DNA of 64,000 nucleotides, from assembly GCF_014201145.1 (NCBI RefSeq), contig NZ_JACHDP010000001.1, positions 4,898,001 through 4,962,000 on the forward strand, read 5' to 3'. A program made the translations under genes and the position numbers. The DNA comes from Micromonospora parathelypteridis. Lineage in GTDB: Bacteria > Actinomycetota > Actinomycetes > Mycobacteriales > Micromonosporaceae. Of the stretch, positions 1-64,000 are shown piece after piece (the first letter of the stretch is position 1; every line of letters begins with the position of its first letter). The notes under the pieces were generated by a model. The model was not told where the DNA came from, did no database searches, and was given only the letters and a program-made list of their open reading frames with translations.

Positions 1-1534
1 TCACCACGAACGCCGGGGCGTCCTTGACCAGCACCGACGACTTCTTGAGCTGCTTGCCGACCGCGAACGCGGTGGCCAGGGTGGCGTCGTCGGTCCGCTC
101 GCCCCGGACGATCTCCAGCAGCGGCAGCACCGCCACCGGGTTGAAGAAGTGGAAGCCGACCACCCGCTCCGGGTGCTCCAGCTCGGCGGCCATCTCGGTG
201 ATCGACAGCGAACTGGTGTTGGTGGCGAGCACCGCCTCCGGAGAGACGATCTTCTCCAACTCGGCCCAGACCTGCTTCTTGACGCCCAGGTCCTCGAAGA
301 CCGCCTCGATGACGAAGTCGGCGTCCGCGAAGGCGCTCTTGTCGACCGTGCCCGAGACCAGGCCGTACAGCTTGGCGGCGGTGCCCTTGTCCATCCGGCC
401 CTTGGTGACGGCCTTCTCGATCTGGGTGTGCACGTAGCCGACGCCCTTGTCCACCCGGGACTGGTCCAGGTCGCTCATCACGACCGGCACCTGGAGGCGG
501 CGGGCGAACAGCAGCGCCAACTGGCTGGCCATCAGGCCGGCGCCGACGATGCCCACCTTGGTGATCGTGCGGGCCAGACCCTTGTCCGGTGCGCCCGCCG
601 GCCGCTTGGCCCGCCGCTGCACCAGGTCGAAGGCGTACAGGCCGCTGCGCAGCTCCTCGGAGAAGACCAGGTCCGCGAGGGCCTCGTCCTCCGCGGCGGT
701 GCCGGCGGCGAAGTCGCCGTCCTTCGCCGTCTCCAGCAGGTCCAGGGCCTTGTACGCGGCCGGGACCGCGCCGTGCAGCCGCTGGTCGAGGGTCTGTCGG
801 GCGAAGTAGAGCACGCCCGCCCACATGTCCTTGTCGACCTCCGGTCGGGTCACGGTGACCTGACCACGCACGACGTCGGCGGCCCACTCCAGGGATCGCT
901 CCAGGAAGTCGGCCGGCTCCAGCAGCACGTCCGCGATGCCCAGCTCGGCGGCCTGCTTCGGCTTGAGCATCTTGTTCTGCATCAGCGGGTTCTGGATGAT
1001 CACCTGAGTGGCGGCGGGGATGCCGATCAGGTTCGGCAGCAACTGGGTGCCACCCCAGCCGGGCACCAGGCCGAGAGAGACCTCGGGCAGGGCCAGGGCC
1101 GCCGCGCCACCGGAGAGCGTCCGGTAGTGGCAGTGCAGCGCCAACTCCAGGCCGCCGCCCATCGCCGCGCCGTTGACGAACGCGAAGGTGGGGACCGTGC
1201 TGTCCTTGAGCCGGGCAAAGACCCGGTGCCCGAGTCGGCCGATCTCCAGCGCCTGCGCGCGGTCGGCAAGCTGCGGCAGGCCGACGATGTCCGCGCCCAC
1301 ACAGAAGATGTACGGCTTGCCGGTGACCGCGATGAACGCCGGGTCGGCGGCGAGGGCGGCGGTGATCGCCTCGTCCAGGCTGGCCAGCCCGCCCGGGCCG
1401 AAGGTGTTCGGCTTGGTGTGGTCGAAGCCGTTGTCCAGCGTGATCAGGGCGGCGGGTCGATCCAACCCCGGTACGTTCACCTGACGCAGCAGCGCCCGGG
1501 TGACGACCTCGTTCGGTGCGGCGAGCGCGCTCAC
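1..1534 (-). CDS. fadB: Fatty-acid oxidation multifunctional enzyme (enoyl-CoA hydratase / 3-hydroxyacyl-CoA dehydrogenase), 3' end cut off by the window
   Basis: Catalyses the hydratase and NAD-dependent dehydrogenase steps of fatty-acid beta-oxidation in the cytoplasm. About 511 residues are in the window. Residues about 1-190 form a crotonase domain with FVNGAAMGGGLELALHC and PEVSLGLVPGWGG. From about residue 326 a Rossmann dehydrogenase domain starts with KVGIVGAGLMASQLAL and continues through ATNTSSLSI and HFFNP; the reading frame is open at base 1 just after KDAPAFVV. Start is GTG at 1534, overlapping the thiolase stop as GTGA, so the two genes are translationally coupled. The domain order is that of FadB/FadJ. 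Partner of the thiolase upstream. Confidence 0.93.
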   Translation of the reverse strand, partial: MSALAAPNEVVTRALLRQVNVPGLDRPAALITLDNGFDHTKPNTFGPGGLASLDEAITAALAADPAFIAVTGKPYIFCVGADIVGLPQLADRAQALEIGRLGHRVFARLKDSTVPTFAFVNGAAMGGGLELALHCHYRTLSGGAAALALPEVSLGLVPGWGGTQLLPNLIGIPAATQVIIQNPLMQNKMLKPKQAAELGIADVLLEPADFLERSLEWAADVVRGQVTVTRPEVDKDMWAGVLYFARQTLDQRLHGAVPAAYKALDLLETAKDGDFAAGTAAEDEALADLVFSEELRSGLYAFDLVQRRAKRPAGAPDKGLARTITKVGIVGAGLMASQLALLFARRLQVPVVMSDLDQSRVDKGVGYVHTQIEKAVTKGRMDKGTAAKLYGLVSGTVDKSAFADADFVIEAVFEDLGVKKQVWAELEKIVSPEAVLATNTSSLSITEMAAELEHPERVVGFHFFNPVAVLPLLEIVRGERTDDATLATAFAVGKQLKKSSVLVKDAPAFVV

Positions 1535-2727
1535 TTGTTGCCCTCCGTCCAGTGCGGGTTCTCCCAGATGACCGTGCCGCCCATGCCGATGCCGATGCAC
1601 ATCGCCGTGAGGCCGTAACGGACCTCGGGGTGCTCGGCGAACTGACGGGCCAGCTGCGTCATCAGCCGTACGCCGGAGGAGGCCAGCGGGTGACCGATGG
1701 CGATCGCGCCGCCCCACGGGTTGACCCGCGCGTCGTCGTCGGCGATGCCGAAGTGGTCGAGGAAGGCCAGCACCTGTACGGCGAACGCCTCGTTCAGCTC
1801 GAACAGGCCGATGTCGTCGATGCTGAGCCCGGCCAGGCGCAGCGCCTTCTCCGTCGACGGGATCGGGCCGACGCCCATCACCTCCGGCTCGACACCGACG
1901 AACCCGAACGACACCAGCCGCATGGCGACCGGCAGGCCCAGCTCGCGGGCGGTGGCCTCGTCGGCGAGCAGGCTCGCGGTGGCACCGTCGTTCAGGCCTG
2001 CCGCATTGCCCGCGGTGACCTTGCCGTGTGGGCGGAACGGCGTCTTCAGGGTGGCGAGCTTCTCCAGCGAGGTGTCCCGTGGGGCCTCGTCCACCGTCGC
2101 CAGGCCCCAGCCGCCCTCCGCGTCACGGATGGACATCGGCACCAGGTCGTCCTGGAGCTTGCCGTTGGCGTACGCCTTCGCGGTCTTCTGCTGCGAGGCG
2201 AGCGCGAACGCGTCGGTGCGCGCCTTGGTGATGTGTGGGACCAGGTCGTGCAGGTTCTCCGCGGTGGCACCCATGACCAGCGCGGACGGGTCGACCAGCT
2301 TCTCCGCGATGATGCGCGGGTTGGGGTCGACACCCTCGCCCATCGGGTGGTGTCCCATGTGCTCGACGCCGCCGGCGATGGCGATGTCGTACGCGCCCAT
2401 GGCGATGCCGCTGGCCACGGTGGTCACCGCGGTCATCGCGCCAGCGCACATCCGGTCGATGGCGAAGCCGGGAACGGTCTTGGGTAGACCGGCCAGCAGG
2501 GCGGCGGTACGGCCGATGGTGAGGCCCTGGTCGCCGATCTGGGTGGTGGCCGCGATGGCGACCTCCTCGACCCGCTCCGGAGGCAGCTGCGGGTTGCGCC
2601 GCAGCAGTTCCCGGATGCATCGGATCACCAGGTCGTCGGCGCGGGTGTTGGCGTACATGCCACCCGCCTTGCCGAACGGGGTACGGACGCCGTCGACGAA
2701 GACGACGTCGCGAACTTCACGGGGCAC
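1531..2727 (-). CDS. fadA: Acetyl-CoA acetyltransferase (thiolase)
   Basis: 398 residues, normal thiolase length. Performs the final thiolytic cleavage of 3-ketoacyl-CoA in beta-oxidation. Visible signatures: DRMCAGAMTAVTTVASG near residue 90 with the acyl-accepting Cys, NEAFAVQVLAF, AIGHPLASSGVR with the catalytic His, and CIGIGMGGTVIWE at the C terminus with the second Cys. Start is GTG with a strong AGGAGG about six bases upstream. It is first in the operon and overlaps the FadB-like gene by four bases, so the pair probably forms the trifunctional beta-oxidation complex. Which chain lengths it prefers cannot be told from sequence. Confidence 0.95.
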   Translation of the reverse strand: MPREVRDVVFVDGVRTPFGKAGGMYANTRADDLVIRCIRELLRRNPQLPPERVEEVAIAATTQIGDQGLTIGRTAALLAGLPKTVPGFAIDRMCAGAMTAVTTVASGIAMGAYDIAIAGGVEHMGHHPMGEGVDPNPRIIAEKLVDPSALVMGATAENLHDLVPHITKARTDAFALASQQKTAKAYANGKLQDDLVPMSIRDAEGGWGLATVDEAPRDTSLEKLATLKTPFRPHGKVTAGNAAGLNDGATASLLADEATARELGLPVAMRLVSFGFVGVEPEVMGVGPIPSTEKALRLAGLSIDDIGLFELNEAFAVQVLAFLDHFGIADDDARVNPWGGAIAIGHPLASSGVRLMTQLARQFAEHPEVRYGLTAMCIGIGMGGTVIWENPHWTEGNK

Positions 2728-2887
2728 TTGAGCCTCCTATTCGACCGTGATTCGGCCTTCGCACCGGGCGGCACGCCGGACCGAACAAGGGTCGCCGACA
2801 CGGGCACGTTTCCCTCGGATGCTACTCGCCAGTAACCAAGCCCGTCCCCACCCCCCGCTGTGGCCCACCCCACACCCGGCCCCGGTC

Positions 2888-2942
2888 GATCATGAAGTTG
2901 TTGTTGGAACACGCCGGCGTGTACGGCAATAACTTCATGATC
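2888..2942. repeat. Intergenic palindrome, GATCATG family, copy 1
   Basis: A 55-base inverted repeat with 16-base arms (GATCATGAAGTTGTTG at 2888-2903 and CAATAACTTCATGATC at 2927-2942; 15 of 16 pair). A perfect 14-base palindrome, ACACGCCGGCGTGT, sits at its centre (2909-2922). It lies between the stop of the RNase D-like gene (2970) and the thiolase promoter region. Its first 20 bases match the minus-strand arm of the element at 6522-6598 at 17 of 20 positions, so the two look like copies of one family. Confidence 0.75.
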
Positions 2943-2969
2943 AACAGCGGGAGGGGGTGGGTGGGTGGG

Positions 2970-4298
2970 TTAGGCGGTGGGGGTGTCGGGGGACAGGGCT
3001 GGGGTCAGGTCCGGGGTGAGGAGCGCGATCTGCCACTCGCGGGCGTTGAGGCCGCGCAGGGTCTCCGCGACCGTCTCCTCGGTGAGCTCCTCGGGCGGGG
3101 TCCAGGCCAACCGGCGAACCGAATCCGGTGTGATCAGGTTTTCCGGCGGCAGGTTGTGCTCACCGGCGATGCGGATGACCACCTCCCGGCTGCGAGCCAG
3201 TCGACCGGCCGCCACCGGGTCCCGTTCGGCCCAGCGGTGCGGCGGGGGCGGGCCCTCCACGGTCGGGGAGACCGGCAGCGAGTCCTCCGGCAGTTGCCGT
3301 GCGTCGTCGAGAGCGGCGAGCCAGGTGCGGGCCAACCGACGGACCGACCGACCGCCGAAACCGGGCAGGGTCAACAGGGTCTTCTCGTCCTTCGGGTCCA
3401 ACTCGGCGGCGGCGATGATCGCCGAGTCGGGCAACACCCGACCGGGCGCGGCGTCCCGTCGGGCCGCGATCTGGTCCCGGGCGTACCACATCGAGCGCAC
3501 ACGGGCCTGGGCCCGCGCCCCACGAAGCCGGTGGATGCCGGAGGTACGCCGCCAGGGCTCCGCGCGGACCCGCGGCGGACGTGCCCCGGTGCGGACCAAC
3601 GCGGCGAACTCCTCCGCGGCCCAGGCCGACTTTCCCTGCCGGGTCAGCTCGGCGTCGAGCGCGTCACGCAGATCGGTGAGCAGCTCCACGTCGAGAGCGG
3701 CGTACGTCAGCCACGACTCGGGCAGCGGTCGGCTCGACCAGTCGGCCGCCGAGTGGTGCTTCTCCAGGGTGAACCCGAGCAACTGCTCGGTCAGCGCGGC
3801 CAGCCCGACCCGCTCGAACCCGGCCAGCCGAGCGGCCAGTTCGGTGTCGAACAACCGACGCGGGCGCAGCCCCACCTCGGCCAGGCAGGGCAGATCCTGG
3901 CTGGCCGCGTGGAGCACCCACTCGGCCTCACCGATCACCGCGTCCAGCGCACTGAGGTCAGGCAGTGGCAGCGGATCGATCAGCGCTGTGCCCGCACCGG
4001 CCCGGCGCAGCTGCACCAGGTACGCGCGCTGGCTGTAGCGGTAGCCGGAGGCCCGCTCGGCGTCCAGGGCGACGGGGCCGGTGCCGGCCGCGAAGCGGGC
4101 CACGACCTCGGCGAACTCGGCTGGAGCAGCCACCGGATCGGGGGTGCCGTCACGCGGGGCGATCAGCGGAACGGGCCCACCGTCGGCCGGGTCGACCCTC
4201 TCGCCCGCCGGCTGCGGCTGGGCCGACGGCGGGTGCTGGGGTGCGTTTCCCGGGGGTTCTTCGGCGGGCCGACGGCGCAGGGGTGGTTCGTCGGTCAC
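2970..4298 (-). CDS. rnd: Ribonuclease D-like 3'-5' exonuclease with HRDC domain
   Basis: 442 residues, cytoplasmic. The N-terminal 55 residues are Pro-rich and probably disordered. A DEDDy exonuclease domain follows: VALDAERASGYRYSQRAYLVQL carries the first D-x-E, FDTELAARLAG and ASQDLPCL give the second acidic region, and YAALDVELLTDL is the Exo III Tyr/Asp motif. Around residues 225-300 an HRDC-type helical domain is visible (RTSGIHRLRG...ARDQIAARRD...PDSAIIAAA). This layout fits bacterial RNase D, which trims tRNA and other small RNA 3' ends. Transcribed alone, divergent from the protease gene at 4502. Confidence 0.88.
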   Translation of the reverse strand: MTDEPPLRRRPAEEPPGNAPQHPPSAQPQPAGERVDPADGGPVPLIAPRDGTPDPVAAPAEFAEVVARFAAGTGPVALDAERASGYRYSQRAYLVQLRRAGAGTALIDPLPLPDLSALDAVIGEAEWVLHAASQDLPCLAEVGLRPRRLFDTELAARLAGFERVGLAALTEQLLGFTLEKHHSAADWSSRPLPESWLTYAALDVELLTDLRDALDAELTRQGKSAWAAEEFAALVRTGARPPRVRAEPWRRTSGIHRLRGARAQARVRSMWYARDQIAARRDAAPGRVLPDSAIIAAAELDPKDEKTLLTLPGFGGRSVRRLARTWLAALDDARQLPEDSLPVSPTVEGPPPPHRWAERDPVAAGRLARSREVVIRIAGEHNLPPENLITPDSVRRLAWTPPEELTEETVAETLRGLNAREWQIALLTPDLTPALSPDTPTA

Positions 4299-4501
4299 CT
4301 GCCAACCCTAGTGCGCGCGGTGATCCGGCGGGTGCAGCCGGTCCGGCGTGTGTCGATCAGGTGTCCGCAAGGTGTCCCGCCGGATGCCGGACATTGGGGG
4401 AGACAAAGCCCGTTCGCGCAGGTACGTTCCATCGAACCGTGACCCGCAACGCGTGACGCGTGACGGCTGCGGGGGCGACCACGGGGAGAGGCGCGGCGAC
4501 C

Positions 4502-5683
4502 ATGACGGCTGGCTTCGGTTCGGGGGACGGGCGACCGGCGGGTGCCGAGCCCGACGACGTGGGCGGCCCGACGGCGGGCCGGCCTGGGCCGCCGCCACCG
4601 CGTGCCGAGCCCTACCCGAGTGCCCCGCCGACCTGGTCCACGCCCCCGGCTGGCGGCGCTGTCCCGTCCCGGCCCGTTCCGGCACCCCGCGCCGACCGGC
4701 CCGTTCCGCCCAACACCGGCCAGTGGGGCACCCCGTCGGCCGGGCCGTACGGGCCGGCTGCTCCGGCGGCAGCCGCCAGCTACCCACCGGCCGCACCCAG
4801 CTTCCCGACGGCGGGCGGCTACCCGCCACCGGGCGGCGTCCAGCCCCTCGCCGCCGCTGGACACGCCGGTTGGCCAGGTGCGGCACCGCCGGCCGTCCGA
4901 CCCACCCGCCGCCGCTGGCCGGCCGTTCTCGCCACGCTGGCCATCGTCGTGCTGGCCGCGGTGGCCGGGCTGCAGGCGTACCAGCTAGATCGTCTCGGCC
5001 AGCGGCTCGCCGACACGGACCGCCGGCTGGCGCAGGCCCAGGACGGCGACGGCGCCCGCCTCGACGGCCTGGACGAGCGCGCGGAGGCGTTGGAGAAGCA
5101 GGCGGGTGCCGCCTTCAATCCGGAGGCGGTGGCCAGCGCGGTGCTGCCCAGCGTGTTCCGGGTCCGGGCCGGTCAGTTCACCGGCACCGCGTTCGCGGTG
5201 GGCAAGCCGACGGCCGAGGGCGGGACAAACCTGTTCACCAACTTCCACGTCGTGGAGGCGGTCTGGGACAGCGGAGACCGCGAAGTCTTCCTGGAGCGCA
5301 CCAGCCAGCGTTTCCCCGCCACGATCGTCAAGGTCGACAAGGCCAATGATGTGGCGCACCTGCGTACCAGCGGCAAGTTCACCGGCCTGGTCACCGCGCC
5401 CGCCGCGGCGAAGTCCGGCCAGCAGATCGTCGTCGTCGGCGCTCCGCTCGGCCTGGAGGACAGCGTCACCACCGGTGTGGTGAGCGCGTTGCGCCCCGCC
5501 CAGGGCGGGTCCGGGCCGGCGATCCAGTTCGACGCCCCGATCAACCCGGGCAACTCCGGCGGGCCGGTGATCAACGGCAGCAAGCAGGTGGTCGGCATCG
5601 CCACCGCCAAGGCACGCAACGCCGAGGGCATCGGGCTCGCCGTACCGATCAAGGTCGCCTGCGACGGGTTCAAGATCTGCTGA
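4502..5683 (+). CDS. Membrane-anchored trypsin-like serine protease
   Basis: 393 residues from ATG 4502, chosen because GGGGAGAGG lies about ten bases upstream; an in-frame GTG at 4460 is the alternative. The first ~140 residues are Pro/Gly/Ala-rich and probably cytoplasmic. One membrane segment (WPAVLATLAIVVLAAVAGL) is followed by a short coiled coil and an extracytoplasmic trypsin-like domain. Catalytic residues are visible: His in LFTNFHVVEAV, Asp in NDVAHL, and Ser in NPGNSGGPVING. No PDZ domain is present, so it is a minimal DegP/HtrA-like relative. The next gene, 51 bases downstream, has the same Pro-rich/TM/coiled-coil plan and is probably co-transcribed. Substrate unknown. Confidence 0.85.
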   Translation: MTAGFGSGDGRPAGAEPDDVGGPTAGRPGPPPPRAEPYPSAPPTWSTPPAGGAVPSRPVPAPRADRPVPPNTGQWGTPSAGPYGPAAPAAAASYPPAAPSFPTAGGYPPPGGVQPLAAAGHAGWPGAAPPAVRPTRRRWPAVLATLAIVVLAAVAGLQAYQLDRLGQRLADTDRRLAQAQDGDGARLDGLDERAEALEKQAGAAFNPEAVASAVLPSVFRVRAGQFTGTAFAVGKPTAEGGTNLFTNFHVVEAVWDSGDREVFLERTSQRFPATIVKVDKANDVAHLRTSGKFTGLVTAPAAAKSGQQIVVVGAPLGLEDSVTTGVVSALRPAQGGSGPAIQFDAPINPGNSGGPVINGSKQVVGIATAKARNAEGIGLAVPIKVACDGFKIC

Positions 5684-5734
5684 CAATCCCACCGCGCCTG
5701 CCGACGCGGGACCTGCGCACCTCCAGGAGCGAAG

Positions 5735-6499
5735 ATGACCCAACCACCGCCCGGGCCGGAGGGTCCGCTGCCGGCCTTCTCCCCGCCGCCCGACCCGGAC
5801 CGGACAGTGCCGCAGCAGGCCGTTCCGCAGCAGGCCCCGCCGCCGTCTACCAGCGCCGACCCGACCGTGCCGCAGCCGTACGCCCCGGGCCAGGTCCCGC
5901 CGCAGTACGGTGCGCACCCGCCTGTGCCACCGCAGTACAGCGTGCCGCCGGGCTACCCGGCCAGCACCCCGCCGTACCCCGGTCCGGTCTCCGCGCCGCC
6001 GGTGCCCGGCCCCGGGTACGGGCAGCCGATGTCCGCGCCGCCCGCCATGGCGCCGGCGTACGGCCCGGCCGGTGCGCCGTCGACCGGGCGACGTCCTGCG
6101 GTGCTGGTGCTGGCCCTGGTGGTCGCGCTGCTCTTCGTCGTCAGCGCGGTGATGACCGGGCTGTTCGTGACGAAGAACAACGAGCTGAACCGCACCGAAA
6201 AGCGCCTTACCGGTCAGGTCAGCCAGCGCGACGACACCATCGCCGCCAGCACCGCCGAGATCACGAAGCTGAACACCGATCTGCAGGCCATGCAGCAGGA
6301 GCTCGACAACACCGAGCAGGACCTGACCGGCACCCGCAACGATCGCGACGAGCAGGCCCGGCAGAAGACGGTCATCGCGAGCTGCCTGGACAAGCTGACG
6401 ACCGCGCTGGGAGCGGCGGCGGCTGGCAACAGGGGCGCGTACGACGCGGCGATGAAGGACCTCGACAAGGTCTGCAACGAGGCGGAGAACTACCTGTAA
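5735..6499 (+). CDS. Pro-rich single-pass membrane protein with extracytoplasmic coiled coil
   Basis: 254 residues, no family recognised. Residues 1-120 are rich in Pro, Gln, Gly and Tyr (repeated PPQYG/PPGY/PYPGP patches), predicted disordered and cytoplasmic. One membrane segment follows (RRPAVLVLALVVALLFVVSAVMTGLFV), then heptad-like sequence from KNNELNRTEKRLTGQ to ELDNTEQDLTGTRND predicting a coiled coil of about 60 residues, and a C-terminal segment with two Cys (IASCLDK and KVCNEAEN) that may pair outside the cell. Its architecture mirrors that of the upstream protease, suggesting a shared membrane complex; that is inference. RBS GGAGCGAAG just upstream. Confidence 0.75.
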   Translation: MTQPPPGPEGPLPAFSPPPDPDRTVPQQAVPQQAPPPSTSADPTVPQPYAPGQVPPQYGAHPPVPPQYSVPPGYPASTPPYPGPVSAPPVPGPGYGQPMSAPPAMAPAYGPAGAPSTGRRPAVLVLALVVALLFVVSAVMTGLFVTKNNELNRTEKRLTGQVSQRDDTIAASTAEITKLNTDLQAMQQELDNTEQDLTGTRNDRDEQARQKTVIASCLDKLTTALGAAAAGNRGAYDAAMKDLDKVCNEAENYL

Positions 6500-6521
6500 G
6501 CGACGCCCGTGCCGAAGCCTT

Positions 6522-6598
6522 CGTCGATCATGGACTTCTGGTGCCCCGCAAATGCCGCGCCGAGGGGCATCTCGCCCACCACAACTGCATGATCGACG
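6522..6598. repeat. Intergenic palindrome, GATCATG family, copy 2
   Basis: Inverted repeat with perfect 11-base outer arms (CGTCGATCATG at 6522-6532, CATGATCGACG at 6588-6598) and a nested hairpin TGCCCC/GGGGCA (6542-6547 with 6564-6569). Read on the minus strand it begins GATCATGCAGTTGTGGTGGG, close to copy 1 at 2888. It lies between convergent genes (stops at 6499 and 6632), so it may also act as a bidirectional terminator. Confidence 0.7.
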
Positions 6599-6631
6599 CC
6601 GCTGCATCGGGGCGGCGCGTGGGTGGGTCGT

Positions 6632-7204
6632 TCAGGCTGCGCCGGCGGGGCGGCGGTCGGACAGGGCCGTGACCCCCGGTGGCGGCAGGCCGGCCGTGGA
6701 GGCGAGCAGTGCACACCAGCCGAGCAGGTGTGGGGTCAGCTCGTCGTCGACGGGCGTCCAGGAGGCGCGGATCTCGATGTCGCCGACGGTCGGCGGGCCG
6801 GCGAGGTCGCCGAACCGGGTCGACATGGTCTGCGTCACCGTCCCGCCGATCGCCCGGTGGCCAGCGCCCTGGGTGTCCAACGCGTCGGTCAGCCACGTCC
6901 AGCCGACCCCGGGCAGCAGCGGGTCGGCGGCCAGGTCGACCTCCAACTCGGCGGTCACGTAGGTGACCAACCGCAGGGTGCCCTGCCACGCCTCGTGGCC
7001 GACCGGGTCGTGCAGCAGGATCAGCCGGCCGGTGGCCACCTCGTCGCCGTCGCGCAGCACGGTCGCGGAGAGCGCGAACGTGAACGGGGCCAGCCGCTGG
7101 GGTGCGCCGACCTCCTCCAGAGTGATCTCCGGCCGGGGGGCCGCCGACCGCAGCCCGGCGACCGCGCGGGCGAACGTCTCCGGGAGCGCGATCGGGGGGG
7201 CCAT
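6632..7204 (-). CDS. DUF3000 family protein
   Basis: 190 residues. Recognised by its overall sequence (FARAVAGLRSAAPRPEI...EEVGAPQRLAPFTFALSATV near the N terminus, RLILLHDPVGHEAWQGTLRLVTYVTAELE in the middle) as the actinobacterial DUF3000 family, whose function is unknown. No signal peptide or membrane segment. Divergent from hemE with 230 bases between them. Linkage to haem or ribonuclease D genes recurs in actinomycetes, but no functional tie can be shown here. Confidence 0.75.
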   Translation of the reverse strand: MAPPIALPETFARAVAGLRSAAPRPEITLEEVGAPQRLAPFTFALSATVLRDGDEVATGRLILLHDPVGHEAWQGTLRLVTYVTAELEVDLAADPLLPGVGWTWLTDALDTQGAGHRAIGGTVTQTMSTRFGDLAGPPTVGDIEIRASWTPVDDELTPHLLGWCALLASTAGLPPPGVTALSDRRPAGAA

Positions 7205-7434
7205 GTCGGCAGCCTATGCCGCCGTCCGCCCCCCTGCTTCGACGGCGCGCCGAGACCGGACCGGACGGCCGTTCCCGTCCGCCGGGGCCCGGCCATCCGG
7301 GACGCCGGGGCGAGTCGATTGGGCCGACGTTCGGGCGTTGACAAGGGGTCCCTGCTCCACCGGAGACGTCGACCAGGTCTCCTTCCTTTCACCCCCGGCG
7401 GGGTGGGGGCGGTGGGCGTGGCACGATTGCGGCG

Positions 7435-8532
7435 ATGACCACGGACACCACGGGCACTGCCGCCCGAGACGGAGAACCCCGCCCCGGCGGACCGGCCGAC
7501 TCGCCCTTCATCCGGGCCTGCCGACGCCGGCCCGTCCCGCACACGCCGGTCTGGTTCATGCGCCAGGCCGGTCGCTCCCTGCCGGAATACCGGGAGATCC
7601 GGGCGAGCGTGCCGATGCTGGAGTCCTGCCGTCGCCCGGAGTTGGTCACCGAGATCACCCTCCAGCCGGTGCGCCGGCACGGAGTGGACGCGGCGATCCT
7701 GTTCAGCGACATCGTGGTGCCGGTCGCCGCGGCCGGGGTCGACCTGGACATCGTGCCGGGCACCGGCCCGGTGGTCGCCGAGCCGATCCGCACCGCCGCC
7801 GACGTCGAGCGGATCCGCCCGATCACCCGCGACGACGTCTCGTACGTGGATGAGGCCGTCCGGCAGTTGGTGGTCGAGCTGGGCGACACCCCGCTGATCG
7901 GTTTCGCCGGCGCGCCGTTCACCCTGGCCAGCTACCTGGTCGAGGGTGGGCCGTCGCGGACCCACGCGAAGACCAAGGCCCTGATGTACGGCGACGAGGC
8001 GCTGTGGCACGCGCTCTGCGGCCGGCTGGCCGAGGTGACGCTGGCCTTCCTGCGGGTGCAGATCGAGGCCGGCGTGTCCGCCGTGCAGCTGTTCGACTCG
8101 TGGGCGGGCGCGCTCTCCGAGGCCGACTACCGCCGTTACGTGCTGCCGCACTCGACCGCCGTGCTGAGCGGGCTGGTTAACGCCGGGGTGCCGCGGATCC
8201 ACTTCGGGGTGGGCACCGCCGAGCTGCTCGGCGCGATGGGTGAGGCCGGCGCGGACGTGGTCGGTGTCGACTGGCGTACCCCGCTGGACGTGGCGACGCA
8301 CCGGATCGGTTCGGGCAAGGCGGTGCAGGGCAACCTGGACCCGTGCGTGCTGCTCGCGCCGTGGCCGGTCGTGGAGGCCGAGGTGCGCCGCATTCTGGCC
8401 CAGGGCGCGGCGGCCCCCGGGCACGTGTTCAACCTCGGCCACGGCGTGCTGCCGGAAACCGACCCGGAGGTGTTGACCCGGGTGGTCGCGCTGGTGCACG
8501 AGCTTTCCAGCCGCCGGGTCGACCAGGGCTGA
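7435..8532 (+). CDS. hemE: Uroporphyrinogen decarboxylase
   Basis: 365 residues. Converts uroporphyrinogen III to coproporphyrinogen III in haem synthesis, cytoplasmic. Family signatures are clear: [19 protein letters not shown] near residue 40 (the substrate-binding Arg motif), [44 protein letters not shown], and [16 protein letters not shown] near the C terminus. First gene of a tight hemE-hemY-hemQ operon; six bases separate it from the next start. Start codon ATG 7435; the first ~25 residues are non-conserved in appearance, so a slightly later start is possible. Confidence 0.95.
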
Positions 8533-8538
8533 CCGGCG

Positions 8539-9948
8539 ATGCGGCAGCCCTGGCGGGTGGCGGTGGTCGGCGGCGGGATCGCCGGGTTGGCCGCCGCGGT
8601 CCGGTTGCGCGACCGCGCACCGGCCGGCACCGAGATCACGGTGTACGAGCAGTCCGGCGCGCTGGGCGGCAAGCTGCGCACCGGGGAGCTGGCTGGCCAG
8701 CCGGTGGAGCTCGGCGCCGAGTCGTTCCTGATGCGCGACCCGACGGGCGCCGAGAGCGCGGCGGTGGCGTTGGCCCGCAGGCTCGGGCTGGCCGACCGGA
8801 TCGTGCACCCCACGGTCGGGCAGGCCGCGCTGGTCATCGACGGGGGGTTGCGCCCCATCCCGGGCGGCACCCTGGTGGGCGTACCCGGGGATCTGGACCG
8901 GGTGACCACGGTGGCCCGCCCGAGGACGGACGCCGACACCGACGGTGGTCGGCCGCTGGTCGGGCCGGACGCGGACGTGTCGGTGGGCGCGCTGGTCCGG
9001 TCCCGCTTCGGTGACGAGGTGGTCGAGCGGCTGGTCGACCCGATGCTGGGCGGCGTGTACGCGGGCCGTGCCGACGATCTCTCCCTGGTCACGACGATGC
9101 CGGCGCTGGCCCGCACGGCCCGGGTGGAGCACACCCTGACCGGCGCGGTTCGGGCGGCGCAGGCCGCCGCGCCGCGCGCACCCGGCGCCCCGGTCTTCGG
9201 CACCCTGGTCGGTGGGCTCAGCACCCTGGTCGAGGCGGCGGTGAAGGCCAGCGGCGCGACGGTACGACGGGACGCCGCCGTCCGTGAGTTGACCCCGACC
9301 GACACGGGTTGGCGGCTCACGGTCGGCCCCACGCGTGATCCGGAGCTGGTCGACGTGGACGCCGTGGTGCTGGCGGTGCCGGCGCGACCGGCGGCCCGGC
9401 TGCTCGCGGGTCCGGCCCCGGCGGCCGCGGCGAGCGTCGGGGAGCTGGACTACGCGAGCGTCGCGTTGGTCACCCTGGCGGTGCCGCAGCCGCAACTGCC
9501 CGAGTTGTCGGGCTTCCTGGTGCCCAGCACCGAAGGACTGCTGATCAAGGCCGCCACCTTCTTCACCACGAAGTGGGGGCACCTGCGCCGACCGGACGGG
9601 TTGGCGTTGGTGCGCGCGTCGGTGGGCCGCTACGGCGAGGAGGCGCACCTGCAGCGCCCCGACGCGGACCTGGCGACCACCGTGCATCGAGAGCTCTCGG
9701 CGGTGCTCGGCACCCCGCTGCCCGCCCCGGTCGACGGGCACGTGCAGCGGTGGGGCGGGGCGCTGCCCCAGTACGCCCCGGGGCACGCCGACCGGGTCGT
9801 CGCCGCGCGGACGGCGTTGCGGGCCGCGCACCGCACCCTGGTCCTCGCCGGCGCCGGTTACGACGGCGTCGGCATCCCGGTCTGCGTCCGCTCCGGCGAG
9901 ACGGCGGCCGAAGAGATCATCACAGCACTGGGAGGATCGGCGAGATGA
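8539..9948 (+). CDS. hemY: Protoporphyrinogen/coproporphyrinogen III oxidase (FAD)
   Basis: 469 residues. The FAD-binding dinucleotide fold is at the N terminus ([17 protein letters not shown]), followed by GGKLRTGEL and [13 protein letters not shown]. The C terminus has [28 protein letters not shown], the second FAD-contacting region typical of HemY/HemG oxidases. Because hemQ is directly downstream and overlaps by four bases (ATGA), this organism most likely uses the coproporphyrin-dependent pathway, so the physiological substrate is probably coproporphyrinogen III (name CgoX is equivalent). No membrane segment evident, which fits the soluble Gram-positive enzymes. Confidence 0.92.
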
Positions 9949-10646
9949 CCGAGCAGACCAACGCGGCCCGTCTGCGGGAGCTGAACGACAGCATCCGCTA
10001 CACGATGTGGTCGGTGTTCCGGGCCAGCGCCCCGCTGCCATCGTTGCGGGACAACGTCACCCACGAGGTCGACGCTCTCTTCGCCGAGTTGGCCGGCAAG
10101 GACGTGGTGGTTCGGGGCGTGTACGACGTCTCCGGTCTGCGTGCCGACGCGGACGTGATGATCTGGTGGCACTCCGCGTCCAGCGACGCTCTGCAGGACG
10201 CGTACCTGCGGTTCCGTCGCACCACGCTGGGGCGGGCGCTGACCCCGGTCTGGTCGCAGATGGCGCTGCACCGGCCGGCAGAGTTCAACAAGAGCCACAT
10301 CCCGGCGTTCCTGGCCGGCGAGGAGGCCCGCCCCTACATCTGCGTCTACCCGTTCATCCGCTCCTACGAGTGGTACCTGCTGCCCGACGCCGAGCGGCGC
10401 GAGATGCTGGCCGAGCACGGGAAGATGGCCCGCGGCTACCCGGACGTACGGGCCAACACGGTCGCCTCGTTCGCGTTGGGTGACTACGAGTGGATGCTCG
10501 CGTTCGAGGCCGACGAGTTGCACCGCATCGTCGACCTGATGCGTGACCTGCGTGCCTCTGGCGCACGCCGGCACGTCCGCGAGGAGGTTCCCTTCTACAC
10601 GGGCCGCCGGCGGTCGGTTGGCGAGATCGTCAACTGCCTGATCTGA
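9945..10646 (+). CDS. hemQ: Coproheme decarboxylase (HemQ/ChdC, chlorite-dismutase fold)
   Basis: 233 residues from ATG 9945, which overlaps the hemY stop and has GGAGG upstream. Carries out the last step of the coproporphyrin-dependent haem pathway, oxidative decarboxylation of coproheme to haem b. Visible features: [52 protein letters not shown] (with the catalytic-type Tyr), and [31 protein letters not shown] including the proximal His. Length and motifs match actinobacterial HemQ. Its presence fixes the type of haem pathway. Confidence 0.94.
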
Positions 10647-10652
10647 CCCGGT

Positions 10653-11141
10653 TCACAGCGGGCGGAGCATGACCTGTTCGCGGCTCACGCCGTCGGGCAG
10701 GAGATCGCCCAACTCGTCGGTCTGGGTGAAGCCGGTGCGACGGTAGAGGGCCTTCGCCCGCGCGTTGTTAGGCATGACGCTGAGGCGTAGCCGGTCGGCG
10801 CCGCTTTCGCGGGCCCAGCGCGCCACCGTGTCCACCAGGAGGTTGCTGACCTTCCGGCCGCGGGCGTCGGGGTGCACCCACATCGAGATCAGCTCCATCA
10901 GGAGTGGGTCCGCCGTGGGTACGCCGCTGGCCATCCCGACCGGACGTCCGTCCAGGACGGCCACCAGGTTGTGTGAGCCGGGGATGCTCAGCCGGTCGCG
11001 CCAGCGCTGCTCGCGGTCGCCCTCGCCCTGCCAGTCGGCGAGCCGGGACCCGAACGCCTCCGGCGCCTCGGCGAGGGCGGCCAGCCGCAACTCGCGCCAG
11101 GTCGGCCAGTCGTCGGGGGTGAGTACCCGCATCTCGATCAT
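10653..11141 (-). CDS. GNAT family N-acetyltransferase
   Basis: 162 residues from ATG 11141 (MIEMRVLTPDDW; a second ATG at 11132 also fits). GNAT fold: PEAFGSRLADW...RWRDRL, LVAVLDGRPVGMASG, LISMWVHPDARGRKVSNLLVDTVARWA with the acetyl-CoA loop, and LSVMPNNARAKALYRRTGF near the C terminus. Acceptor substrate unknown. Convergent with hemQ, six bases between stops. Longer upstream reading in the same frame lacks any GNAT-like sequence and overlaps a terminator hairpin, so it was excluded. Confidence 0.85.
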   Translation of the reverse strand: MIEMRVLTPDDWPTWRELRLAALAEAPEAFGSRLADWQGEGDREQRWRDRLSIPGSHNLVAVLDGRPVGMASGVPTADPLLMELISMWVHPDARGRKVSNLLVDTVARWARESGADRLRLSVMPNNARAKALYRRTGFTQTDELGDLLPDGVSREQVMLRPL

Positions 11142-11192
11142 GCGGGGATGGTGCCCCGGGGTGGCGGGAGCGTGCCATCGAATTACCACCGG

Positions 11193-11226
11193 CCGGTGCC
11201 GCACCCCCGCCCGGGTGCGGCACCGG
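11193..11226 (-). terminator. Terminator hairpin after the CBM2-LPMO gene
   Basis: Perfect 14-base stem CCGGTGCCGCACCC / GGGTGCGGCACCGG (11193-11206 with 11213-11226) and a six-base loop, seven bases past the LPMO stop at 11234. No clear U-tract, as is common for actinomycete terminators. Confidence 0.75.
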
Positions 11227-11233
11227 ACGGGGG

Positions 11234-12358
11234 TCAACTGGTCGTCGTGCAGGAGACCAGCGGAACCGGGTTGCTGCCGTTCCACGAGCCGAGCAGACCG
11301 AACGTGGTGCTCGCTCCGGCGGCGAGGTTGCCGTTGTAGTTGACGTTGCGCGCGGTGACCAGCGTGCCGTTGGTGCTGACGGTGGCGTTCCACGACGAGG
11401 CGACCTGTTGGCCGTTGCCGTAGTTCCAGCTCACCGACCAGCCCCGGGTGGGCGAGCCGCCGGCGGTCACCTTCACTTCAGCCTGGAAGCCTCCGGCCCA
11501 CTGGCCGGTGACCTGGTACGTCGCCGTGCACGCCCCGGCCGGCGGCAGGGTCGGCGGCGGGGTGGTCGGCGGTGCGGTGGTGGGCGGGGGCGTGGTGGGT
11601 GGCGGCGTGGTGGGCGGGGGAGTCGTCGGCGGTGCGGTGGTCGGTGGAGGGGTGCTCGTTCCGCCGAAGGTGACGTCGCTGCACAGGTAGTACGACTGGT
11701 CCAGGTGGCTGGCCTGCCAGACGGTGTAGACGATGTGCCTCCCGGTGCGTCCCGACGCGTTGACCGGGATCTGGATGGAGACGCCACCGGTGTCCTGATC
11801 CCACTGCGAGGCCGGGGTGTTGCCGATCTGGCCGGCCAGCTCCAGGTCGTCCCAACCGAGCGGCTCGGTGAGCGCGTTGAAGCCCTGCCTCGTCACGTAC
11901 ACCCGGATGTAGTCGGCGCCGTGACTGGCCTGGTCGAAGAAGCGGAGCCGGAAGTTGTTCGACACCGAGGTGGTCTTCCAGGCGCCGATGGTGTCCAGCG
12001 CGTTGTAGCGAGGGCTCTGGGTGCGCCCGCCGCTGCACAGCTGGCCGTTGGGGACGGCACCCTGGTGGTTGCCGGCCACCCCCTCGCGGAACAGGCCGTT
12101 CCAGTTCCACATGGCGGACGGGTCGGCCTGCCAGGCCTGCCAGCACATCGGGTCCTCGGTGGCCATCCGGGGGTTCTGGAAGTCGCTGCCCCAGCGTTGC
12201 CAGCAGCTGTAGTTGCGCGAGGCCGGGTCGACGACCGAGCCGTGCGCGGAGGCGGGCTGGACCAGCACCGTGATCAGCGCGGTGGCCAGCAGGAGCGTGG
12301 CGGCCGCCGCGACGGCGAGCGGCCGGAGCACGCGTGGGGATCGGGCGAGAGTGGACAT
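11234..12358 (-). CDS. Secreted lytic polysaccharide monooxygenase (AA10) with CBM2 cellulose-binding module
   Basis: 374 residues. Signal peptide of 38 residues ending in ASA places His39 at the mature N terminus (HGSVVDPASRNYSCWQRWG), forming the copper histidine brace expected for AA10. The catalytic domain runs to about residue 235 and includes KTTSVSNNFRLRFFDQASHGADYIRVYVT and IPVNASGRTGRHIVYTVWQ. A Pro/Thr linker of repeated TTPPP units follows, then a C-terminal CBM2 (about residues 275-374, with conserved Trp in GQWAGGF, SWNYGNGQ, SWNG and terminal Cys). This plan matches cellulose-active actinomycete LPMOs. It likely works with the GH9 enzyme at 61819. Confidence 0.93.
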   Translation of the reverse strand: MSTLARSPRVLRPLAVAAAATLLLATALITVLVQPASAHGSVVDPASRNYSCWQRWGSDFQNPRMATEDPMCWQAWQADPSAMWNWNGLFREGVAGNHQGAVPNGQLCSGGRTQSPRYNALDTIGAWKTTSVSNNFRLRFFDQASHGADYIRVYVTRQGFNALTEPLGWDDLELAGQIGNTPASQWDQDTGGVSIQIPVNASGRTGRHIVYTVWQASHLDQSYYLCSDVTFGGTSTPPPTTAPPTTPPPTTPPPTTPPPTTAPPTTPPPTLPPAGACTATYQVTGQWAGGFQAEVKVTAGGSPTRGWSVSWNYGNGQQVASSWNATVSTNGTLVTARNVNYNGNLAAGASTTFGLLGSWNGSNPVPLVSCTTTS

Positions 12359-12401
12359 GGAGCCCCCGGGGGGATGAGGTCGGACGACGACACCCGGACC
12401 G

Positions 12402-12422
12402 CCGGGAGTTGCCCACTCCCGG
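12402..12422 (-). promoter_or_regulatory. Hairpin in the leader of the CBM2-LPMO gene
   Basis: Perfect 8-base arms CCGGGAGT / ACTCCCGG around a five-base loop, about 45-65 bases upstream of the LPMO start. It could be an operator, a leader hairpin or the terminator of the upstream acetyltransferase gene (stop at 12477, same strand). The half-sites are spaced too widely for a CebR box. Confidence 0.4.
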
Positions 12423-12476
12423 GCCTATTCGCTGGCTCCTGCGATGGCTCTACCCGGCACCATGCCAGGTCGATAG

Positions 12477-12932
12477 TCAGGCGTCAATGGGATCGCGTCG
12501 CATCGGCGTGTGCGGGATGCCGTCCTCGACGTACTCCGGGCCGCTGACCGCGAAGCCGTGCCGGGCGTAGAACGCGACCAGGTGCGACTGGGCCTCCAGC
12601 ACGCAGGGCCGGTTGCCCAGCACCTCCAGCGCCGCCGTCATCAGTCGGCCGGCGTGCCCGCCGCCGCGCGCCGTCGGCGCCACCACCACCCGACCGATCC
12701 GGGCGGTGCCGTCGGGGTCGGCCAGGATCCGCAGGTACGCCAGCGGCGCGCCGCCGTCGGTCAGCCAGAGATGCCGGGTGCCCGGCTCCACGTCCCGGCC
12801 GTCGAGTTCCGGGTACGGGCAGTGCTGCTCCACCACGAACACGTCGATGCGCAGCTTGAGCAAATCGTGGAAGGTGCGGGCGTTCAGGTCGGCGAAGGAG
12901 GCCGTCCGGATTTCGGTGGTCTGCTGGGGCAC
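12477..12932 (-). CDS. ElaA-type GNAT acetyltransferase
   Basis: 151 residues. The N-terminal LNARTFHDLLKLRIDVFVVEQHCPYPELDGRD is characteristic of the ElaA subgroup of GNAT proteins. The acetyl-CoA-binding stretch is ARIGRVVVAPTARGGGHAGRLMTAALE, and the C terminus has QSHLVAFYARHGFAVSGPEYVEDGIPHTPM. Function of ElaA proteins is not established. No signal or membrane segment. It is followed on the same strand by the LPMO gene 119 bases away, but the intervening hairpin suggests separate transcription. Confidence 0.85.
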   Translation of the reverse strand: MPQQTTEIRTASFADLNARTFHDLLKLRIDVFVVEQHCPYPELDGRDVEPGTRHLWLTDGGAPLAYLRILADPDGTARIGRVVVAPTARGGGHAGRLMTAALEVLGNRPCVLEAQSHLVAFYARHGFAVSGPEYVEDGIPHTPMRRDPIDA

Positions 12933-12993
12933 CCACCGATGGTAGGCCGTGCCGCCCGGCCGGGTCGGGCGCGTCCGACCCGGCCGGGTCCGC

Positions 12994-13938
12994 TCACGGT
13001 GTCTTCAGGCTGGCGGGTGCCAGGTAGGTGGCGGCCACGGCGGTGAGCAGCAGTAGGCCGCCGCCGATGACCGGCAACGGGAGCGGTTCGTGCAGCAGTG
13101 CCACCGCCAGTGCCGCGGCGGTGAGCGGTTCGAGCAGGGTCAGCACGGCGGCGACGCTGCCCGGGGTGGTGCGCAGCCCGGCGTAGAACAGCGCGTACGC
13201 CACCGCGGTAGTGACCACGCCGAGGTGCAGCAGCAGTGCCACGGTGTCGAGGCGTACCGGCGCGCTGACGCCGGCGACCAGGGCGAACGGTGCCAGGGTC
13301 AGCGCTCCGACCGTGGTGGAGATGGTGGTCAGCGTCATCGGCGTGGCGCGCTGCGACACCTGCCGGCTGATCAGGGTGGTCACCGCGTACCCCAGGCCGG
13401 AACCGGCCGCCGCGAGCAGGCCGAGCAGTGGGGCGGGCGTCGCGGCGCCGGGGTCCGCCGTGGCGCCGGTGATCAGGGCGAGGCCGGCCACGGCCGCGAC
13501 CAGCGTGCCGAGTCGCAGCGGGCCGGGGAGCCGTCGGGCGCGCACCGACTCCCAGGTCGCGGCGAGCACCGGGGCCAGGCCCAGGCTGACGACGGTGGCC
13601 ACGCTGACGCCGGCCCAGGCCACGGCGGCGAAGTAGAGCGCCTGGTAGAGACCGAGGCCGACGCCGGTGAGCAGCAGCGGTACGGGTGCCGCGCGCAGGG
13701 CGGCCAGGATCGTGCCGAGCCGACCGGCGGTGCACGCCAGCAGGACGAGCGCGGCGATCGCGAGGCGGTGGAAGCCGATGCTCACCGGGCTGAGCCCGGT
13801 GCTCTCGCGCAGGAGTTGCACCGCCACGCCGGTCGTGCCCCACAGCACGCCGGTGACGGTGATCTGGATCAGGCCGGTGCGGGCCTGGGTGACCGCTGGG
13901 GCCGAGGCGGCCAGCGGCGCGGTACGGGAGGTGGACAC
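12994..13938 (-). CDS. EamA/DMT family transporter
   Basis: 314 residues, GTG start with GGAG upstream. About ten hydrophobic segments arranged as two repeated EamA halves (first half includes GVLWGTTGVAVQLLRES and ALYFAAVAWAGVSVATVVSLGLAPVLAA; second includes AGSGLGYAVTTLISRQV and YAGLRTTPGSVAAVLTLLEPLTAAALAVALLHEPLP). The last motif, a transmembrane Glu-Pro near the C-terminal end of each half, is typical of drug/metabolite exporters. Exported compound unknown; amino acids or metabolites are usual for the family. Confidence 0.88.
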   Translation of the reverse strand: MSTSRTAPLAASAPAVTQARTGLIQITVTGVLWGTTGVAVQLLRESTGLSPVSIGFHRLAIAALVLLACTAGRLGTILAALRAAPVPLLLTGVGLGLYQALYFAAVAWAGVSVATVVSLGLAPVLAATWESVRARRLPGPLRLGTLVAAVAGLALITGATADPGAATPAPLLGLLAAAGSGLGYAVTTLISRQVSQRATPMTLTTISTTVGALTLAPFALVAGVSAPVRLDTVALLLHLGVVTTAVAYALFYAGLRTTPGSVAAVLTLLEPLTAAALAVALLHEPLPLPVIGGGLLLLTAVAATYLAPASLKTP

Positions 13939-14002
13939 GGATGCGCTCCGAGGGGTGAGCCGTTGACGGGGACGACGTCGACGGAGCGCGTACGGCGAAC
14001 TG

Positions 14003-14058
14003 GCCGAGCCGGGTCAGTCACCCGGTCGGCGAAGGCACGGCGCTCCGCTCAGGAGCGC
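14003..14058 (-). terminator. Two adjacent hairpins after the metallothionein-like gene
   Basis: Hairpin 1, 14003-14030, pairs GCCGAGCCGGGT with ACCCGGTCGGC with one bulge. Hairpin 2, 14040-14058, pairs GCGCTCC with GGAGCGC perfectly. Both lie 60-120 bases past the stop at 14122 and before the EamA gene on the same strand, so they probably end that transcript. The remaining sequence from 13939 to 14121 shows no gene. Confidence 0.5.
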
Positions 14059-14121
14059 GGTGGGGGCAGGACGCCCAGCAACGGCCGCATGGGGACGACC
14101 GTACCGCAGGGCGTGGCGTGG

Positions 14122-14382
14122 TCAGGCTGGGCGTGCGCCGACGGCGTCGCGGATCTCGGCGCCCTCGGCGCCCTCGACCGCGCGGGCGCAGTGTCCGCAG
14201 CAGAAGAACCGGCCGTTGACCTCGACGCCGTGCCCGACGATCTTGACCTGGCAGTGCTCGCAGATCGGTGCCATCCGGTGGACCGCGCACTCGAACGAGT
14301 CGAAGGTGTGCACGTCGCCGCTGACGGTGTGCACCTCGAACGCCATCCAGTAGTCGTTGCCGCAGACCTCGCACGTTGCCAT
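14122..14382 (-). CDS. Small Cys/His-rich metallothionein-like protein
   Basis: 86 residues. Cys and His spacing suggests zinc or other metal binding: CEVCGNDYW near the N terminus, SFECAVHRMAPICEHCQVKIVGHG in the middle, and FFCCGHCARAV near residue 65. The pattern resembles prokaryotic metallothionein/zinc-ribbon proteins that are common in actinomycetes. The first Met has GGGAGG about seven bases upstream. Two imperfect 21-base direct repeats (14387-14407 and 14417-14437) lie directly upstream and the nearer contains the RBS. Exact role unknown; metal storage or transfer is inferred. Confidence 0.75.
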   Translation of the reverse strand: MATCEVCGNDYWMAFEVHTVSGDVHTFDSFECAVHRMAPICEHCQVKIVGHGVEVNGRFFCCGHCARAVEGAEGAEIRDAVGARPA

Positions 14383-14386
14383 GGCT

Positions 14387-14437
14387 AACCTCCCGTATCA
14401 GGACATGTACCACCAGAATCTCCCGAGTTAGGACATG
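14387..14437. repeat. Imperfect direct repeat upstream of the metallothionein-like gene
   Basis: Two 21-base units (14387-14407 and 14417-14437) match at 17 positions with a 30-base period; both end in AGGACATG. They fill the short divergent gap up to the CBM48-like gene. They could be tandem regulator-binding sites or a mobile-element end remnant. Confidence 0.55.
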
Positions 14438-14538
14438 GGGGCAGTGAAATGTCGGTGTTCGGTGGGATGGGCGGCGTGTCGGCCCCGGCGTGTTGCCCGT
14501 TGTGCCGGGTGAACCGCCGCAACCCCCGGAGGATCACA

Positions 14539-14814
14539 GTGATCAAGCGCAACAGGCTCTTCGGCAATCAGACCCGGGTCACCTTCTGTCTGCCTCGCGA
14601 CGCCCCGCCCGGTCCGGTGAGCGTCGTCGGCTCCTTCAACGGCTGGGAGCCGGGCCGGCACGAGCTGGTGATCCGCCGCGACGGCACCCGGACGGTCACC
14701 GTGAAGCTCCCGCCCGGGGAGTACCGGTTCCGCTACCTCGCCTCCGGCGGCGTCTGGCTGGACGACGAATCCGCCGACCAGGTCGACGACCGTGGCAGCC
14801 TGCTCCGACTCTGA
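14539..14814 (+). CDS. CBM48/isoamylase early-set-like domain protein
   Basis: 91 residues from GTG 14539, chosen for its GGAGGA six bases upstream; an in-frame ATG at 14449 would add 30 residues unlike the family. The single domain reads VTFCLPRDAPPGPVSVVGSFNGW, then WEPGRHELVIRRDGTRTVTVKLPPGEYRFRYLASGGVWLDDE, matching the glycogen-binding early-set fold (AMPK beta/GlgB N-terminal type). Such stand-alone domains are widespread in actinomycetes with no proven function. No signal peptide; cytoplasmic carbohydrate binding is inferred. Confidence 0.8.
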   Translation: MIKRNRLFGNQTRVTFCLPRDAPPGPVSVVGSFNGWEPGRHELVIRRDGTRTVTVKLPPGEYRFRYLASGGVWLDDESADQVDDRGSLLRL

Positions 14815-14829
14815 CCAGAAAACTCGTCA

Positions 14830-14898
14830 CCATCGATGTATTTATCGATGGAGGTCTTTACTGTTAACAATGTTTAAATTACGTTGAGGGGCACCTCA
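14830..14898 (+). promoter_or_regulatory. AT-rich promoter and operator-like region of the CBM5/12-LPMO gene
   Basis: Unusually AT-rich for this genome. It holds a perfect inverted repeat CCATCGAT-6-ATCGATGG (14830-14851), a TAAATT (14875-14880) that could serve as -10, and TGAGG-4-CCTCA (14885-14898). No ACTGGTCTAGACCAGT-like DasR site was found. Controlling protein unknown. Confidence 0.45.
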
Positions 14899-14924
14899 CC
14901 AGAACTGGAGAAGGAGCCGCCCCG

Positions 14925-15668
14925 ATGCGTAGAAAAATCACCGTCCCGCTGGTGGCGGCAGGTGCCGTCGCCGCCACCCTCACCGTCGCCGCCCCCGCTC
15001 AGGCGCACGGCTACGTCTCCGCCCCGCCGAGCCGGCAGGCGCTCTGCGCGCAGGGCCGGGTGCCCGACTGCGGGCAGATCAAGTACGAGCCGCAGAGCGT
15101 CGAGGGGCCCAAGGGCCTGCGCAGCTGCAACGCCGGGATCGCCCAGTTTGCCGTCCTCAACGACGACAGCCGGGGCTGGCCGGCCACCTCGGTCGGCAGC
15201 TCACTGACCTTCACCTGGGTGAACACCGCCCGGCACGCCACCAGTAACTGGGAGTACTGGATCGGCAACACCCGGGTCGGCGTGGTCAACGGCAACGGCC
15301 AGCAGCCGGGGGCGACCGTCTCGCACACCGTCAACCTCGGCGGCTTCTCCGGCCGGCAGAAGATCCTCGCCGTCTGGAACATCTCCGACACCGCGAACGC
15401 CTTCTACTCCTGCATCGACGTGCAGATCGGCGGCGGAGGCGGACCGGCGCCCACCCCCACCCCGAGCACCTCACCCACCCCACGGCCCACCCCGACCACC
15501 GCGCCGCCCACGACGCCCGCCCCGGGCGGCAGTTGGACGACCGGCCGGGCGTACCAGGTCGGCGACCAGGTCACCTACGGCGGGCAGACGTACCGCTGCC
15601 GGCAGGCGCACACGGCGATCCCCGGGTGGGAGCCGCCGAACGTACCGGCGCTCTGGCTTCAGGTCTGA
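14925..15668 (+). CDS. Secreted lytic polysaccharide monooxygenase (AA10) with CBM5/12 chitin-binding module
   Basis: 247 residues. A 27-residue signal peptide ending in AQA leaves His28 as the mature N terminus (HGYVSAPPSRQALCAQGRVPDCGQIKYEPQSVEG), the AA10 copper ligand. The core continues with GWPATSVGSSLTFTWVNTARHATSNWEYWI and FYSCIDVQIGG. A short Pro/Thr-rich linker leads to a C-terminal CBM5/12 of about 45 residues (WTTGRAYQVGDQVTYGGQTYRC...PGWEPPNVPALW) with the exposed aromatics of chitin binders. RBS AGAAGGAG. This is the chitin-oriented counterpart of the CBM2-LPMO about 2.6 kb away, and is compact for the class. Confidence 0.93.
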   Translation: MRRKITVPLVAAGAVAATLTVAAPAQAHGYVSAPPSRQALCAQGRVPDCGQIKYEPQSVEGPKGLRSCNAGIAQFAVLNDDSRGWPATSVGSSLTFTWVNTARHATSNWEYWIGNTRVGVVNGNGQQPGATVSHTVNLGGFSGRQKILAVWNISDTANAFYSCIDVQIGGGGGPAPTPTPSTSPTPRPTPTTAPPTTPAPGGSWTTGRAYQVGDQVTYGGQTYRCRQAHTAIPGWEPPNVPALWLQV

Positions 15669-15671
15669 CCG

Positions 15672-15700
15672 CACGGGTGCGGCCCCTGGTCGCACCCGTG
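15672..15700 (+). terminator. Terminator hairpin after the CBM5/12-LPMO gene
   Basis: Perfect 10-base arms CACGGGTGCG / CGCACCCGTG with a nine-base loop, four bases past the stop codon. Confidence 0.7.
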
Positions 15701-15731
15701 TCGCCGCCCTCGCGTGAACGGAGCACCCGGC

Positions 15732-16340
15732 ATGCCCCGCCGTACCCGTCTGGCATCCCTCGTCGCCGCGCTGCTGCTCACCAGCGCCTGCGCCGGGTCG
15801 CCCCCGTCGAGCCCGTCAGCCGTGCCACAACCAGCCCCCGCGTCCCCGGCCGGCTCGGCGGTGGCCGGGTCCGCGGTGGCTGGTTCCCCGGCCGACGTGG
15901 CCGAGATGAGCGGGATCGACGTGGTGTTCCTGAGCACGATGGTCGGACACAGCGAACGCACCCTGCAGATCGTCCGGCTCGCTCGCGACCGGGTGCGCGA
16001 CGACGCGCTGCGCACCCTGGCCGCCGCCATCGAGGCGACCGAGGCCGACGAGCTGTCCGCGATGCGAGGCTGGCTGCCCACCGCCGGGCCGGGCGCCAGC
16101 GCGGTCGTACACCATCACGAAGGCCATGGTGACGAGGCCGCACTCGACCGGCTGCGGACCGCGCCCGACGCGGACGTCGACCGGACACTGCGCGAGGTGC
16201 TCGCCGACCACCAGCGGGCGGCGGCCGACCTGGCCCGAGCCCAGGTCGGCGTCGGCCGAAACGAGCGGGTCCGTGACCTGGCCCGGCGGATCGAGCAGTC
16301 CCGCACCGCCGAGGTCGAGCTGCTCGGCGGTACGCCGTGA
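15732..16340 (+). CDS. DUF305 family lipoprotein
   Basis: 202 residues from ATG 15732, preferred over in-frame GTG 15714 because GGAG lies at the right distance and the signal peptide then begins MPRRTRLASLVAALLL. Lipobox LTSAC puts the lipidated Cys at about residue 20. After a Pro/Ala/Ser linker, the DUF305 four-helix region begins DVVFLSTMVGHSERTLQIVRLARDR and repeats at VVHHHEGHGDEAALDRLRT. DUF305 proteins are often found with copper handling; the two His-rich stretches would suit metal binding but this is inference. The location next to copper-dependent LPMOs is suggestive only. Confidence 0.8.
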   Translation: MPRRTRLASLVAALLLTSACAGSPPSSPSAVPQPAPASPAGSAVAGSAVAGSPADVAEMSGIDVVFLSTMVGHSERTLQIVRLARDRVRDDALRTLAAAIEATEADELSAMRGWLPTAGPGASAVVHHHEGHGDEAALDRLRTAPDADVDRTLREVLADHQRAAADLARAQVGVGRNERVRDLARRIEQSRTAEVELLGGTP

Positions 16341-16376
16341 GCGCGCGCCTGCCGCACGGCGCTCGGACAGCTCAGG

Positions 16377-16781
16377 TCAGCGGGGTTCCAGCCGGATGGA
16401 GACCGAGTTGACGCAGTGCCGGGTGTCCTTCGGGGTGAAGCCCTCGCCGTGGAAGACGTGCCCGAGGTGGCTGTTACAGCGGGCGCAGCGGATCTCCGTG
16501 CGGGCCATGCCGAGGCTGCGGTCCTCGATCTCCTTGACCCGGCCCGGGATGGCGTCGTCGAAGCTCGGCCACCCGCAGTGCGAGTCGAACTTCGTGTCGC
16601 TGGAGAAGAGCTCCAGCCCGCAGGCTCGGCAGTTGTAGACGCCGGCCGTCTTCGTGTCCACGTACTCGCCGGTCCAGGGGCGTTCGGTGCCGGCCTCCCG
16701 CAGGACGTGGAACTCCTCGGGGGTCAACCGGACCCGCCACTCGTCCTCGGTGCGGGGCAGCTCGTTGTCGTCAAGACTCAC
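16377..16781 (-). CDS. msrB: Peptide-methionine (R)-S-oxide reductase
   Basis: 134 residues, the usual MsrB length. Reduces methionine-R-sulfoxide in proteins. Two zinc-binding CxxC pairs are visible (YNCRACGLELF and IRCARCNSHLGHVF), along with FDSHCGWPSFDDAI and the active-site region DTRHCVNSVSIRL, where the catalytic Cys sits. Convergent with the DUF305 gene and divergent from the LigD-type polymerase gene. Cytoplasmic. Confidence 0.96.
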   Translation of the reverse strand: MSLDDNELPRTEDEWRVRLTPEEFHVLREAGTERPWTGEYVDTKTAGVYNCRACGLELFSSDTKFDSHCGWPSFDDAIPGRVKEIEDRSLGMARTEIRCARCNSHLGHVFHGEGFTPKDTRHCVNSVSIRLEPR

Positions 16782-16828
16782 CCGTCAACGGTACGTCGAA
16801 CGTCGGGGCTGTGGCATATGGTCGCGAG

Positions 16829-17866
16829 ATGGCTGGCACAAAGGCAGCGGTCGCCGAGGTCGACGTGGCCGGGCACAGCGTTCGACTGAGCAGCCCCGAT
16901 CGGGTGATCTTCCCGCAGCGGGGCTTCACCAAGGCGGACGTCTTCCACTACTACCTCGCGGTGGGCGACGGGATCATGCGTGCCCTGCGGGACCGGCCCA
17001 CCACGCTGCAACGCTTCCCCGAGGGCGTCGAGGGCGAGATGTTCTTCCAGAAGCGGGTGCCCACTCGGGGCGTGCCTCCCTGGGTGACGACTGCCGAGAT
17101 CACCTTCCCGAGCGGTCGGAGCGCGGCGGAGCTCTGCCCGGTCGATCTGGCGCACGTGGCCTGGGCGGCGCAGATGGGCACCATCGTGTTCCACCCGTGG
17201 CCGGTGCGCGCCGCCGACGTCGACCGGCCCGACGAGCTGCGCATCGACCTGGACCCGCAGCCCGGCACCGACTTCGCCGACGCGGCGCGGGCCGCCGGGG
17301 AGGTCCGCGCCGTCCTCGACGAGCTGGGTGTGACCGGTTGGCCGAAGACCTCCGGTGGCCGGGGCGTGCACGTCTACCTGCGCATCCAGCCCCGTTGGAC
17401 GTTCACCGAGGTGCGCCGGGCCACCATCGCGCTGGCTCGGGAGGTGGAGCGCCGCCACCCCGACCTGGTCACCACGGCCTGGTGGAAGGAGGAGCGCGGC
17501 CGTCGGGTCTTCGTCGACTTCAACCAGATGGCGCGGGACCGGACGATCGCCTGCGCGTACTCGCTGCGGGCCAACGCGCGGGCCACCGTCTCGACCCCGG
17601 TCACCTGGGACGAGCTGCCCGACGTCGACCCGGACGACTTCGACCTGCGTACCGTCCCGGCCCGGCTCGCCGAGCGCGGCGACCCGCACGCCGGCATCGA
17701 CGACGCCCCGTGGGACATCACACCGCTGTTGGAGTGGGCCGAACGGGACGCCGCCGCCGGCCAGGGTGACCTGCCCTACCCGCCGGACCACCCGAAGATG
17801 CCCGGCGAACCGAAGCGGGTGCAGCCCAGCCGCGCCAAGCGCGCCCCTGAGGAGGAGAGCGCCTGA
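16829..17866 (+). CDS. LigD-type polymerase domain protein (stand-alone PolDom)
   Basis: 345 residues from ATG 16829 (GTG 16811 is an alternative). The archaeo-eukaryotic-primase polymerase of bacterial non-homologous end joining: VRLSSPDRVIFPQRGFTKADVFHYYLAVGDGI, TLQRFPEGVEGEMFFQKR, then the catalytic LRIDLDPQPGTDF acidic motif, TSGGRGVHVYLRIQP and FVDFNQMARDRTIACAYSLRANARATVSTPV. Adds ribonucleotides or deoxynucleotides at broken ends and gaps. It lacks ligase and phosphoesterase domains; a separate ligase gene is at 32510. No Ku gene is in the window. Confidence 0.9.
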   Translation: MAGTKAAVAEVDVAGHSVRLSSPDRVIFPQRGFTKADVFHYYLAVGDGIMRALRDRPTTLQRFPEGVEGEMFFQKRVPTRGVPPWVTTAEITFPSGRSAAELCPVDLAHVAWAAQMGTIVFHPWPVRAADVDRPDELRIDLDPQPGTDFADAARAAGEVRAVLDELGVTGWPKTSGGRGVHVYLRIQPRWTFTEVRRATIALAREVERRHPDLVTTAWWKEERGRRVFVDFNQMARDRTIACAYSLRANARATVSTPVTWDELPDVDPDDFDLRTVPARLAERGDPHAGIDDAPWDITPLLEWAERDAAAGQGDLPYPPDHPKMPGEPKRVQPSRAKRAPEEESA

Positions 17867-17880
17867 GCGCGCTGGATGCC

Positions 17881-17920
17881 GGGCTGCCCGGGACCGGCAC
17901 GTCGCCGTCCCCGAGCAGCC
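17881..17920. terminator. Probable bidirectional terminator between convergent genes
   Basis: Imperfect hairpin pairing GGCTGCCCGGGAC with GTCCCCGAGCAGCC, placed between the stops at 17866 and 17932. Confidence 0.45.
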
Positions 17921-17931
17921 TCGACGGTCAG

Positions 17932-19026
17932 CTACTGCCCCGTATCGCAGGGGTTCATCATCTTGGGGTGGACAGGCTCACCTGAGGCCACCCTGTCGGC
18001 GGTCTCCCAGAACCCGTTCGGCCAGTCACCCTCGGCGTCCATCTGCTGGAGCACCTTCCAGTTGTGGCTGCTGCGCAAGGCGTCAGCCGCCCGCCGGAGA
18101 GCCGCGTCGTCGTTACTCTTCTTCGCGCGCGTCCATTCGGTGATCCACGCACAGCCGACCGGGCCGATCACCCGTACGCCGAAGTGATAGGGGGAGTTGA
18201 CGCCCTCGACGCTCAGCGTGGCGGGGTCGAAGCCCGGGGGGAGCGGCACGTCGGCGAGCACCGCTGCCGCCCGCTCGTTCACCAGCCCCGGCGTGACGAT
18301 CTCCGCCGGGAGCGCGGCCAGCCACGTACGGGCGTCGACCCGGACCACGCTGGCGAGAACGCGATCGAGATCGCTGCGCGTCCAGGCGCTCGCGGCGCGC
18401 ATCTCGACGAAGGAGCCGTCGCGAGGCCGGAGCATGACCGCGAAGTCGCTCGCGTTGTATCGGAACAGCTCACCCGGCCAGCGGTCGACCTGCACCGGCT
18501 CCGGCTTGCTGACCTCGAGCCGATCCTTGCGGTAATCGTCGTACTCGCTGGCCGGGTACCAGTCCATCCTGAGGTGGTGCGCACCATTGCTGTAGGTGAT
18601 GCTGCCCATCTTCGTGGCGAACCCGTAGACGTGCGTTGCCTTCCAGCCGGGCTGGTCGATCAGCAGCCGCGGGTTCTCCTCGGCCGCCTTGAGCACCATC
18701 GCCGAATAGGCGGTCGCCGCCGGCGCCTGGGAGGTGGAACTCGTTTCCGGAGACGCTTCGTGGCTCCCTGGCTGATCGGTCTTCAGAATGGAGGCGCCGA
18801 ATACGATGCCGAGTACGGCGGCCGCGATGCCTGCGCTGGCGAGACCGCCCATCAGGCGGTGGCGTGGTCGGGAGCGCTTGCCCGGTGGCTCGGTGACGGA
18901 TTCGAGGATCGGCGTGGACATGATCTCCTCCAGGAGGTCCTGCGCGACCCCGTCGAGGTGCGCGATGACCTCGGGTCGGTACGGGTCGGCGTCGCGGAGT
19001 CTCCGGTCGAGCTGTTCGTCGGTCAT
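17932..19026 (-). CDS. CU044_5270 family membrane protein (sigma-factor partner)
   Basis: 364 residues. N-terminal cytoplasmic segment MTDEQLDRRLRDADPYRPEV, one membrane span near residues 62-82 (GLASAGIAAAVLGIVFGASIL), then a ~270-residue extracytoplasmic domain (including VLKAAEENPRLLIDQPGWKATHVYG and FGVRVIGPVGCAWITEWT). This is the layout of the CU044_5270 family, normally encoded beside ECF sigma factors. The start overlaps the sigma stop by four bases, so it is translationally coupled. A regulatory role on the sigma factor is inferred from position; no zinc-finger anti-sigma motif is present. Confidence 0.8.
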   Translation of the reverse strand: MTDEQLDRRLRDADPYRPEVIAHLDGVAQDLLEEIMSTPILESVTEPPGKRSRPRHRLMGGLASAGIAAAVLGIVFGASILKTDQPGSHEASPETSSTSQAPAATAYSAMVLKAAEENPRLLIDQPGWKATHVYGFATKMGSITYSNGAHHLRMDWYPASEYDDYRKDRLEVSKPEPVQVDRWPGELFRYNASDFAVMLRPRDGSFVEMRAASAWTRSDLDRVLASVVRVDARTWLAALPAEIVTPGLVNERAAAVLADVPLPPGFDPATLSVEGVNSPYHFGVRVIGPVGCAWITEWTRAKKSNDDAALRRAADALRSSHNWKVLQQMDAEGDWPNGFWETADRVASGEPVHPKMMNPCDTGQ

Positions 19027-19589
19027 CTGCCCTCCTCGGGGGCGCGTACGGCCATGACGTCGAGTACATGTCCGGGTGGGTCGAGGTCGTCACCGATGAG
19101 GTCCCGCAACCGGGCTCGGGCGCGGGACAGTCGCGTACGGACCGCGGCCGGGCTCACCTGGAGGACCACGGCAACCTCGCGCGGCTCCAACCCCTCCCAG
19201 AAGGTCAGCATCAGCACCTCTCGGTCCACCTCGTTGAGCCGGGCCAACGCGGCCCGGACGGTGAGCCGCTCGGGCACCTCGCTGCCCGGGTCGACGGCCA
19301 CGGCCGCCCTGAACCGTTGCCGCAACCGATCACCCAACCGCCCCCGGCGCGCCCCGCCGCGGTGGTGGTTGGCCAGCACCCGCCGGGCCACGCCATGCAG
19401 CCACAGCCGGGCCTCGGCCTCCGGCGGCATCTCGCGGCTGCGCCGCCAGGCGACCAGGAAGGTCTCGGCGACCACGTCGGCCGCGTCCTCGGGCTGCTCG
19501 ACGCGCCGCATCGCGTACGCCAGCAGTGCTTCGAAGTTGACCGCGTAGACGCGTCGGAAGCGGTCCTCATGCTCAGTCCCGGAGCTCAC
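19023..19589 (-). CDS. ECF-type RNA polymerase sigma factor
   Basis: 188 residues, GTG start. Region 2 (FRRVYAVNFEALLAYAMRRVEQPEDAADVVAETFLVAWRR, with RLWLHGVARRVLANHHRG) and region 4 (LTVRAALARLNEVDREVLMLTFWEGLEPREVAVVLQVSPAAVRTRLSRARARLRD) are both intact. First gene of a two-gene operon with the CU044_5270 protein. No extended C-terminal domain. Target promoters and signal unknown. Confidence 0.9.
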   Translation of the reverse strand: MSSGTEHEDRFRRVYAVNFEALLAYAMRRVEQPEDAADVVAETFLVAWRRSREMPPEAEARLWLHGVARRVLANHHRGGARRGRLGDRLRQRFRAAVAVDPGSEVPERLTVRAALARLNEVDREVLMLTFWEGLEPREVAVVLQVSPAAVRTRLSRARARLRDLIGDDLDPPGHVLDVMAVRAPEEGR

Positions 19590-19663
19590 GTCTACTCCAT
19601 GTCCGGTCCATCGCCCGTCGTGACAGTGGACGATCCGACAATCGTGGCACGTGGTCCGTCGGG

Positions 19664-20092
19664 TTACGCCGGGTCGTCACGCGTGGCGAAGACCTCGCGG
19701 GCGGTGAAGGTGGCGTTCAGTGCGCGGGGGAAGCCGCAGTAGACCGCGGCGTGCAGGATGGCCTCGGTGATCTCTTCGCGCGTCAGGCCGACGTTGAGCG
19801 CGGCGCCGATGTGGACCTTCAGCTGCGGCTCGCATCCACCCAGAGCGGTGAGGACTCCGATGGTGACCAGCTGCCGGCTTCGGGGGTCGAGTCCGGGACG
19901 GTCGTAGATGTCGCCGAAGGAAAAGGCTGCGACGTGGTGGCCCATGGCGGGGTTGATGTCGGCCAGTGCCTCGATGACGGCCTCGCCCTGGTGTCCGTCG
20001 ATCTGGGACAGCACGCTCAGACCGTGTTTGCGGCGGGCAAGATTCTCAGGGCTGTTGATGTCGTACTGGGCAGTGTTGGTGGTTCTCGTCAT
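19664..20092 (-). CDS. Carboxymuconolactone decarboxylase (CMD) family protein
   Basis: 142 residues. The CMD/AhpD-like core is visible in FSFGDIYDRPGLDPRSRQLVTIGVLTALGGCEPQLKVHIGAALNVGLTREEITEAILHAAVYCGFPRALNA. Only a single Cys occurs in the region where AhpD has CxxC, so a peroxidase role is doubtful; the E-x-x-x-H pattern is closer to the decarboxylase subgroup. Its start overlaps the stop of the MerR regulator by four bases, so the two form an operon. Substrate unknown; an oxidised aromatic or aldehyde is possible. Confidence 0.82.
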   Translation of the reverse strand: MTRTTNTAQYDINSPENLARRKHGLSVLSQIDGHQGEAVIEALADINPAMGHHVAAFSFGDIYDRPGLDPRSRQLVTIGVLTALGGCEPQLKVHIGAALNVGLTREEITEAILHAAVYCGFPRALNATFTAREVFATRDDPA

Positions 20093-20553
20093 GGCTGGGG
20101 TGCTCCTTCATAAGTGGCGATCTTGTACTCGGTGGCGGCCAGGGCCAGCTGCAGCTGAGCAATCTGCGAGCGCAGGGTGTCTCGGTGCTCCAGCATCATG
20201 TCGAGGCGCTCGGGCACGGTGGACTGGCCGGCGTCAACGAGGCCGATGTAATGGCGCAGGTCGCTGATCGGCATGCCAGAGGTACGCATTCGAATGAGGA
20301 AGACCAGACGTCGGACAGCCGCGGCGTCGTACCGGCGGTGGCCGGCGTTGTCCCGCGCGACCTGGACCAGGCCGATCCGTTCGTAGTAACGCAACGTGTG
20401 GGGATTGATCTTCAGATGCTCTGCCGCCGTGGCGATGTCCCACTCGGTTGCATCGTCATCGCGAGCGAGCTCGCGCAGCGATTCGATGGAGACACCACCC
20501 GGCGGGTCCACCGCGAGGCGCAACGCCTCCCGGAGTGCGTCATCAACGTCCAT
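20089..20553 (-). CDS. MerR family transcriptional regulator
   Basis: 154 residues from ATG 20553. The N-terminal 45 residues (MDVDDALREALRLAVDPPGG...) precede the MerR winged helix EWDIATAAEHLKINPHTLRYYERIGLVQVARDNAGHRRYDAAAVRRLVFLIRMRTSGMPISDLRHYI, and a C-terminal coiled coil follows (RLDMMLEHRDTLRSQIAQLQLALAATEYKI). There is no Cys-based sensor. It is coupled to the CMD gene it probably controls. A dyad sits between its putative -35 and -10. An upstream in-frame ATG (20643) reads through that promoter and was rejected. Confidence 0.88.
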   Translation of the reverse strand: MDVDDALREALRLAVDPPGGVSIESLRELARDDDATEWDIATAAEHLKINPHTLRYYERIGLVQVARDNAGHRRYDAAAVRRLVFLIRMRTSGMPISDLRHYIGLVDAGQSTVPERLDMMLEHRDTLRSQIAQLQLALAATEYKIATYEGAPQP

Positions 20554-20560
20554 GCCCTGC

Positions 20561-20590
20561 ACGCTAGGGCTGTGAGCGCGCTCTAACGCA
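20561..20590 (-). promoter_or_regulatory. MerR-type promoter with dyad in the spacer
   Basis: On the minus strand TTGCGT (20590-20585) and TAGCGT (20566-20561) are separated by 18 bases. An imperfect dyad (7 of 10 pairs; arms 20561-20570 and 20580-20589) spans the spacer, the classic MerR arrangement. Transcription would start about one base from the ATG at 20553, predicting a leaderless mRNA. Confidence 0.45.
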
Positions 20591-20708
20591 AGCAGGCCGA
20601 TGAACGAGGCAATAGTCGAGGTGTGCTCCCGCCAGCTGTGCATGGACGTGCCCGAGGCCGTGAACGGAACCGATTGACTTTCGATAGGTAACGAGCGAAA
20701 CTCGATGC

Positions 20709-21188
20709 ATGGTTACGGAGCATCGAGCGGTTGCCGCTCTCCGAGTCTTCCTCGTGGTGCTGTTCGGGGTCCTGGTCGTGTTCCAGACCCTCTCGCTGCC
20801 CGGGCAGTTCGCGCACATGGCCGCGGAATCGCCGGACGACGCCTATCTCCGGTGGCCGGCGACCGCCGTGGCGGTGTTCTGGGTGCTGTGCGTCCAGGTG
20901 GTCATCGTCTCGACCTGGAAGTTGCTCAGCCTGGTCAAGAGCGACCGCATCTTCACCGAAGCGTCCCTGAAGTGGGTGGACGCGATCGTGTGGGCCATCG
21001 CCGCCGCGTGGGTGGTGCTCGTGGGTGTCTTCCTCTACGTCGGGTTCCAGGCCGACGACCCCGGAATGCCGCTGCTGCTGTTCCTGCTGACCGTGGGAGT
21101 CACCGTGCTGGGGCTCCTCATGGTGGTGATGCGTGCGCTGCTGCGGCAGGCGACCACGCTGCGGACCGACATGGAAGCGGTGATCTGA
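20709..21188 (+). CDS. DUF2975 family membrane protein
   Basis: 159 residues with four membrane segments (VAALRVFLVVLFGVLVVFQTL; WPATAVAVFWVLCVQVVIVSTW; AIVWAIAAAWVVLVGVFLYVGF; LLLFLLTVGVTVLGLLMVVM). Placed in DUF2975 by this four-span pattern and by its next-door Xre gene, which is the standard DUF2975 partner. The stop shares one base with the start of that regulator (TGATG). Function unknown; the pair behaves like a membrane protein and its repressor in other Gram-positive genomes. Confidence 0.8.
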   Translation: MVTEHRAVAALRVFLVVLFGVLVVFQTLSLPGQFAHMAAESPDDAYLRWPATAVAVFWVLCVQVVIVSTWKLLSLVKSDRIFTEASLKWVDAIVWAIAAAWVVLVGVFLYVGFQADDPGMPLLLFLLTVGVTVLGLLMVVMRALLRQATTLRTDMEAVI

Positions 21189-21403
21189 TGCCCATCGTCG
21201 TCCGCATCGACGTCGAGTTGGCCAAGCGCAAGATGAGCGTCGGGGAGTTCGCCGAGCGTGTCGGGCTCACGCCGGCCAACGTGGCGGTGCTGAAGAACGG
21301 TCGGGCCAAGGCCGTCCGCTTCAGCACGCTGGAAGCGATGTGCCGGGTGCTCGACTGTCAGCCCGGAGACCTGCTCGAGTGGGTCGAGGAGGAAACCCCA
21401 TGA
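21188..21403 (+). CDS. Xre/Cro-type helix-turn-helix regulator (YozG-like)
   Basis: 71 residues from ATG 21188. A single Cro/C1-type HTH fills the protein: VRIDVELAKRKMSVGEFAERVGLTPANVAVLKNGRAKAVRFSTLEAMCRVLDCQPGDLLEWVEEE. Typical of the small regulators coupled to DUF2975 membrane proteins. Overlaps the preceding stop by one base and the next start by four, so all three genes are translated from one message. Confidence 0.9.
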   Translation: MPIVVRIDVELAKRKMSVGEFAERVGLTPANVAVLKNGRAKAVRFSTLEAMCRVLDCQPGDLLEWVEEETP

Positions 21404-21564
21404 GGTACGTCCTGACGGTCGTCGCCGTTCTCGGGGTCGCGCTCGGCGTCGCCGGCATCGCGCACGGGGAGGCCGACGACTCGCCGGGCCTCCAACTCCT
21501 GGGCGTCGTGCTCGTGATCGGCGCGGTGGTGTTCGGCATCCGGAACCTCCGGGGCGGCAGCTAG
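21400..21564 (+). CDS. Small two-span membrane protein
   Basis: 54 residues, ATG overlapping the Xre stop, with GGAGGA upstream. Two hydrophobic segments (VLTVVAVLGVALGVAGIAHG and LQLLGVVLVIGAVVFGI) joined by a short acidic loop (EADDSPG). No family recognised. Coupling to the DUF2975/Xre genes suggests it is part of the same membrane unit. Confidence 0.75.
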   Translation: MRYVLTVVAVLGVALGVAGIAHGEADDSPGLQLLGVVLVIGAVVFGIRNLRGGS

Positions 21565-21578
21565 CCGCCCCTGCGCGC

Positions 21579-21598
21579 GGGCCAGCATGAGCTGGCCC
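21579..21598 (+). terminator. Terminator hairpin after the DUF2975/Xre operon
   Basis: Perfect 8-base stem GGGCCAGC / GCTGGCCC closed by the tetraloop ATGA, 15 bases past the last stop. Confidence 0.65.
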
Positions 21599-21694
21599 TC
21601 CCCGGAATAACGATCATGTAACGGGCGCGAACCTTTCCTGGTGCGTGGCCTGTCTTGATGGTCGTCGGCCCGTTGGGGCCAGGGGAGGCGTCGG

Positions 21695-24600
21695 ATGAAG
21701 CTGGTGTGGAGGCGTGCCCGCGAGGCGCGCGGGCTGCTGGTGGCTGCGGTGATCGCGGCTCTGGTCGCCGTCGCGTTGGTCACCGGGCTGTCCGACTACA
21801 ACCGCCGGGCGGTGGACGCCGGGCAGCGTGCGCTGGTCGCCGCCTCGCCGGCGGAGGAACGCGGCCTTCTGGTCAGTGGTTCGGGCGGACGCGACGCGGC
21901 CGAGTTCGCCAACCGCGACAACGCGGTCCGCGCCGAGTTCGCCGACGGCCTCGCCGGGGTTCCGGTCAGCGTCAGCGTCGCCCGGTACGGCACCGGACGG
22001 GAGCTGACCGGTTCCCTCGGCACCGTGCCCCGTACCGGCGACGAGCCCATCTTCGCCAACCCGGCCATCCTCGACGACCTCGCCGCGCACGCGGAGCTGA
22101 CCAGCGGAGCGTGGCCCCGCCCGGGGGCGAACCCGATCCAGGTGAGCCTCCCGGAGCGGGCCGCGGTGGCGCTGGGCCTGAGCGTCGGCGAGCGCATCCC
22201 GGTGCGCGACCGGTCCACCGAGCGGCGCGGCGAGTTCGTGCTCGCCGGCACCTGGCGGCCTCGCGACCCGACCGACGCGTACTGGCTGCTCGCCCCCGGG
22301 GTGGGCGCGGGCAGCGTCGCCTCCGGCACCTCGTACGGGCCGTTCACGCTCGACCGGGCCGACTTCGAGGCGACCTTCCCGGGCGCGGTGTCGGCGTCCT
22401 GGCTGGCCGAACCGGATCTCGGTGACGTCGACACCGCCGACCTGCCAGCCGTGCGGAAGGCCCTCGCCGCGGCCGGCACGGCGGTGCCGGAGGCCGCCCA
22501 ACTGGGCTCGTCGGCGCAGACAGCGACAAAGATGGTGGGGCTGCTGGACCGGATCGGCCGCGCCGACCTGGTGGGCCGCTCCTCGCTGGCCACCCCGCTG
22601 CTGCTCATCCTGGTGCTCGGCGGGTACGCGCTGGTGCTGGTCGCCGCCCTGCTGCACGAGGACCGCCGTCCGCAGACCGCGCTGCTGCGCGCCCGGGGCG
22701 CGGCCCGCCGGCAGTTGGCCGGTCTCGCCGCCCGCGAGGCCACCCTGGTGGTCGCCCCGGCCGCCCTGCTCGGACCACTGATCGCCGTGGAGGCGCTGCG
22801 GTTCGTCCGGCCCGGTGGTTCGGCGGAACTCTCCGCCGCGGGCGGCAACACCGCCCTGGTCTGGGCGGCCGCCGTGGCAACCGCGGTGGGCTGCCTGGTG
22901 GCCATGGTCGCGCCGACGCTGCGCGGCGCCGGCACGTACGTGGCCGACATGGCCGCCCGATCCCGCCCGAACCGGGCGGCGAGCGTCCAGCGGGCCAGCG
23001 TCGACCTGGTGCTGGTGGCGCTCGCCGTGCTCGCCTGGGTGCAGCTGCGCCGGTACGCCTCACCGCTCGCCGGCTCGAACGGCCGGCTCGGGCTCGACCC
23101 GCTGCTGGTCGCCGCCCCGACGCTCGGCGTGCTCGCCGGCGCCGTCCTGGCTCTGCGGGTGCTTCCGCCGCTCACCCGGTTCGCCGAGCGGTTTGTCGAC
23201 CGACGCCCCTGGACGGCCACCATGTTCGGCATGTGGCAGGCCGGTCGGCGTCCGCACGCCGGTCCGGTACTGCTGCTCGCCCTCGCCGTCGGTGGCAGCA
23301 CCCTGGCCTGGTCCCTGATCAGCACGGGGGAGCGGTCCCAGGTCGAGCAGGCCGGCCACACGGTCGGCGCCGACCTGCGGGTCACCGAGCGCGGCGGTTC
23401 CGCTCCGCCGAACCGGGCCGCTCAACTCGCCGCGCTGCCGGGAGTGGACCGTGCGCTCCCGGCGTGGCGCGACGAGGTGCGGGTCGGCCGGGACGACCTA
23501 CCGGTGACCGTGATCGGCGTCGATCCGGCCAGCGCCCCCGGCGTCGTCCGTCTCGCCGACCGCCTCGCCGACGGTTCGGTGTCGGAGCAGTACCAGCGGA
23601 TGATCGATGCGCGCGGGGTCCCCGCAGGTATCGAACTGCCCGCCGGGGCGCGCGCGATCACCGGCACGGTCCGTACCCCGGTGAGCAGCGCGGTCCGGTC
23701 ACTCCGGGTCGCGGTGACGCTGCTGGTCACCAGCTCCGACGGGCTCGCCCTGCGGTTGCCGGCGGCCGACGCCCCCAGTGACGGCCGCGCCACCCAGTTC
23801 ACCGTGCAGCTACCCGACGTGGGCGGAGCGCGGCTACGGCTGGCCGGGTTCGAGGCCGACGGCGGGCTTGCGGCCGGCAACGCCTACCGACTCCAGATGG
23901 ACGGGTTGACGGTGGTCAAGGCCGACGGCACGACCCAGCCCGCCGGGCTGAGCGGCGACTGGGTGATGACGGCCCCCGGCGAGAAACCCACACCGGTACG
24001 GACCACGGGTGTCGGGTTCGCCGCGGTCCACGGCGTGGAGGTCATTCCCGGCGGTCAGTTCGCGTACCAACCGCCGACCCGGTTCGCCATCGTGCCCGCC
24101 GGTCCGAGCACGCCCGTCCCGGTGCTGATGACCCCCGGGGTACGCGAAGCGATGAGCCTGCGCGTCGGCGACACCGTCGACCTGACGCTCTCCGGGGTGT
24201 CACTGAAGGTCCACCTGCTCGGTGAACTTGCCTCCGTGCCGACCACCACCGGCGAAGGCGTGCTGCTCGACCTGCCCGCCGGGGTCGACGCCCTGATCCA
24301 TGCGGGCGGCACGGTGCGGTCGATTCCGGAGTGGTGGGTCGGCACCAACGACGCGTCGGCCGCCGCGCAGGCCGTCAGTGAACTGCCCGGTGTGACCGTG
24401 CTCGACCGGGAGAAGGTGATCGAGGCGGCCGCCGACGACCCGTACTGGCGCGGGTCGCGTACCGGAATGCTCGCCGCCGCGCTCGGCGCGGTGCTGCTCG
24501 CCATCGTCGGCCTGATGGTGGACGTGTGGGCCACCGCCCGGCGCCGGCTCAGCGAGTTCGCGGTGCTACACACCCTCGGTGCCACACCTCGGTTGCTGGC

Positions 24601-24880
24601 CCGGTCGTTGCTGGCCGAACAGACCTTCCTCGCCGGCATCGGCGTAGGCGTCGGTCTGCTGCTCGGTGCCGCGGTCGGGGCCACCATGGCCCCACTGGTC
24701 ATCCTCACCCCGGCCGCCGGCCGGCCGATCCCCCCGGCGGCGTTCGCGCTTCCCTGGGTGCCGATCGGTCTGACCGCGGTCGGTCTGCTGCTGGCGGCGC
24801 TCGCCTTCAGCGCGTTCATCGCCGCCGGCATCCGTCAGCGGGTGGCGGCGGTGCAGTTGCGAATCGGGGGAGAACGATGA
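21695..24880 (+). CDS. FtsX-like ABC transporter permease
   Basis: 1061 residues, GGGGAGG upstream of ATG 21695. An N-terminal membrane span (RGLLVAAVIAALVAVALVTGL) precedes a large extracytoplasmic domain, a central membrane block (around ATPLLLILVLGGYALVLVAALLHEDRRPQTALLRARGAARRQL), a second long extracytoplasmic region and a C-terminal block (GMLAAALGAVLLAIVGLMVDVWATARRRLSEFAVLHTLGATPRLLARSLLAEQ), the typical FtsX motif. Double-length FtsX permeases of this kind act as mechanotransmitters or lipoprotein/peptide exporters rather than simple channels. First of four overlapping genes with a second permease and two ATPases. Substrate unknown. Confidence 0.87.
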   Translation: MKLVWRRAREARGLLVAAVIAALVAVALVTGLSDYNRRAVDAGQRALVAASPAEERGLLVSGSGGRDAAEFANRDNAVRAEFADGLAGVPVSVSVARYGTGRELTGSLGTVPRTGDEPIFANPAILDDLAAHAELTSGAWPRPGANPIQVSLPERAAVALGLSVGERIPVRDRSTERRGEFVLAGTWRPRDPTDAYWLLAPGVGAGSVASGTSYGPFTLDRADFEATFPGAVSASWLAEPDLGDVDTADLPAVRKALAAAGTAVPEAAQLGSSAQTATKMVGLLDRIGRADLVGRSSLATPLLLILVLGGYALVLVAALLHEDRRPQTALLRARGAARRQLAGLAAREATLVVAPAALLGPLIAVEALRFVRPGGSAELSAAGGNTALVWAAAVATAVGCLVAMVAPTLRGAGTYVADMAARSRPNRAASVQRASVDLVLVALAVLAWVQLRRYASPLAGSNGRLGLDPLLVAAPTLGVLAGAVLALRVLPPLTRFAERFVDRRPWTATMFGMWQAGRRPHAGPVLLLALAVGGSTLAWSLISTGERSQVEQAGHTVGADLRVTERGGSAPPNRAAQLAALPGVDRALPAWRDEVRVGRDDLPVTVIGVDPASAPGVVRLADRLADGSVSEQYQRMIDARGVPAGIELPAGARAITGTVRTPVSSAVRSLRVAVTLLVTSSDGLALRLPAADAPSDGRATQFTVQLPDVGGARLRLAGFEADGGLAAGNAYRLQMDGLTVVKADGTTQPAGLSGDWVMTAPGEKPTPVRTTGVGFAAVHGVEVIPGGQFAYQPPTRFAIVPAGPSTPVPVLMTPGVREAMSLRVGDTVDLTLSGVSLKVHLLGELASVPTTTGEGVLLDLPAGVDALIHAGGTVRSIPEWWVGTNDASAAAQAVSELPGVTVLDREKVIEAAADDPYWRGSRTGMLAAALGAVLLAIVGLMVDVWATARRRLSEFAVLHTLGATPRLLARSLLAEQTFLAGIGVGVGLLLGAAVGATMAPLVILTPAAGRPIPPAAFALPWVPIGLTAVGLLLAALAFSAFIAAGIRQRVAAVQLRIGGER

Positions 24881-27585
24881 GCGTCGGCGCGGCTGTCCGG
24901 CGGGTCCGGGCGTACGGAGGGCAGTTCCTGCTCCTGGCGGTGCTGACGCTGGTGGTCACGCTCCTGATCAGCGGCGTGCCCCGGCTGGTCAACCGACTCG
25001 CCGAACAGGGGCTTCGGGCGCAGCTGAACAGTGAGCCGGCAGCCCGTCGGGACATCTCCTACACCACTGGCGTGGTGAACGCCCCCGCCAACGAAACCGC
25101 GATGATCAACGCTCGTGTGCGGTTCGAGGCCCTGGCTGCGGGGATGCCGCCGTTGGTGCGCTCGGCGGTGACCGAGCGGTGGTACAACGTGGACGCCCAA
25201 GCGACCCGGGTGGTCGGGCCGGACCTCGCGGCCCGCAATCTGCTGGTCGACCTGGGTCTCCGGGCCGTGCCCGACATTCAGAACGCCAGCACCATCGTCG
25301 AGGGGGCGTGGCCCAGCGAAACCTATCTCCCCGACCGCCCGATCGAGGTGGCGCTGGACGTCGACGTGGCCACCAAGCTCAACCTGCGCACCGGCAGCCA
25401 CCTACGCATCGGCAGGGCCGAAGGCAAGAACAGATTTGTCGACGCTTCCCCGCTGGTGGTGGTCGGGCTGTTCCGCCCCGTCGACCGTACGGGCGGCATC
25501 TGGGACGGCCTGCCATCGATGCTGCGGATCACCGAACCAATCGGGGACGGTGAGCCGTTCATCGCCACGGGCGCGGTCGCACCGTCGACCCTCGACAAGC
25601 GGGCCGCGGCGGGTTGGCCGATCCGGACCAACTGGCGTTATCGACTGGGCGTCGACAGCATCGATGCGCGGAAGCTGGACCAGGTGATCGACGGTCTGCA
25701 GGAATCGCAGCGCAACAAGCCGTCCGACCTCTCGTTGGCCCAGGGCGTTGACATTCCGCTGCGGGCGTTCGCCGCGCAGGTGAACGCCGCCCGGACCCTG
25801 CTGGCGGTGATCGCGGCCGGCGTACTGGCGACCCTGGCCGGGCTGATCGTGCTCGCGGCCACCCTCGCCACCCGGCGGCGCCGATCGGAGTTCGTGCTGA
25901 TCCGCGCACGAGGTGGCGGCGCCACGGCCGGCGCCCGCCGCAGCCTCGCCGAATCACTACTGGTGGTGCCCGTCGCCGCCGCGCTCGGCTGGTGGCTGGG
26001 CACCCTGGTCCCCGGCGCCCCGGACCCCATCACGCCGTACGCGATCGCCGCAGCCGTCCTGGTCACCCTGGCACTGCCGCTGGCCACGCTGGCCGTGCCG
26101 ACCGGCGGGGCGTCCCGCCGCGACCTGGTCCGGATGCGCCCGTCGACCCGCCGGCTCACCGTCGAGCTGTTCGTGCTGCTGCTCGCAGTGCTCGGCGCGG
26201 TGCTGCTGCGTCGGCGCGGACTCACCCTCGGTGAGGTGGACCCACTGCTGGTTTCGGTGCCGGTGCTGCTCGCGGTCGCCGCGGCGGTGCTCGCGCTGCG
26301 GGCGTACCCCTGGCCCTTGCTGCTGGTCAGCCGGCTGGCCGCGCGGAGGAGGGGCAGCGTCGCCTTCCTCGGGACGGCGCGGGCCGGTCGGTCGGCCGTC
26401 GCCGCTCCGCTCGTCGTCGTGGTGCTGGCGATCGGCACTGCGGCGTTCTGTGCGGTCGTGGCCGCGGGCGTCGACGCGAGCCGGGACCGGGCCGCCGAGC
26501 GGATCGTGCCCGCCGACGCGGTGATCCGCGGGGAGCGCTTCGCTCCCGACACGGTCGACGAGTTGGGCCGCCTGCCGGGGGTCCGGGCCGTGACGCGGGT
26601 GCTGTACGCGTCTGACGAGCAGCTGAGCGTCGACGAGCTCGGGACCGACCCTCGGCTCGGGGGGACGGCCGTGCTGCTGGTCGACGGATCAGGGCTGGCC
26701 GCGGTGGCCCGGGAATCCGAGGTGGACCTGGCGCTGTCGGACGCGTTGCGCTCCGCCCGGCCCGAACCGGGGCCGCTGCCGGCGATCGTCTCGCCGTCGG
26801 TCGCCGCCGACCTGGCCAAGGCCGGGCTGGACCGCTCCGCCTTCATCTCCGTGCAGGGCCAGCGGTACGAGTTCCGGGTGGCCGGCAGCGAGGAGAGTTT
26901 CCCACTGCTGTCGGCGAACACCAGCCGGTTCGTCATCCTGCCCTGGCAGGCGCTGCCGACGCGAAACACCACACCCGTGGCGACCAGCCTGTTGGTCGCC
27001 GGGGATCGGCTGGACGCGGAGGCGCTACGCCGCGCCGGCGACCAGGGGCAGCTGCGTTACCAGCAGGAAGGGGCGGTCACCGGGCAGGAACGGCCGATCG
27101 GGGTCGTCGTCGACACCCGGGCCGACGTCCGGCGCGAACTCGGTGACGGCGGTGCGAACGGCGTACTGGCCTTCGGGTTCGTGGCCGGCGCCGCCGGCGG
27201 CTCCGTGCTCGGGCTGCTGGCCATCGCGTTCACCGTGCTGGCCGGCGCGCGGGCCCGAGGCCAGGTGCTGTCCCGGCTGCGTACCCTCGGTCTGTCCCGC
27301 CGGCAGTGGCGCGGGCTGCTGCTGGTCGAGCTCGCCCCGCTGGTCGGGGTGTCGGTGCTCACCGGCGCGCTCGTCGGTGCGGTGCTGCCCCTGCTGCTCA
27401 ACCCGGTGCTCGGCCTGTCCGCCTTCACCAGTGGCATGCCGGTCCGAGTGGCCTTCGAGCCCGGCCTGGTGGCCGCGGTGCTCGCGCTCGGGGTGGTCGC
27501 CCTCGGCTTCGCGGTCGCCGTCGAGGCCCTGAACAACCGCCGGTTGCGCCTCGGTGAGGTGCTTCGGCTCGGAGAGGAGAGCTGA
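24877..27585 (+). CDS. FtsX-like ABC transporter permease (second subunit)
   Basis: 902 residues from ATG 24877, overlapping the previous stop by four bases. Same plan as its neighbour: N-terminal span (QFLLLAVLTLVVTLLISGV), extracytoplasmic domain, FtsX block with LLAVIAAGVLATLAGLIVLAATLATRRRRSEFVLIRARGGGATAG, further spans, a second extracytoplasmic region (residues ~530-740) and a C-terminal FtsX block (GLLAIAFTVLAGARARGQVLSRLRTLGLSRRQWRGLL). Both permeases are probably paired as a heterodimer. Two different ATPase genes follow immediately. Confidence 0.87.
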   Translation: MSVGAAVRRVRAYGGQFLLLAVLTLVVTLLISGVPRLVNRLAEQGLRAQLNSEPAARRDISYTTGVVNAPANETAMINARVRFEALAAGMPPLVRSAVTERWYNVDAQATRVVGPDLAARNLLVDLGLRAVPDIQNASTIVEGAWPSETYLPDRPIEVALDVDVATKLNLRTGSHLRIGRAEGKNRFVDASPLVVVGLFRPVDRTGGIWDGLPSMLRITEPIGDGEPFIATGAVAPSTLDKRAAAGWPIRTNWRYRLGVDSIDARKLDQVIDGLQESQRNKPSDLSLAQGVDIPLRAFAAQVNAARTLLAVIAAGVLATLAGLIVLAATLATRRRRSEFVLIRARGGGATAGARRSLAESLLVVPVAAALGWWLGTLVPGAPDPITPYAIAAAVLVTLALPLATLAVPTGGASRRDLVRMRPSTRRLTVELFVLLLAVLGAVLLRRRGLTLGEVDPLLVSVPVLLAVAAAVLALRAYPWPLLLVSRLAARRRGSVAFLGTARAGRSAVAAPLVVVVLAIGTAAFCAVVAAGVDASRDRAAERIVPADAVIRGERFAPDTVDELGRLPGVRAVTRVLYASDEQLSVDELGTDPRLGGTAVLLVDGSGLAAVARESEVDLALSDALRSARPEPGPLPAIVSPSVAADLAKAGLDRSAFISVQGQRYEFRVAGSEESFPLLSANTSRFVILPWQALPTRNTTPVATSLLVAGDRLDAEALRRAGDQGQLRYQQEGAVTGQERPIGVVVDTRADVRRELGDGGANGVLAFGFVAGAAGGSVLGLLAIAFTVLAGARARGQVLSRLRTLGLSRRQWRGLLLVELAPLVGVSVLTGALVGAVLPLLLNPVLGLSAFTSGMPVRVAFEPGLVAAVLALGVVALGFAVAVEALNNRRLRLGEVLRLGEES

Positions 27586-27586
27586 G

Positions 27587-28582
27587 ATGACCGCTACCGC
27601 CCAGACTTCACTGGTGCCCGACCTGGCCGCACTGCAGCAGCGGGCCGCGCAACGCGCCGCCGAGCGGGCCGGCGGACAGGACCGGCTGCGCGGGCACATC
27701 GTCTGCGACGGCCTGGTGCGCATCTTCAAGACCGAGGGGGTGGAGGTGGTCGCCCTGCAGGGGCTCGACCTGGTCATCGACCGGGGTGAGCTGGTGGCGA
27801 TCGTCGGCGCGTCCGGTTCGGGCAAGTCGACCCTGCTCAACATCCTCTCCGGCCTGGACACGCCGACCGCCGGCATCGCCCGGGTGGCCGACTACGACCT
27901 GCTCTCGCTGTCCACGAAGCGGCGGTTGAGCTACCGGCGGGAGCTGGTCGGCTTCGTCTGGCAGCAGACCGGCCGCAACCTGCTGCCGTACCTCACCGCG
28001 CTGGAGAACGTCGAGCTGCCGATGCAGCTGGCCGGCAAGCGCGGCGGCAGGGCCCGCCGGCAGCGCGCCCGGGAGCTGCTCGACATGGTCGGCGTGGGCT
28101 ACTGCGCGGACCGGCGGCCGGGGCAGCTCAGCGGTGGCGAACAGCAGCGGTGCGCGGTGGCCGTGGCGGTGGCCAACGACCCGGAGGTGCTCTTCGCCGA
28201 CGAGCCGACCGGTGAACTGGACGAGGCGACCGGCGCCGACGTCTTCGGCGCGCTGCGCACCATCAACGCCGAGCTGGGCGTGACCATCGTGGTCGTCACC
28301 CACGACCACGCGGTGGCCACGCAGGTTCGCCGGACCGTCGCGATCCGCGACGGGCGGACCGCCTCCGAGGTACGCCGAACCGCTCGGATCGGCGCGGACG
28401 GCAACACCGAGTTGGTCAGCGAGGAGTACGCGGTGCTGGACCGGAACGGCCGGATGCAGCTACCGGCCGCGTTCGTCGACGCGCTCTCGCTGAAGGAGCG
28501 GGTCCGGCTCGATCTGGAGCCGGACCATGTGCAGGTGCGGTCCGGTGACCGGGCCTCGGACGAGCGGGGGGCACGGGCATGA
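27587..28582 (+). CDS. ABC transporter ATPase with AbrB-like C-terminal extension
   Basis: 331 residues from ATG 27587, one base after the permease stop. LolD/MacB-type ATPase: Walker A GASGSGKSTLLN near residue 82, Q-loop FVWQQTGRNLLPYLTA, signature LSGGEQQRCAVAVAVAN, Walker B VLFADEPTGELDE, H-loop VVTHDHAVA. After about residue 278 the chain goes on with EYAVLDRNGRMQLPAAFVD, then ALSLKERVRLDLEPDHVQV, which resembles the swapped-hairpin AbrB/SpoVT DNA-binding domain (D-x-x-G-R-x-x-L-P). That extension is not part of the ATPase family. It may bind DNA, or may be a dimerisation module only. Confidence 0.88.
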   Translation: MTATAQTSLVPDLAALQQRAAQRAAERAGGQDRLRGHIVCDGLVRIFKTEGVEVVALQGLDLVIDRGELVAIVGASGSGKSTLLNILSGLDTPTAGIARVADYDLLSLSTKRRLSYRRELVGFVWQQTGRNLLPYLTALENVELPMQLAGKRGGRARRQRARELLDMVGVGYCADRRPGQLSGGEQQRCAVAVAVANDPEVLFADEPTGELDEATGADVFGALRTINAELGVTIVVVTHDHAVATQVRRTVAIRDGRTASEVRRTARIGADGNTELVSEEYAVLDRNGRMQLPAAFVDALSLKERVRLDLEPDHVQVRSGDRASDERGARA

Positions 28583-29319
28583 GCCGTCGGGACATGGTGG
28601 TGACCGGCGCGGCCGGTTTCGGTGGTGGGCCTGCGGCGCACCCTGCCGAGGTGGTCCGGGTCAGTGGCGTGAGCCGCACCTTCGGCCGGGGCGAGCACGC
28701 TGTGCACGCGGTGCGGGACGTGTCGTTCAGCGCCAATCGCGGTGAGCTGGTCGCCATCCGGGGCCGTTCCGGGGCCGGCAAGACCACGCTGCTGAACCTG
28801 ATCGGCGGGTTGGACCGGCCGGACAGCGGCCAGGTTGTGGTGGCCGGGCACGAGGTGACCTCGGCCGGTGAGGCGGAGCTGTTGCGGCTGCGTCGGGGCA
28901 CCGTCGGGTTCGTGTTCCAGACGTTCGGGCTGGTGCCGATCCTCTCCGCCGCCGAGAACGTGGGTGTGCCGTTGCGGCTGGCGCAGGTGCCGGCCGCCGA
29001 GCGGGAGCAGCGGGTCGCGGTGCTGCTGGAACTGGTCGGCCTGGGCGGGCACGCGGCCCAGCGCCCGTACGAGCTCTCCGGTGGTCAGCAGCAACGGGTC
29101 GCGGTGGCCCGAGCACTGGCCAACGAGCCGGACCTGCTCATCGCCGACGAGCCGACCGGTCAGCTGGACTCGGAGACCGGTCGGTCCATCATGGACCTGC
29201 TGCGCGCGGTGGTGCACGCGCGGGGCATGACCGCGCTGGTGGCCACGCACGACCCGGCCCTGATCGACCTCGCCGACCGGGTGCTCGTCCTGCGCGACGG
29301 CCGCCTCGTCGACGGCTGA
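28579..29319 (+). CDS. ABC transporter ATPase (LolD/MacB type)
   Basis: 246 residues, overlapping the preceding gene by four bases. Walker A GRSGAGKTTLLNLIGGLDRPDSG, Q-loop FVFQTFGLVPILSA, signature LSGGQQQRVAVARALAN, Walker B LLIADEPTGQLDSETG, H-loop VATHDPALIDLADRVLVLRDG. Standard length with no extra domain. It is the second ATPase of the four-gene operon; a heteromeric ATPase pair with the preceding protein, or an alternative energiser, are both possible. Confidence 0.92.
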   Translation: MSRRDMVVTGAAGFGGGPAAHPAEVVRVSGVSRTFGRGEHAVHAVRDVSFSANRGELVAIRGRSGAGKTTLLNLIGGLDRPDSGQVVVAGHEVTSAGEAELLRLRRGTVGFVFQTFGLVPILSAAENVGVPLRLAQVPAAEREQRVAVLLELVGLGGHAAQRPYELSGGQQQRVAVARALANEPDLLIADEPTGQLDSETGRSIMDLLRAVVHARGMTALVATHDPALIDLADRVLVLRDGRLVDG

Positions 29320-29337
29320 CCGACGCGCCTCGGCGCA

Positions 29338-29392
29338 CTGTAGAGCTGCCCCGGATCTGGACCGCTGCCCCAGATCCGGGGCAGCTCTACAG
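29338..29392. terminator. Perfect 23-base inverted repeat, bidirectional terminator
   Basis: Arms 29338-29360 and 29370-29392 are perfectly complementary over 23 bases around a nine-base loop. It sits between convergent genes, and the stop codon of the minus-strand gene (29387-29389) lies within the right arm. Serves as an efficient terminator for the ABC operon. Confidence 0.8.
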
Positions 29393-29872
29393 GCGCGGAG
29401 AGGTGACCCCGGGACCCGGGGCGCGGCCGTTGGGGAGGGCGCCGGCGAGCGGGATCAGCAGGTAGCCCAGCAGGGCCAGGAGGAGACCGGCGCCCGGCCT
29501 GGTCGACAGCAGTTCCTGCTCGACGTAGGGGTCCTCGGCCTCGAAATACCAGTACACCCCGGTGATGCTGCCGCAGGCGAGCGCGTTGGAGATGAGCATC
29601 CCCAGGCTCGCCTGCCGCCAGATCCGGCGGGCCGGGCCGACGTTGACGAGCGACAGCGTCGCGAAGACGGCAGCGGTCACCGCGAACGGTAGCGCCCAGC
29701 CGAGCTCCTTTGAGCCCGGAGTGACATCCGTTCGATCGGGATAGACGGTGCGCCAGGCGGGCAGCCAGAACGCGGCGACGACCAGAAGGACTCCGACCGT
29801 CAGAATCGCCCAGCCGGTCCGCCGCCAGGGCGGGCGCGGTGGAGGACTGTCGGTCGTTGCGGGCCCACCCAC
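29387..29872 (-). CDS. Four-span membrane protein of unknown function
   Basis: 161 residues, no family recognised. Four hydrophobic segments: GWAILTVGVLLVVAAFWLPAW, LGWALPFAVTAAVFATLSLVNV, ASLGMLISNALACGSITGVYWYF and PGAGLLLALLGYLLIPLAGAL. Basic Pro-rich N terminus (PPPRPPWRR), no signal peptide. Stop codon lies in the terminator arm shared with the ABC operon. It is followed upstream by a GNAT gene on the same strand (26 bases), so they could be co-transcribed. Confidence 0.7.
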   Translation of the reverse strand: MGGPATTDSPPPRPPWRRTGWAILTVGVLLVVAAFWLPAWRTVYPDRTDVTPGSKELGWALPFAVTAAVFATLSLVNVGPARRIWRQASLGMLISNALACGSITGVYWYFEAEDPYVEQELLSTRPGAGLLLALLGYLLIPLAGALPNGRAPGPGVTSPRL

Positions 29873-29898
29873 AGCAGCGAAGCTAGCTGAGCCCTCGA

Positions 29899-30351
29899 TC
29901 AGAGCGCAAGCTTCATGCCCTCGTGGCTGGACGCGAAGCCGAGGCCCAGGTAGAAGCGGTGCGCGTCCAGGCGGGTCTTGTCCGTGGTGAGCTGCACCAG
30001 GGCGCAGCCACGCTGCCGGGCCTGATCGATGGCCCAGGTCATCAGGTCCCGGCCCAGCCCTTCGCCGCGCCGGTCGGAGCGGACCCGAACCGACTCGATC
30101 AGGGACCGCTCGCTGCCGTGCCGGCCGAGGCCAGGGATGTAGGTGATCTGCAGGCAGCCGACCAGCTCACCGTCCTGCTCGGCCACGATCAGCTGGTTGC
30201 GCGGGTCCGCGCTGATGTCCGCGAACGCCTTCTCGTAGGCGTCGTCGACCACGGTGAAATCGCGGGCCTTGCCCAGGACATCGTCGGCGAGCAGGGCGAT
30301 GACGGCGGGCAGGTCGGCCCGGACCGCCTCCCGGTAGATCACGTCGGTCAT
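29899..30351 (-). CDS. GNAT family N-acetyltransferase
   Basis: 150 residues from ATG 30351 (MTDVIYREAVRADLPAVIALLADDVLG). Core motifs: LIVAEQDGELVGCLQITYIPGLGRHGSERSLIESVRVRSDRRGEGLGRDLMTWAIDQARQRGC for acetyl-CoA binding, and LDAHRFYLGLGFASSHEGMKLAL at the end. Similar in style to small aminoglycoside or amine acetyltransferases, but acceptor is unknown. A longer in-frame extension (to 30504) is low-complexity Arg/His and runs against the K+ channel gene, so it was rejected. Confidence 0.85.
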   Translation of the reverse strand: MTDVIYREAVRADLPAVIALLADDVLGKARDFTVVDDAYEKAFADISADPRNQLIVAEQDGELVGCLQITYIPGLGRHGSERSLIESVRVRSDRRGEGLGRDLMTWAIDQARQRGCALVQLTTDKTRLDAHRFYLGLGFASSHEGMKLAL

Positions 30352-30440
30352 GCTGGTGAGCCTGGCACAGCGACGTCGGCGGATGGGATGGCGGCGGATG
30401 GGACGGTGGCGGTTGCCAGCAACGGGCAGCATGGGGCGGC

Positions 30441-30953
30441 ATGGAGCCTCTGCTGCTGCCGTTCCGGTGGATCTATCGGGCGCTGGTGTGGTTTGCGAAC
30501 TCACCCCGCACGCTGATCACCTCGTACCTGCTGATGATCGTGGTGGCCGGGGTCATCTACGGCGAGGTCGAGCAGCGCAGCCCGGCGGACGCCGTCTGGT
30601 GGGCGGTGGTCACCGCCTCCACCGTCGGGTACGGCGACATCTCACCGACGACCTGGGCGGGCCGCACACTGGCCGCGCTCCTCATCTCGACGATGGTGCT
30701 GCTGGTCATCCCGCTGATCACCGCGCACTTCGCGAGCCGGCTCATCGTCGACGACAACGCCTTCGAGCACGAGGAACAGGAGCAGCTCAAGGCCGACGTG
30801 CGCCGGATGCGGGCGCTGCTGGAGGAGTTGGCCGCCCGGCAGGGCATCGAGCTACCGGCGCTGCCGCCGAGCCGTGACGTCAGCGGGCCGGGCAGCGCAG
30901 GCCCTCCCGGGGAACGCTCAGGTCGAGCAGGTAGGCGTCGACAGCATTGGTGA
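30441..30953 (+). CDS. Two-span potassium channel
   Basis: 170 residues. Two membrane helices (RTLITSYLLMIVVAGVIYGE and TLAALLISTMVLLVIPLITAHFASRL) flank a pore helix and the K+ selectivity filter in VVTASTVGYGDISPTTWAGR. A cytoplasmic coiled-coil-like tail follows (FEHEEQEQLKADVRRMRALLEELAARQ); no RCK/TrkA domain is present. The last ~25 residues are encoded antisense to the 3' end of the neighbouring peptidase gene, overlapping it by 74 bases. A stop earlier would be expected if that tail were unimportant. Confidence 0.85.
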   Translation: MEPLLLPFRWIYRALVWFANSPRTLITSYLLMIVVAGVIYGEVEQRSPADAVWWAVVTASTVGYGDISPTTWAGRTLAALLISTMVLLVIPLITAHFASRLIVDDNAFEHEEQEQLKADVRRMRALLEELAARQGIELPALPPSRDVSGPGSAGPPGERSGRAGRRRQHW

Positions 30954-32478
30954 TGCAGGAGGTCTGCGGGTACGCGGTGTGCCCCTCGCCCTCCCAGGTG
31001 AGCACCCGGCCAACGCCCAGCATCGACGCGAGCCGTGGGGTCTGCTCGTAGGGCGTCGCCGGGTCGCCGGTGGTGCCGACCACCACGATCGGCGGCGCGC
31101 CGTTCGCCCGGCCGGTCGGGTACGGGTCACGCCCACCCGGCCACTCGACGCAGCTCAGCATGCCGACCGCCAGCGCCGGCCCGAACAGCGGATATTTCCC
31201 ACGCCACTCCGCCTGCAACTGCCGGATCTGCTCCCGGCTCGGCTTCTCCGTCTCGTCGGCGCAGTTGATGGCCAGGTTGGCGTCGAACAGGTTCGAGTAG
31301 CGCCCGTCGCTGCCCCGGCCGGCGTACGCGTCGGCGAGCCGGAACACGTCCTTCGGATCGCCCTCGGCCAGCTTGTCGATCGCCTGGGCCAGCTCCTGCC
31401 AGCCGGCTTCGGTGTAGAGCGACGAGATGACCGCGTAGAACACCCAGCCGGAAGTCGCCTCCCGCCCGTTGGCGCCGCGTACCGGGGAGACCTTGGCCTT
31501 GTCGATGGCCGAGGTGACCGCGGCCCGCGCGTCCGGGGCGATCGGGCAGCGGTCGGCGTTCGCCGTGCACCAGCGGGTGAAGTTGTTGAACGCCCGCTCG
31601 AAACCGCGGGCCTGGCTCTCCGAGCCCTCCACCAGCCGCTGCTGCGGGTCGACCGCGCCGTCGAGCACCAGCGCACGCACCCGCTGTGGGTAGAGCTGGG
31701 CGTACGTGGCGCCGAGCAGAGTGCCGTAGGAGTAGCCGAGGTAGGTGAGCTTGTCGTCGCCCACGGCGGCGCGTACCGCGTCGATGTCCCGGGCGGCCTG
31801 CTCGGTGCCGTACAGCGGCAACTGGTCGCCGTACCGATCGCCGCAGCCACGCCCGATCCGCTGGCTCAGGCCGACGAAGCCGTCGAACGCCGACTGGCTC
31901 GCCGGATCCGGGTCGAAGCCGAAGCTGGCGTCCAGGTCGGCGTCGGAGATGCACTTCACCGGGCTGGACCGGGAAACCCCACGCGGGTCGAAACCGACGA
32001 TGTCGAAGCGCTCGGTGATCGAGGTGGGAAGCCCGCCGAACTGGGGGCCGAAGGACAGGTAGACGGCGGTGTCGACGCCGGAGCCGCCCGGGCCGCCCGG
32101 GTTGATCACCAACGAGCCGACCCGGTCGCGCTGCTTCGTGGAACGGGCCCGCAGCAGGGCGATCTCGAAGGTCTCCCCGGCGCCCGGGCCGGTGCTCGCC
32201 CCGCCGCCGGTGCCCCAGTCGCGAGGCACCGCGATCCGCGCGCACTCGTAGCGCATGTCCGGCGCTCCGCGCCCGACCAGGTCGTCGGGCACCTCCGGGC
32301 AGGGCCGCCAGGTGGGCGCGCTGCCGGTCGGTGCGGCCGCACCCTCCACTTCGGTGCGTGGCGCGAACGCCGGCAACGTGCACCCGGCGGTGAGCAGCGC
32401 CGCGACGGTGAAGGCGGCCAGAGTACGACGGACCCGGCGACTGGTCGCCATCCGAGGCTCATGGGCGGTGCGGGTCAC
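30880..32478 (-). CDS. Secreted alpha/beta-hydrolase, tripeptidyl aminopeptidase family (lipoprotein)
   Basis: 532 residues. N-terminal signal with lipobox (AFTVAALLTAGCTLPAF) indicates a lipoprotein. The fold is of the SlpD/SlpE/TAP family: GSLVINPGGPGGSGVDTAVYLSFGPQF (oxyanion region), DIVGFDPRGVSRSSPVKC, nucleophile Ser in YLGYSYGTLLGATYAQLYPQRV, and C-terminal TAP domain with VVVGTTGDPATPYEQTPRLA and EGEGHTAYPQTSC supplying Asp and His. Probably removes tri- or oligopeptides from exported proteins at the cell surface. 3' end overlaps the convergent channel gene by 74 bases. Confidence 0.9.
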   Translation of the reverse strand: MTRTAHEPRMATSRRVRRTLAAFTVAALLTAGCTLPAFAPRTEVEGAAAPTGSAPTWRPCPEVPDDLVGRGAPDMRYECARIAVPRDWGTGGGASTGPGAGETFEIALLRARSTKQRDRVGSLVINPGGPGGSGVDTAVYLSFGPQFGGLPTSITERFDIVGFDPRGVSRSSPVKCISDADLDASFGFDPDPASQSAFDGFVGLSQRIGRGCGDRYGDQLPLYGTEQAARDIDAVRAAVGDDKLTYLGYSYGTLLGATYAQLYPQRVRALVLDGAVDPQQRLVEGSESQARGFERAFNNFTRWCTANADRCPIAPDARAAVTSAIDKAKVSPVRGANGREATSGWVFYAVISSLYTEAGWQELAQAIDKLAEGDPKDVFRLADAYAGRGSDGRYSNLFDANLAINCADETEKPSREQIRQLQAEWRGKYPLFGPALAVGMLSCVEWPGGRDPYPTGRANGAPPIVVVGTTGDPATPYEQTPRLASMLGVGRVLTWEGEGHTAYPQTSCITNAVDAYLLDLSVPREGLRCPAR

Positions 32479-32509
32479 GTGGTCCTCCGGAATCGAGTCG
32501 ACGGCCAGG

Positions 32510-33625
32510 CTACGCCGAGCCGCTGGCGGCCCGGTCCACGGTGGTCGCCGGGTCGCCGCGCAGCACCTGGTCCACGTCGAAGCGGATCGGGCGGTCGAGC
32601 TGGTCGTAGCGGCAGGATCGCGGATCGCGGTCCGGGCGCCAGCGGACGAACTGGGCGGTGTGTCGGAACCGTTCGCCCTCCATCGCGTCGTAGCCCACCT
32701 CGACCACCAGCTCCGGGCGCACCGGCTCCCACTCCAGGTTCTTCGTGCCGGTCCACCGGCTCACTCCACCCGGGATGCGTTGGCCGCGCTCGTGGTCGCC
32801 ATGCACCCACGGGTGCTCGCCGCCGGTGTCCCGGTAGGGCGCCAACTCGTCGAGCAGCTCGGCGCGGCGGGCCATGCTGAACGACGCGCTCACCCCCACG
32901 TGGTGCAGGACCCCGGCGTCGTCGTAGAGGCCGAGCAGCAGCGAACCCACCACCGGGCCGGACTTGTGCCAGCGGAAGCCGGCCACCACCGCGTCCGCGG
33001 TGCGGGAGTGTTTGACCTTGAACATCAGCCGTTTGCCCGGCTCGTACGGCAGGTCGGCCGGTTTGACGATCAACCCGTCCAGGCCGGCGCCCTCGAAGAC
33101 GTCGAACCAGCGGCGAGCGGTGTCGGGGTCGGTGGTGACCTGGGTGACGTGCATCGGCGGTCGCACCCCGGCGAGCGCCTCGACCAACCGCTCCCGGCGA
33201 CGCGGGTAGGGCTGGTCGAGCAGCGCCTCGTCGCCGATGGCCAGCAGGTCGAACGCGACGAAGTCGGCCGGTGTGGTCTCGGCCAGCATCTTCACCCGCG
33301 AGGCGGCCGGGTGGATGCGCTGGGCCAGCAGCTCGAAATCCAACCGGGCCTGACCGCTCGGCCCGTCACGCCGGATGACGATCAGCTCGCCGTCGACCGC
33401 GCACCGCTCGGGCAACTGCCGGCGGGCTTGATCGACCACCTCGGGGAAGTAGCGGGTCATCGACTTGCCGCCCCGGCTGGCCAGCTCGACCTCGTCGCCG
33501 TCGCGGAACACGATGCACCGGAACCCGTCCCACTTGGGCTCGTAGGTCACCCCGGGCGTGGTGGGGAGCTTGGCGACACTCTTGGCCAGCATCGGCTCGA
33601 CCGGAGGGTTGATCGGCAGGTCCAC
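32510..33625 (-). CDS. ATP-dependent DNA ligase (LigD/LigC type)
   Basis: 371 residues. Nucleotidyltransferase motif I is YEPKWDGFRCIVFRDGDEVEL (Lys is the AMP acceptor). Other motifs are visible in AVDGELIVIRRDG (motif III-like), DFVAFDLLAIGDEALLD, LDGLIVKPADLPYEPGKRLMFKVKHSRTADAVVAGFRWHKSG (motifs IV-V) and the OB-fold region FSMARRAELLDELAPYR...EPVRPELVVEVGYDAMEGERFRHTAQFVRWRPDRD. No polymerase or phosphoesterase domain. It is the ligase half of the LigD-type end-joining function; the polymerase half is a separate gene at 16829. Confidence 0.92.
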   Translation of the reverse strand: MDLPINPPVEPMLAKSVAKLPTTPGVTYEPKWDGFRCIVFRDGDEVELASRGGKSMTRYFPEVVDQARRQLPERCAVDGELIVIRRDGPSGQARLDFELLAQRIHPAASRVKMLAETTPADFVAFDLLAIGDEALLDQPYPRRRERLVEALAGVRPPMHVTQVTTDPDTARRWFDVFEGAGLDGLIVKPADLPYEPGKRLMFKVKHSRTADAVVAGFRWHKSGPVVGSLLLGLYDDAGVLHHVGVSASFSMARRAELLDELAPYRDTGGEHPWVHGDHERGQRIPGGVSRWTGTKNLEWEPVRPELVVEVGYDAMEGERFRHTAQFVRWRPDRDPRSCRYDQLDRPIRFDVDQVLRGDPATTVDRAASGSA

Positions 33626-33760
33626 GGCGACCAGTCAATCAGACGGTGCCGACAGTCGTGAGGCAGATCACCGTGGGTGCCGAGGCGGCGTGTCCGCCCC
33701 TGCGCCGCTCGTCCCGACCGGGCGAATCGAATAACCGCAGGTCAGAGCTACTTTCGCGAG

Positions 33761-33973
33761 GTGTCCGAGTGGGTCTGTGACTGCTGCGGGCGGTGGCGGG
33801 TGAGCGTCGAGCTGATCCGGGGCCGCTATCGCTACCGGCTGACCCGCCGTTACCCGCAGCGGTTCGGCGGCGGCCGGAACGTGCTCGGCGAGGTCGGCTC
33901 GGTGCCGGAGCTGGAGGAGCTGCTGCGTCGGCGTACCCCTCTGAGCCTGGCCGACCTGCGCGAAGCCGCCTGA
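33761..33973 (+). CDS. Small conserved actinomycete protein
   Basis: 70 residues from GTG 33761. Begins MSEWVCDCCGRWRVSVELIRGRYRYRLTRRYPQR with a C-D-C-C cluster that could bind metal, then GRNVLGEVGSVPELEELLRRRTPLSLADLREAA. No family recognised. Earlier in-frame starts (from 33677) give only Arg-rich sequence, so GTG 33761 is preferred. Moderately uncertain because it is short. Confidence 0.6.
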   Translation: MSEWVCDCCGRWRVSVELIRGRYRYRLTRRYPQRFGGGRNVLGEVGSVPELEELLRRRTPLSLADLREAA

Positions 33974-34066
33974 TTCGCCGGGTTGCGCGCTGCTGTCACG
34001 ATCCACCTGGCGGCCTCGTCTGCATCCGTGGCGGGTGCCCGACGGCGCCGCCGGGGAGGGGAGACG

Positions 34067-34489
34067 ATGCGGTTCGAAGCCGCTACGGAGATCGCTGCCG
34101 ACGTCGAGCAGGTCTGGGCGGTGCTCGTCGACATTCCGCGCTGGCCGGAGTGGACGGCCTCGGTGACCCAGGCCGAGCGGGGGGAGTCAGGGCCCCTCGC
34201 CGTCGGCGCGACCGCCCGGTTGACCCAGCCGAAGCTACGGCCGGCGGTGTGGCGGGTCACCGAGCTTACCGAGCAGCGGGAGTTCGCCTGGGTCTCCGAC
34301 ACCCCGGGGGTGCGGACCACGGCCGAGCACCGGCTGCTGCCGCTGCCCGACGGACGCACCCGCGTCGAGCTGGCGATGAGCCAGTCCGGGCTGCTGGCCG
34401 GCGTGATCGGTCGGCTCTACGGTGGGCTGTTCCGCCGCTACCTTCGGCTGGAGGCCGACGGGCTCCGGAGTCGGAGCGAGCGGGGCTGA
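34067..34489 (+). CDS. SRPBCC (START-like) family protein
   Basis: 140 residues from ATG 34067 with GGGGAGG just upstream. SRPBCC hydrophobic-cavity fold: MRFEAATEIAADVEQVWAVLVDIPRWPEWTASVTQAE at the N terminus, then LTQPKLRPAVWRVTELTEQREFAWVS, TAEHRLLPLPDGRTRVELAMSQSGLLAGVIGRLYGGLFRRYL and an amphipathic C-terminal helix. Family binds small hydrophobic ligands; ligand unknown. Ends six bases from the convergent glycosylase stop. Confidence 0.85.
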   Translation: MRFEAATEIAADVEQVWAVLVDIPRWPEWTASVTQAERGESGPLAVGATARLTQPKLRPAVWRVTELTEQREFAWVSDTPGVRTTAEHRLLPLPDGRTRVELAMSQSGLLAGVIGRLYGGLFRRYLRLEADGLRSRSERG

Positions 34490-34495
34490 CGGGAG

Positions 34496-35416
34496 TCAGA
34501 ATCGGGCGAACGAGCGGATCGGGGCGCGTGGACCGAACTTCGGCGCCTGGATGCCGGCGGCCCCCAGCAGCAGGCACACCCGGCCCCGGTGACCCCGGAA
34601 CGGCTCCAACAGGGCCAGCATCCGGGCGTCGTCGCCCCTCGGCTCACCGGCCAGCGCCCAGGCCACCGTGTTCGGGACGTGATAGTCGCCGACGCTGACC
34701 GCGTCCGCGTCCCCGTACGCGACCCGGACCACCTCGGCGGCCGTCCACGGCCCGATGCCGGGGATGGCGGTCAGCCGGCGGGTGGCGTCGGTGGCGTCTG
34801 CGCTGCGCTCCAACCGGTCGGCGAGCGCCGCGGCGCGACGCAGCGTGTCGGCGCGACGCTGTTCGACCCCGAACGGATGGAACACCCAGTACGGGGTGGC
34901 GGCCACCGCGGCGGCCTCGGGCGGCAGCAGCAGCGGCTGGAACGGGCCGGGTGCCGGCTCCCGGAAGTGCCGCACGGTCGCCGCGTACGCCCGGTACGCC
35001 TCCTTCACGGTGACCTTCTGCTCGAAGACCGCACGCAGCAGGTGCGGGAAGACCTGCCCGGTGGCGGGCATCCGCAGCCCCCGGTGCTCCCGGGCCAGCC
35101 GGGCGACCAGCGGGTGCGCCCCGGCCAACTCGGTGAAGCCGGTCAGGTCGTCGCGCAGCCCGGCGATCGCGTCGGCGCGCGCCACGACATGATCGGCGCC
35201 CGGCCCGTAGCCCTCCGCGATCAACTCGCCGCCGACGGGTCGCAGCGCGAGGGTGGCGGGCCCGTCCGGGGTGCGGGTGGCCCACCAGAAGGTGCCGGCG
35301 GCGACGCGCGCGCACGGGTCGTACGGGCTGAAGGTGAGCGCCCGGACGGAAGCCGCCAGCCGGTAGCCGACCGGCGGGTGCAAAACCCTGGTCGCGGCGG
35401 GTTCGGTTTCGGTCAC
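34496..35416 (-). CDS. AlkA-type DNA-3-methyladenine glycosylase
   Basis: 306 residues from GTG 35416 (VTETEPAATRVLHPPVGY). The HhH-GPD base-excision module is clear: VFPHLLRAVFEQKVTVKEAYRAYAATVRHF, the helix-hairpin-helix LTAIPGIGPWTAAEVVRVAYGDADAVSVGDYHVPN with the catalytic Asp, then WALAGEPRGDDARMLALLEPFRGHRGRV. Excises alkylated bases from DNA. The longer upstream extension in frame is low-complexity and was excluded; the start codon context is weak. Confidence 0.82.
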   Translation of the reverse strand: MTETEPAATRVLHPPVGYRLAASVRALTFSPYDPCARVAAGTFWWATRTPDGPATLALRPVGGELIAEGYGPGADHVVARADAIAGLRDDLTGFTELAGAHPLVARLAREHRGLRMPATGQVFPHLLRAVFEQKVTVKEAYRAYAATVRHFREPAPGPFQPLLLPPEAAAVAATPYWVFHPFGVEQRRADTLRRAAALADRLERSADATDATRRLTAIPGIGPWTAAEVVRVAYGDADAVSVGDYHVPNTVAWALAGEPRGDDARMLALLEPFRGHRGRVCLLLGAAGIQAPKFGPRAPIRSFARF

Positions 35417-35439
35417 CCCGCCAACTCTGCCACGCACGA

Positions 35440-35478
35440 GGCGGGACGTCGGCACCACCGGTGTGCCGACGTCCCGCC
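35440..35478 (-). terminator. Perfect 16-base hairpin between the COG4315 lipoprotein and glycosylase genes
   Basis: Arms GGCGGGACGTCGGCAC (35440-35455) and GTGCCGACGTCCCGCC (35463-35478) with a seven-base loop, 70 bases past the lipoprotein stop at 35548. Confidence 0.65.
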
Positions 35479-35547
35479 CCGTACGACGGTGACCGGTCGC
35501 GCCCTCCCCGGCGACGACCGACCACCGCGTCCTGGCGCCGAGCGGGC

Positions 35548-36195
35548 TCAGTACGAGTAGCCCGCGCCTCCGGCGTCGCTCGCGCCGCTGTTCGCCGGCG
35601 GCGCGACCGCCTTCGGCGTGGAGGTGGGCAGGCAGCTCAGGTTCTTCTTGCCGTCCGGCTGAACCACGAACCAGGTGCCACCGACAGCCTGGCCCTTCCA
35701 CTGGCCGGGCTTCTTGTCGCCGATGTAGCGGTACACCGGCCAGCCGGCAATGGTGAGCTGACGGGTGCCGTCCTGGCGGGTCACGCTGCTGACCTTGTCA
35801 TCGGAGACACCGGTGAGCTGCGGGTTGCCGTCGGTCAGCGCCGGGGGCCACACCTCGGCGCACTTGTCGACGCAGTTCGACGACGGCGGGTCGGCGGTGT
35901 CCTTGTCGAAGCGGTACAGGATCCAGCCGTCCTGGTCGGTGACCACCTTGCCCATCCGGGCAACGCTCTTGCCGATCAACTGCTCGGTCAGGTTGACGTT
36001 CGCCGGCGGCGCGTCGGCGGCCGGCGCCTCCGCGGACGCCGAGGCCTCGGGTTCAACCGACGCGGTGGGCTCGGCCGCGGCGACGGCGACCGGCTCGGCC
36101 GCGCTCGAGTTCGCCCCGTCGTAACCCGCGGGAGCGCAGGCCGTTAGTGCGACCATCGCGCTCGCGACGATGACGGTCCGCTTCATCTGTGCCAC
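35548..36195 (-). CDS. COG4315/lipoprotein_15 family lipoprotein
   Basis: 215 residues. GTG 36195 is chosen because AGGAGG is correctly spaced; an ATG nine bases later is too far. Lipobox MVALTACAPAG. A disordered Ala/Glu/Pro/Ser stretch is followed by the repeated COG4315 domain: KVVTDQDGWILYRFDKDTADPPSSNCVDKCAEVWPPALT and QLTIAGWPVYRYIGDKKPGQWKGQAVGGTWFVVQPDGKKN, each with the W-x-L/V-Y-x-F/Y core. The first has a Cys pair. Function unknown. It has a clear sigma-70-like promoter and is probably monocistronic. Confidence 0.82.
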   Translation of the reverse strand: MAQMKRTVIVASAMVALTACAPAGYDGANSSAAEPVAVAAAEPTASVEPEASASAEAPAADAPPANVNLTEQLIGKSVARMGKVVTDQDGWILYRFDKDTADPPSSNCVDKCAEVWPPALTDGNPQLTGVSDDKVSSVTRQDGTRQLTIAGWPVYRYIGDKKPGQWKGQAVGGTWFVVQPDGKKNLSCLPTSTPKAVAPPANSGASDAGGAGYSY

Positions 36196-36221
36196 GTGCC
36201 CTCCTCATTCTTGGCAGTTCA

Positions 36222-36249
36222 CCCATAGGTACGGAGGGCGGGCTGTCAA
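36222..36249 (-). promoter_or_regulatory. Vegetative-type promoter of the COG4315 lipoprotein gene
   Basis: Minus strand: TTGACA (36249-36244), 16-base spacer, TATGGG (36227-36222), about 27 bases before the GTG at 36195 and next to an AT-rich upstream stretch. Confidence 0.6.
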
Positions 36250-36339
36250 GGTTGAAGCAGTAACAGTGGTCAATTTCACTTGAATTGATTGAACTGATTT
36301 GGGTCGCCATACGTACGTCCCCGGCACGGAGACTTCCCG

Positions 36340-36384
36340 AAAAAACAGATCGGCGCCGGCCATTGTGACAATGACCGGCGCCGA
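36340..36384 (-). terminator. Rho-independent terminator of the sigma/anti-sigma operon
   Basis: On the minus strand a 15-base stem (14 paired; arms 36384-36370 and 36364-36350) with a five-base loop is followed by TCTG and six Ts (36345-36340). A textbook intrinsic terminator, 15 bases past the anti-sigma stop at 36399. Confidence 0.9.
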
Positions 36385-36398
36385 CAGGGTACGCGAGA

Positions 36399-37181
36399 CT
36401 ACAGCGGCACCGTGACCAGCGGGCTCGCCACACCGGCGGCATCCACCGACTGCACCTGGAGCTGCTTGATCTCCTCCGCCAGAGCCGACGTCGAAGCACT
36501 CAACTCGAGGCCCTGCGGTCGGGCGTTGGTGCCGTAACCCTCATTGGGCACCGACCAACTCGAGACAACCTCGGTGCTGCCGTTCTTTCGCACCACCACC
36601 AAGCGGCACGTGCGCGGGCCGGGCAGCTTCCGCAGGCTGAAATTGATCCGGGTGCCGTACTCCCGCTTCACCAGGAACATGGTGGTCTGCACACCGGTGG
36701 TCGGGTCGGTGGCCTCGACCTGGTCGCCCTCCTCCTCGGTGCCGCCGACACCCGGACCGCTCGGCGGGGCCGTCGGCCCGCTCGTCGTCGGGTCGCTCGG
36801 CGCGCTCGGCGTCGACTCGGCGAGCACCCCCGGCGACGGCTCGCTGTCGGTCACGTTGACGAAGCCATACCCGGTCAGCCCGCCGAAGACCACCACCGCG
36901 GCGGCGGTCGCGAGCATCTGACGAAACCGGGTGCGCCGGCGGTCGGCCCGGACCGCGCCCAGCGTCCGGTCCAGCAGCGCCGGGTCCGTCGCGGTCTGCT
37001 CCAACGCCATCATCGTCTCGCCGTCGATGTCGGAGAGAAGCCCCACCACCGGCACCATCGTCTCCAACTCGGCGGCACACGCCCAGCAGGTGGCGAGATG
37101 CTCCTCGAACCGCTCAGTGTCCTGCTCGTCGAGCACGCCGAGCGCGTACGCCGCGACGTCCATGTGGTCCGGCCGGCTCAT
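36399..37181 (-). CDS. Zinc-finger (zf-HC2) anti-sigma factor
   Basis: 260 residues from ATG 37181. N-terminal zf-HC2/ZAS: HMDVAAYALGVLDEQDTERFEEHLATCWACAAELETM with His-x3-Cys-x2-Cys zinc site. One membrane span (MLATAAAVVVFGGLTGYGFV), a Pro/Ser/Thr-rich linker, then an extracytoplasmic domain (QTTMFLVKREYGTRINFSLRKLPGPRTCRLVVVRKNG). Overlaps the sigma stop by four bases. This is the standard layout of membrane-bound anti-sigma factors that release the sigma factor upon an envelope signal. Confidence 0.92.
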   Translation of the reverse strand: MSRPDHMDVAAYALGVLDEQDTERFEEHLATCWACAAELETMVPVVGLLSDIDGETMMALEQTATDPALLDRTLGAVRADRRRTRFRQMLATAAAVVVFGGLTGYGFVNVTDSEPSPGVLAESTPSAPSDPTTSGPTAPPSGPGVGGTEEEGDQVEATDPTTGVQTTMFLVKREYGTRINFSLRKLPGPRTCRLVVVRKNGSTEVVSSWSVPNEGYGTNARPQGLELSASTSALAEEIKQLQVQSVDAAGVASPLVTVPL

Positions 37182-37870
37182 TCTGTCACCCCCCGCTCCT
37201 GCAGAGCCGTGCGCAGCGCGCGCAGCGCGTAGTAGACCCTCGACTTGGCGGTGCCGAGTGGCAGCCCCAACTCCTCGGCGGCCTCCGGCACCGTCCGGCC
37301 CCGAAAGTACGTCGAGATCAGGATCTCCCGGTGCGACTGACTGAGCGTACGCAGCGCGTCCGCCACCGTCATGGTCCGCAGCACCCGGTCGGTGCTGTCC
37401 GCCTCGGCGAACGCGGTGAGATCCCGGTCGTACGTCTCCGGCGGGCGGGCCTCCTGGCTGCGGTGCTCGTCGATGGCGATCCGGCGGGCCACCGTGACCA
37501 GCCACGGTCGCAACGAACCCTGCCCCTGCGTGCCCAGGCGGTGCGCGTTACGCCACGCCCGCAGCAGGGTCTCCTGGACGATGTCCTCCGCACGCTGCCG
37601 GTCCCCCCCGGTGAGACGCATGACGAACATCAGCAACGGGCCGGCGTGCTCGGCATAGAGCAAGCGGATCAGCTGATCGGAGTGGCTGGCCTCGGTTGAC
37701 GTCGCCTGATGGCGCCCGGGCGCCGGTCGCGGCGTCACCGGACCATTCTGGCGAGACGTCGCGCGTGCGTCGACCCCCCGGGCAGACGACGTCGGCCGCG
37801 ACGAGGACCGCGCCGACAACCAGTCCGCGCGTACCGCGTCGCCATGCCAACCGGCCGCCACCGCATGCAT
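37178..37870 (-). CDS. ECF-type RNA polymerase sigma factor
   Basis: 230 residues from ATG 37870, with GGAGG five bases upstream; other in-frame starts are 37897 and GTG 37738. Region 2: QLIRLLYAEHAGPLLMFVMRLTGGDRQRAEDIVQETLLRAWRNAHRL and PWLVTVARRIAIDEHRSQEARP; region 4: TVADALRTLSQSHREILISTYFRGRTVPEAAEELGLPLGTAKSRVYYALRALRTALQERG. The N-terminal ~55 residues look disordered. Paired with the zf-HC2 anti-sigma downstream. Probably an envelope stress regulator; regulon unknown. Confidence 0.88.
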   Translation of the reverse strand: MHAVAAGWHGDAVRADWLSARSSSRPTSSARGVDARATSRQNGPVTPRPAPGRHQATSTEASHSDQLIRLLYAEHAGPLLMFVMRLTGGDRQRAEDIVQETLLRAWRNAHRLGTQGQGSLRPWLVTVARRIAIDEHRSQEARPPETYDRDLTAFAEADSTDRVLRTMTVADALRTLSQSHREILISTYFRGRTVPEAAEELGLPLGTAKSRVYYALRALRTALQERGVTE

Positions 37871-37995
37871 GCAGACCTCCGGGGTGTCCGTGACCATCGC
37901 CGGCCCACGAAGCGGGCCGCCCGGTGGTACGCAGCACCGCCCCGAGCGGATCAACAAACGGCGAAAAAAATTCTGCGCGGGTGTCGGGTGGGCGG

Positions 37996-38853
37996 TCAGC
38001 GGCGGACGGAGAACAGGCCCGGCGGTGGCGGATCGGAGCCGGTGGCGTCCGCGTCCCGGACCACCTGCGCGCCGCTGGCGAAGCGGTCCAACTCGTCGCC
38101 GGCCACCACCCGGCCGGGGAACCAGTCGCCGGCAGCGCGCCGGGTCAGCTCCGGCACCGGCGGCGTCACCCGCCCGGCGACCAGCACCAGATTCCCGTAC
38201 CGACGCCCACGCAACACCGCCGCGTCGCCGACCAGACAGGCCTGCGGCAACACCGACCGGACCGTGGCGACCTGCCCACGCGCGTGCCGCAGCGGCGGGC
38301 CGTCCGCCAGGTTCGCCAGATACCAGCCGGCGGGGCGGAGCACCCGCGCCACCTCGGCCGCGTACTCCACCGACGTGAGGTGCGCCGGAGTACGGGCACC
38401 GGCGAAGACGTCGGCGACCACCACGTCGTAACTGGCGTCCCGCGTGGAGGTCAACACCGCCCGCGCATCCTCCACCCGGACCCGCAGCCGGGTATCGGAC
38501 GGCCACGGCAACACCCGGCGAACCAGCTCCACCAGAGCGCCGTCCACCTCGGACACCCGCTGGGTGGAGCCGGGCCGGGTGGCCGACACGTACCGGGGCA
38601 GGGTCAGAGCGCCGCCGCCCAGATGCAGCACCCGCAGCGGCTCACCGGCCGGTGCGATCAGGTCCACGGCGGCGGCCAACCGCCGCACGTACTCGAATTC
38701 CAGATGCGTGGGGTCGGTCAGGTCGACGTGCGACTGCGGCGCGCCGTCCAGCAGCAACGTCCACGAGCCGGCCCGGTCCTGGTCCGGAACAAGCTCGGCC
38801 TGCCCGGTGTCCACCTGCTCGACCACCCGGTCAGCCGCCCGTTTACGTCCCAT
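37996..38853 (-). CDS. Spermidine synthase-like methyltransferase-fold protein
   Basis: 285 residues. Rossmann S-adenosyl/aminopropyl fold: SWTLLLDGAPQSHVDLTDPTHLEFEYVRRLAAAVDLI, LRVLHLGGGALTLPRYVSATRPGSTQRVSEVDGALVELVRRVL (binding loop and acidic residue), DARAVLTSTRDASYDVVVADVFAGARTPAHLTSVEYAAEVARVLRPAGWYLANL. Resembles the orphan spermidine-synthase family of actinomycetes; the canonical aminopropyl acceptor motif is not obvious, so polyamine synthesis is unproven. Last gene of the co-oriented herA-sbcD-sbcC-nurA run, 18 bases after nurA. Confidence 0.78.
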   Translation of the reverse strand: MGRKRAADRVVEQVDTGQAELVPDQDRAGSWTLLLDGAPQSHVDLTDPTHLEFEYVRRLAAAVDLIAPAGEPLRVLHLGGGALTLPRYVSATRPGSTQRVSEVDGALVELVRRVLPWPSDTRLRVRVEDARAVLTSTRDASYDVVVADVFAGARTPAHLTSVEYAAEVARVLRPAGWYLANLADGPPLRHARGQVATVRSVLPQACLVGDAAVLRGRRYGNLVLVAGRVTPPVPELTRRAAGDWFPGRVVAGDELDRFASGAQVVRDADATGSDPPPPGLFSVRR

Positions 38854-38871
38854 CCCGACCAGTATCCGCGT

Positions 38872-39831
38872 TCAACGGGCGGCGCGGGCCGCAGCGGTCA
38901 ACGCGCGGTGCAGCAGTCGGGAATCGCCGAGCAGGGCACGCAGTCGGCGTTCCAGCCCGGCGATCGGGATCAGATTCTGTGGCGCCCGCGGATCCTTGTA
39001 CGGGGTGGAGGCGAAGCGCGGCAGAGTGACCAGCGACAGGTCGGCCAGCTCGATCGCCGCCTCGACGGGCAGGTCGGCAGAGCACTCCACCCGGACGATG
39101 CCCGCCCACGGCGCGCCGACCGCCACCGGCAGCCGCAGATACCACGACCAGCCACCCCAGGCGGTGCCCAGCCGGAACACCGGCGAACGCTCACCCGACG
39201 CCATACCGGTCACCACCGCGGTCAGCCGGGCATCCAGGTACTGGCTGTGCTGGGTCTTGATATAGCCGAGCGTGCGCGGCAACTGCCGGCGACTACGCAA
39301 CGGCCCGTCCACCACCAGCAGGTCACCATCGACCCGGGCGGCGTCGGACACCGCCACCTCCAGCGCGGTCAGCGGACCCTGCACGGCGGCCGGCAGCTTC
39401 GCCAGCTCACCGGTGCCACCCACCCGGTGCACCGGGTAACGAATCGCACCGGCCACCACGTCCTGCGCCGACGGGCTCGCGGTGAACAGGCCCCGGCCAA
39501 CCCGGGTACCGGCCAACTGCGCCGCACCCCGCCCCAGGTCGCACCGGACCACCCCGGCCGCGTACGAGGCGGCCAGACCGGGGAACGACCCGCCGTCGGT
39601 CTCCGCCGTCCAGATGCTCGCGTCGATCCGGCGAACCCCGTCGACCAGCAGCACCACGTCGGGTGCCCGCACCCCGGGGCGTACCCCGATCGCCCGCCAG
39701 TCCACGGCGGGCAACTCCACGTCCGCCTCGACCTGCGCGCTGCTCGGCGTGGCCGGCCCGGCAGCGGACGCCTCGAACGACGCCCCGTACGCCGGATCCC
39801 ACGAGTCGACAAAGAACGCGGCGTCACTCAA
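38872..39831 (-). CDS. nurA: NurA-domain 5'-3' nuclease
   Basis: 319 residues from TTG 39831, with GAGAGG eight bases upstream supplied by the end of the adjacent repeat. NurA features: PDVVLLVDGVRRIDASIW (first Asp motif), DGDLLVVDGPLRSRRQLPRTLGYIKTQHSQYLD (second D-G-x-L motif and following Lys), and C-terminal WAGIVRVECSADLPVEAAIELADLSLVTLPRF...DPRAPQNLIPIAGLERRLRALLGD. In archaea NurA and HerA form a resection nuclease-translocase working with Mre11-Rad50; the same partners are upstream here (sbcC, sbcD, herA). Start codon is uncertain because the repeat is in frame upstream. Confidence 0.78.
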   Translation of the reverse strand: MSDAAFFVDSWDPAYGASFEASAAGPATPSSAQVEADVELPAVDWRAIGVRPGVRAPDVVLLVDGVRRIDASIWTAETDGGSFPGLAASYAAGVVRCDLGRGAAQLAGTRVGRGLFTASPSAQDVVAGAIRYPVHRVGGTGELAKLPAAVQGPLTALEVAVSDAARVDGDLLVVDGPLRSRRQLPRTLGYIKTQHSQYLDARLTAVVTGMASGERSPVFRLGTAWGGWSWYLRLPVAVGAPWAGIVRVECSADLPVEAAIELADLSLVTLPRFASTPYKDPRAPQNLIPIAGLERRLRALLGDSRLLHRALTAAARAAR

Positions 39832-39837
39832 CGCGTG

Positions 39838-39955
39838 GGCCTCTCGTTCGCGGCTGCGGGGCTCCGCTGCGCTGCACTCCTCGCGCTCACCGCGCTGGCC
39901 TCTCGTTCGCGGCTGCGAGGCTCCGCTGCGCTGCACTCCTCGCGCTCACCGGCCG
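39838..39955. repeat. Tandem duplicate of a 59-base repeat between sbcC and nurA
   Basis: Two copies (39838-39896 and 39897-39955); the first 55 bases match with one difference (G/A). They fill the gap between the sbcC stop (39946) and the nurA start (39831). On the minus strand each unit is one that, from recollection, is dispersed through Micromonospora and Salinispora genomes. The nurA-side copy ends with GAACGAGAGG, the nurA ribosome-binding site. Confidence 0.85.
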
Positions 39956-42420
39956 GTCCGTTCGACGCGGGCTGACCGGGCATCCTTACGGACCTCGAAG
40001 CGGACCGGGATCCGCTCGGCCAGCGCCGGCACGTGGGTGACCACGCCGACCATCCGGTCGCCCCGGGCGGCCAGGTTCTCCAACGTGGCGGCGACGGTGT
40101 CCAGGGTGGCCGCATCGAGCGTGCCGAAGCCCTCGTCCAGGACGATCGACTCCAGGCTCGCCGCCGTGGTCGACATCCCGGCCAACTGCTCGGAGAGCGC
40201 CAACGCCAACGCCAGCGACGCCTGGAACGTCTCACCCCCGGAGAGGGTGCGTACGCCCCGGCGCAGCCCCGCGTCGTGGTGGTCGACCACGACGAACTCG
40301 CCCTTGTCGTGCACCAGCTCGTACTGGCCGGAGGAGAGCTCCCGCAGGATCCCCGACGCGCCGTCGACCAGCAGGTCCAACGCCTCGGCCAGCAACCACC
40401 GCTCGAAGTTGTTGGCCCGCAGGTGCCCGGCCAGCGCGCGCGCCACCTGCGCCTCCCGCTCGTGCCCGGCCCGCTGCTCGCGCAACGTCCCGGCCTGCTC
40501 CCGACGCTCCCGCAGCCGCCGTCGGTCGGCGTCGGCCCGTTCCACCGCCACTGTCGCGGCGTGCACCGGGTCGTCGCCGACCGGCACGTCGGCGTCGGCG
40601 AGGAGGCCGGCGATCCGCCGCTGCACCACGTCGGCCACCGACTCGGCCTCGGCGACCGCGGCAGCTCGGCCGGCCCGGTCGGCGCGGCGGCGATCCGCCT
40701 CGCTCGTCGTCCAACCGGTCAGCACGGCCCACGCGGCGGCCACGTCGTCCCGATCCGTCGCGGGCGGGCCGAACCGGGCCAGCCCGTCACGGGAGGTGTC
40801 GAAGGCCCGCCACGACGCCCGCAGCCGCTCCTCGGCGGCGTCCACCCCGGCCCGGGTCTGGCGTGCGGTCTCGCGGCCGGCCCGGACCGCGGTCGCCGCC
40901 TCCTCCAGCGCGCGCCGCAACCGGGCGTGCTCGGCCAACTCCCGGCGCAGCACCGCCGGCTCGGCCGCACCGGCGAGCTGCCCGTCCAGCTCGGCCAGTC
41001 GGGCTTCCAACTGCTCCTGGCGGGCCCGCGCCTGCACCAGCAGCCGCTCCAGGTCACGTGCTGCCGCGTCCCGCTGCTGCACGGCCGTCTGCGCGGCCTT
41101 GGTCGCGGCCCGCGCCGCCTTGCCCGCCGCCGTCGCGGCCGCCACCGCCGAATCGGCCGGCACCGCCGGGACCTGCGCCACCGGCTGCTCACAGACCGGG
41201 CAGGCCGCGCCGGCATGCAGGTGCACCCGCAGGCTGACCGCCAGGTCGGTGGCCTTCGCCTCCTCGTGCGCCCGGAAGGCCGCCTCCAACTCGGCGTCGG
41301 CCCGCTCGGCCGCCGCACGGGCGGTGGTCAGCGCGGCCACCGCCGTAGCGTGTTCGTCGTTCGCCGCGCTCACCGCGGCACGGACCGTGTCGGCCTCGCC
41401 GGACAGCCGGTCCCGATCGTCGTACGCCCGCAGCAGCAGTCGCACCGCGCTCTCGTCGCCGGCACCGGCCAGCTCGCCGCGCAGCTTCTCCTCCCGCTCC
41501 TCGGCCAGCGACACCCCGTTCGCCGCGGCCTCGGCCTCGGCCCGCGCCGCCGTGACCGCCCGGGCCACCTCGGCCACCCCGCCCGGCGCACGCACCCCGG
41601 TCAACACGGTCAGCTCGTCGTCGAGGGCGGTCAGCGCCGCCGCCGCCTCCCGGGCGGTGGCTTTGGCCGACGCCAGCTCCGGCACCGCGGCGGTCACCGC
41701 GGCCGCCAGCTCGGCCATCTGGTCGACCCGGGCGTCGGCCTCGGCCAACGCCTCGTCGTCCACGCCGGTCAGCCCGGCGAGCAACTGGTCGACCGCGTCG
41801 AGTCGGGCGTCCGCCTGTGCGGCGCGCACCGTCGCCTTCTTCTGCACGTCCTCGTAGACGCCGAGGCCGAGCAGGTTGACCAGGATCTGCTGCCGGGTCG
41901 CCGGCTTGGCGTGCAGGAAATCGGCGAACTGCCCCTGCGGCAGCACCACACAGCTGGTGAACTGCTCGTACGGCAGCCCGACCGCCTCCAGCACCGCCTG
42001 CTCCATCTCGGCGGGAGTGCCGGCCACCACCTCGCCGAGGTCGTCCGGGCTCAACCCGGTGTCCAACTTGGTCACGTCGAAGCCGGCCGGCATCAGCTGC
42101 AACCCGGCGTTCGCGGTCTTGACGTTGCCCCGGCCGTCCCGGCGCACCACCCGGGTGGCCACATAGCGGGCCCCGCCGGACTCGAAGACCAACCGCACCC
42201 GGGCCTCGGTCGCCGACGGCGCGAGCGCGTTCGCCAACCCTCGGGCGCCACCCCAGCGGGGCACCATGCCGTAGAGGGCGAAGCAGATGGCGTCCAGCAC
42301 CGTCGACTTACCCGACCCGGTCGGACCGATCAGGGCGAAGAAGTCGGCGTCGGTGAAGTCGATGGTGGTGTCGTCCCGGAAGACCGTGAAACCGGCCATG
42401 TCCAACCGCATCGGACGCAT
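39946..42420 (-). CDS. sbcC: Exonuclease SbcC (Rad50 homologue)
   Basis: 824 residues, somewhat short for SbcC. Walker A FFALIGPTGSGKSTVLDAICFALYGMVPRW at residues 28-57. Long antiparallel coiled-coil arms flank the zinc hook HAGAACPVCEQPVAQ (CPVC about residues 405-408). The C-terminal half has QYELVHDKGEFVVVDHHDAGLRRGVRTLSGGETFQASLALALALSEQLAGM (ABC signature) and LESIVLDEGFGTLDAATLD (Walker B, D-loop). ATPase that gates the SbcD nuclease for DNA end and hairpin processing. Start codon overlaps the sbcD stop by one base (TGATG). Confidence 0.95.
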   Translation of the reverse strand: MRPMRLDMAGFTVFRDDTTIDFTDADFFALIGPTGSGKSTVLDAICFALYGMVPRWGGARGLANALAPSATEARVRLVFESGGARYVATRVVRRDGRGNVKTANAGLQLMPAGFDVTKLDTGLSPDDLGEVVAGTPAEMEQAVLEAVGLPYEQFTSCVVLPQGQFADFLHAKPATRQQILVNLLGLGVYEDVQKKATVRAAQADARLDAVDQLLAGLTGVDDEALAEADARVDQMAELAAAVTAAVPELASAKATAREAAAALTALDDELTVLTGVRAPGGVAEVARAVTAARAEAEAAANGVSLAEEREEKLRGELAGAGDESAVRLLLRAYDDRDRLSGEADTVRAAVSAANDEHATAVAALTTARAAAERADAELEAAFRAHEEAKATDLAVSLRVHLHAGAACPVCEQPVAQVPAVPADSAVAAATAAGKAARAATKAAQTAVQQRDAAARDLERLLVQARARQEQLEARLAELDGQLAGAAEPAVLRRELAEHARLRRALEEAATAVRAGRETARQTRAGVDAAEERLRASWRAFDTSRDGLARFGPPATDRDDVAAAWAVLTGWTTSEADRRRADRAGRAAAVAEAESVADVVQRRIAGLLADADVPVGDDPVHAATVAVERADADRRRLRERREQAGTLREQRAGHEREAQVARALAGHLRANNFERWLLAEALDLLVDGASGILRELSSGQYELVHDKGEFVVVDHHDAGLRRGVRTLSGGETFQASLALALALSEQLAGMSTTAASLESIVLDEGFGTLDAATLDTVAATLENLAARGDRMVGVVTHVPALAERIPVRFEVRKDARSARVERTGR

Positions 42421-43568
42421 CAGTGATCGACCTCCTCGAAGAGCTCGTCGAAGAGCTCCCGTACGCCCTCGTCGGCGTGACCCCGGCTGTCCAGGTAGTC
42501 GGCGAACAACTCCCGTGGCGAACGCCCGGAGCGTTGCGCGATGCGGGCACCGCTGCCCGGCGCGGCCAGCAGCTCCGGGTCGATCCGGATCTCCAGCGCC
42601 CGGGGGAGTAGCTCCTGCACCTCCTCGCGCAGGCCGGCGCGGGGTTGCTCCCGCACGAACACCCGCAGCCAGGCGTCCGGTGCCTCGATCTCGGCGAGCT
42701 GGGCCAGGGTGCCGCGCACCGTCCGCAGCGCGCTCGCCGCGGTCACCGGCACCTCACGCACCCGGGCGGCGGTGCTGGCGGTCACCTCCACCACCGTCAC
42801 CGAGGGGACATTCTCCTGCTCACCGAAGTCGACAGCGAGCGGGCTGCCGCTGTAGCGCACCGGGCAGGGCCCCTCGACCCGCTGCGCCCGGTGCAGATGG
42901 CCCAGCGCCACGTAATGCGCGGTGGCCGGAAAGACGGTGGCCGGGACGGCGTAGCCCAGCACCGTGTGCGCGTCCCGCTCGCCGCCGCCGGTGGCCGCGC
43001 CGGTCACCGTCAGGTGCGCGGTGACCAGGTGCACCCGGTCCGGTTCGCGGAAACCCTCGGTCAGTCGCTCCAGCACCCGGCCCAGGTGGTCGGCGTACGT
43101 CTGGTTGGTCTCCGCGGCGGTCAGCTCGTACATCTCCAAGGCGCGGATCGCGTACCGCTGGGAGAGGAACGGCAGGGCGGCCAACTGCCACCGCTCGCCG
43201 TCGGCGGTGACGCCGTCGATCACGTGCTCGTCCGGATCTTCGCGCACCCCGCCGCGCAGCGTGATGCCGGCGGCATCAGCCCAGGGGCGCAGCGCGTCCA
43301 GCGCGGGGCCGTTGTCGTGGTTGCCGCCGATCGCGACCACGTCCGCGCCGGTGCGGCGCAGCGCGGTCAACGCCCGGGTGACCAGGCGGGTCGCCTCCGA
43401 GGTCGGCGCGGCGGTGTCGTAGAGGTCGCCAGCGACGATCACCAGATCCGGCTGCTCGGCGCGGGCAATGTCGATCACCCCGGCCAGCACGGCCTTGTGC
43501 TCCTCGGCCCGGGACTGTCCCTTGAGCACCTTTCCCACGTGCCAGTCGGAGGTGTGCAGGATCTTCAT
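42420..43568 (-). CDS. sbcD: Exonuclease SbcD (Mre11 homologue)
   Basis: 382 residues. Metallophosphoesterase nuclease motifs in order: MKILHTSDWHVGKVLKG (Asp8, His10), DLVIVAGDLYDTAAPTSE, DVVAIGGNHDNGPALDAL, VHLVTAHLTVTG and YVALGHLHRAQRV. The capping domain follows (GTLAQLAEIEAPDAWLRVFVREQPRAGLREEVQELLPRALEIRIDPEL). Cleaves DNA ends and hairpins together with SbcC. Only 18 bases separate its start from the herA stop, so herA-sbcD-sbcC is one operon. Confidence 0.95.
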   Translation of the reverse strand: MKILHTSDWHVGKVLKGQSRAEEHKAVLAGVIDIARAEQPDLVIVAGDLYDTAAPTSEATRLVTRALTALRRTGADVVAIGGNHDNGPALDALRPWADAAGITLRGGVREDPDEHVIDGVTADGERWQLAALPFLSQRYAIRALEMYELTAAETNQTYADHLGRVLERLTEGFREPDRVHLVTAHLTVTGAATGGGERDAHTVLGYAVPATVFPATAHYVALGHLHRAQRVEGPCPVRYSGSPLAVDFGEQENVPSVTVVEVTASTAARVREVPVTAASALRTVRGTLAQLAEIEAPDAWLRVFVREQPRAGLREEVQELLPRALEIRIDPELLAAPGSGARIAQRSGRSPRELFADYLDSRGHADEGVRELFDELFEEVDH

Positions 43569-43586
43569 GGCTGTGCTGGCCCCTGC

Positions 43587-45338
43587 CTAGAACGGGATGT
43601 CGTCGTCGGTGCCGCCACCGGAGCCCACCACGGCGAAAGGGTCGGCGGACTGGGTGATCGAGCGCAGCGTCTCGGATGGTGCCCGGCCCGCCTCGGAGAC
43701 CCGGGTGGCCCAGGCCGGGAACGGGAACTCCAGGCAGAGCGGCACCGGGATGTCCGGCTGGTTGACGAACATGGTGCCCGGCTTGGCCAGCAGCGCCCGC
43801 TGTCGCTGCGCGGGCGGGAGGAAACCGTACTCCGGGCGGGAGGCCTCGGCCGGGTCGAGCCGGCCGACCACCCGGATCGCCGAGTTGGTGACGATGCGCC
43901 GTTCCACCTCGCTCGCCGTCTGCTGCGCGCCGATCAGGATCACCCCGAGCGAGCGACCCCGCTCGGCGATGTCCAGCAGGACCTCCTTGATCGGGGAGGA
44001 GCCCTCGCGGGGGGCGTACTTGTTGAGCTCGTCGAGGACGACGAAGAGCAGCGGCTTGGCGGTGCCGGACTTCTCCTTGCGCTCGAACTCGCTCTTGAGC
44101 GTCACGCCGACCACGAACCGTTGGGCGCGATCCGGAAGATTGTGCAGGTCGACCACGGTGACCTGCGCCGACTCGCTGGTGTTGATGGAATGCGGGCGGC
44201 GGGTGGCGAGGTCGCCGCGGATCAGCCGGGCGAGGTCCTTCTTGCTGCCGATCAACCGCCGGGCGAACGCGTTGACGGTGCCCAGACCGACCGCGCTGCC
44301 CGCCCAGTCGGAGCGGGTCTCGTCGTTGTTGAGCTGGTCGACGATGTGGTCGACCAGATCGCCGTAGGAGCCGAGCCGAACCCCGTCGATGCTCACCCCG
44401 CCGTCGGCGGGCTGGGCGTAGCGGGCCAGGTGCGCGGTCACCGAGTGGACCACCATCGTGTACTGCTGGCGCTCGTCGTCGGCGTCGGCGAAGACGTACG
44501 GCAGGAGCCGGTCGGCGCAGAACTCGCTCAGCGTCCAGTAGAACGAATCGACCCCGGTGAGCCGGCTGCTCACGTCCGGCGTGCCGGCCGCGTCACCGAC
44601 GCGGGGCGGGGCGTACACCCGCACGTCCGGGAAGGCGCCGGCGCTCAGACCCAGCTTCGCGTACGCCGCGCGGGTGGGCTCGTCGAGCCGGGTGTTGGGG
44701 TGGTCCAGGAAGAGCAGGTCCTCACCCTTGACGTTGAAGATCAGCGCCTTGGCGTTCACCGCGTCGCCGCCCAGCACCCCGGAGCGGAAGACCGAGTAGA
44801 GCAGGAAGGTGGCGAAGCTGGTCTTGGTGGCGACCCCGGAGATGCCGGAGATGGAGACGTGCGCGCCCCGGCTGCCGTCGAGGAAGTCGGCGTTGAGGTA
44901 GACCGGGACCCCGTCGCGACCCATCCCCATCGGGATGCGCCGCTCCATCCGGTCGAAGTGCAGCGCACGCGCCCGGGCGTCGCCCTCGGCCCGGTGCACC
45001 ACCGCGCCCGGGGTCGGCGGCACGTAGAGCTCCGGATCGACCCGTGTGGTGGTGACCTCGGCCGCCTCCTGCACCATCGCGGGAAGCGTGCCGTCGGCGA
45101 TGGCGAACACGTCGGAGTCGAACTGGGCGCCCTCGTGCCGAGCGCGGACCTGGGTGACGACGCCGGCGATCGTCACCGGCTCCCGGTTGGGCAGCTCCCG
45201 CCGGGTGACCACGACGTCGTCGAGCTGGAGGTAGCTGCCGGGTGCCACGGCCGTCCAGAACTGCAACGGAGTGGCGTCGGCGGTGCCCAGCACCCGCCCG
45301 ACCGCCTCGCCCGGGCTGTCGAGGTCGGCGTCGGTCAT
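43587..45338 (-). CDS. herA: HerA-type hexameric ATPase (DUF87 DNA translocase)
   Basis: 583 residues from ATG 45338. N-terminal HAS-barrel-like part (VGRVLGTADATPLQFWTAVAPGSYLQLDDVVVTRRE, TIAGVVTQVRARHEG), then the RecA-type core. The P-loop is HVSISGISGVATKTSFATFLL (about residues 160-180), where Thr replaces the Gly normally before Lys. Walker B is LLFVVLDELNKYAP, followed by LLDIAERGRSLGVILIGAQQTASEVERRIVTNSAIRVVGRLD (Arg finger and Q motif region). Archaeal HerA is the DNA translocase of the NurA nuclease; here it heads the operon with sbcD, sbcC and nurA. Confidence 0.88.
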   Translation of the reverse strand: MTDADLDSPGEAVGRVLGTADATPLQFWTAVAPGSYLQLDDVVVTRRELPNREPVTIAGVVTQVRARHEGAQFDSDVFAIADGTLPAMVQEAAEVTTTRVDPELYVPPTPGAVVHRAEGDARARALHFDRMERRIPMGMGRDGVPVYLNADFLDGSRGAHVSISGISGVATKTSFATFLLYSVFRSGVLGGDAVNAKALIFNVKGEDLLFLDHPNTRLDEPTRAAYAKLGLSAGAFPDVRVYAPPRVGDAAGTPDVSSRLTGVDSFYWTLSEFCADRLLPYVFADADDERQQYTMVVHSVTAHLARYAQPADGGVSIDGVRLGSYGDLVDHIVDQLNNDETRSDWAGSAVGLGTVNAFARRLIGSKKDLARLIRGDLATRRPHSINTSESAQVTVVDLHNLPDRAQRFVVGVTLKSEFERKEKSGTAKPLLFVVLDELNKYAPREGSSPIKEVLLDIAERGRSLGVILIGAQQTASEVERRIVTNSAIRVVGRLDPAEASRPEYGFLPPAQRQRALLAKPGTMFVNQPDIPVPLCLEFPFPAWATRVSEAGRAPSETLRSITQSADPFAVVGSGGGTDDDIPF

Positions 45339-45528
45339 CGGGCGACTCGGGTCGGTCGGGCAGCACGGTCGGGAACCATGCTGTGCATCCTGCCCGAGGA
45401 GTACGACAGGTCGCCACGCGACGCGGCGGACGACACCATGCGCCGTCACACTCATGACGCTGGGTGCTCGTCCGAGTGCGTGAGGTGGGCGGGAGTGATG
45501 TCCGCGCGCACCACGCACGGCCAGCACT

Positions 45529-45554
45529 CAACTCCCGGGGCGCCGGTCGCGTTA
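45529..45554 (+). promoter_or_regulatory. Possible ECF-type promoter of the sigma-factor gene
   Basis: CAACT (45529-45533), 16-base spacer, CGTTA (45550-45554), about 20 bases before the start. This resembles ECF sigma promoters and could be autoregulated. Rest of 45339-45572 shows no further clear signal. Confidence 0.35.
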
Positions 45555-45572
45555 CCTAGGCATGGAGCACGC

Positions 45573-46091
45573 ATGAATGACGACTTCGGCGCCTTCGTCG
45601 CGACGAGCGGCCCGCGACTGCTCCGCTTCGCCGTACTGATCACCGGGCAGCGGGCGGACGCCGAGGACCTGCTGCAGGAGGTGCTGGAGCAGGCGTACCC
45701 ACGCTGGTCTGCGGTCCGGCAGCGGCAGCCGGAGGCCTACCTGCGTCGCGCGATGACCAATCGGCTCGTCAGCCGGTGGCGCTCACCGTGGAACCGACGT
45801 CGGGTCGCCGGCCTTCCGGACGTGCTGCCGCAGCAGGATGAGATGACCCGGGTCGACGACCGCGAGTTGCTGCTGGCGGCACTGCGGGACCTTCCGCCGC
45901 GGATGCGGGCGGTGGTGGTGGTCCGGTACTGGCTTGGTTTCTCCGAGGCGGAGGCAGCTGCCGAACTGGAATGTTCCGTGGGGTCGGTGAAGAGCCAGGC
46001 CTCCCGTGGTCTGCACCGCCTGCGGGCCCGGCTGGAGGCTGCCGGTGTTTACCCACTCGACCTCGACCTTGCGGAGGAGAATCATGCGTGA
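45573..46091 (+). CDS. SigE-family ECF sigma factor
   Basis: 172 residues from ATG 45573 with GGAG six bases upstream. Region 2: FVATSGPRLLRFAVLITGQRADAEDLLQEVLEQAYPRWSAVRQRQPEAYLRRAMTNRLVSRWR; region 4: ELLLAALRDLPPRMRAVVVVRYWLGFSEAEAAAELECSVGSVKSQASRGLHRLRARLE. This is the SigE70-type subgroup very common in Micromonosporaceae. Overlaps the next gene by eight bases. Divergent from herA. Confidence 0.93.
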   Translation: MNDDFGAFVATSGPRLLRFAVLITGQRADAEDLLQEVLEQAYPRWSAVRQRQPEAYLRRAMTNRLVSRWRSPWNRRRVAGLPDVLPQQDEMTRVDDRELLLAALRDLPPRMRAVVVVRYWLGFSEAEAAAELECSVGSVKSQASRGLHRLRARLEAAGVYPLDLDLAEENHA

Positions 46092-46833
46092 CCACGAGGT
46101 GGCTGGCCTGCTCGACCATGCTGTCGCGACCGTGGAGCTGCCGCCCGGTCTCGCGCACCGGGTCATCACGAGAAGCCGGACGCGCCGCCGTCGGCGTCTG
46201 CTGCTGTCGGGTGGCACGGTGGCCGTGGTGGTCGCCGCCGGGGCACTGGTGCTCCCGCAACTGTGGCCCGCCGGTCGCGGTGGCGGTAGCGAGGGCGGGG
46301 GCACCGGGCCGAGCGCCGCTGCCGACGTCCCGGCCGGAATCGTCGGTCCCGACGGTCGACGGGTGCCCTTGGCGCAGGTCGTGGCAGTCGGCCGGGCCGG
46401 GACGGAGACGCTGGTGCTGATCCGACGCGAACCACGCGCCCAGGAGCGGGCCGCCGGGGGACAGGCCGTCGAGGTCCTGGTCGCCCCGGACGCGGGCGAA
46501 CCGCGCCGGTTACTCGACTACCTCTCGTACGACCTGGCCTGCGTCGACGGTGACGCGGTCTGCGCGGCCGTCCGATCCACCAGCAGCGGGCTGGGCGTGG
46601 CCGTGGCCCGTCGCTCCGGCGGGCGGCTCTACGTCCTGGTCCAGGCGCCGCAGGGGCGCACCGTCGAGGTCGTCGCCAACGGCGTGCCGCATCCGCTCGG
46701 CGCGGCGCCGCAGGGCGCGGTGGTCGAGGTGGTCGCCGCCGAGCCGTACGAAGATGTGCAGGTGTGGGCGAGCACCGAGGACGGCCGGCGCTACCAGATC
46801 CCGTGGGCTCCCGGGGCGGTGCTCGTCGACTGA
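46084..46833 (+). CDS. Membrane protein partner of the SigE-family sigma factor
   Basis: 249 residues from ATG 46084, with GGAGGAG upstream. Cytoplasmic N terminus (MRDHEVAGLLDHAVATVELPPGLAHRVITRSRTRRRRR), one membrane span (LLLSGGTVAVVVAAGALVLPQLW), then an extracytoplasmic domain (VLIRREPRAQERAAGGQAVEVLVAPDAG... LYVLVQAPQGRTVEVVANGVPHPLG). No zinc-finger anti-sigma motif. Its overlap with the sigma gene suggests regulation of that sigma factor. Confidence 0.75.
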   Translation: MRDHEVAGLLDHAVATVELPPGLAHRVITRSRTRRRRRLLLSGGTVAVVVAAGALVLPQLWPAGRGGGSEGGGTGPSAAADVPAGIVGPDGRRVPLAQVVAVGRAGTETLVLIRREPRAQERAAGGQAVEVLVAPDAGEPRRLLDYLSYDLACVDGDAVCAAVRSTSSGLGVAVARRSGGRLYVLVQAPQGRTVEVVANGVPHPLGAAPQGAVVEVVAAEPYEDVQVWASTEDGRRYQIPWAPGAVLVD

Positions 46834-46835
46834 GA

Positions 46836-47582
46836 TCACGGGCGGGCGTGGCGGAGCATGAGCACACCGTTTTCGGCGGCGAGCACGTGCCGCAGGGACA
46901 GCTGTCGAGGTGGCACGGTGTCGCCCGCGGTGATCCGGCCCGGCCCGGGGCCCGCCAGCATCGGTGAGACGGTCAGGCACAGCTCGTCCACCAGGTCCGC
47001 GGCGGTGAGCGCGCCGAACAGGTGTGGGCCGCCCTCGCAGAGCAGTTGGGTCAGCCCGCGTCGGTGCAGCTCGGTGAGACCGGCGGCCAGGTCGACCCGC
47101 CCGGTGCCGCAGCGCAGCAGGTCGGCGACGTCGGTCAGGCCGGGTGGCGGATCGGCGTCGGCGTGGGTGAGCACGATCGGGCGGGTCGGCGCGTCGGCGA
47201 AGGCGGCCTGCGCCGGATCCAGGTCGAGTGACCCGGAGACGACCACCAGCGTCGGGTACTCGGTCAGCCCGCGTTCGCGGCGCCAGGCGCGGCGCCGCTC
47301 GTTGAGGCGGACCGCCCGGTACCCCTCTTGGCGAAACGTGCCTGCGGCCACCACCAGCGCGTCGCAGACCATCCGCAGCAGGCCGAACACCCGCTTGTCC
47401 GGCTCACCGGAGAGCCCGGCGGAGTAGCCGTCCACGCTGACCGCGCCGTCCAGGCTGGTGACGAAGTTGACCCGGAGCCGGGGCTCGTCGGCGCGGTCGT
47501 AGAGGGCGGTCAGCGCGTCGTCGTCGAGCGGCTGCGTCGAGGGCTCCGGCCAGAGCCGCCGGATCGGGATTCCGACGGTCAT
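46836..47582 (-). CDS. RibD C-terminal/pyrimidine reductase family protein
   Basis: 248 residues from ATG 47582, which overlaps the stop of the small Cys-rich gene by four bases. The DHFR-like RibD reductase fold is visible: LRVNFVTSLDGAVSVDGYSAGLSGEPDKRVFGLLRMVCDALVVAAGTFRQEGY, YPTLVVVSGSLDLDP, LLCEGGPHLFGALTAADLVDELCLTVSPMLAGPGPGRI. Might act in riboflavin or deazaflavin-type reduction with NADPH; the deaminase half of RibD is absent. Specific reaction not known. Confidence 0.85.
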   Translation of the reverse strand: MTVGIPIRRLWPEPSTQPLDDDALTALYDRADEPRLRVNFVTSLDGAVSVDGYSAGLSGEPDKRVFGLLRMVCDALVVAAGTFRQEGYRAVRLNERRRAWRRERGLTEYPTLVVVSGSLDLDPAQAAFADAPTRPIVLTHADADPPPGLTDVADLLRCGTGRVDLAAGLTELHRRGLTQLLCEGGPHLFGALTAADLVDELCLTVSPMLAGPGPGRITAGDTVPPRQLSLRHVLAAENGVLMLRHARP

Positions 47583-47698
47583 TCGCTGGCCGGACCGGTG
47601 ACCGGAGGGGTCGGTTCGGCGGTACGGTGCTGGCAGTCGCACCAGTTCCGGCCCGGGCAGTCGTCGTGCCGCCGGGCCCGGCACGCTCGGCAGATCAT
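47579..47698 (-). CDS. 39-residue Cys-rich protein, translationally coupled to the reductase
   Basis: Starts at ATG 47698 and ends in TGA overlapping the ATG of the reductase gene (ATGA, 47582-47579). Sequence begins MICRACRARRHDDCPGRN and continues WCDCQHRTAEP. Cys at 3, 6, 14, 20 and 22 with His at 24 give a C-x2-C-x7-C-x5-C-x-C-x-H pattern, which suggests a small zinc-binding fold. The C-terminal half is Pro/Thr-rich. Similar short proteins occur in actinomycetes. Function unknown. Confidence 0.65.
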   Translation of the reverse strand: MICRACRARRHDDCPGRNWCDCQHRTAEPTPPVTGPASE

Positions 47699-47732
47699 GC
47701 TCGCAGCCTAAGCCGCGGGAGGACAGGACAGC

Positions 47733-48287
47733 ATGCCGCGTCAGATCTTCCAGCTGAAGATGTCCCTCGCCGGCGTCCGCCCGCTGGTGTGGCGCCGGGT
47801 GCTCGTTCCGGCCGGGTACACGCTGGACCGGCTGCACCGGGTGGTGCAGCACGCGATGGGTTGGCGGGACTGCCACCTGCACTCGTTCGAGATCGACGCC
47901 GTGCAGTACGGCGAGCCGGACCCGGACGGGGAGTTGGCGCTGCACGACGAGCTGGACGTGCGGCTGGACGCGGTGCTCGGCAAGGGCAGCCGGTTCTCCT
48001 ACACGTACGACTTCAGTGACTGGTGGGAGCACGACCTGGTCGTGGAGGACGCGCTGACCGTCGATGCCGACGAGCGGTACCCGGTCTGTCGCGACGGCGA
48101 GCAGGCCTGCCCGCCGGAGGGCATCGGCGGGTCGTCGGGCTATCAGGCGCTGCTTGTCGCGTTGGGCGACGGCGGCGACCTGGCCGACCCGCGGCACGCG
48201 ATGCTGCGCGACTGGGCGGGCTCCACCTTCGACCCGTCCCGCTTCGACCCGCGCCGGACGACCACCCTCCTGCGCCGCTTCTGCTGA
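47733..48287 (+). CDS. Plasmid pRiA4b ORF-3 family protein
   Basis: 184 residues. The family signature is seen at the N terminus: MPRQIFQLKMSLAGVRPLVWRRVLVPAGYTLDRLHRVVQHAMGWRDCHLHSFEIDAVQYGEPD, followed by FSYTYDFSDWWEHDLVVEDAL, RYPVCRDGEQACPPEGIGGSSGYQALLVALGD and a C-terminal FDPSRFDPRRTTTLLRRF. Named after a plasmid ORF and sometimes a passenger in IS1096 elements; no transposase is nearby here. Role unknown. Confidence 0.85.
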   Translation: MPRQIFQLKMSLAGVRPLVWRRVLVPAGYTLDRLHRVVQHAMGWRDCHLHSFEIDAVQYGEPDPDGELALHDELDVRLDAVLGKGSRFSYTYDFSDWWEHDLVVEDALTVDADERYPVCRDGEQACPPEGIGGSSGYQALLVALGDGGDLADPRHAMLRDWAGSTFDPSRFDPRRTTTLLRRFC

Positions 48288-48368
48288 CCCCGCCCGCACT
48301 CCCGGTTGGGGGTGATTTGGGAGGTGGGGACAGGGCGTGAGCTCTGAGGAAGCGTGGCGGTAACGATC

Positions 48369-48382
48369 TGGGAACGCTCCCA
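48369..48382 (+). promoter_or_regulatory. CebR operator 1 (cebE upstream)
   Basis: TGGGAACGCTCCCA, one base from the TGGGAGCGCTCCCA consensus of CebR boxes in actinomycetes. Located directly upstream of the -35 element. Confidence 0.85.
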
Positions 48383-48390
48383 TCGCCCTA

Positions 48391-48419
48391 TTGACACTCC
48401 CGTTACCTGTCGGCAATCT
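48391..48419 (+). promoter_or_regulatory. cebE promoter
   Basis: TTGACA (48391-48396), 17-base spacer, CAATCT (48414-48419). Flanked on both sides by CebR boxes, which would block polymerase binding. Confidence 0.75.
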
Positions 48420-48421
48420 CA

Positions 48422-48435
48422 TGGGAGCGCTCCCG
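48422..48435 (+). promoter_or_regulatory. CebR operator 2 (at the cebE transcription start)
   Basis: TGGGAGCGCTCCCG, one base from consensus, begins three bases after the -10 and covers the expected +1. About 100 bases upstream of the cebE ATG. Confidence 0.88.
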
Positions 48436-48532
48436 AGGTGGCATGGGTCACTCACGCAATCCCCGGTCTGGCGCAATGAGCACCCCCCACCACAAACCAC
48501 CCAGCCTCACCACCGGAAAGAGGGGTCAGCGA

Positions 48533-49822
48533 ATGAGTGTCACCACGCGGCGTACCCGCCTGGCGGCCGCTGCCCTGGCCGCGATCACCGCAATCGGCGG
48601 TCTCGCGGCCTGCGGCAACGACGACGACAAGCCGGCGGCCGGCGAGAAGCCGGCCAAGTTGGTCGTCGACACCTTCGGCGAGATGGGCTACGACGAGCTC
48701 GTCAAGCAGTACGAGAAGGACACCGGCATCAAGGTCGAGCTGCGCAAGACCGCGCAGCTCGCCGAGTACCGGCCGAAGCTGGTCCGCTACCTGGCCACCG
48801 GCAAGGGCGCGGCGGACGTCACCGCCCTGGAAGAGGGCATCCTCAACGAGTTCAAGCCCAACGCGCGCAACTGGTCCGACCTCGCGCCGCTGGTCTCCGA
48901 CCACTCCAAGGACTACCTGCCCTGGAAGTGGGAGCTGGGCAAGGCGCCGGACGGTCGGCTGATCGGCCTGCCGACCGACGTCGGCAGCCTCGCCGTCTGC
49001 TACCGCAAGGACCTGTTCCAGGCTGCCGGTCTGCCGACCGAGCGCGACCAGGTGTCGGCGCTCTGGCCGGACTGGAACGGCTTCCACCAGGCCGGTCTGA
49101 AGTACAAGCAGGGCAGCGGTGGCAAGGCGCTCATCGACTCGATCACCGCCGTCTCGAACGGCGTGATGTTCCAGGGCAACGGTGACCTGTTCTACGACAA
49201 GGAAGACAACATCATCGCGGACACCAGCCCCGCGGTGAAGAACGCCTGGGACACCGCGACGTCGATGGCGGACATCTCCGCCAAGGCGCAGACCTGGTCG
49301 CCGGAGTGGTCGGGTGGCTTCAAGCAGGGCACCTTCGCGGCCACCTTCTGCCCGTCCTGGATGCTCGGCATCGTGTCGGACAACTCCGGTCCGGCCAACA
49401 AGGGCAAGTGGGATGTCGCGTCCGTGCCGGGCGGCGGCGGTAACTGGGGCGGCTCGTGGCTCGCGGTCCCGGCGCAGAGCAAGTACCCGAAGGAGGCGGC
49501 GAAGCTCGCCGAGTACCTGACCAACGCGAAGAGCCAGGTCGAGGCCTTCAAGCTCAAGGGCCCGCTGCCCACGAACCTGGAGGCGCTGAAGAACGACGCG
49601 TTTACCAGCTACACCAACGAGTACTTCAGCAACGCGCCGACCGGCAAGATCTTCGGGGAGAGCGTCGCCAAGATCCAGCCGACCCACCTGGGCCCGAAGC
49701 ACCAGGCGGTCAAGGAGAACGCGCTCGAGCCGGCCCTGCGGGCTTTCGAGAGCGGGCAGGCCAACAAGGCGAAGGCCTGGGAGCAGTTCACGAAGGACGC
49801 CAAGACTCAGGGTGCCTTCTGA
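48533..49822 (+). CDS. cebE: Cellobiose/cello-oligosaccharide-binding lipoprotein of ABC importer
   Basis: 429 residues from ATG 48533; a longer in-frame ATG at 48443 lacks a signal peptide and was rejected. Signal and lipobox MSVTTRRTRLAAAALAAITAIGGLAACGND. The solute-binding family-1 fold continues with LVVDTFGEMGYDELVKQYEKDTGIKVELRKTAQLAEYRPKLVRYL and WSPEWSGGFKQGTFAATFCPSWMLGIV. First gene of the cebEFG-bglC unit, with two CebR operators upstream, so it is induced by cellobiose/cello-oligosaccharides. No ATPase gene is in the operon, consistent with a shared MsiK ATPase encoded elsewhere. Confidence 0.93.
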   Translation: MSVTTRRTRLAAAALAAITAIGGLAACGNDDDKPAAGEKPAKLVVDTFGEMGYDELVKQYEKDTGIKVELRKTAQLAEYRPKLVRYLATGKGAADVTALEEGILNEFKPNARNWSDLAPLVSDHSKDYLPWKWELGKAPDGRLIGLPTDVGSLAVCYRKDLFQAAGLPTERDQVSALWPDWNGFHQAGLKYKQGSGGKALIDSITAVSNGVMFQGNGDLFYDKEDNIIADTSPAVKNAWDTATSMADISAKAQTWSPEWSGGFKQGTFAATFCPSWMLGIVSDNSGPANKGKWDVASVPGGGGNWGGSWLAVPAQSKYPKEAAKLAEYLTNAKSQVEAFKLKGPLPTNLEALKNDAFTSYTNEYFSNAPTGKIFGESVAKIQPTHLGPKHQAVKENALEPALRAFESGQANKAKAWEQFTKDAKTQGAF

Positions 49823-49833
49823 GTGATTCCCTG

Positions 49834-49867
49834 CCGGTGGCGTTCGGGGCTTCCCGGACGCCACCGG
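49834..49867 (+). promoter_or_regulatory. Hairpin in the cebE-cebF intergenic region
   Basis: 15-base stem (arms 49834-49848 and 49853-49867; 14 of 15 Watson-Crick, one G-U) with loop GCTT. Typical of processing or attenuation hairpins that keep binding-protein mRNA more abundant than permease mRNA. Confidence 0.6.
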
Positions 49868-49931
49868 CCGGTCCCCTCCGCGTAGCGCCCTGCGCGAGGG
49901 CCCCCGGGCCTCGCCGGAAAAGGAAATTCGC

Positions 49932-50903
49932 ATGAGCCTGTCGGCCACGACGGCACCGCCGTCGCCAGCAGCACCGCCTTCTCCCGACGTCGATGCGCGA
50001 CGTCGGCGGGGGAGGTTACTCAACCGCTTCGATGTCAAGTACTCGCCGTACTTCTACATCGCCCCGTTCTTCCTGATCTTCGGCGCCTTCGGGCTGTACC
50101 CGATGGTGCGTACCGCCTGGATGTCGCTGCACGACTGGGACATGATCGGCGACCACACCTTCATCGGGTTCGACAACTACACCCGGCTGTTCTCCGACGA
50201 GTACTTCTGGAACGCGCTCGTCAACACGTTCGGCATCTTCGCCCTGTCGACCATCCCGCAGCTGTTGCTCGCCCTCTTCCTGGCGAACCTGCTGAACCGG
50301 ACCTTCCTGCGCGCCAAGACCTTCTTCCGGATGGCCATCTTCATGCCGAACGTGGTCTCGGTGGCCGCGGTCGCGATCGTCTTCGGGATGCTGTTCCAGC
50401 GGGAGTTCGGCCTGTTCAACTGGCTGCTCAGCTTCGTCGGTGTCGACCCGGTCGACTGGGACGGGCAGCGGTGGAGTTCGTGGTTTGCCATCTCGACGAT
50501 GGTCAACTGGCGGTGGACCGGGTACAACACCCTGATCCTGCTCGCCGGCATGCAGGCGATCCCGAAGGACCTCTACGAGGCTGCGGCGATCGACGGCGCC
50601 AGCCAGTGGCGGCAGTTCTGGCAGATCACCCTGCCCATGCTCAAGCCCACCTTCATCTTCGTGGTCATCCTGTCCACGATCGGCGGCATGCAGCTCTTCA
50701 CCGAGCCGCTGCTCTTCGCCAACGGCAACATCCTCGGCGGCAGCCAGCGGGAGTTCCAGACGCTGGCCATGTACATGTACGAGATGGGCATCTCGAACCT
50801 GAACACCGCCGGCTACGGAGCCGCGGTCGCCTGGGCGATCTTCATGATCATCGTCGTGGTGTCGCTGTTCAACTTCCTACTCGTCCGCCGCTCGGCGAAG
50901 TGA
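49932..50903 (+). CDS. cebF: Cellobiose ABC importer permease CebF
   Basis: 323 residues, AAGGAAA upstream. Six membrane spans of the MalF type, beginning PYFYIAPFFLIFGAFGLYPMVRTAWMSL. The EAA loop that contacts the ATPase reads NTLILLAGMQAIPKDLYEAAAIDGASQWRQFWQITLPMLKPTFIFV. It pairs with CebG, nine bases downstream, to form the channel. Confidence 0.95.
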   Translation: MSLSATTAPPSPAAPPSPDVDARRRRGRLLNRFDVKYSPYFYIAPFFLIFGAFGLYPMVRTAWMSLHDWDMIGDHTFIGFDNYTRLFSDEYFWNALVNTFGIFALSTIPQLLLALFLANLLNRTFLRAKTFFRMAIFMPNVVSVAAVAIVFGMLFQREFGLFNWLLSFVGVDPVDWDGQRWSSWFAISTMVNWRWTGYNTLILLAGMQAIPKDLYEAAAIDGASQWRQFWQITLPMLKPTFIFVVILSTIGGMQLFTEPLLFANGNILGGSQREFQTLAMYMYEMGISNLNTAGYGAAVAWAIFMIIVVVSLFNFLLVRRSAK

Positions 50904-50913
50904 GGAGAGAGCG

Positions 50914-51756
50914 ATGATCTCGGCTTCCCAGCGCCTCTGGCGCACCAGCCCGTTGACCTACGCGGCACTCGTCCTGGCGGCGCTGCTGTCGATCTACCCG
51001 TTCTACTACATGTTGGTGATCGGCAGTCGCAGCCTGGACTCGATCAACGACGTGCCGCCGCCGCTGACCCCCGGCGGAGCGTTCGGTGACAACTTCGGGC
51101 GGGTGCTCGACAACGACGCCGCCAACTTCCTCACCGGCATGATGAACTCGATCATCGTCTCCTCGGTGGTCACCCTGTCGGTGGTGCTCACCGGTTCGCT
51201 GGCCGGGTTCGCCTTCGCCAAGCTGCGGTTCCGGGGCAGCAACGCCCTCCTGCTGGCGATCATCGTCACCATGATGATCCCGACCCAGATGGGGCTCATC
51301 CCGCTCTGGGGCATGATGCAGGACCTGGGGTGGTACGACACCCTCTACGCGGTCACCGTGCCGTTCCTGGTCAGCGCCTTCGGCGTGTTCATGATGCGGC
51401 AGTACGCCAGCCAGGCCATCTCCGACGAGCTGATCGAGGCCGGTCGCGTCGACGGGGCGAGCACGTTCCGGATCTACTGGAGCATCGTGCTGCCCGCGCT
51501 GCGCCCCGCCGCGGGCGTCCTCGGTCTGCTGACCTTCATGGAGACCTGGAACTCGTTCATCTGGCCGTACGCCATCCTCACCCCGGAGAACCCGACCCTG
51601 CAGGTCTCGCTCTCCTTCCTCTCGTACGCCTACTACACCGACTACTCCCAGGTGTTCGCCGCCACGGCGATCGGCACGATCCCCCTGGTGCTCGTCTTTC
51701 TCGTGTTCGGCCGCCAGATCATCGGCGGGATCATGGAAGGTGCCGTCAAGTCGTGA
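50914..51756 (+). CDS. cebG: Cellobiose ABC importer permease CebG
   Basis: 280 residues, AGGAGAG upstream. MalG-type six-span permease: [59 protein letters not shown] loop: [57 protein letters not shown]. Overlaps the bglC start by four bases (GTGA), so translation is coupled. Confidence 0.95.
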
Positions 51757-53174
51757 GCAACCCCGCCAGCCCATTCGCCGTTGACGTCCTCGACGAGCGC
51801 CCCGGGCTGACCTTCCCACCCGGTTTCCTGTGGGGGGCCGCGACCGCGGCGTACCAGATCGAGGGGGCAGCGGCCGTCGACGGCCGCACCCCGTCGATCT
51901 GGGACACCTTCAGCCACACCGACGGTCGGGTCCTCGCCGGGCACACCGGCGACGTGGCCTGCGACCACTACCACCGGCTCGGCGAAGACGTCGCGCTGAT
52001 GGCCGAGCTGGGCCTGAAGTCGTACCGTTTCTCGGTCTCCTGGTCCCGGGTGCAGCCCGGCGGCACCGGCGCGGCCAACCCGCGGGGTCTGGATTTCTAC
52101 CGGCGGCTGGTCGACGAGTTGCTGGCCAACGGCATCGAGCCGTGGCTCACCCTCTACCACTGGGACCTGCCGCAGCCCCTGGAGGACGCCGGCGGGTGGC
52201 CGGCCCGGGACACCGCGGCCCGCTTCGCCGACTACACGACGTTGGTGGCCGACGCGCTCGGTGACCGGGTGCGCTACTGGACCACGCTGAACGAGCCGTG
52301 GTGCTCCGCGTTCCTCGGCTACGGCTCCGGGGTGCACGCTCCCGGTCGCACCGCCGGCGCGGACGCGGTCCGCGCCGGGCACCACCTGATGCTCGGTCAC
52401 GGCCTGTCCGTGCAGGCGCTGCGGGCCGCCCGGCCGACCGCCGAGGTGGGCGTGACCGTCAACCTCTACCCGGTCGACCCGGCCAGCGACACCCCTGCCG
52501 ACGTGGACGCCGCCCGGCGGATCGACGGGTTGGCGAACCGGTTCTTCCTCGACCCGTTGCTGCGGGGGTCGTACCCGGAAGACCTGGTGGCCGACCTGAG
52601 CGCGGTGACCGACTTCGACCACGTGCAGGACGGTGACCTCGCGACCATCTCCACGCCGCTGGACCTGGTCGGGGTCAACTACTACAGCCGGCACGTGGTC
52701 GCCGCCCCGACCGGCAGCGTCGAGGCCGAGCCGGCCCCCTCGTGCTGGCCGGGCAGCGAGGACGTCCGGTTCGTCACCCGCGGCGTCCCGGTCACCGACA
52801 TGGGCTGGGAGATCGACGCCCCGGGCCTGGTGGAGACGCTGCGCCGGGTGCACGACTACACCGACCTGCCCCTCTACGTCACCGAGAACGGCTCGGCGTT
52901 CGTCGACACGGTGGTCGACGGAGAGGTCGACGACGTCGACCGGCTGGCCTTCTTCGACGCGCACCTGCGCGCCGCGCACGAGGCGATCAACGCCGGAGTG
53001 CCCCTGCGGGGATACTTTGCCTGGTCGTTGATGGATAATTTCGAATGGGCCTGGGGTTACACCAAGCGCTTCGGCATGATCCACGTCGACTACGACAGTC
53101 AGGTACGCATCCCCAAGTCCAGCGCCAAGTGGTACGCCTCGGTGATCCGGCGCAACGGTCTGGCCGCACAATAG
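51753..53174 (+). CDS. bglC: Intracellular GH1 beta-glucosidase
   Basis: 473 residues from GTG 51753. GH1 signatures: [22 protein letters not shown] at the N terminus, TLNEPW (acid/base Glu) at about residue 175, YVTENGSAF (nucleophile Glu) near residue 377, and [27 protein letters not shown] at the C terminus. No signal peptide, so it acts in the cytoplasm on cellobiose and short cello-oligosaccharides imported by CebEFG. Co-transcribed with the importer. Confidence 0.96.
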
Positions 53175-53256
53175 GCTCGGGCCAGCCATCAGGACGGTCC
53201 TGGCGTCCACCTCTCGCAGGTGGCGCCGGGTCCGCCCGCCGTCGGAGGAGCAGACG

Positions 53257-54303
53257 ATGACAACGCAGCGCACCCGGTCGCTCGGGCGCCCGACCCTCGA
53301 TGCGGTCGCGGCGCGCGCCGGTGTCGGCCGGGGCACGGTCTCCCGCGTGGTCAACGGCTCACCACAGGTCAGCCCGGAGGCCCGGGCCGCGGTCCAACAG
53401 GCCATCGCCGAGCTGGGGTACGTGCCGAACCGGGCCGCCCGTGCGCTCGTCACCCAGCGGACCGACTCCGTCGCGCTGGTGGTGTCCGAATCCGGTGAGC
53501 GGGTCTTCACCGAGCCGTTCTTCGCCGCGATCGTCCGGGGGATCAGCTCCGGGCTGCTGGAGACGCCGATGCAGCTCTGGCTGGCCATGGCGCAGTCGCC
53601 GGTGGAGCGGGAGCGGGTCGAGCACCACCTGACCAACCAGCACGTCGACGGCGTACTGCTGCTGTCTCTGCACGACTCCGACCCGCTGCCGACGCTGCTG
53701 GAGGAGCGCGGCCTGCCCGCCGTGCTCGGCGGTCGGCCCGCCCGGATGCTGCAACCCGGTGCTCAGCCCGCCTGGTTCGTCGACGTGGACAACGTTGGCG
53801 GGGCCCGGCAGGCGGTGGAGTACCTGACGAGGCAGGGACGGCGGCGCATCGCCACCATCGCCGGGCCGCAGGACATGGGTGTCGGCCTGGCCCGGCTGAC
53901 CGGCTACACCGAGGCGGTCAAGACCAACGGGGCCGGCGTCAACCCCGACCTGATCGTGTACGGCGACTTCAGCGAGGGCAGCGGCGCGTCCGGCATGCGC
54001 CGACTGTTGGACACCTGCCCGGATCTGGACGCGGTCTTCGTCGCATCGGACCTGATGGCGTTCGGCGCGTTGCGGACCCTGCGCGAGGCCGGCCGGCGGG
54101 TGCCCGAGGACGTCGCGGTGATCGGCTTCGACGACGCGACGATCGCCCTCCGGGCGGACCCGCCGCTGACCACGGTCTTCCAGCCGGTGGAAGAGATGGG
54201 CCGGCAGATGGCTCGCCTGCTGGTCGCCCGAATTCGCGGCGACGACATCCCCGCCCCGCAGATCGTCCTGGACACCCAGCTGGTCCACCGCGCCTCCGCC
54301 TGA
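53257..54303 (+). CDS. cebR: LacI-family cellobiose repressor CebR
   Basis: 348 residues. LacI HTH and hinge: RPTLDAVAARAGVGRGTVSRVVNGSPQVSPEARAAVQQAIAELGYVPNRAARALVTQRTDSVALVV. Sugar-binding domain includes VDGVLLLSLHDSDPLPTLLEERGLPAVLGG, VDVDNVGGARQAVEYLTRQGRRRIATIAGP, DLDAVFVASDLMAFGALRTLREAGRRVPEDVAVIGFDDATIALRADPPLTTVFQPVEEMGRQMARLL. It should bind the TGGGAGCGCTCCCA-type boxes at cebE (48369, 48422) and at the GH9 gene (61693), with release by cellobiose or cellotriose. Confidence 0.93.
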   Translation: MTTQRTRSLGRPTLDAVAARAGVGRGTVSRVVNGSPQVSPEARAAVQQAIAELGYVPNRAARALVTQRTDSVALVVSESGERVFTEPFFAAIVRGISSGLLETPMQLWLAMAQSPVERERVEHHLTNQHVDGVLLLSLHDSDPLPTLLEERGLPAVLGGRPARMLQPGAQPAWFVDVDNVGGARQAVEYLTRQGRRRIATIAGPQDMGVGLARLTGYTEAVKTNGAGVNPDLIVYGDFSEGSGASGMRRLLDTCPDLDAVFVASDLMAFGALRTLREAGRRVPEDVAVIGFDDATIALRADPPLTTVFQPVEEMGRQMARLLVARIRGDDIPAPQIVLDTQLVHRASA

Positions 54304-54349
54304 CCCACCCCCGCCCGCCCCGGTGGCCATCGACGGGGTCAAAGGGCAA

Positions 54350-54421
54350 GATCACGCTCGATCCTGGTTGTAGTGGTCTCCGTGCGGCTGGAGGCCACTA
54401 CAACCAGGAAGTAGCACGATC
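54350..54421. repeat. Intergenic palindrome bounded by GATC
   Basis: Inner 19-base arms (54363-54381 and 54390-54408; 18 of 19 paired) around an eight-base loop; the element starts and ends with GATC. Between convergent genes cebR and the acyl-CoA dehydrogenase. Possibly a third related form of the GATC-bounded palindromes at 2888 and 6522, and a terminator. Confidence 0.7.
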
Positions 54422-54440
54422 TCGCGCGGCGCGGGGATGC

Positions 54441-54506
54441 GTCGCGCGGGGTGCGGAGGGTGTGCGGTCGCGCGGGGTGCGGAGGGCGTGCGGTCGTGCG
54501 GCGTGT
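54441..54506. repeat. 26-base tandem repeat, two and a half copies
   Basis: Units at 54441-54466 and 54467-54492 differ at one of 26 bases; a partial third copy runs to about 54506. Non-coding, immediately before the acyl-CoA dehydrogenase stop. Confidence 0.7.
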
Positions 54507-54521
54507 TCGGGGTTGGCGTGG

Positions 54522-55741
<1,220 letters not shown>

Positions 55742-55745
<4 letters not shown>

Positions 55746-56821
55746 CGCTCCCTGGCGGCGGTCAGCCCGTGCGCGACCAGCGGTGCCACCATCTCGCCGA
55801 TCCGGTCGAAGCCCTCGCCGAGCGTCTGCCCGAGCGTGTGGCGGTAGTGAATGCCCTCGCAGATGACCGCGAGCTTGAAACAGCCCAGCGCCACGTGCCA
55901 GTGCAGCGGGCCGACGTTCACGTCGCTGCGCCTGGCGTACCGGTCGATCAGCTCGCTGCCGGTGGGGAAGCCGGCGCGCGGGCCGAGCCCGTCGGCGACC
56001 GGGTTGCCCGCGGCGGTGTCGCTGCCGCCCAGCACGTCCCAGTACGTCAGCAGCAGCCCCAGGTCGGCGAGGGGGTCGCCGAGGGTGGCCATCTCCCAGT
56101 CGAGCACCGCGTGCACGGCCACCGGGTCGGCCGAGGCGAGGAGATTGTCCAACCGGTAGTCGCCGTGCACGATCCGGCCGGCGTTCGCGCCCTCCGGGGC
56201 GGTCGCCGCGAGCAGGTCACGCAGCTCGTCGATGCCGGGCAGCGGGCGGCTGCGCGAGCGGTCGAGTTGTCCGCCCCAGCGGCGGACCTGCCGCGCGAGG
56301 TAGCCCTCCGGGCGGCCGAAGTCGCTCAGCCCGACCGTGGACGGCTCGACGCTGTGCAGCGCGGCGAGCGTGTCCATCATCGCCAGGGCGAGGGCGCGGC
56401 GTCGCTCGTCACCCAGCGGGTCGGTCTGCGCGCGGGTGCGGAACACCTCGCCGGGCATCCGCTCCATCAGGTAGAACGGCGCGCCGATCACGTCCGGATC
56501 GGTGCAGAGCAGCAGCGCGCCCGGGACCGGCACCTCGGTCGGCGCCAACGCCGAGATGACCCGGAACTCGCGGGCCATGTCGTGCGCGGTCGCCAGCACG
56601 TGCCCGAGCGGAGGGCGGCGCAGCACGACCTCCCGGTCGCCGAGGCTCAGCAGGTAGGTGAGGTTGGATTTGCCGCCCGCGATCAGGTTGGCCCGTAGCG
56701 GACCGACGGCCAGCTCGGGTCGGTGCTCGGCCAGGTAGCCGGCGAGCCGGTCCAGGGAGAGCCCGGCGGGAGAGGTGGGGACGGCACCCGGCCGCACTGC
56801 ATCGACGGCCGGATCACTCAT
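55742..56821 (-). CDS. APH-type phosphotransferase, kinase partner of ACAD11-type dehydrogenase
   Basis: 359 residues. Aminoglycoside-phosphotransferase-like kinase fold: [41 protein letters not shown] (nucleotide-binding Lys/Arg region), [16 protein letters not shown], catalytic loop [15 protein letters not shown] and metal-binding [21 protein letters not shown]. This subgroup corresponds to the N-terminal domain of ACAD10/11 and to LvaA-type 4-hydroxyacyl-CoA kinases rather than drug-resistance enzymes. First gene of the pair. Confidence 0.85.
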
Positions 56822-56971
56822 CGGACTAGTTCATGGCAGCTCGCTCACGTTGTCAAGGTCAGATTTTCCCCTCGGGACATGCCTCTGCAACAGGGACGAA
56901 ATGGTCAACAGTCAGGCTGGGACGCAGCCTGCCGGCCGCTCTTCGCCGGCCCGCCGAGCGGAGGGACAGAC

Positions 56972-57673
56972 ATGTTGCTGCGAGTTCGGGTCACCCTGCC
57001 GGACCGTCCGGGCACGCTCGGCCAGGTCGCCCGCACGCTGGGCGTCTCCGGGGCGGACATCGTCCAGGTGGTGGTCCTCGAACGTCTCGGCGGGCGCGCG
57101 GTGGACGACTTCACGGTCGTCTGGCCGGGCGCGGCGCGGGTGGAGCGGCTGCTGGCTGGTCTCGCGGCGATTCCGGGCGTGCGGGTGGACGGTGTGTGGC
57201 GGGCGATCGGCGCGCCCACCACCACCGGCCAGGACGCGGAGCTGTTGGCCCAGGTCGCGGCCAACCCGGCCGACGGGCTGGCCACCCTGGTCGACGCGGT
57301 GCCCGGGCTGCTGGCAGCCGACTGGGCCGTCGCCGCCGTGGTGCCGGTCGACTGGGCGTCACGGAACGGGAGTGGCGGGGCAACCGTGGGGCACGCGAGC
57401 TGGCGTACTCCCGTACCCCTGCGGTTGCCGGAGGTGACCCCGCTGCGCGGGCGGTCGATGACCACGCCCGACGGCACCCACCACGCGATTGCGCCGTTCG
57501 GCCGGGCGGGCCTGGTGCTGGTGGTGGCCCGCGAACACAGCGAGACCCTCTCCGCCGCCGCGTTCCACAGCACCGAGGTGGACCGGCTCACCCAGCTCGT
57601 CCGGGCCAGCGCGGTGATCCTCGGTGATCGGCTCGACCTCGTCGGGACGCCCCCGGTGGTCGCCGGCCCCTGA
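56972..57673 (+). CDS. ACT-domain regulatory protein
   Basis: 233 residues from ATG 56972 with GGAGGG upstream. N-terminal ACT domain (LLRVRVTLPDRPGTLGQVARTLGVSGADIVQVVVLERLGGRAVDDFTVVWP), which usually binds amino acids. The rest (DAELLAQVAANPADGLATLVDAVPGLLAADWAVAAVVPVDW... HAIAPFGRAGLVLVVAREHSETLSAAAFHSTEVDRLTQLV) looks like a degenerate GAF-type region. No catalytic domain. It lies 90 bases before a longer gene that has the same ACT/GAF-like plan plus a GNAT domain, so the two are probably paralogues. Confidence 0.75.
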   Translation: MLLRVRVTLPDRPGTLGQVARTLGVSGADIVQVVVLERLGGRAVDDFTVVWPGAARVERLLAGLAAIPGVRVDGVWRAIGAPTTTGQDAELLAQVAANPADGLATLVDAVPGLLAADWAVAAVVPVDWASRNGSGGATVGHASWRTPVPLRLPEVTPLRGRSMTTPDGTHHAIAPFGRAGLVLVVAREHSETLSAAAFHSTEVDRLTQLVRASAVILGDRLDLVGTPPVVAGP

Positions 57674-57763
57674 GCAGTCCGAGGAGTTCCCGGGCCGACA
57701 CCGCTGAGCAACCGGGCGGCAACAGGCGGGGGCAAGGCTCTTGGGTGGGGAAGGGAGCCAACC

Positions 57764-58828
57764 ATGACGTTGTGGCGGATTCGAGCCACCGTGGACGACC
57801 GGCCGGGATACCTGTCGGTGCTCACGGCGAGCCTCGCGCTGCGCGGGGTCAACATCCTCACCGTGCAGGTGCAACCCACCGAGCAGGGCGCGGTGGACGA
57901 CTTCCTGGTGGACGCGCCGGACACGCTCGACGAGGCTGAGCTGATCGCCGCCGTCGAGCGCGGTCGGGGCCGGGACTGCTGGGTTGCGCGCAGCGAGGCG
58001 CGCGGCCTGGCCGACCAGCCCACCCGGGTGCTCGGCCTGGCCAACCGGCTGGTGCGTGACCCGGACGCGACGGGCGAGGCGTTGCGGACGCTGCTCGGCG
58101 CCGACTCGGTCAGCTGGCGACCCGCGTCGACCGGCGTCGAACGGGGGATCACCGGCGCCAGCATGCTGCTGGCCGACCCGGCGGGCGGTTCGTTCTCGTT
58201 GCGCCGGGCCGCGCCGGCCTTCACCCCGGCGGAGTACGCGCGGGCGCAGGCCCTGGTCGAGCTGGCCGCCACCGTGGCGCGCCGGGCTGCGGAACAGGTC
58301 ACCCTGGTGCTGCCCGACGGAGCCGAGGTGGACGTCCGGCCGGCCAGCGCGCACGACCTGTCCGGCGTGCTGGAGCTGCACGAGACGTGCTCACCGCGTA
58401 GCCGGCAGCGGCGTTACCTGGGCGGGGCGGCGCTGCCGCAGCCGGCCCGACTGCGTCGGCTGCTGGAACCGAGTCGTGGGCTGACTCTGCTCGCCACCAC
58501 CACCGGCTCGGACGGCGCGGCGGAGTCGGTGGTCGCCATGGCGAACCTGCTCGGTGAGGGTGACGAGGCCGAGGTGGCGCTGCTGGTGCGGGACGACTGG
58601 CAGCGGCGGGGGCTCGGCTCCGCGCTGCTGCGCCGGTTGGCCCAGCATGCCGACCGGGCCGGGTACGCGGCGCTGGTGCTGCACGTGCAGGCGGAGAACG
58701 GCCCGATGCTGCGTACGCTGCGCCGACTGGGCCGGCCCGGCGCCGTGGACCGCGACGGCGCGTTCCTCACCATGACGGTTCCGCTCGCCGTGGCCGCCCT
58801 GGCGGAGCGGAAGGGCACCTCCGTGTAG
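57764..58828 (+). CDS. ACT-GNAT protein acetyltransferase (amino-acid-regulated type)
   Basis: 354 residues. N-terminal ACT domain (LWRIRATVDDRPGYLSVLTASLALRGVNILTVQVQPTEQGAVDDFLVDAP), a middle helical GAF-like region (about 80-195), and a C-terminal GNAT domain (VDVRPASAHDLSGVLELHETCSPRSRQRRYLG, VAMANLLGEGDEAEVALLVRDDWQRRGLGSALLRRLAQHADRAGYAALVLHVQAENGPMLRTLRRLGRP). ACT-GNAT lysine acetyltransferases of Micromonospora (MaKat) acetylate proteins such as acetyl-CoA synthetase and are controlled by amino acids. This is probably such an enzyme. Confidence 0.85.
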   Translation: MTLWRIRATVDDRPGYLSVLTASLALRGVNILTVQVQPTEQGAVDDFLVDAPDTLDEAELIAAVERGRGRDCWVARSEARGLADQPTRVLGLANRLVRDPDATGEALRTLLGADSVSWRPASTGVERGITGASMLLADPAGGSFSLRRAAPAFTPAEYARAQALVELAATVARRAAEQVTLVLPDGAEVDVRPASAHDLSGVLELHETCSPRSRQRRYLGGAALPQPARLRRLLEPSRGLTLLATTTGSDGAAESVVAMANLLGEGDEAEVALLVRDDWQRRGLGSALLRRLAQHADRAGYAALVLHVQAENGPMLRTLRRLGRPGAVDRDGAFLTMTVPLAVAALAERKGTSV

Positions 58829-58852
58829 CTGGCGCCCTCCCGCGTACTGCGC

Positions 58853-60418
58853 TCAGGTGGTGGGGTAGCTGTTGTAGTCGGGGAAGTTGCCGTAGAGCCG
58901 GCTGCCGCCGCCCACGGTGACGGCCTGCACCAGCAGGTCGCCGCCGACGAACGCGCCCTTCCAGGAGGCGCCCCGGCCGCCGAACGGCTCGTCCCGGTCA
59001 CCCCGCGAACGCGGCTTGTTGATGCCCACCTTGAATGCCTGCAGGTCCACCGCGAGCTTGCCGGCCTCGTCGGTGTCGTCGCAGGCCAGCGATGCCACCA
59101 GGGCGCCGTTGGAGGCGTTCATCGCGGCCAGCAGTTCGTCGGTGGTGTCCACCACGACGATCGTGTCGACCGGCCCGAACGGCTCGGCGTGCATCAGCCG
59201 GGACCGGCCGGGCGGGGCGAGCAGCACCGCCGGTGCCACGTACGCCGAGGTGTCCTGCTCGGGCAGGAACGGCGCGCCGGTCAACTTGCCCCGGTGCAGC
59301 GGCACCGCGCCGCCACGGACCGCCTCGTCGACCTTGCGGTGCAGTTCGTCGGCCTTGGCGGCGCTGATCAGCGGGCCGAAGTCCAGCTCGGGCAGCGGGT
59401 CGCCGACGGCCCAGTCGTCGCCGACGGCGAGCGGGTGGCCGAAGCGGACGGAGCGTACGACCGGCAGGTACATGTCGAGGAACTCGTCGACCAGGTCGCG
59501 TTGGACCACGAACCGGGGGTACGCGGTGCAGCGCTGCTTGCCGTACTCGAAGCCCTTCTTGAGGTGGGTGGCGAGCAGGTCCCACTGGGAGAAGTTCCAG
59601 ATGCCCCAGGCGTTGAGGCCCTCCTGCTCGATGAAGTGCCGCTTGTCGCTGTCGAGCAGCGCGGCGGCGACCTTGCCACCGTTGGAGCGGCCGCCGACGA
59701 ACGCGACGGCGCCGATCTCAGGTGCCCGGACCAGCACTTCGGACAATTCCTCGCCACTGCCCGAGACGAGGGTGGCGGGCAGGCCGGCCCGGCGCATCAG
59801 CGCGTGCGCGACGGTCAGGCAGACCGCGCCGCCCTGGGACGGGGTCTTGGCGATGACCGCGTTGCCGGCCAGCAGCTGGACCAGTTCGGCGTGCACCAGG
59901 ACGCTCATCGGGTAGTTCCACGACGCGATGTTGCTGACCGGGCCGGGGAGCGGCTCGCGGCCGTCGGCCAGCATCCGGTCGATCTCGCCGGCGTACCAGC
60001 GGACGCCGTCCAGCGCCCGGTCCACGTCGGCGCAGGCCAGCCGCCACGGCTTGCCGATCTCCCAGACCAGCAGCAGCGCGAGCAGGTCGCGGTGGGCGGT
60101 GAGTGAGTCCAGTGCGTCGGCGACCCGGGCCTTGCGGTCGGAGAGCGGGGTCTGGGCCCAGGCCCGGTGCGCGGCGGCGGCGTGCGTGACCGCGGCGCGG
60201 GCGGCCTCGGCGTCGAGCCGGGGCAGGTTGATGACGATGGTGTTGTCCACCGGGGTGCGGACCGGGGCAGGCTGGCCGCCTGCCCGCCAGTCGCCCTCGA
60301 TGAGATTGTGCAGCGTGGTGATGCCGTCGACCTCGGCGCCGAACGCCTCCGGGGTGGCGGCCACCGCGCGGGCGAGGACGTCGGACCAGGCGGTGCCCTC
60401 GGCGAGTCGTAGTGCCAT
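58853..60418 (-). CDS. Aldehyde dehydrogenase family protein
   Basis: 521 residues from ATG 60418. ALDH signatures: PGPVSNIASWNYPMSVLVHAELVQLLAGNAVIAKTPSQGGAVC (NAD-binding region), FIEQEGLNAWGIWNF with Glu264 as general base, and FEYGKQRCTAYPRFVV with nucleophile Cys297. Most ALDHs have Gly-Gln-x-Cys; Gly-Lys-Gln-Arg-Cys is unusual. C terminus has DEPFGGRGASWKGAFVGGDLLVQAVT. Substrate unknown; neighbouring genes give no pathway. Confidence 0.87.
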   Translation of the reverse strand: MALRLAEGTAWSDVLARAVAATPEAFGAEVDGITTLHNLIEGDWRAGGQPAPVRTPVDNTIVINLPRLDAEAARAAVTHAAAAHRAWAQTPLSDRKARVADALDSLTAHRDLLALLLVWEIGKPWRLACADVDRALDGVRWYAGEIDRMLADGREPLPGPVSNIASWNYPMSVLVHAELVQLLAGNAVIAKTPSQGGAVCLTVAHALMRRAGLPATLVSGSGEELSEVLVRAPEIGAVAFVGGRSNGGKVAAALLDSDKRHFIEQEGLNAWGIWNFSQWDLLATHLKKGFEYGKQRCTAYPRFVVQRDLVDEFLDMYLPVVRSVRFGHPLAVGDDWAVGDPLPELDFGPLISAAKADELHRKVDEAVRGGAVPLHRGKLTGAPFLPEQDTSAYVAPAVLLAPPGRSRLMHAEPFGPVDTIVVVDTTDELLAAMNASNGALVASLACDDTDEAGKLAVDLQAFKVGINKPRSRGDRDEPFGGRGASWKGAFVGGDLLVQAVTVGGGSRLYGNFPDYNSYPTT

Positions 60419-60641
60419 CGCGTTCTCCTCAGGGTTGACCGGGGAGCGGCGGCGTCGATGGCACCACTGATGATCGGTACTGTCTCGCGCCGGGTAGTCG
60501 GTCGGCAACAGTACGTTTGTCTGGCTGGGCGTGGTCACGTCCGGACAGTCGAGTGGCTGACGCAGCGGGGTCTGACCTGAGCAGTGCGGACGCAGATGCA
60601 GCCATCAACGACCATCGATGATGTGAAGTAGCTCCGGTTGC

Positions 60642-61547
60642 TCACACGAGCAGGGCGACCTTCCCGCCGGCGTGTCCCGAGGCCACGAGGTTCAGCGCGT
60701 CGGGAGCGTCCGCGAAGGGGAAGGTCTTCGCCATGGGCACCGTGAGGCGTCCCGCGCCGGCGAGCTCGATCAGGTGGGACCGAACCTGGTTCCGGTAGTC
60801 GGCGCTGTCGGTTTCGTGGCCGGCGATCCAGAAGCCGTCGGATTTCGCACGATCGGACGCCGCGCTGGAGGCGATGCGTCGGCGGTCAGCGACCAGGGCG
60901 AGTGAGACGTCGACGGCCTCGGCCGTGCCGACCGCGTCCAGGGCGACATCGACGTGATCGGTCAACTCGCGTACGCGTTGCTCAAGGCCCGGTCCGTAGG
61001 CCACCGGCTCGGCGCCGAAGCGTCGGAGCAGATCCCAGTTCTTCTGGCTCGCCGTTCCCAGCACGCGCGCTCCGAGCAGTTTCGACTGCTGAACGGCGCT
61101 GATGCCGACGGCGCCGGATGCGCCGTGGACGAGAACGACGTCGCCCGCCGCGATCTTGGTTCGGTGGACCATCTCGGCGGCGGTGGTGCCGGTGAGCAGG
61201 AGGTTGGCCGCTTCGGCCCATCCGAGGCCCGGTGGTTTCGCGAAGACGTCCCGGGCTGAGACGGTGACCGCGGTCGCGTAGCCGCCCTGCACCCGGAACG
61301 ACAGGACCTCGTCGCCGATGTCGTGACCGTCGGCATCCTGCCCGAGCGCCGCGACAGTTCCGGACACCTCGTAACCGATGTCCGGCGCTCCGTCGGAGAC
61401 GTTGATCGCGTCGACACGGTTCATGCCAACGGCGCGAACGGCAATCGTGACCTCGCCGGTGCCCGGGTCGGGGGCCTCCGGTTGGTGCAGTGTGAGCCGC
61501 GTGGCACCGGGGCCCTCGGGTGCCCACTTCTCCGTCCTGATGCTCAT
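60642..61547 (-). CDS. NADP-dependent quinone-type oxidoreductase (MDR family)
   Basis: 301 residues from ATG 61547, with GGAGGCGGGAG upstream. Medium-chain dehydrogenase/reductase: LHQPEAPDPGTGEVTIAVRAVGMNRVDAIN, DIGYEVSGTVAALGQDADGHDIGDEVLSF, and the Rossmann loop VVLVHGASGAVGISAVQQSKLLGARVLGTASQKNWDLLRRFGAEPVAYG. Zinc ligands are absent, so it is of the quinone oxidoreductase type. Reduces quinones or enones using NADPH. 223-base gap from the ALDH gene; that gap shows no clear feature. Confidence 0.88.
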   Translation of the reverse strand: MSIRTEKWAPEGPGATRLTLHQPEAPDPGTGEVTIAVRAVGMNRVDAINVSDGAPDIGYEVSGTVAALGQDADGHDIGDEVLSFRVQGGYATAVTVSARDVFAKPPGLGWAEAANLLLTGTTAAEMVHRTKIAAGDVVLVHGASGAVGISAVQQSKLLGARVLGTASQKNWDLLRRFGAEPVAYGPGLEQRVRELTDHVDVALDAVGTAEAVDVSLALVADRRRIASSAASDRAKSDGFWIAGHETDSADYRNQVRSHLIELAGAGRLTVPMAKTFPFADAPDALNLVASGHAGGKVALLV

Positions 61548-61665
61548 GCGACTCCCGCCTCCTGTCGGCGCACTCGTTGCGTACCGCCTGGTGGTGACGC
61601 TAGTCGTGGCTGCGGCGACGGTGTGGCGATAGCGCGGGCCCGGGTGCCCCTTCACAAATCGGTGA

Positions 61666-64000
<2,335 letters not shown>

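Follow-up and report, generated by a model that had tools for sequence, protein, structure and literature searches.

Previously described HerA–NurA systems

Together, herA, sbcD, sbcC and nurA form a set for trimming DNA ends that is familiar chiefly from thermophilic archaea. HerA–NurA has already been described in bacteria, and a HerA–SbcD–SbcC arrangement has been published for Oceanithermus (PMC5448004). That work explains the arrangement, in the single species O. profundus, by acquisition of hepA and subsequent recruitment of SbcCD (PMC5448004). According to the literature, bacterial NurA–HerA is found in a few bacteria without RecBCD (PMC9960219), it is likely to be of archaeal origin by horizontal transfer and has a contested part in resection (PMC12977600), and the tie between Deinococcus HerA–NurA and SbcCD was still open (PMC4663267). 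In Sulfolobus islandicus, the four genes of the equivalent operon were each reported to be essential, and both the ATPase activity of HerA and the nuclease activity of NurA were needed (PMC4351679). Intermolecular recombination is reportedly reduced in Deinococcus lacking HerA–NurA (PMC12977600), and a Thermus HepA (HerA) mutant was reportedly UV-sensitive under one condition (PMC5448004). In D. radiodurans, deletion of nurA–herA was described as raising resistance to mitomycin C and UV about 10-fold (PMC9960219). For the T. kodakarensis complex, a direct part in end resection was considered improbable and an antiviral one possible (PMC12977600).

A herA–sbcD–sbcC–nurA locus in Micromonospora

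The DNA analyzed here (the window) is a stretch of 64,000 nucleotides (contig positions 4898001–4962000) from the soil actinomycete Micromonospora parathelypteridis, the genome of which is a single contig of 7.0 Mb. Four genes assigned to these families, and a tandem repeat outside the system, are located in it as follows.

herA, 43587–45338, minus strand: predicted HAS-barrel and RecA-like translocase ATPase, 583 aa (P0002)
sbcD, 42420–43568, minus strand: Mre11-type phosphoesterase nuclease, 382 aa (P0004)
sbcC, 39946–42420, minus strand: Rad50-type ATPase with a CPVC zinc-hook motif, 824 aa (P0003)
nurA, 38872–39831, minus strand: predicted RNase H-like nuclease, 319 aa, TTG start (P0001)
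Tandem 59-nt dispersed repeat, two copies, 39827–39944, minus strand: at the sbcC–nurA junction, outside the system

As the sequence-only reading had it, the genes follow one another on one strand in the order herA–sbcD–sbcC–nurA, with 18 bases between herA and sbcD, a one-base overlap of sbcD and sbcC, and a duplicated repeat between sbcC and nurA, where a gap of 114 bases holds the 59-nt unit twice. The two copies (39827–39885 and 39886–39944) are 93% alike. A 24-base core of the repeat was found at four more sites in the genome with at most one mismatch, and among the named relatives (best 80 of 562), 9 carry an exact 19-base core immediately upstream of nurA, in one or two copies. Because the core occurs elsewhere in the genome and near nurA in only these 9 relatives, the repeat, which varies between relatives, looks incidental to the system.

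The locus was compared with two sets. The deep loci were fetched from 40 of the 44 other NurA-positive genomes; for the remaining four (G007, G052, G073 and G127), linkage was read from match coordinates alone. The named loci, taken as the best 80 of 562, belong to close relatives. When ORFs around 40 loci were clustered under a codon-position GC filter, no family was present in more than six, and a fifth operon gene was rejected. A spermidine synthase-like gene (37996–38853), 18 bases downstream, is present in 54 of the 80 named loci (best 80 of 562), not always adjoining nurA. A sigma-70 scan, which omits actinomycete promoters and carries little weight here, yielded no promoter (0.1 expected). 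Five terminator-like sites were detected against 1.5 expected, all inside or overlapping genes.

Identification of NurA

NurA had been recognized from VDG and DGPL motifs, and both are present in P0001, as VDG at residues 63–65 and VDGPL at residues 174–178. Searched alone, P0001 matched no Pfam, NCBIfam or PADLOC model at E ≤ 0.1, and the Pfam NurA profile (PF09376) was silent across the whole genome. Both results favor the view that P0001 is another RNase H-fold protein rather than NurA, and that it is only loosely paired with a HerA-like ATPase. The anticipated match to the NurA profile, absent for P0001 itself, was obtained for some members of its family: of 36 homologues, 23 matched PF09376 at E ≤ 1, the best at 2.5e-6. 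In addition, the P0001 family profile retrieved solved NurA structures, and an RNase H-like NurA fold was found for P0001. The argument that a silent Pfam profile excludes NurA was therefore rejected, since the miss with a single sequence reflects a limit of sensitivity and is contradicted by the family profile and the fold match.

All 40 aligned deep homologues, the very divergent L211 and L212 among them, have residues D64, E158, D175, K192 and R282, and each of the five is present in at least 79 of the 80 named homologues (best 80 of 562). The conserved Asp residues expected of NurA orthologues are thereby accounted for, D64 in 79 and D175 in all 80 of the named proteins; the sole named row without D64 has an alignment gap there. 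In D. radiodurans NurA (drNurA), the substitutions D53A, K201A and R309A were each reported to abolish nuclease activity (PMC9960219), and these residues align to D64, K192 and R282 in the family-profile alignment. E116 and D133, given as critical residues of S. islandicus NurA (PMC4351679), probably correspond to E158 and D175, with the same spacing of 17. P0001 is 96–99% identical to its 15 best named matches, all from Micromonospora. Judged by profile, fold and residues, P0001 appears to be a bacterial NurA of the Deinococcus/Thermotoga type, predicted to be an Mn-dependent nuclease, to form a dimer and to partner HerA. The family profile, the fold matches and the conserved catalytic residues make a different RNase H-fold protein extremely improbable.

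HerA, SbcD and SbcC

A HerA family profile matched D. radiodurans HerA (drHerA; 7f6d_B) at E 9.1e-195. The best Foldseek match of an AF2 model of P0002 (pLDDT 87.4) was also drHerA (7wrw; E 2.8e-66, TM 0.85, 49% identity), and the HerA fold, a HAS barrel with a RecA-like ATPase, is present by structural match. Identification through Pfam domains, as proposed from the sequence, did not succeed: among 32 family members, three matched HAS-barrel and one matched DUF87 at E ≤ 1, and P0002 matched neither. The drHerA residues K175/T176, D220, D487/E488, R495 and R552 map to K172/T173 (Walker A), D207, D436/E437 (Walker B), R444 and R501, a set that covers the Walker motifs, the ASCE acid and the pore arginines. 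K172, D207, D436 and E437 occur in 36 of 36 deep rows, T173 in 35, R444 in 34 and R501 in 32. In the NurA-binding acidic triad of drHerA (D78/E80/D81), D78 alone is retained (D76 here, conserved across 36 of 36 rows), and the E80 and D81 positions align with F78 and A79; the triad is described in the publication as hard to align outside Deinococcus. The alignments and the model indicate that P0002 is a bacterial HerA of the Deinococcus/Thermotoga type.

SbcD scored 180.3 bits with TIGR00619 (cut-off, 77.65) and matched PF00149 at 9.8e-13. SbcC matched PF13476 at its N end (3e-18) and SbcC_Walker_B (PF13558) at its C end (1.3e-10), both over the cut-off, and carries the CPVC zinc-hook motif in the middle. 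Its score with the curated TIGR00618 profile was 251.2 bits, below the cut-off of 478.5, and we therefore place it outside that subfamily, as a shorter, divergent SbcC that we term SbcC/Rad50-type. P0003 is the single SbcC match in the genome at E ≤ 1e-5, and P0004 is likewise the single SbcD match.

Distribution and linkage of the four genes

NurA was found in 118 of 121 genomes at the family level, a core-like distribution. In the order, it was detected in 52 of 249 genomes, of which 42 belong to the same family as the window and one (G344, E 4e-4) may be a chance match, and in the phylum it is patchy (45 of 198). HerA was detected at E ≤ 1e-30 in 17 of 296 genomes of the class. These gene-content counts include the window's own genome, and many of the 198 genomes in the phylum sample are incomplete. 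Divergent nurA–herA–sbcD–sbcC sets were present in genomes scored as NurA-negative (L212 and L213) and as a second set in G146 (L211), with NurA proteins that gave only weak matches (38–47 bits); the figures for NurA are accordingly minimum values. HerA (E < 1e-50) was found in 45 of 45 NurA genomes versus 1 of 153 others. In the one HerA-positive, NurA-negative genome (G070), the contig ends inside sbcD.

All four genes are on one strand in 34 of the 40 deep loci fetched, in the order herA–sbcD–sbcC–nurA in 9 and nurA–herA–sbcD–sbcC in 25. Some of these complete loci have several kilobases between herA and sbcD. Of the incomplete loci, three (L037, L061 and L063) are cut off by contig ends, two (L041 and L045) carry herA on the nurA contig at a distance of approximately 14–18 kb, and in one (L040) herA and sbcD are found on a separate contig. 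The order herA–sbcD–sbcC–nurA was seen in 69 of the 80 named loci (best 80 of 562); in the remaining 11 the contig runs out, leaving one to three of the genes in that order. The linkage is wider than one strain, and the counts for family genomes and named loci rule out a strain-specific arrangement. Pairwise distances of the four proteins were correlated (r 0.87–0.92, 32–34 loci), a level reached in 0 of 500 permutations, although the source of the correlation may be the shared species tree alone. The Actinomycetota set is a new and widespread occurrence of a known bacterial kind of HerA–NurA; a search of the open-licence literature found no earlier report of the four-gene operon in Actinomycetota.

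The same data bear on a role in defense, in which HerA–NurA and SbcCD would shred incoming linear DNA, as an antiviral or foreign-DNA system like Sir2–HerA, HerA–DUF4297 and the antiphage TdpAB. The folds are common to all of these, and P0002, P0003 and the next downstream protein match mad8, mad3 and mad2 of MADS in PADLOC, the only MADS models matched at the locus. We read these matches as generic folds (AAA ATPase, SMC-like ATPase and Rossmann-type enzyme), the Rossmann-type enzyme being called spermidine synthase by Pfam, and the only other PADLOC match among 10 chosen flanking ORFs was a TAP-like hydrolase candidate (C3a206). Neither a Sir2 nor a DUF4297 domain was found in the 10 flanking ORFs scanned; the partners of herA are nurA, sbcC and sbcD, with a bacterial NurA in place of Sir2 or DUF4297, and HerA is far closer to drHerA (2.8e-66) than to the defense HerAs. 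Moreover, mobile defense genes are usually not near-universal with fixed synteny, as this set is within the family (118 of 121 genomes; 69 of 80 loci, best 80 of 562). Defense is a weaker rival to resection, and we consider it unlikely.

In a tree of 57 SbcD proteins (41 linked to HerA–NurA and 16 stand-alone), the linked or stand-alone label changed three times, against a mean of 14.2 after shuffling. The linked proteins are mostly separate from the 16 sampled stand-alone copies, 14 of which form one starred clade (support 100/98); the stand-alone sample is a selection from 15 genomes, most judged on 6–7 kb of sequence, and the tree is midpoint-rooted, with a long-branch warning for L211–L213. 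One genome (G183) encodes both a HerA–NurA-type SbcD (48% identical to P0004) and a second SbcD (34%) inside the stand-alone clade. We tentatively propose, at less than even odds, that the four genes make up a bacterial resectosome of ancient origin, passed on mostly by vertical descent, rather than a set that Deinococcus-Thermus recently acquired from archaea; the tree considered here covers actinobacterial sequences. SbcCD of this type may then have co-evolved with HerA–NurA as one machine, which Micromonosporaceae would keep as their only SbcCD beside AdnAB, while other sampled actinomycetes would carry a separate lineage of stand-alone SbcCD.

Coexistence with an AdnAB-type pair

AdnAB is what actinomycetes usually employ to process DNA ends. 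The sequence-only reading had suggested that the locus may run in parallel with AdnAB, and an AdnAB-type gene pair is indeed present in the same genome, encoding adjacent UvrD–PDDEXK proteins of 1205 and 1134 aa. These match chains A and B of 7sjr, 6ppj, 6ppr and 6ppu (best E 6.5e-175 and 3.3e-249), which the structure listing labels DNA or UvrD/REP helicases and which we take to be mycobacterial AdnAB. An AdnB-type protein (E < 1e-50) was found in 31 of 45 NurA genomes versus 28 of 153 without NurA, a positive association uncorrected for phylogeny. An AdnB-type fragment in G157 adds one genome more. The 31 genomes speak against HerA–NurA as a substitute for AdnAB and indicate that it accompanies AdnAB rather than standing in for it.

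The presence of this pair, which already supplies resection here, together with the increased resistance of the Deinococcus deletion strain, favors another reading, in which the locus would encode a nuclease that degrades ends and limits recombination, or a module that pumps chromosomal or transfer DNA, destroying stray ends or moving DNA and making no recombinogenic tails. However, the genes adjoin the sole SbcCD detected in the genome, and the catalytic site of NurA is conserved, which points to end processing; we regard this reading as quite improbable.

Proposed function

The four gene identities, the operon-like arrangement and its conservation, as first read from the sequence, are borne out by profiles, folds and linkage counts. 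The observations comprise four protein families with intact catalytic residues, a conserved neighborhood, co-occurrence of HerA with NurA, and coexistence with an AdnAB-type pair. With a probability of roughly two in three, we conclude that the locus encodes a bacterial HerA–NurA translocase–nuclease, in one predicted operon with SbcCD, that processes broken or otherwise open DNA ends. This is supported by the fold and profile matches to drHerA–NurA, the invariant residues, the linkage, co-occurrence and correlated distances, the SbcD tree, the single SbcC and SbcD matches in the genome and the core-like distribution, and, from other organisms, by essentiality in S. islandicus, the drop in recombination in Deinococcus and the UV sensitivity in Thermus. 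It is weakened by the resistance of the D. radiodurans deletion strain and the verdict on T. kodakarensis, by the AdnAB-type pair, beside which a second resection machine may be redundant, by the retention of the drHerA NurA-binding triad at one of three positions, and by the MADS-model matches of three locus proteins.

Within end processing, resection, presumably in parallel with AdnAB, is the best inference, contested as it is for the relatives. By analogy with the published Deinococcus complex, a HerA hexamer would thread duplex DNA into a NurA dimer, and NurA would cut the 5′ strand while HerA pumps. SbcCD opens blocked or hairpin DNA ends, and the neighborhood and archaeal data suggest that it might do so first here and hand the ends to HerA–NurA. 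The product would be 3′ tails for RecA, a second route beside AdnAB. Such cooperation of SbcCD with HerA–NurA is predicted from the gene neighborhood. Mesophilic, culturable actinomycetes with both AdnAB and HerA–NurA–SbcCD are a test ground for whether the set resects ends, serves as a backup or destroys DNA, and a setting in which to ask whether HerA–NurA works with Mre11–Rad50.

Comparison with known systems

To our knowledge, Sulfolobus has no AdnAB. Its herA, mre11, rad50 and nurA operon brings the same four functions together (PMC2288612, PMC4351679), and the reported essentiality of all four genes in S. islandicus is unlike the present case (PMC4351679). The description of the locus as archaeal in style applies to the gene set and not to its nearest kin, which are bacterial: in structural alignments, NurA and HerA are approximately 25% and 49% identical to their Deinococcus counterparts, versus approximately 12–14% for the archaeal proteins. 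Sir2–HerA, HerA–DUF4297 and TdpAB have in common with the locus the pairing of a HerA-fold ATPase with a nuclease. Thermotoga maritima TM1739 (PDB 1ZUP) is among the closest known systems. D. radiodurans HerA–NurA (PDB 7F6D, 7WRW and 7WRX), as described in the cited work, resembles the locus in its two families, near-full-length fold and catalytic residues (PMC9960219), and the Walker A form GISGVATKTS is common to both HerA proteins; SbcCD encoded alongside and an AdnAB-type pair are the Micromonospora features. In O. profundus, sbcD and sbcC are reported downstream of hepA, so that a bacterial HerA gene stands beside those of SbcD and SbcC, as here (PMC5448004). That hepA–sbcD–sbcC arrangement resembles the nurA–herA–sbcD–sbcC order, which 25 of the 34 complete deep loci from actinobacteria have, whereas the set described here is widespread in the phylum and has the order herA–sbcD–sbcC–nurA in Micromonosporaceae.

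Distribution of the four genes among sampled genomes

Among the 198 genomes sampled from the phylum, very divergent nurA-herA-sbcD-sbcC sets were observed at loci L211, L212 and L213. The first of these, in which adjacent genes overlap by 4–19 bases, belongs to genome G146, which also carries a normal set (L046). In genome G114, the herA match at L036 was split into several pieces, some with internal TGA stops, indicating that this herA is perhaps a broken or mis-assembled copy. Genome G182 contains two SbcD lineages (L202 and L203), and the search of the sampled genomes detected no HerA match in it; genome G039 encodes an SbcCD of the HerA-NurA type (L204), and the searches of the sampled genomes detected neither a herA nor a nurA match there. 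Loss of the HerA-NurA partner is possible in both genomes.

Surroundings of the operon

45573–46091, plus strand: ECF sigma factor gene, divergent from herA and immediately upstream of it
39827–39944: 59-nt repeat at the sbcC-nurA junction, two tandem copies
37996–38853, minus strand: spermidine synthase-like gene, starting 18 bases past nurA
32510–33625, minus strand: ATP-dependent DNA ligase gene (PF01068, PF04679)

The gap between herA and the ECF sigma factor gene probably holds the operon's promoter. The core of the 59-nt repeat occurs at four further sites elsewhere in the M. parathelypteridis genome, and was located directly upstream of nurA in 9 of the 80 named relatives (the best 80 of 562 NurA matches). 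The ligase gene, approximately 5 kb downstream of nurA, possibly encodes an end-joining ligase. The spermidine synthase-like gene is possibly co-transcribed with nurA, and its product showed similarity (1.2e-8) to mad2, a PADLOC model of the MADS defence system.
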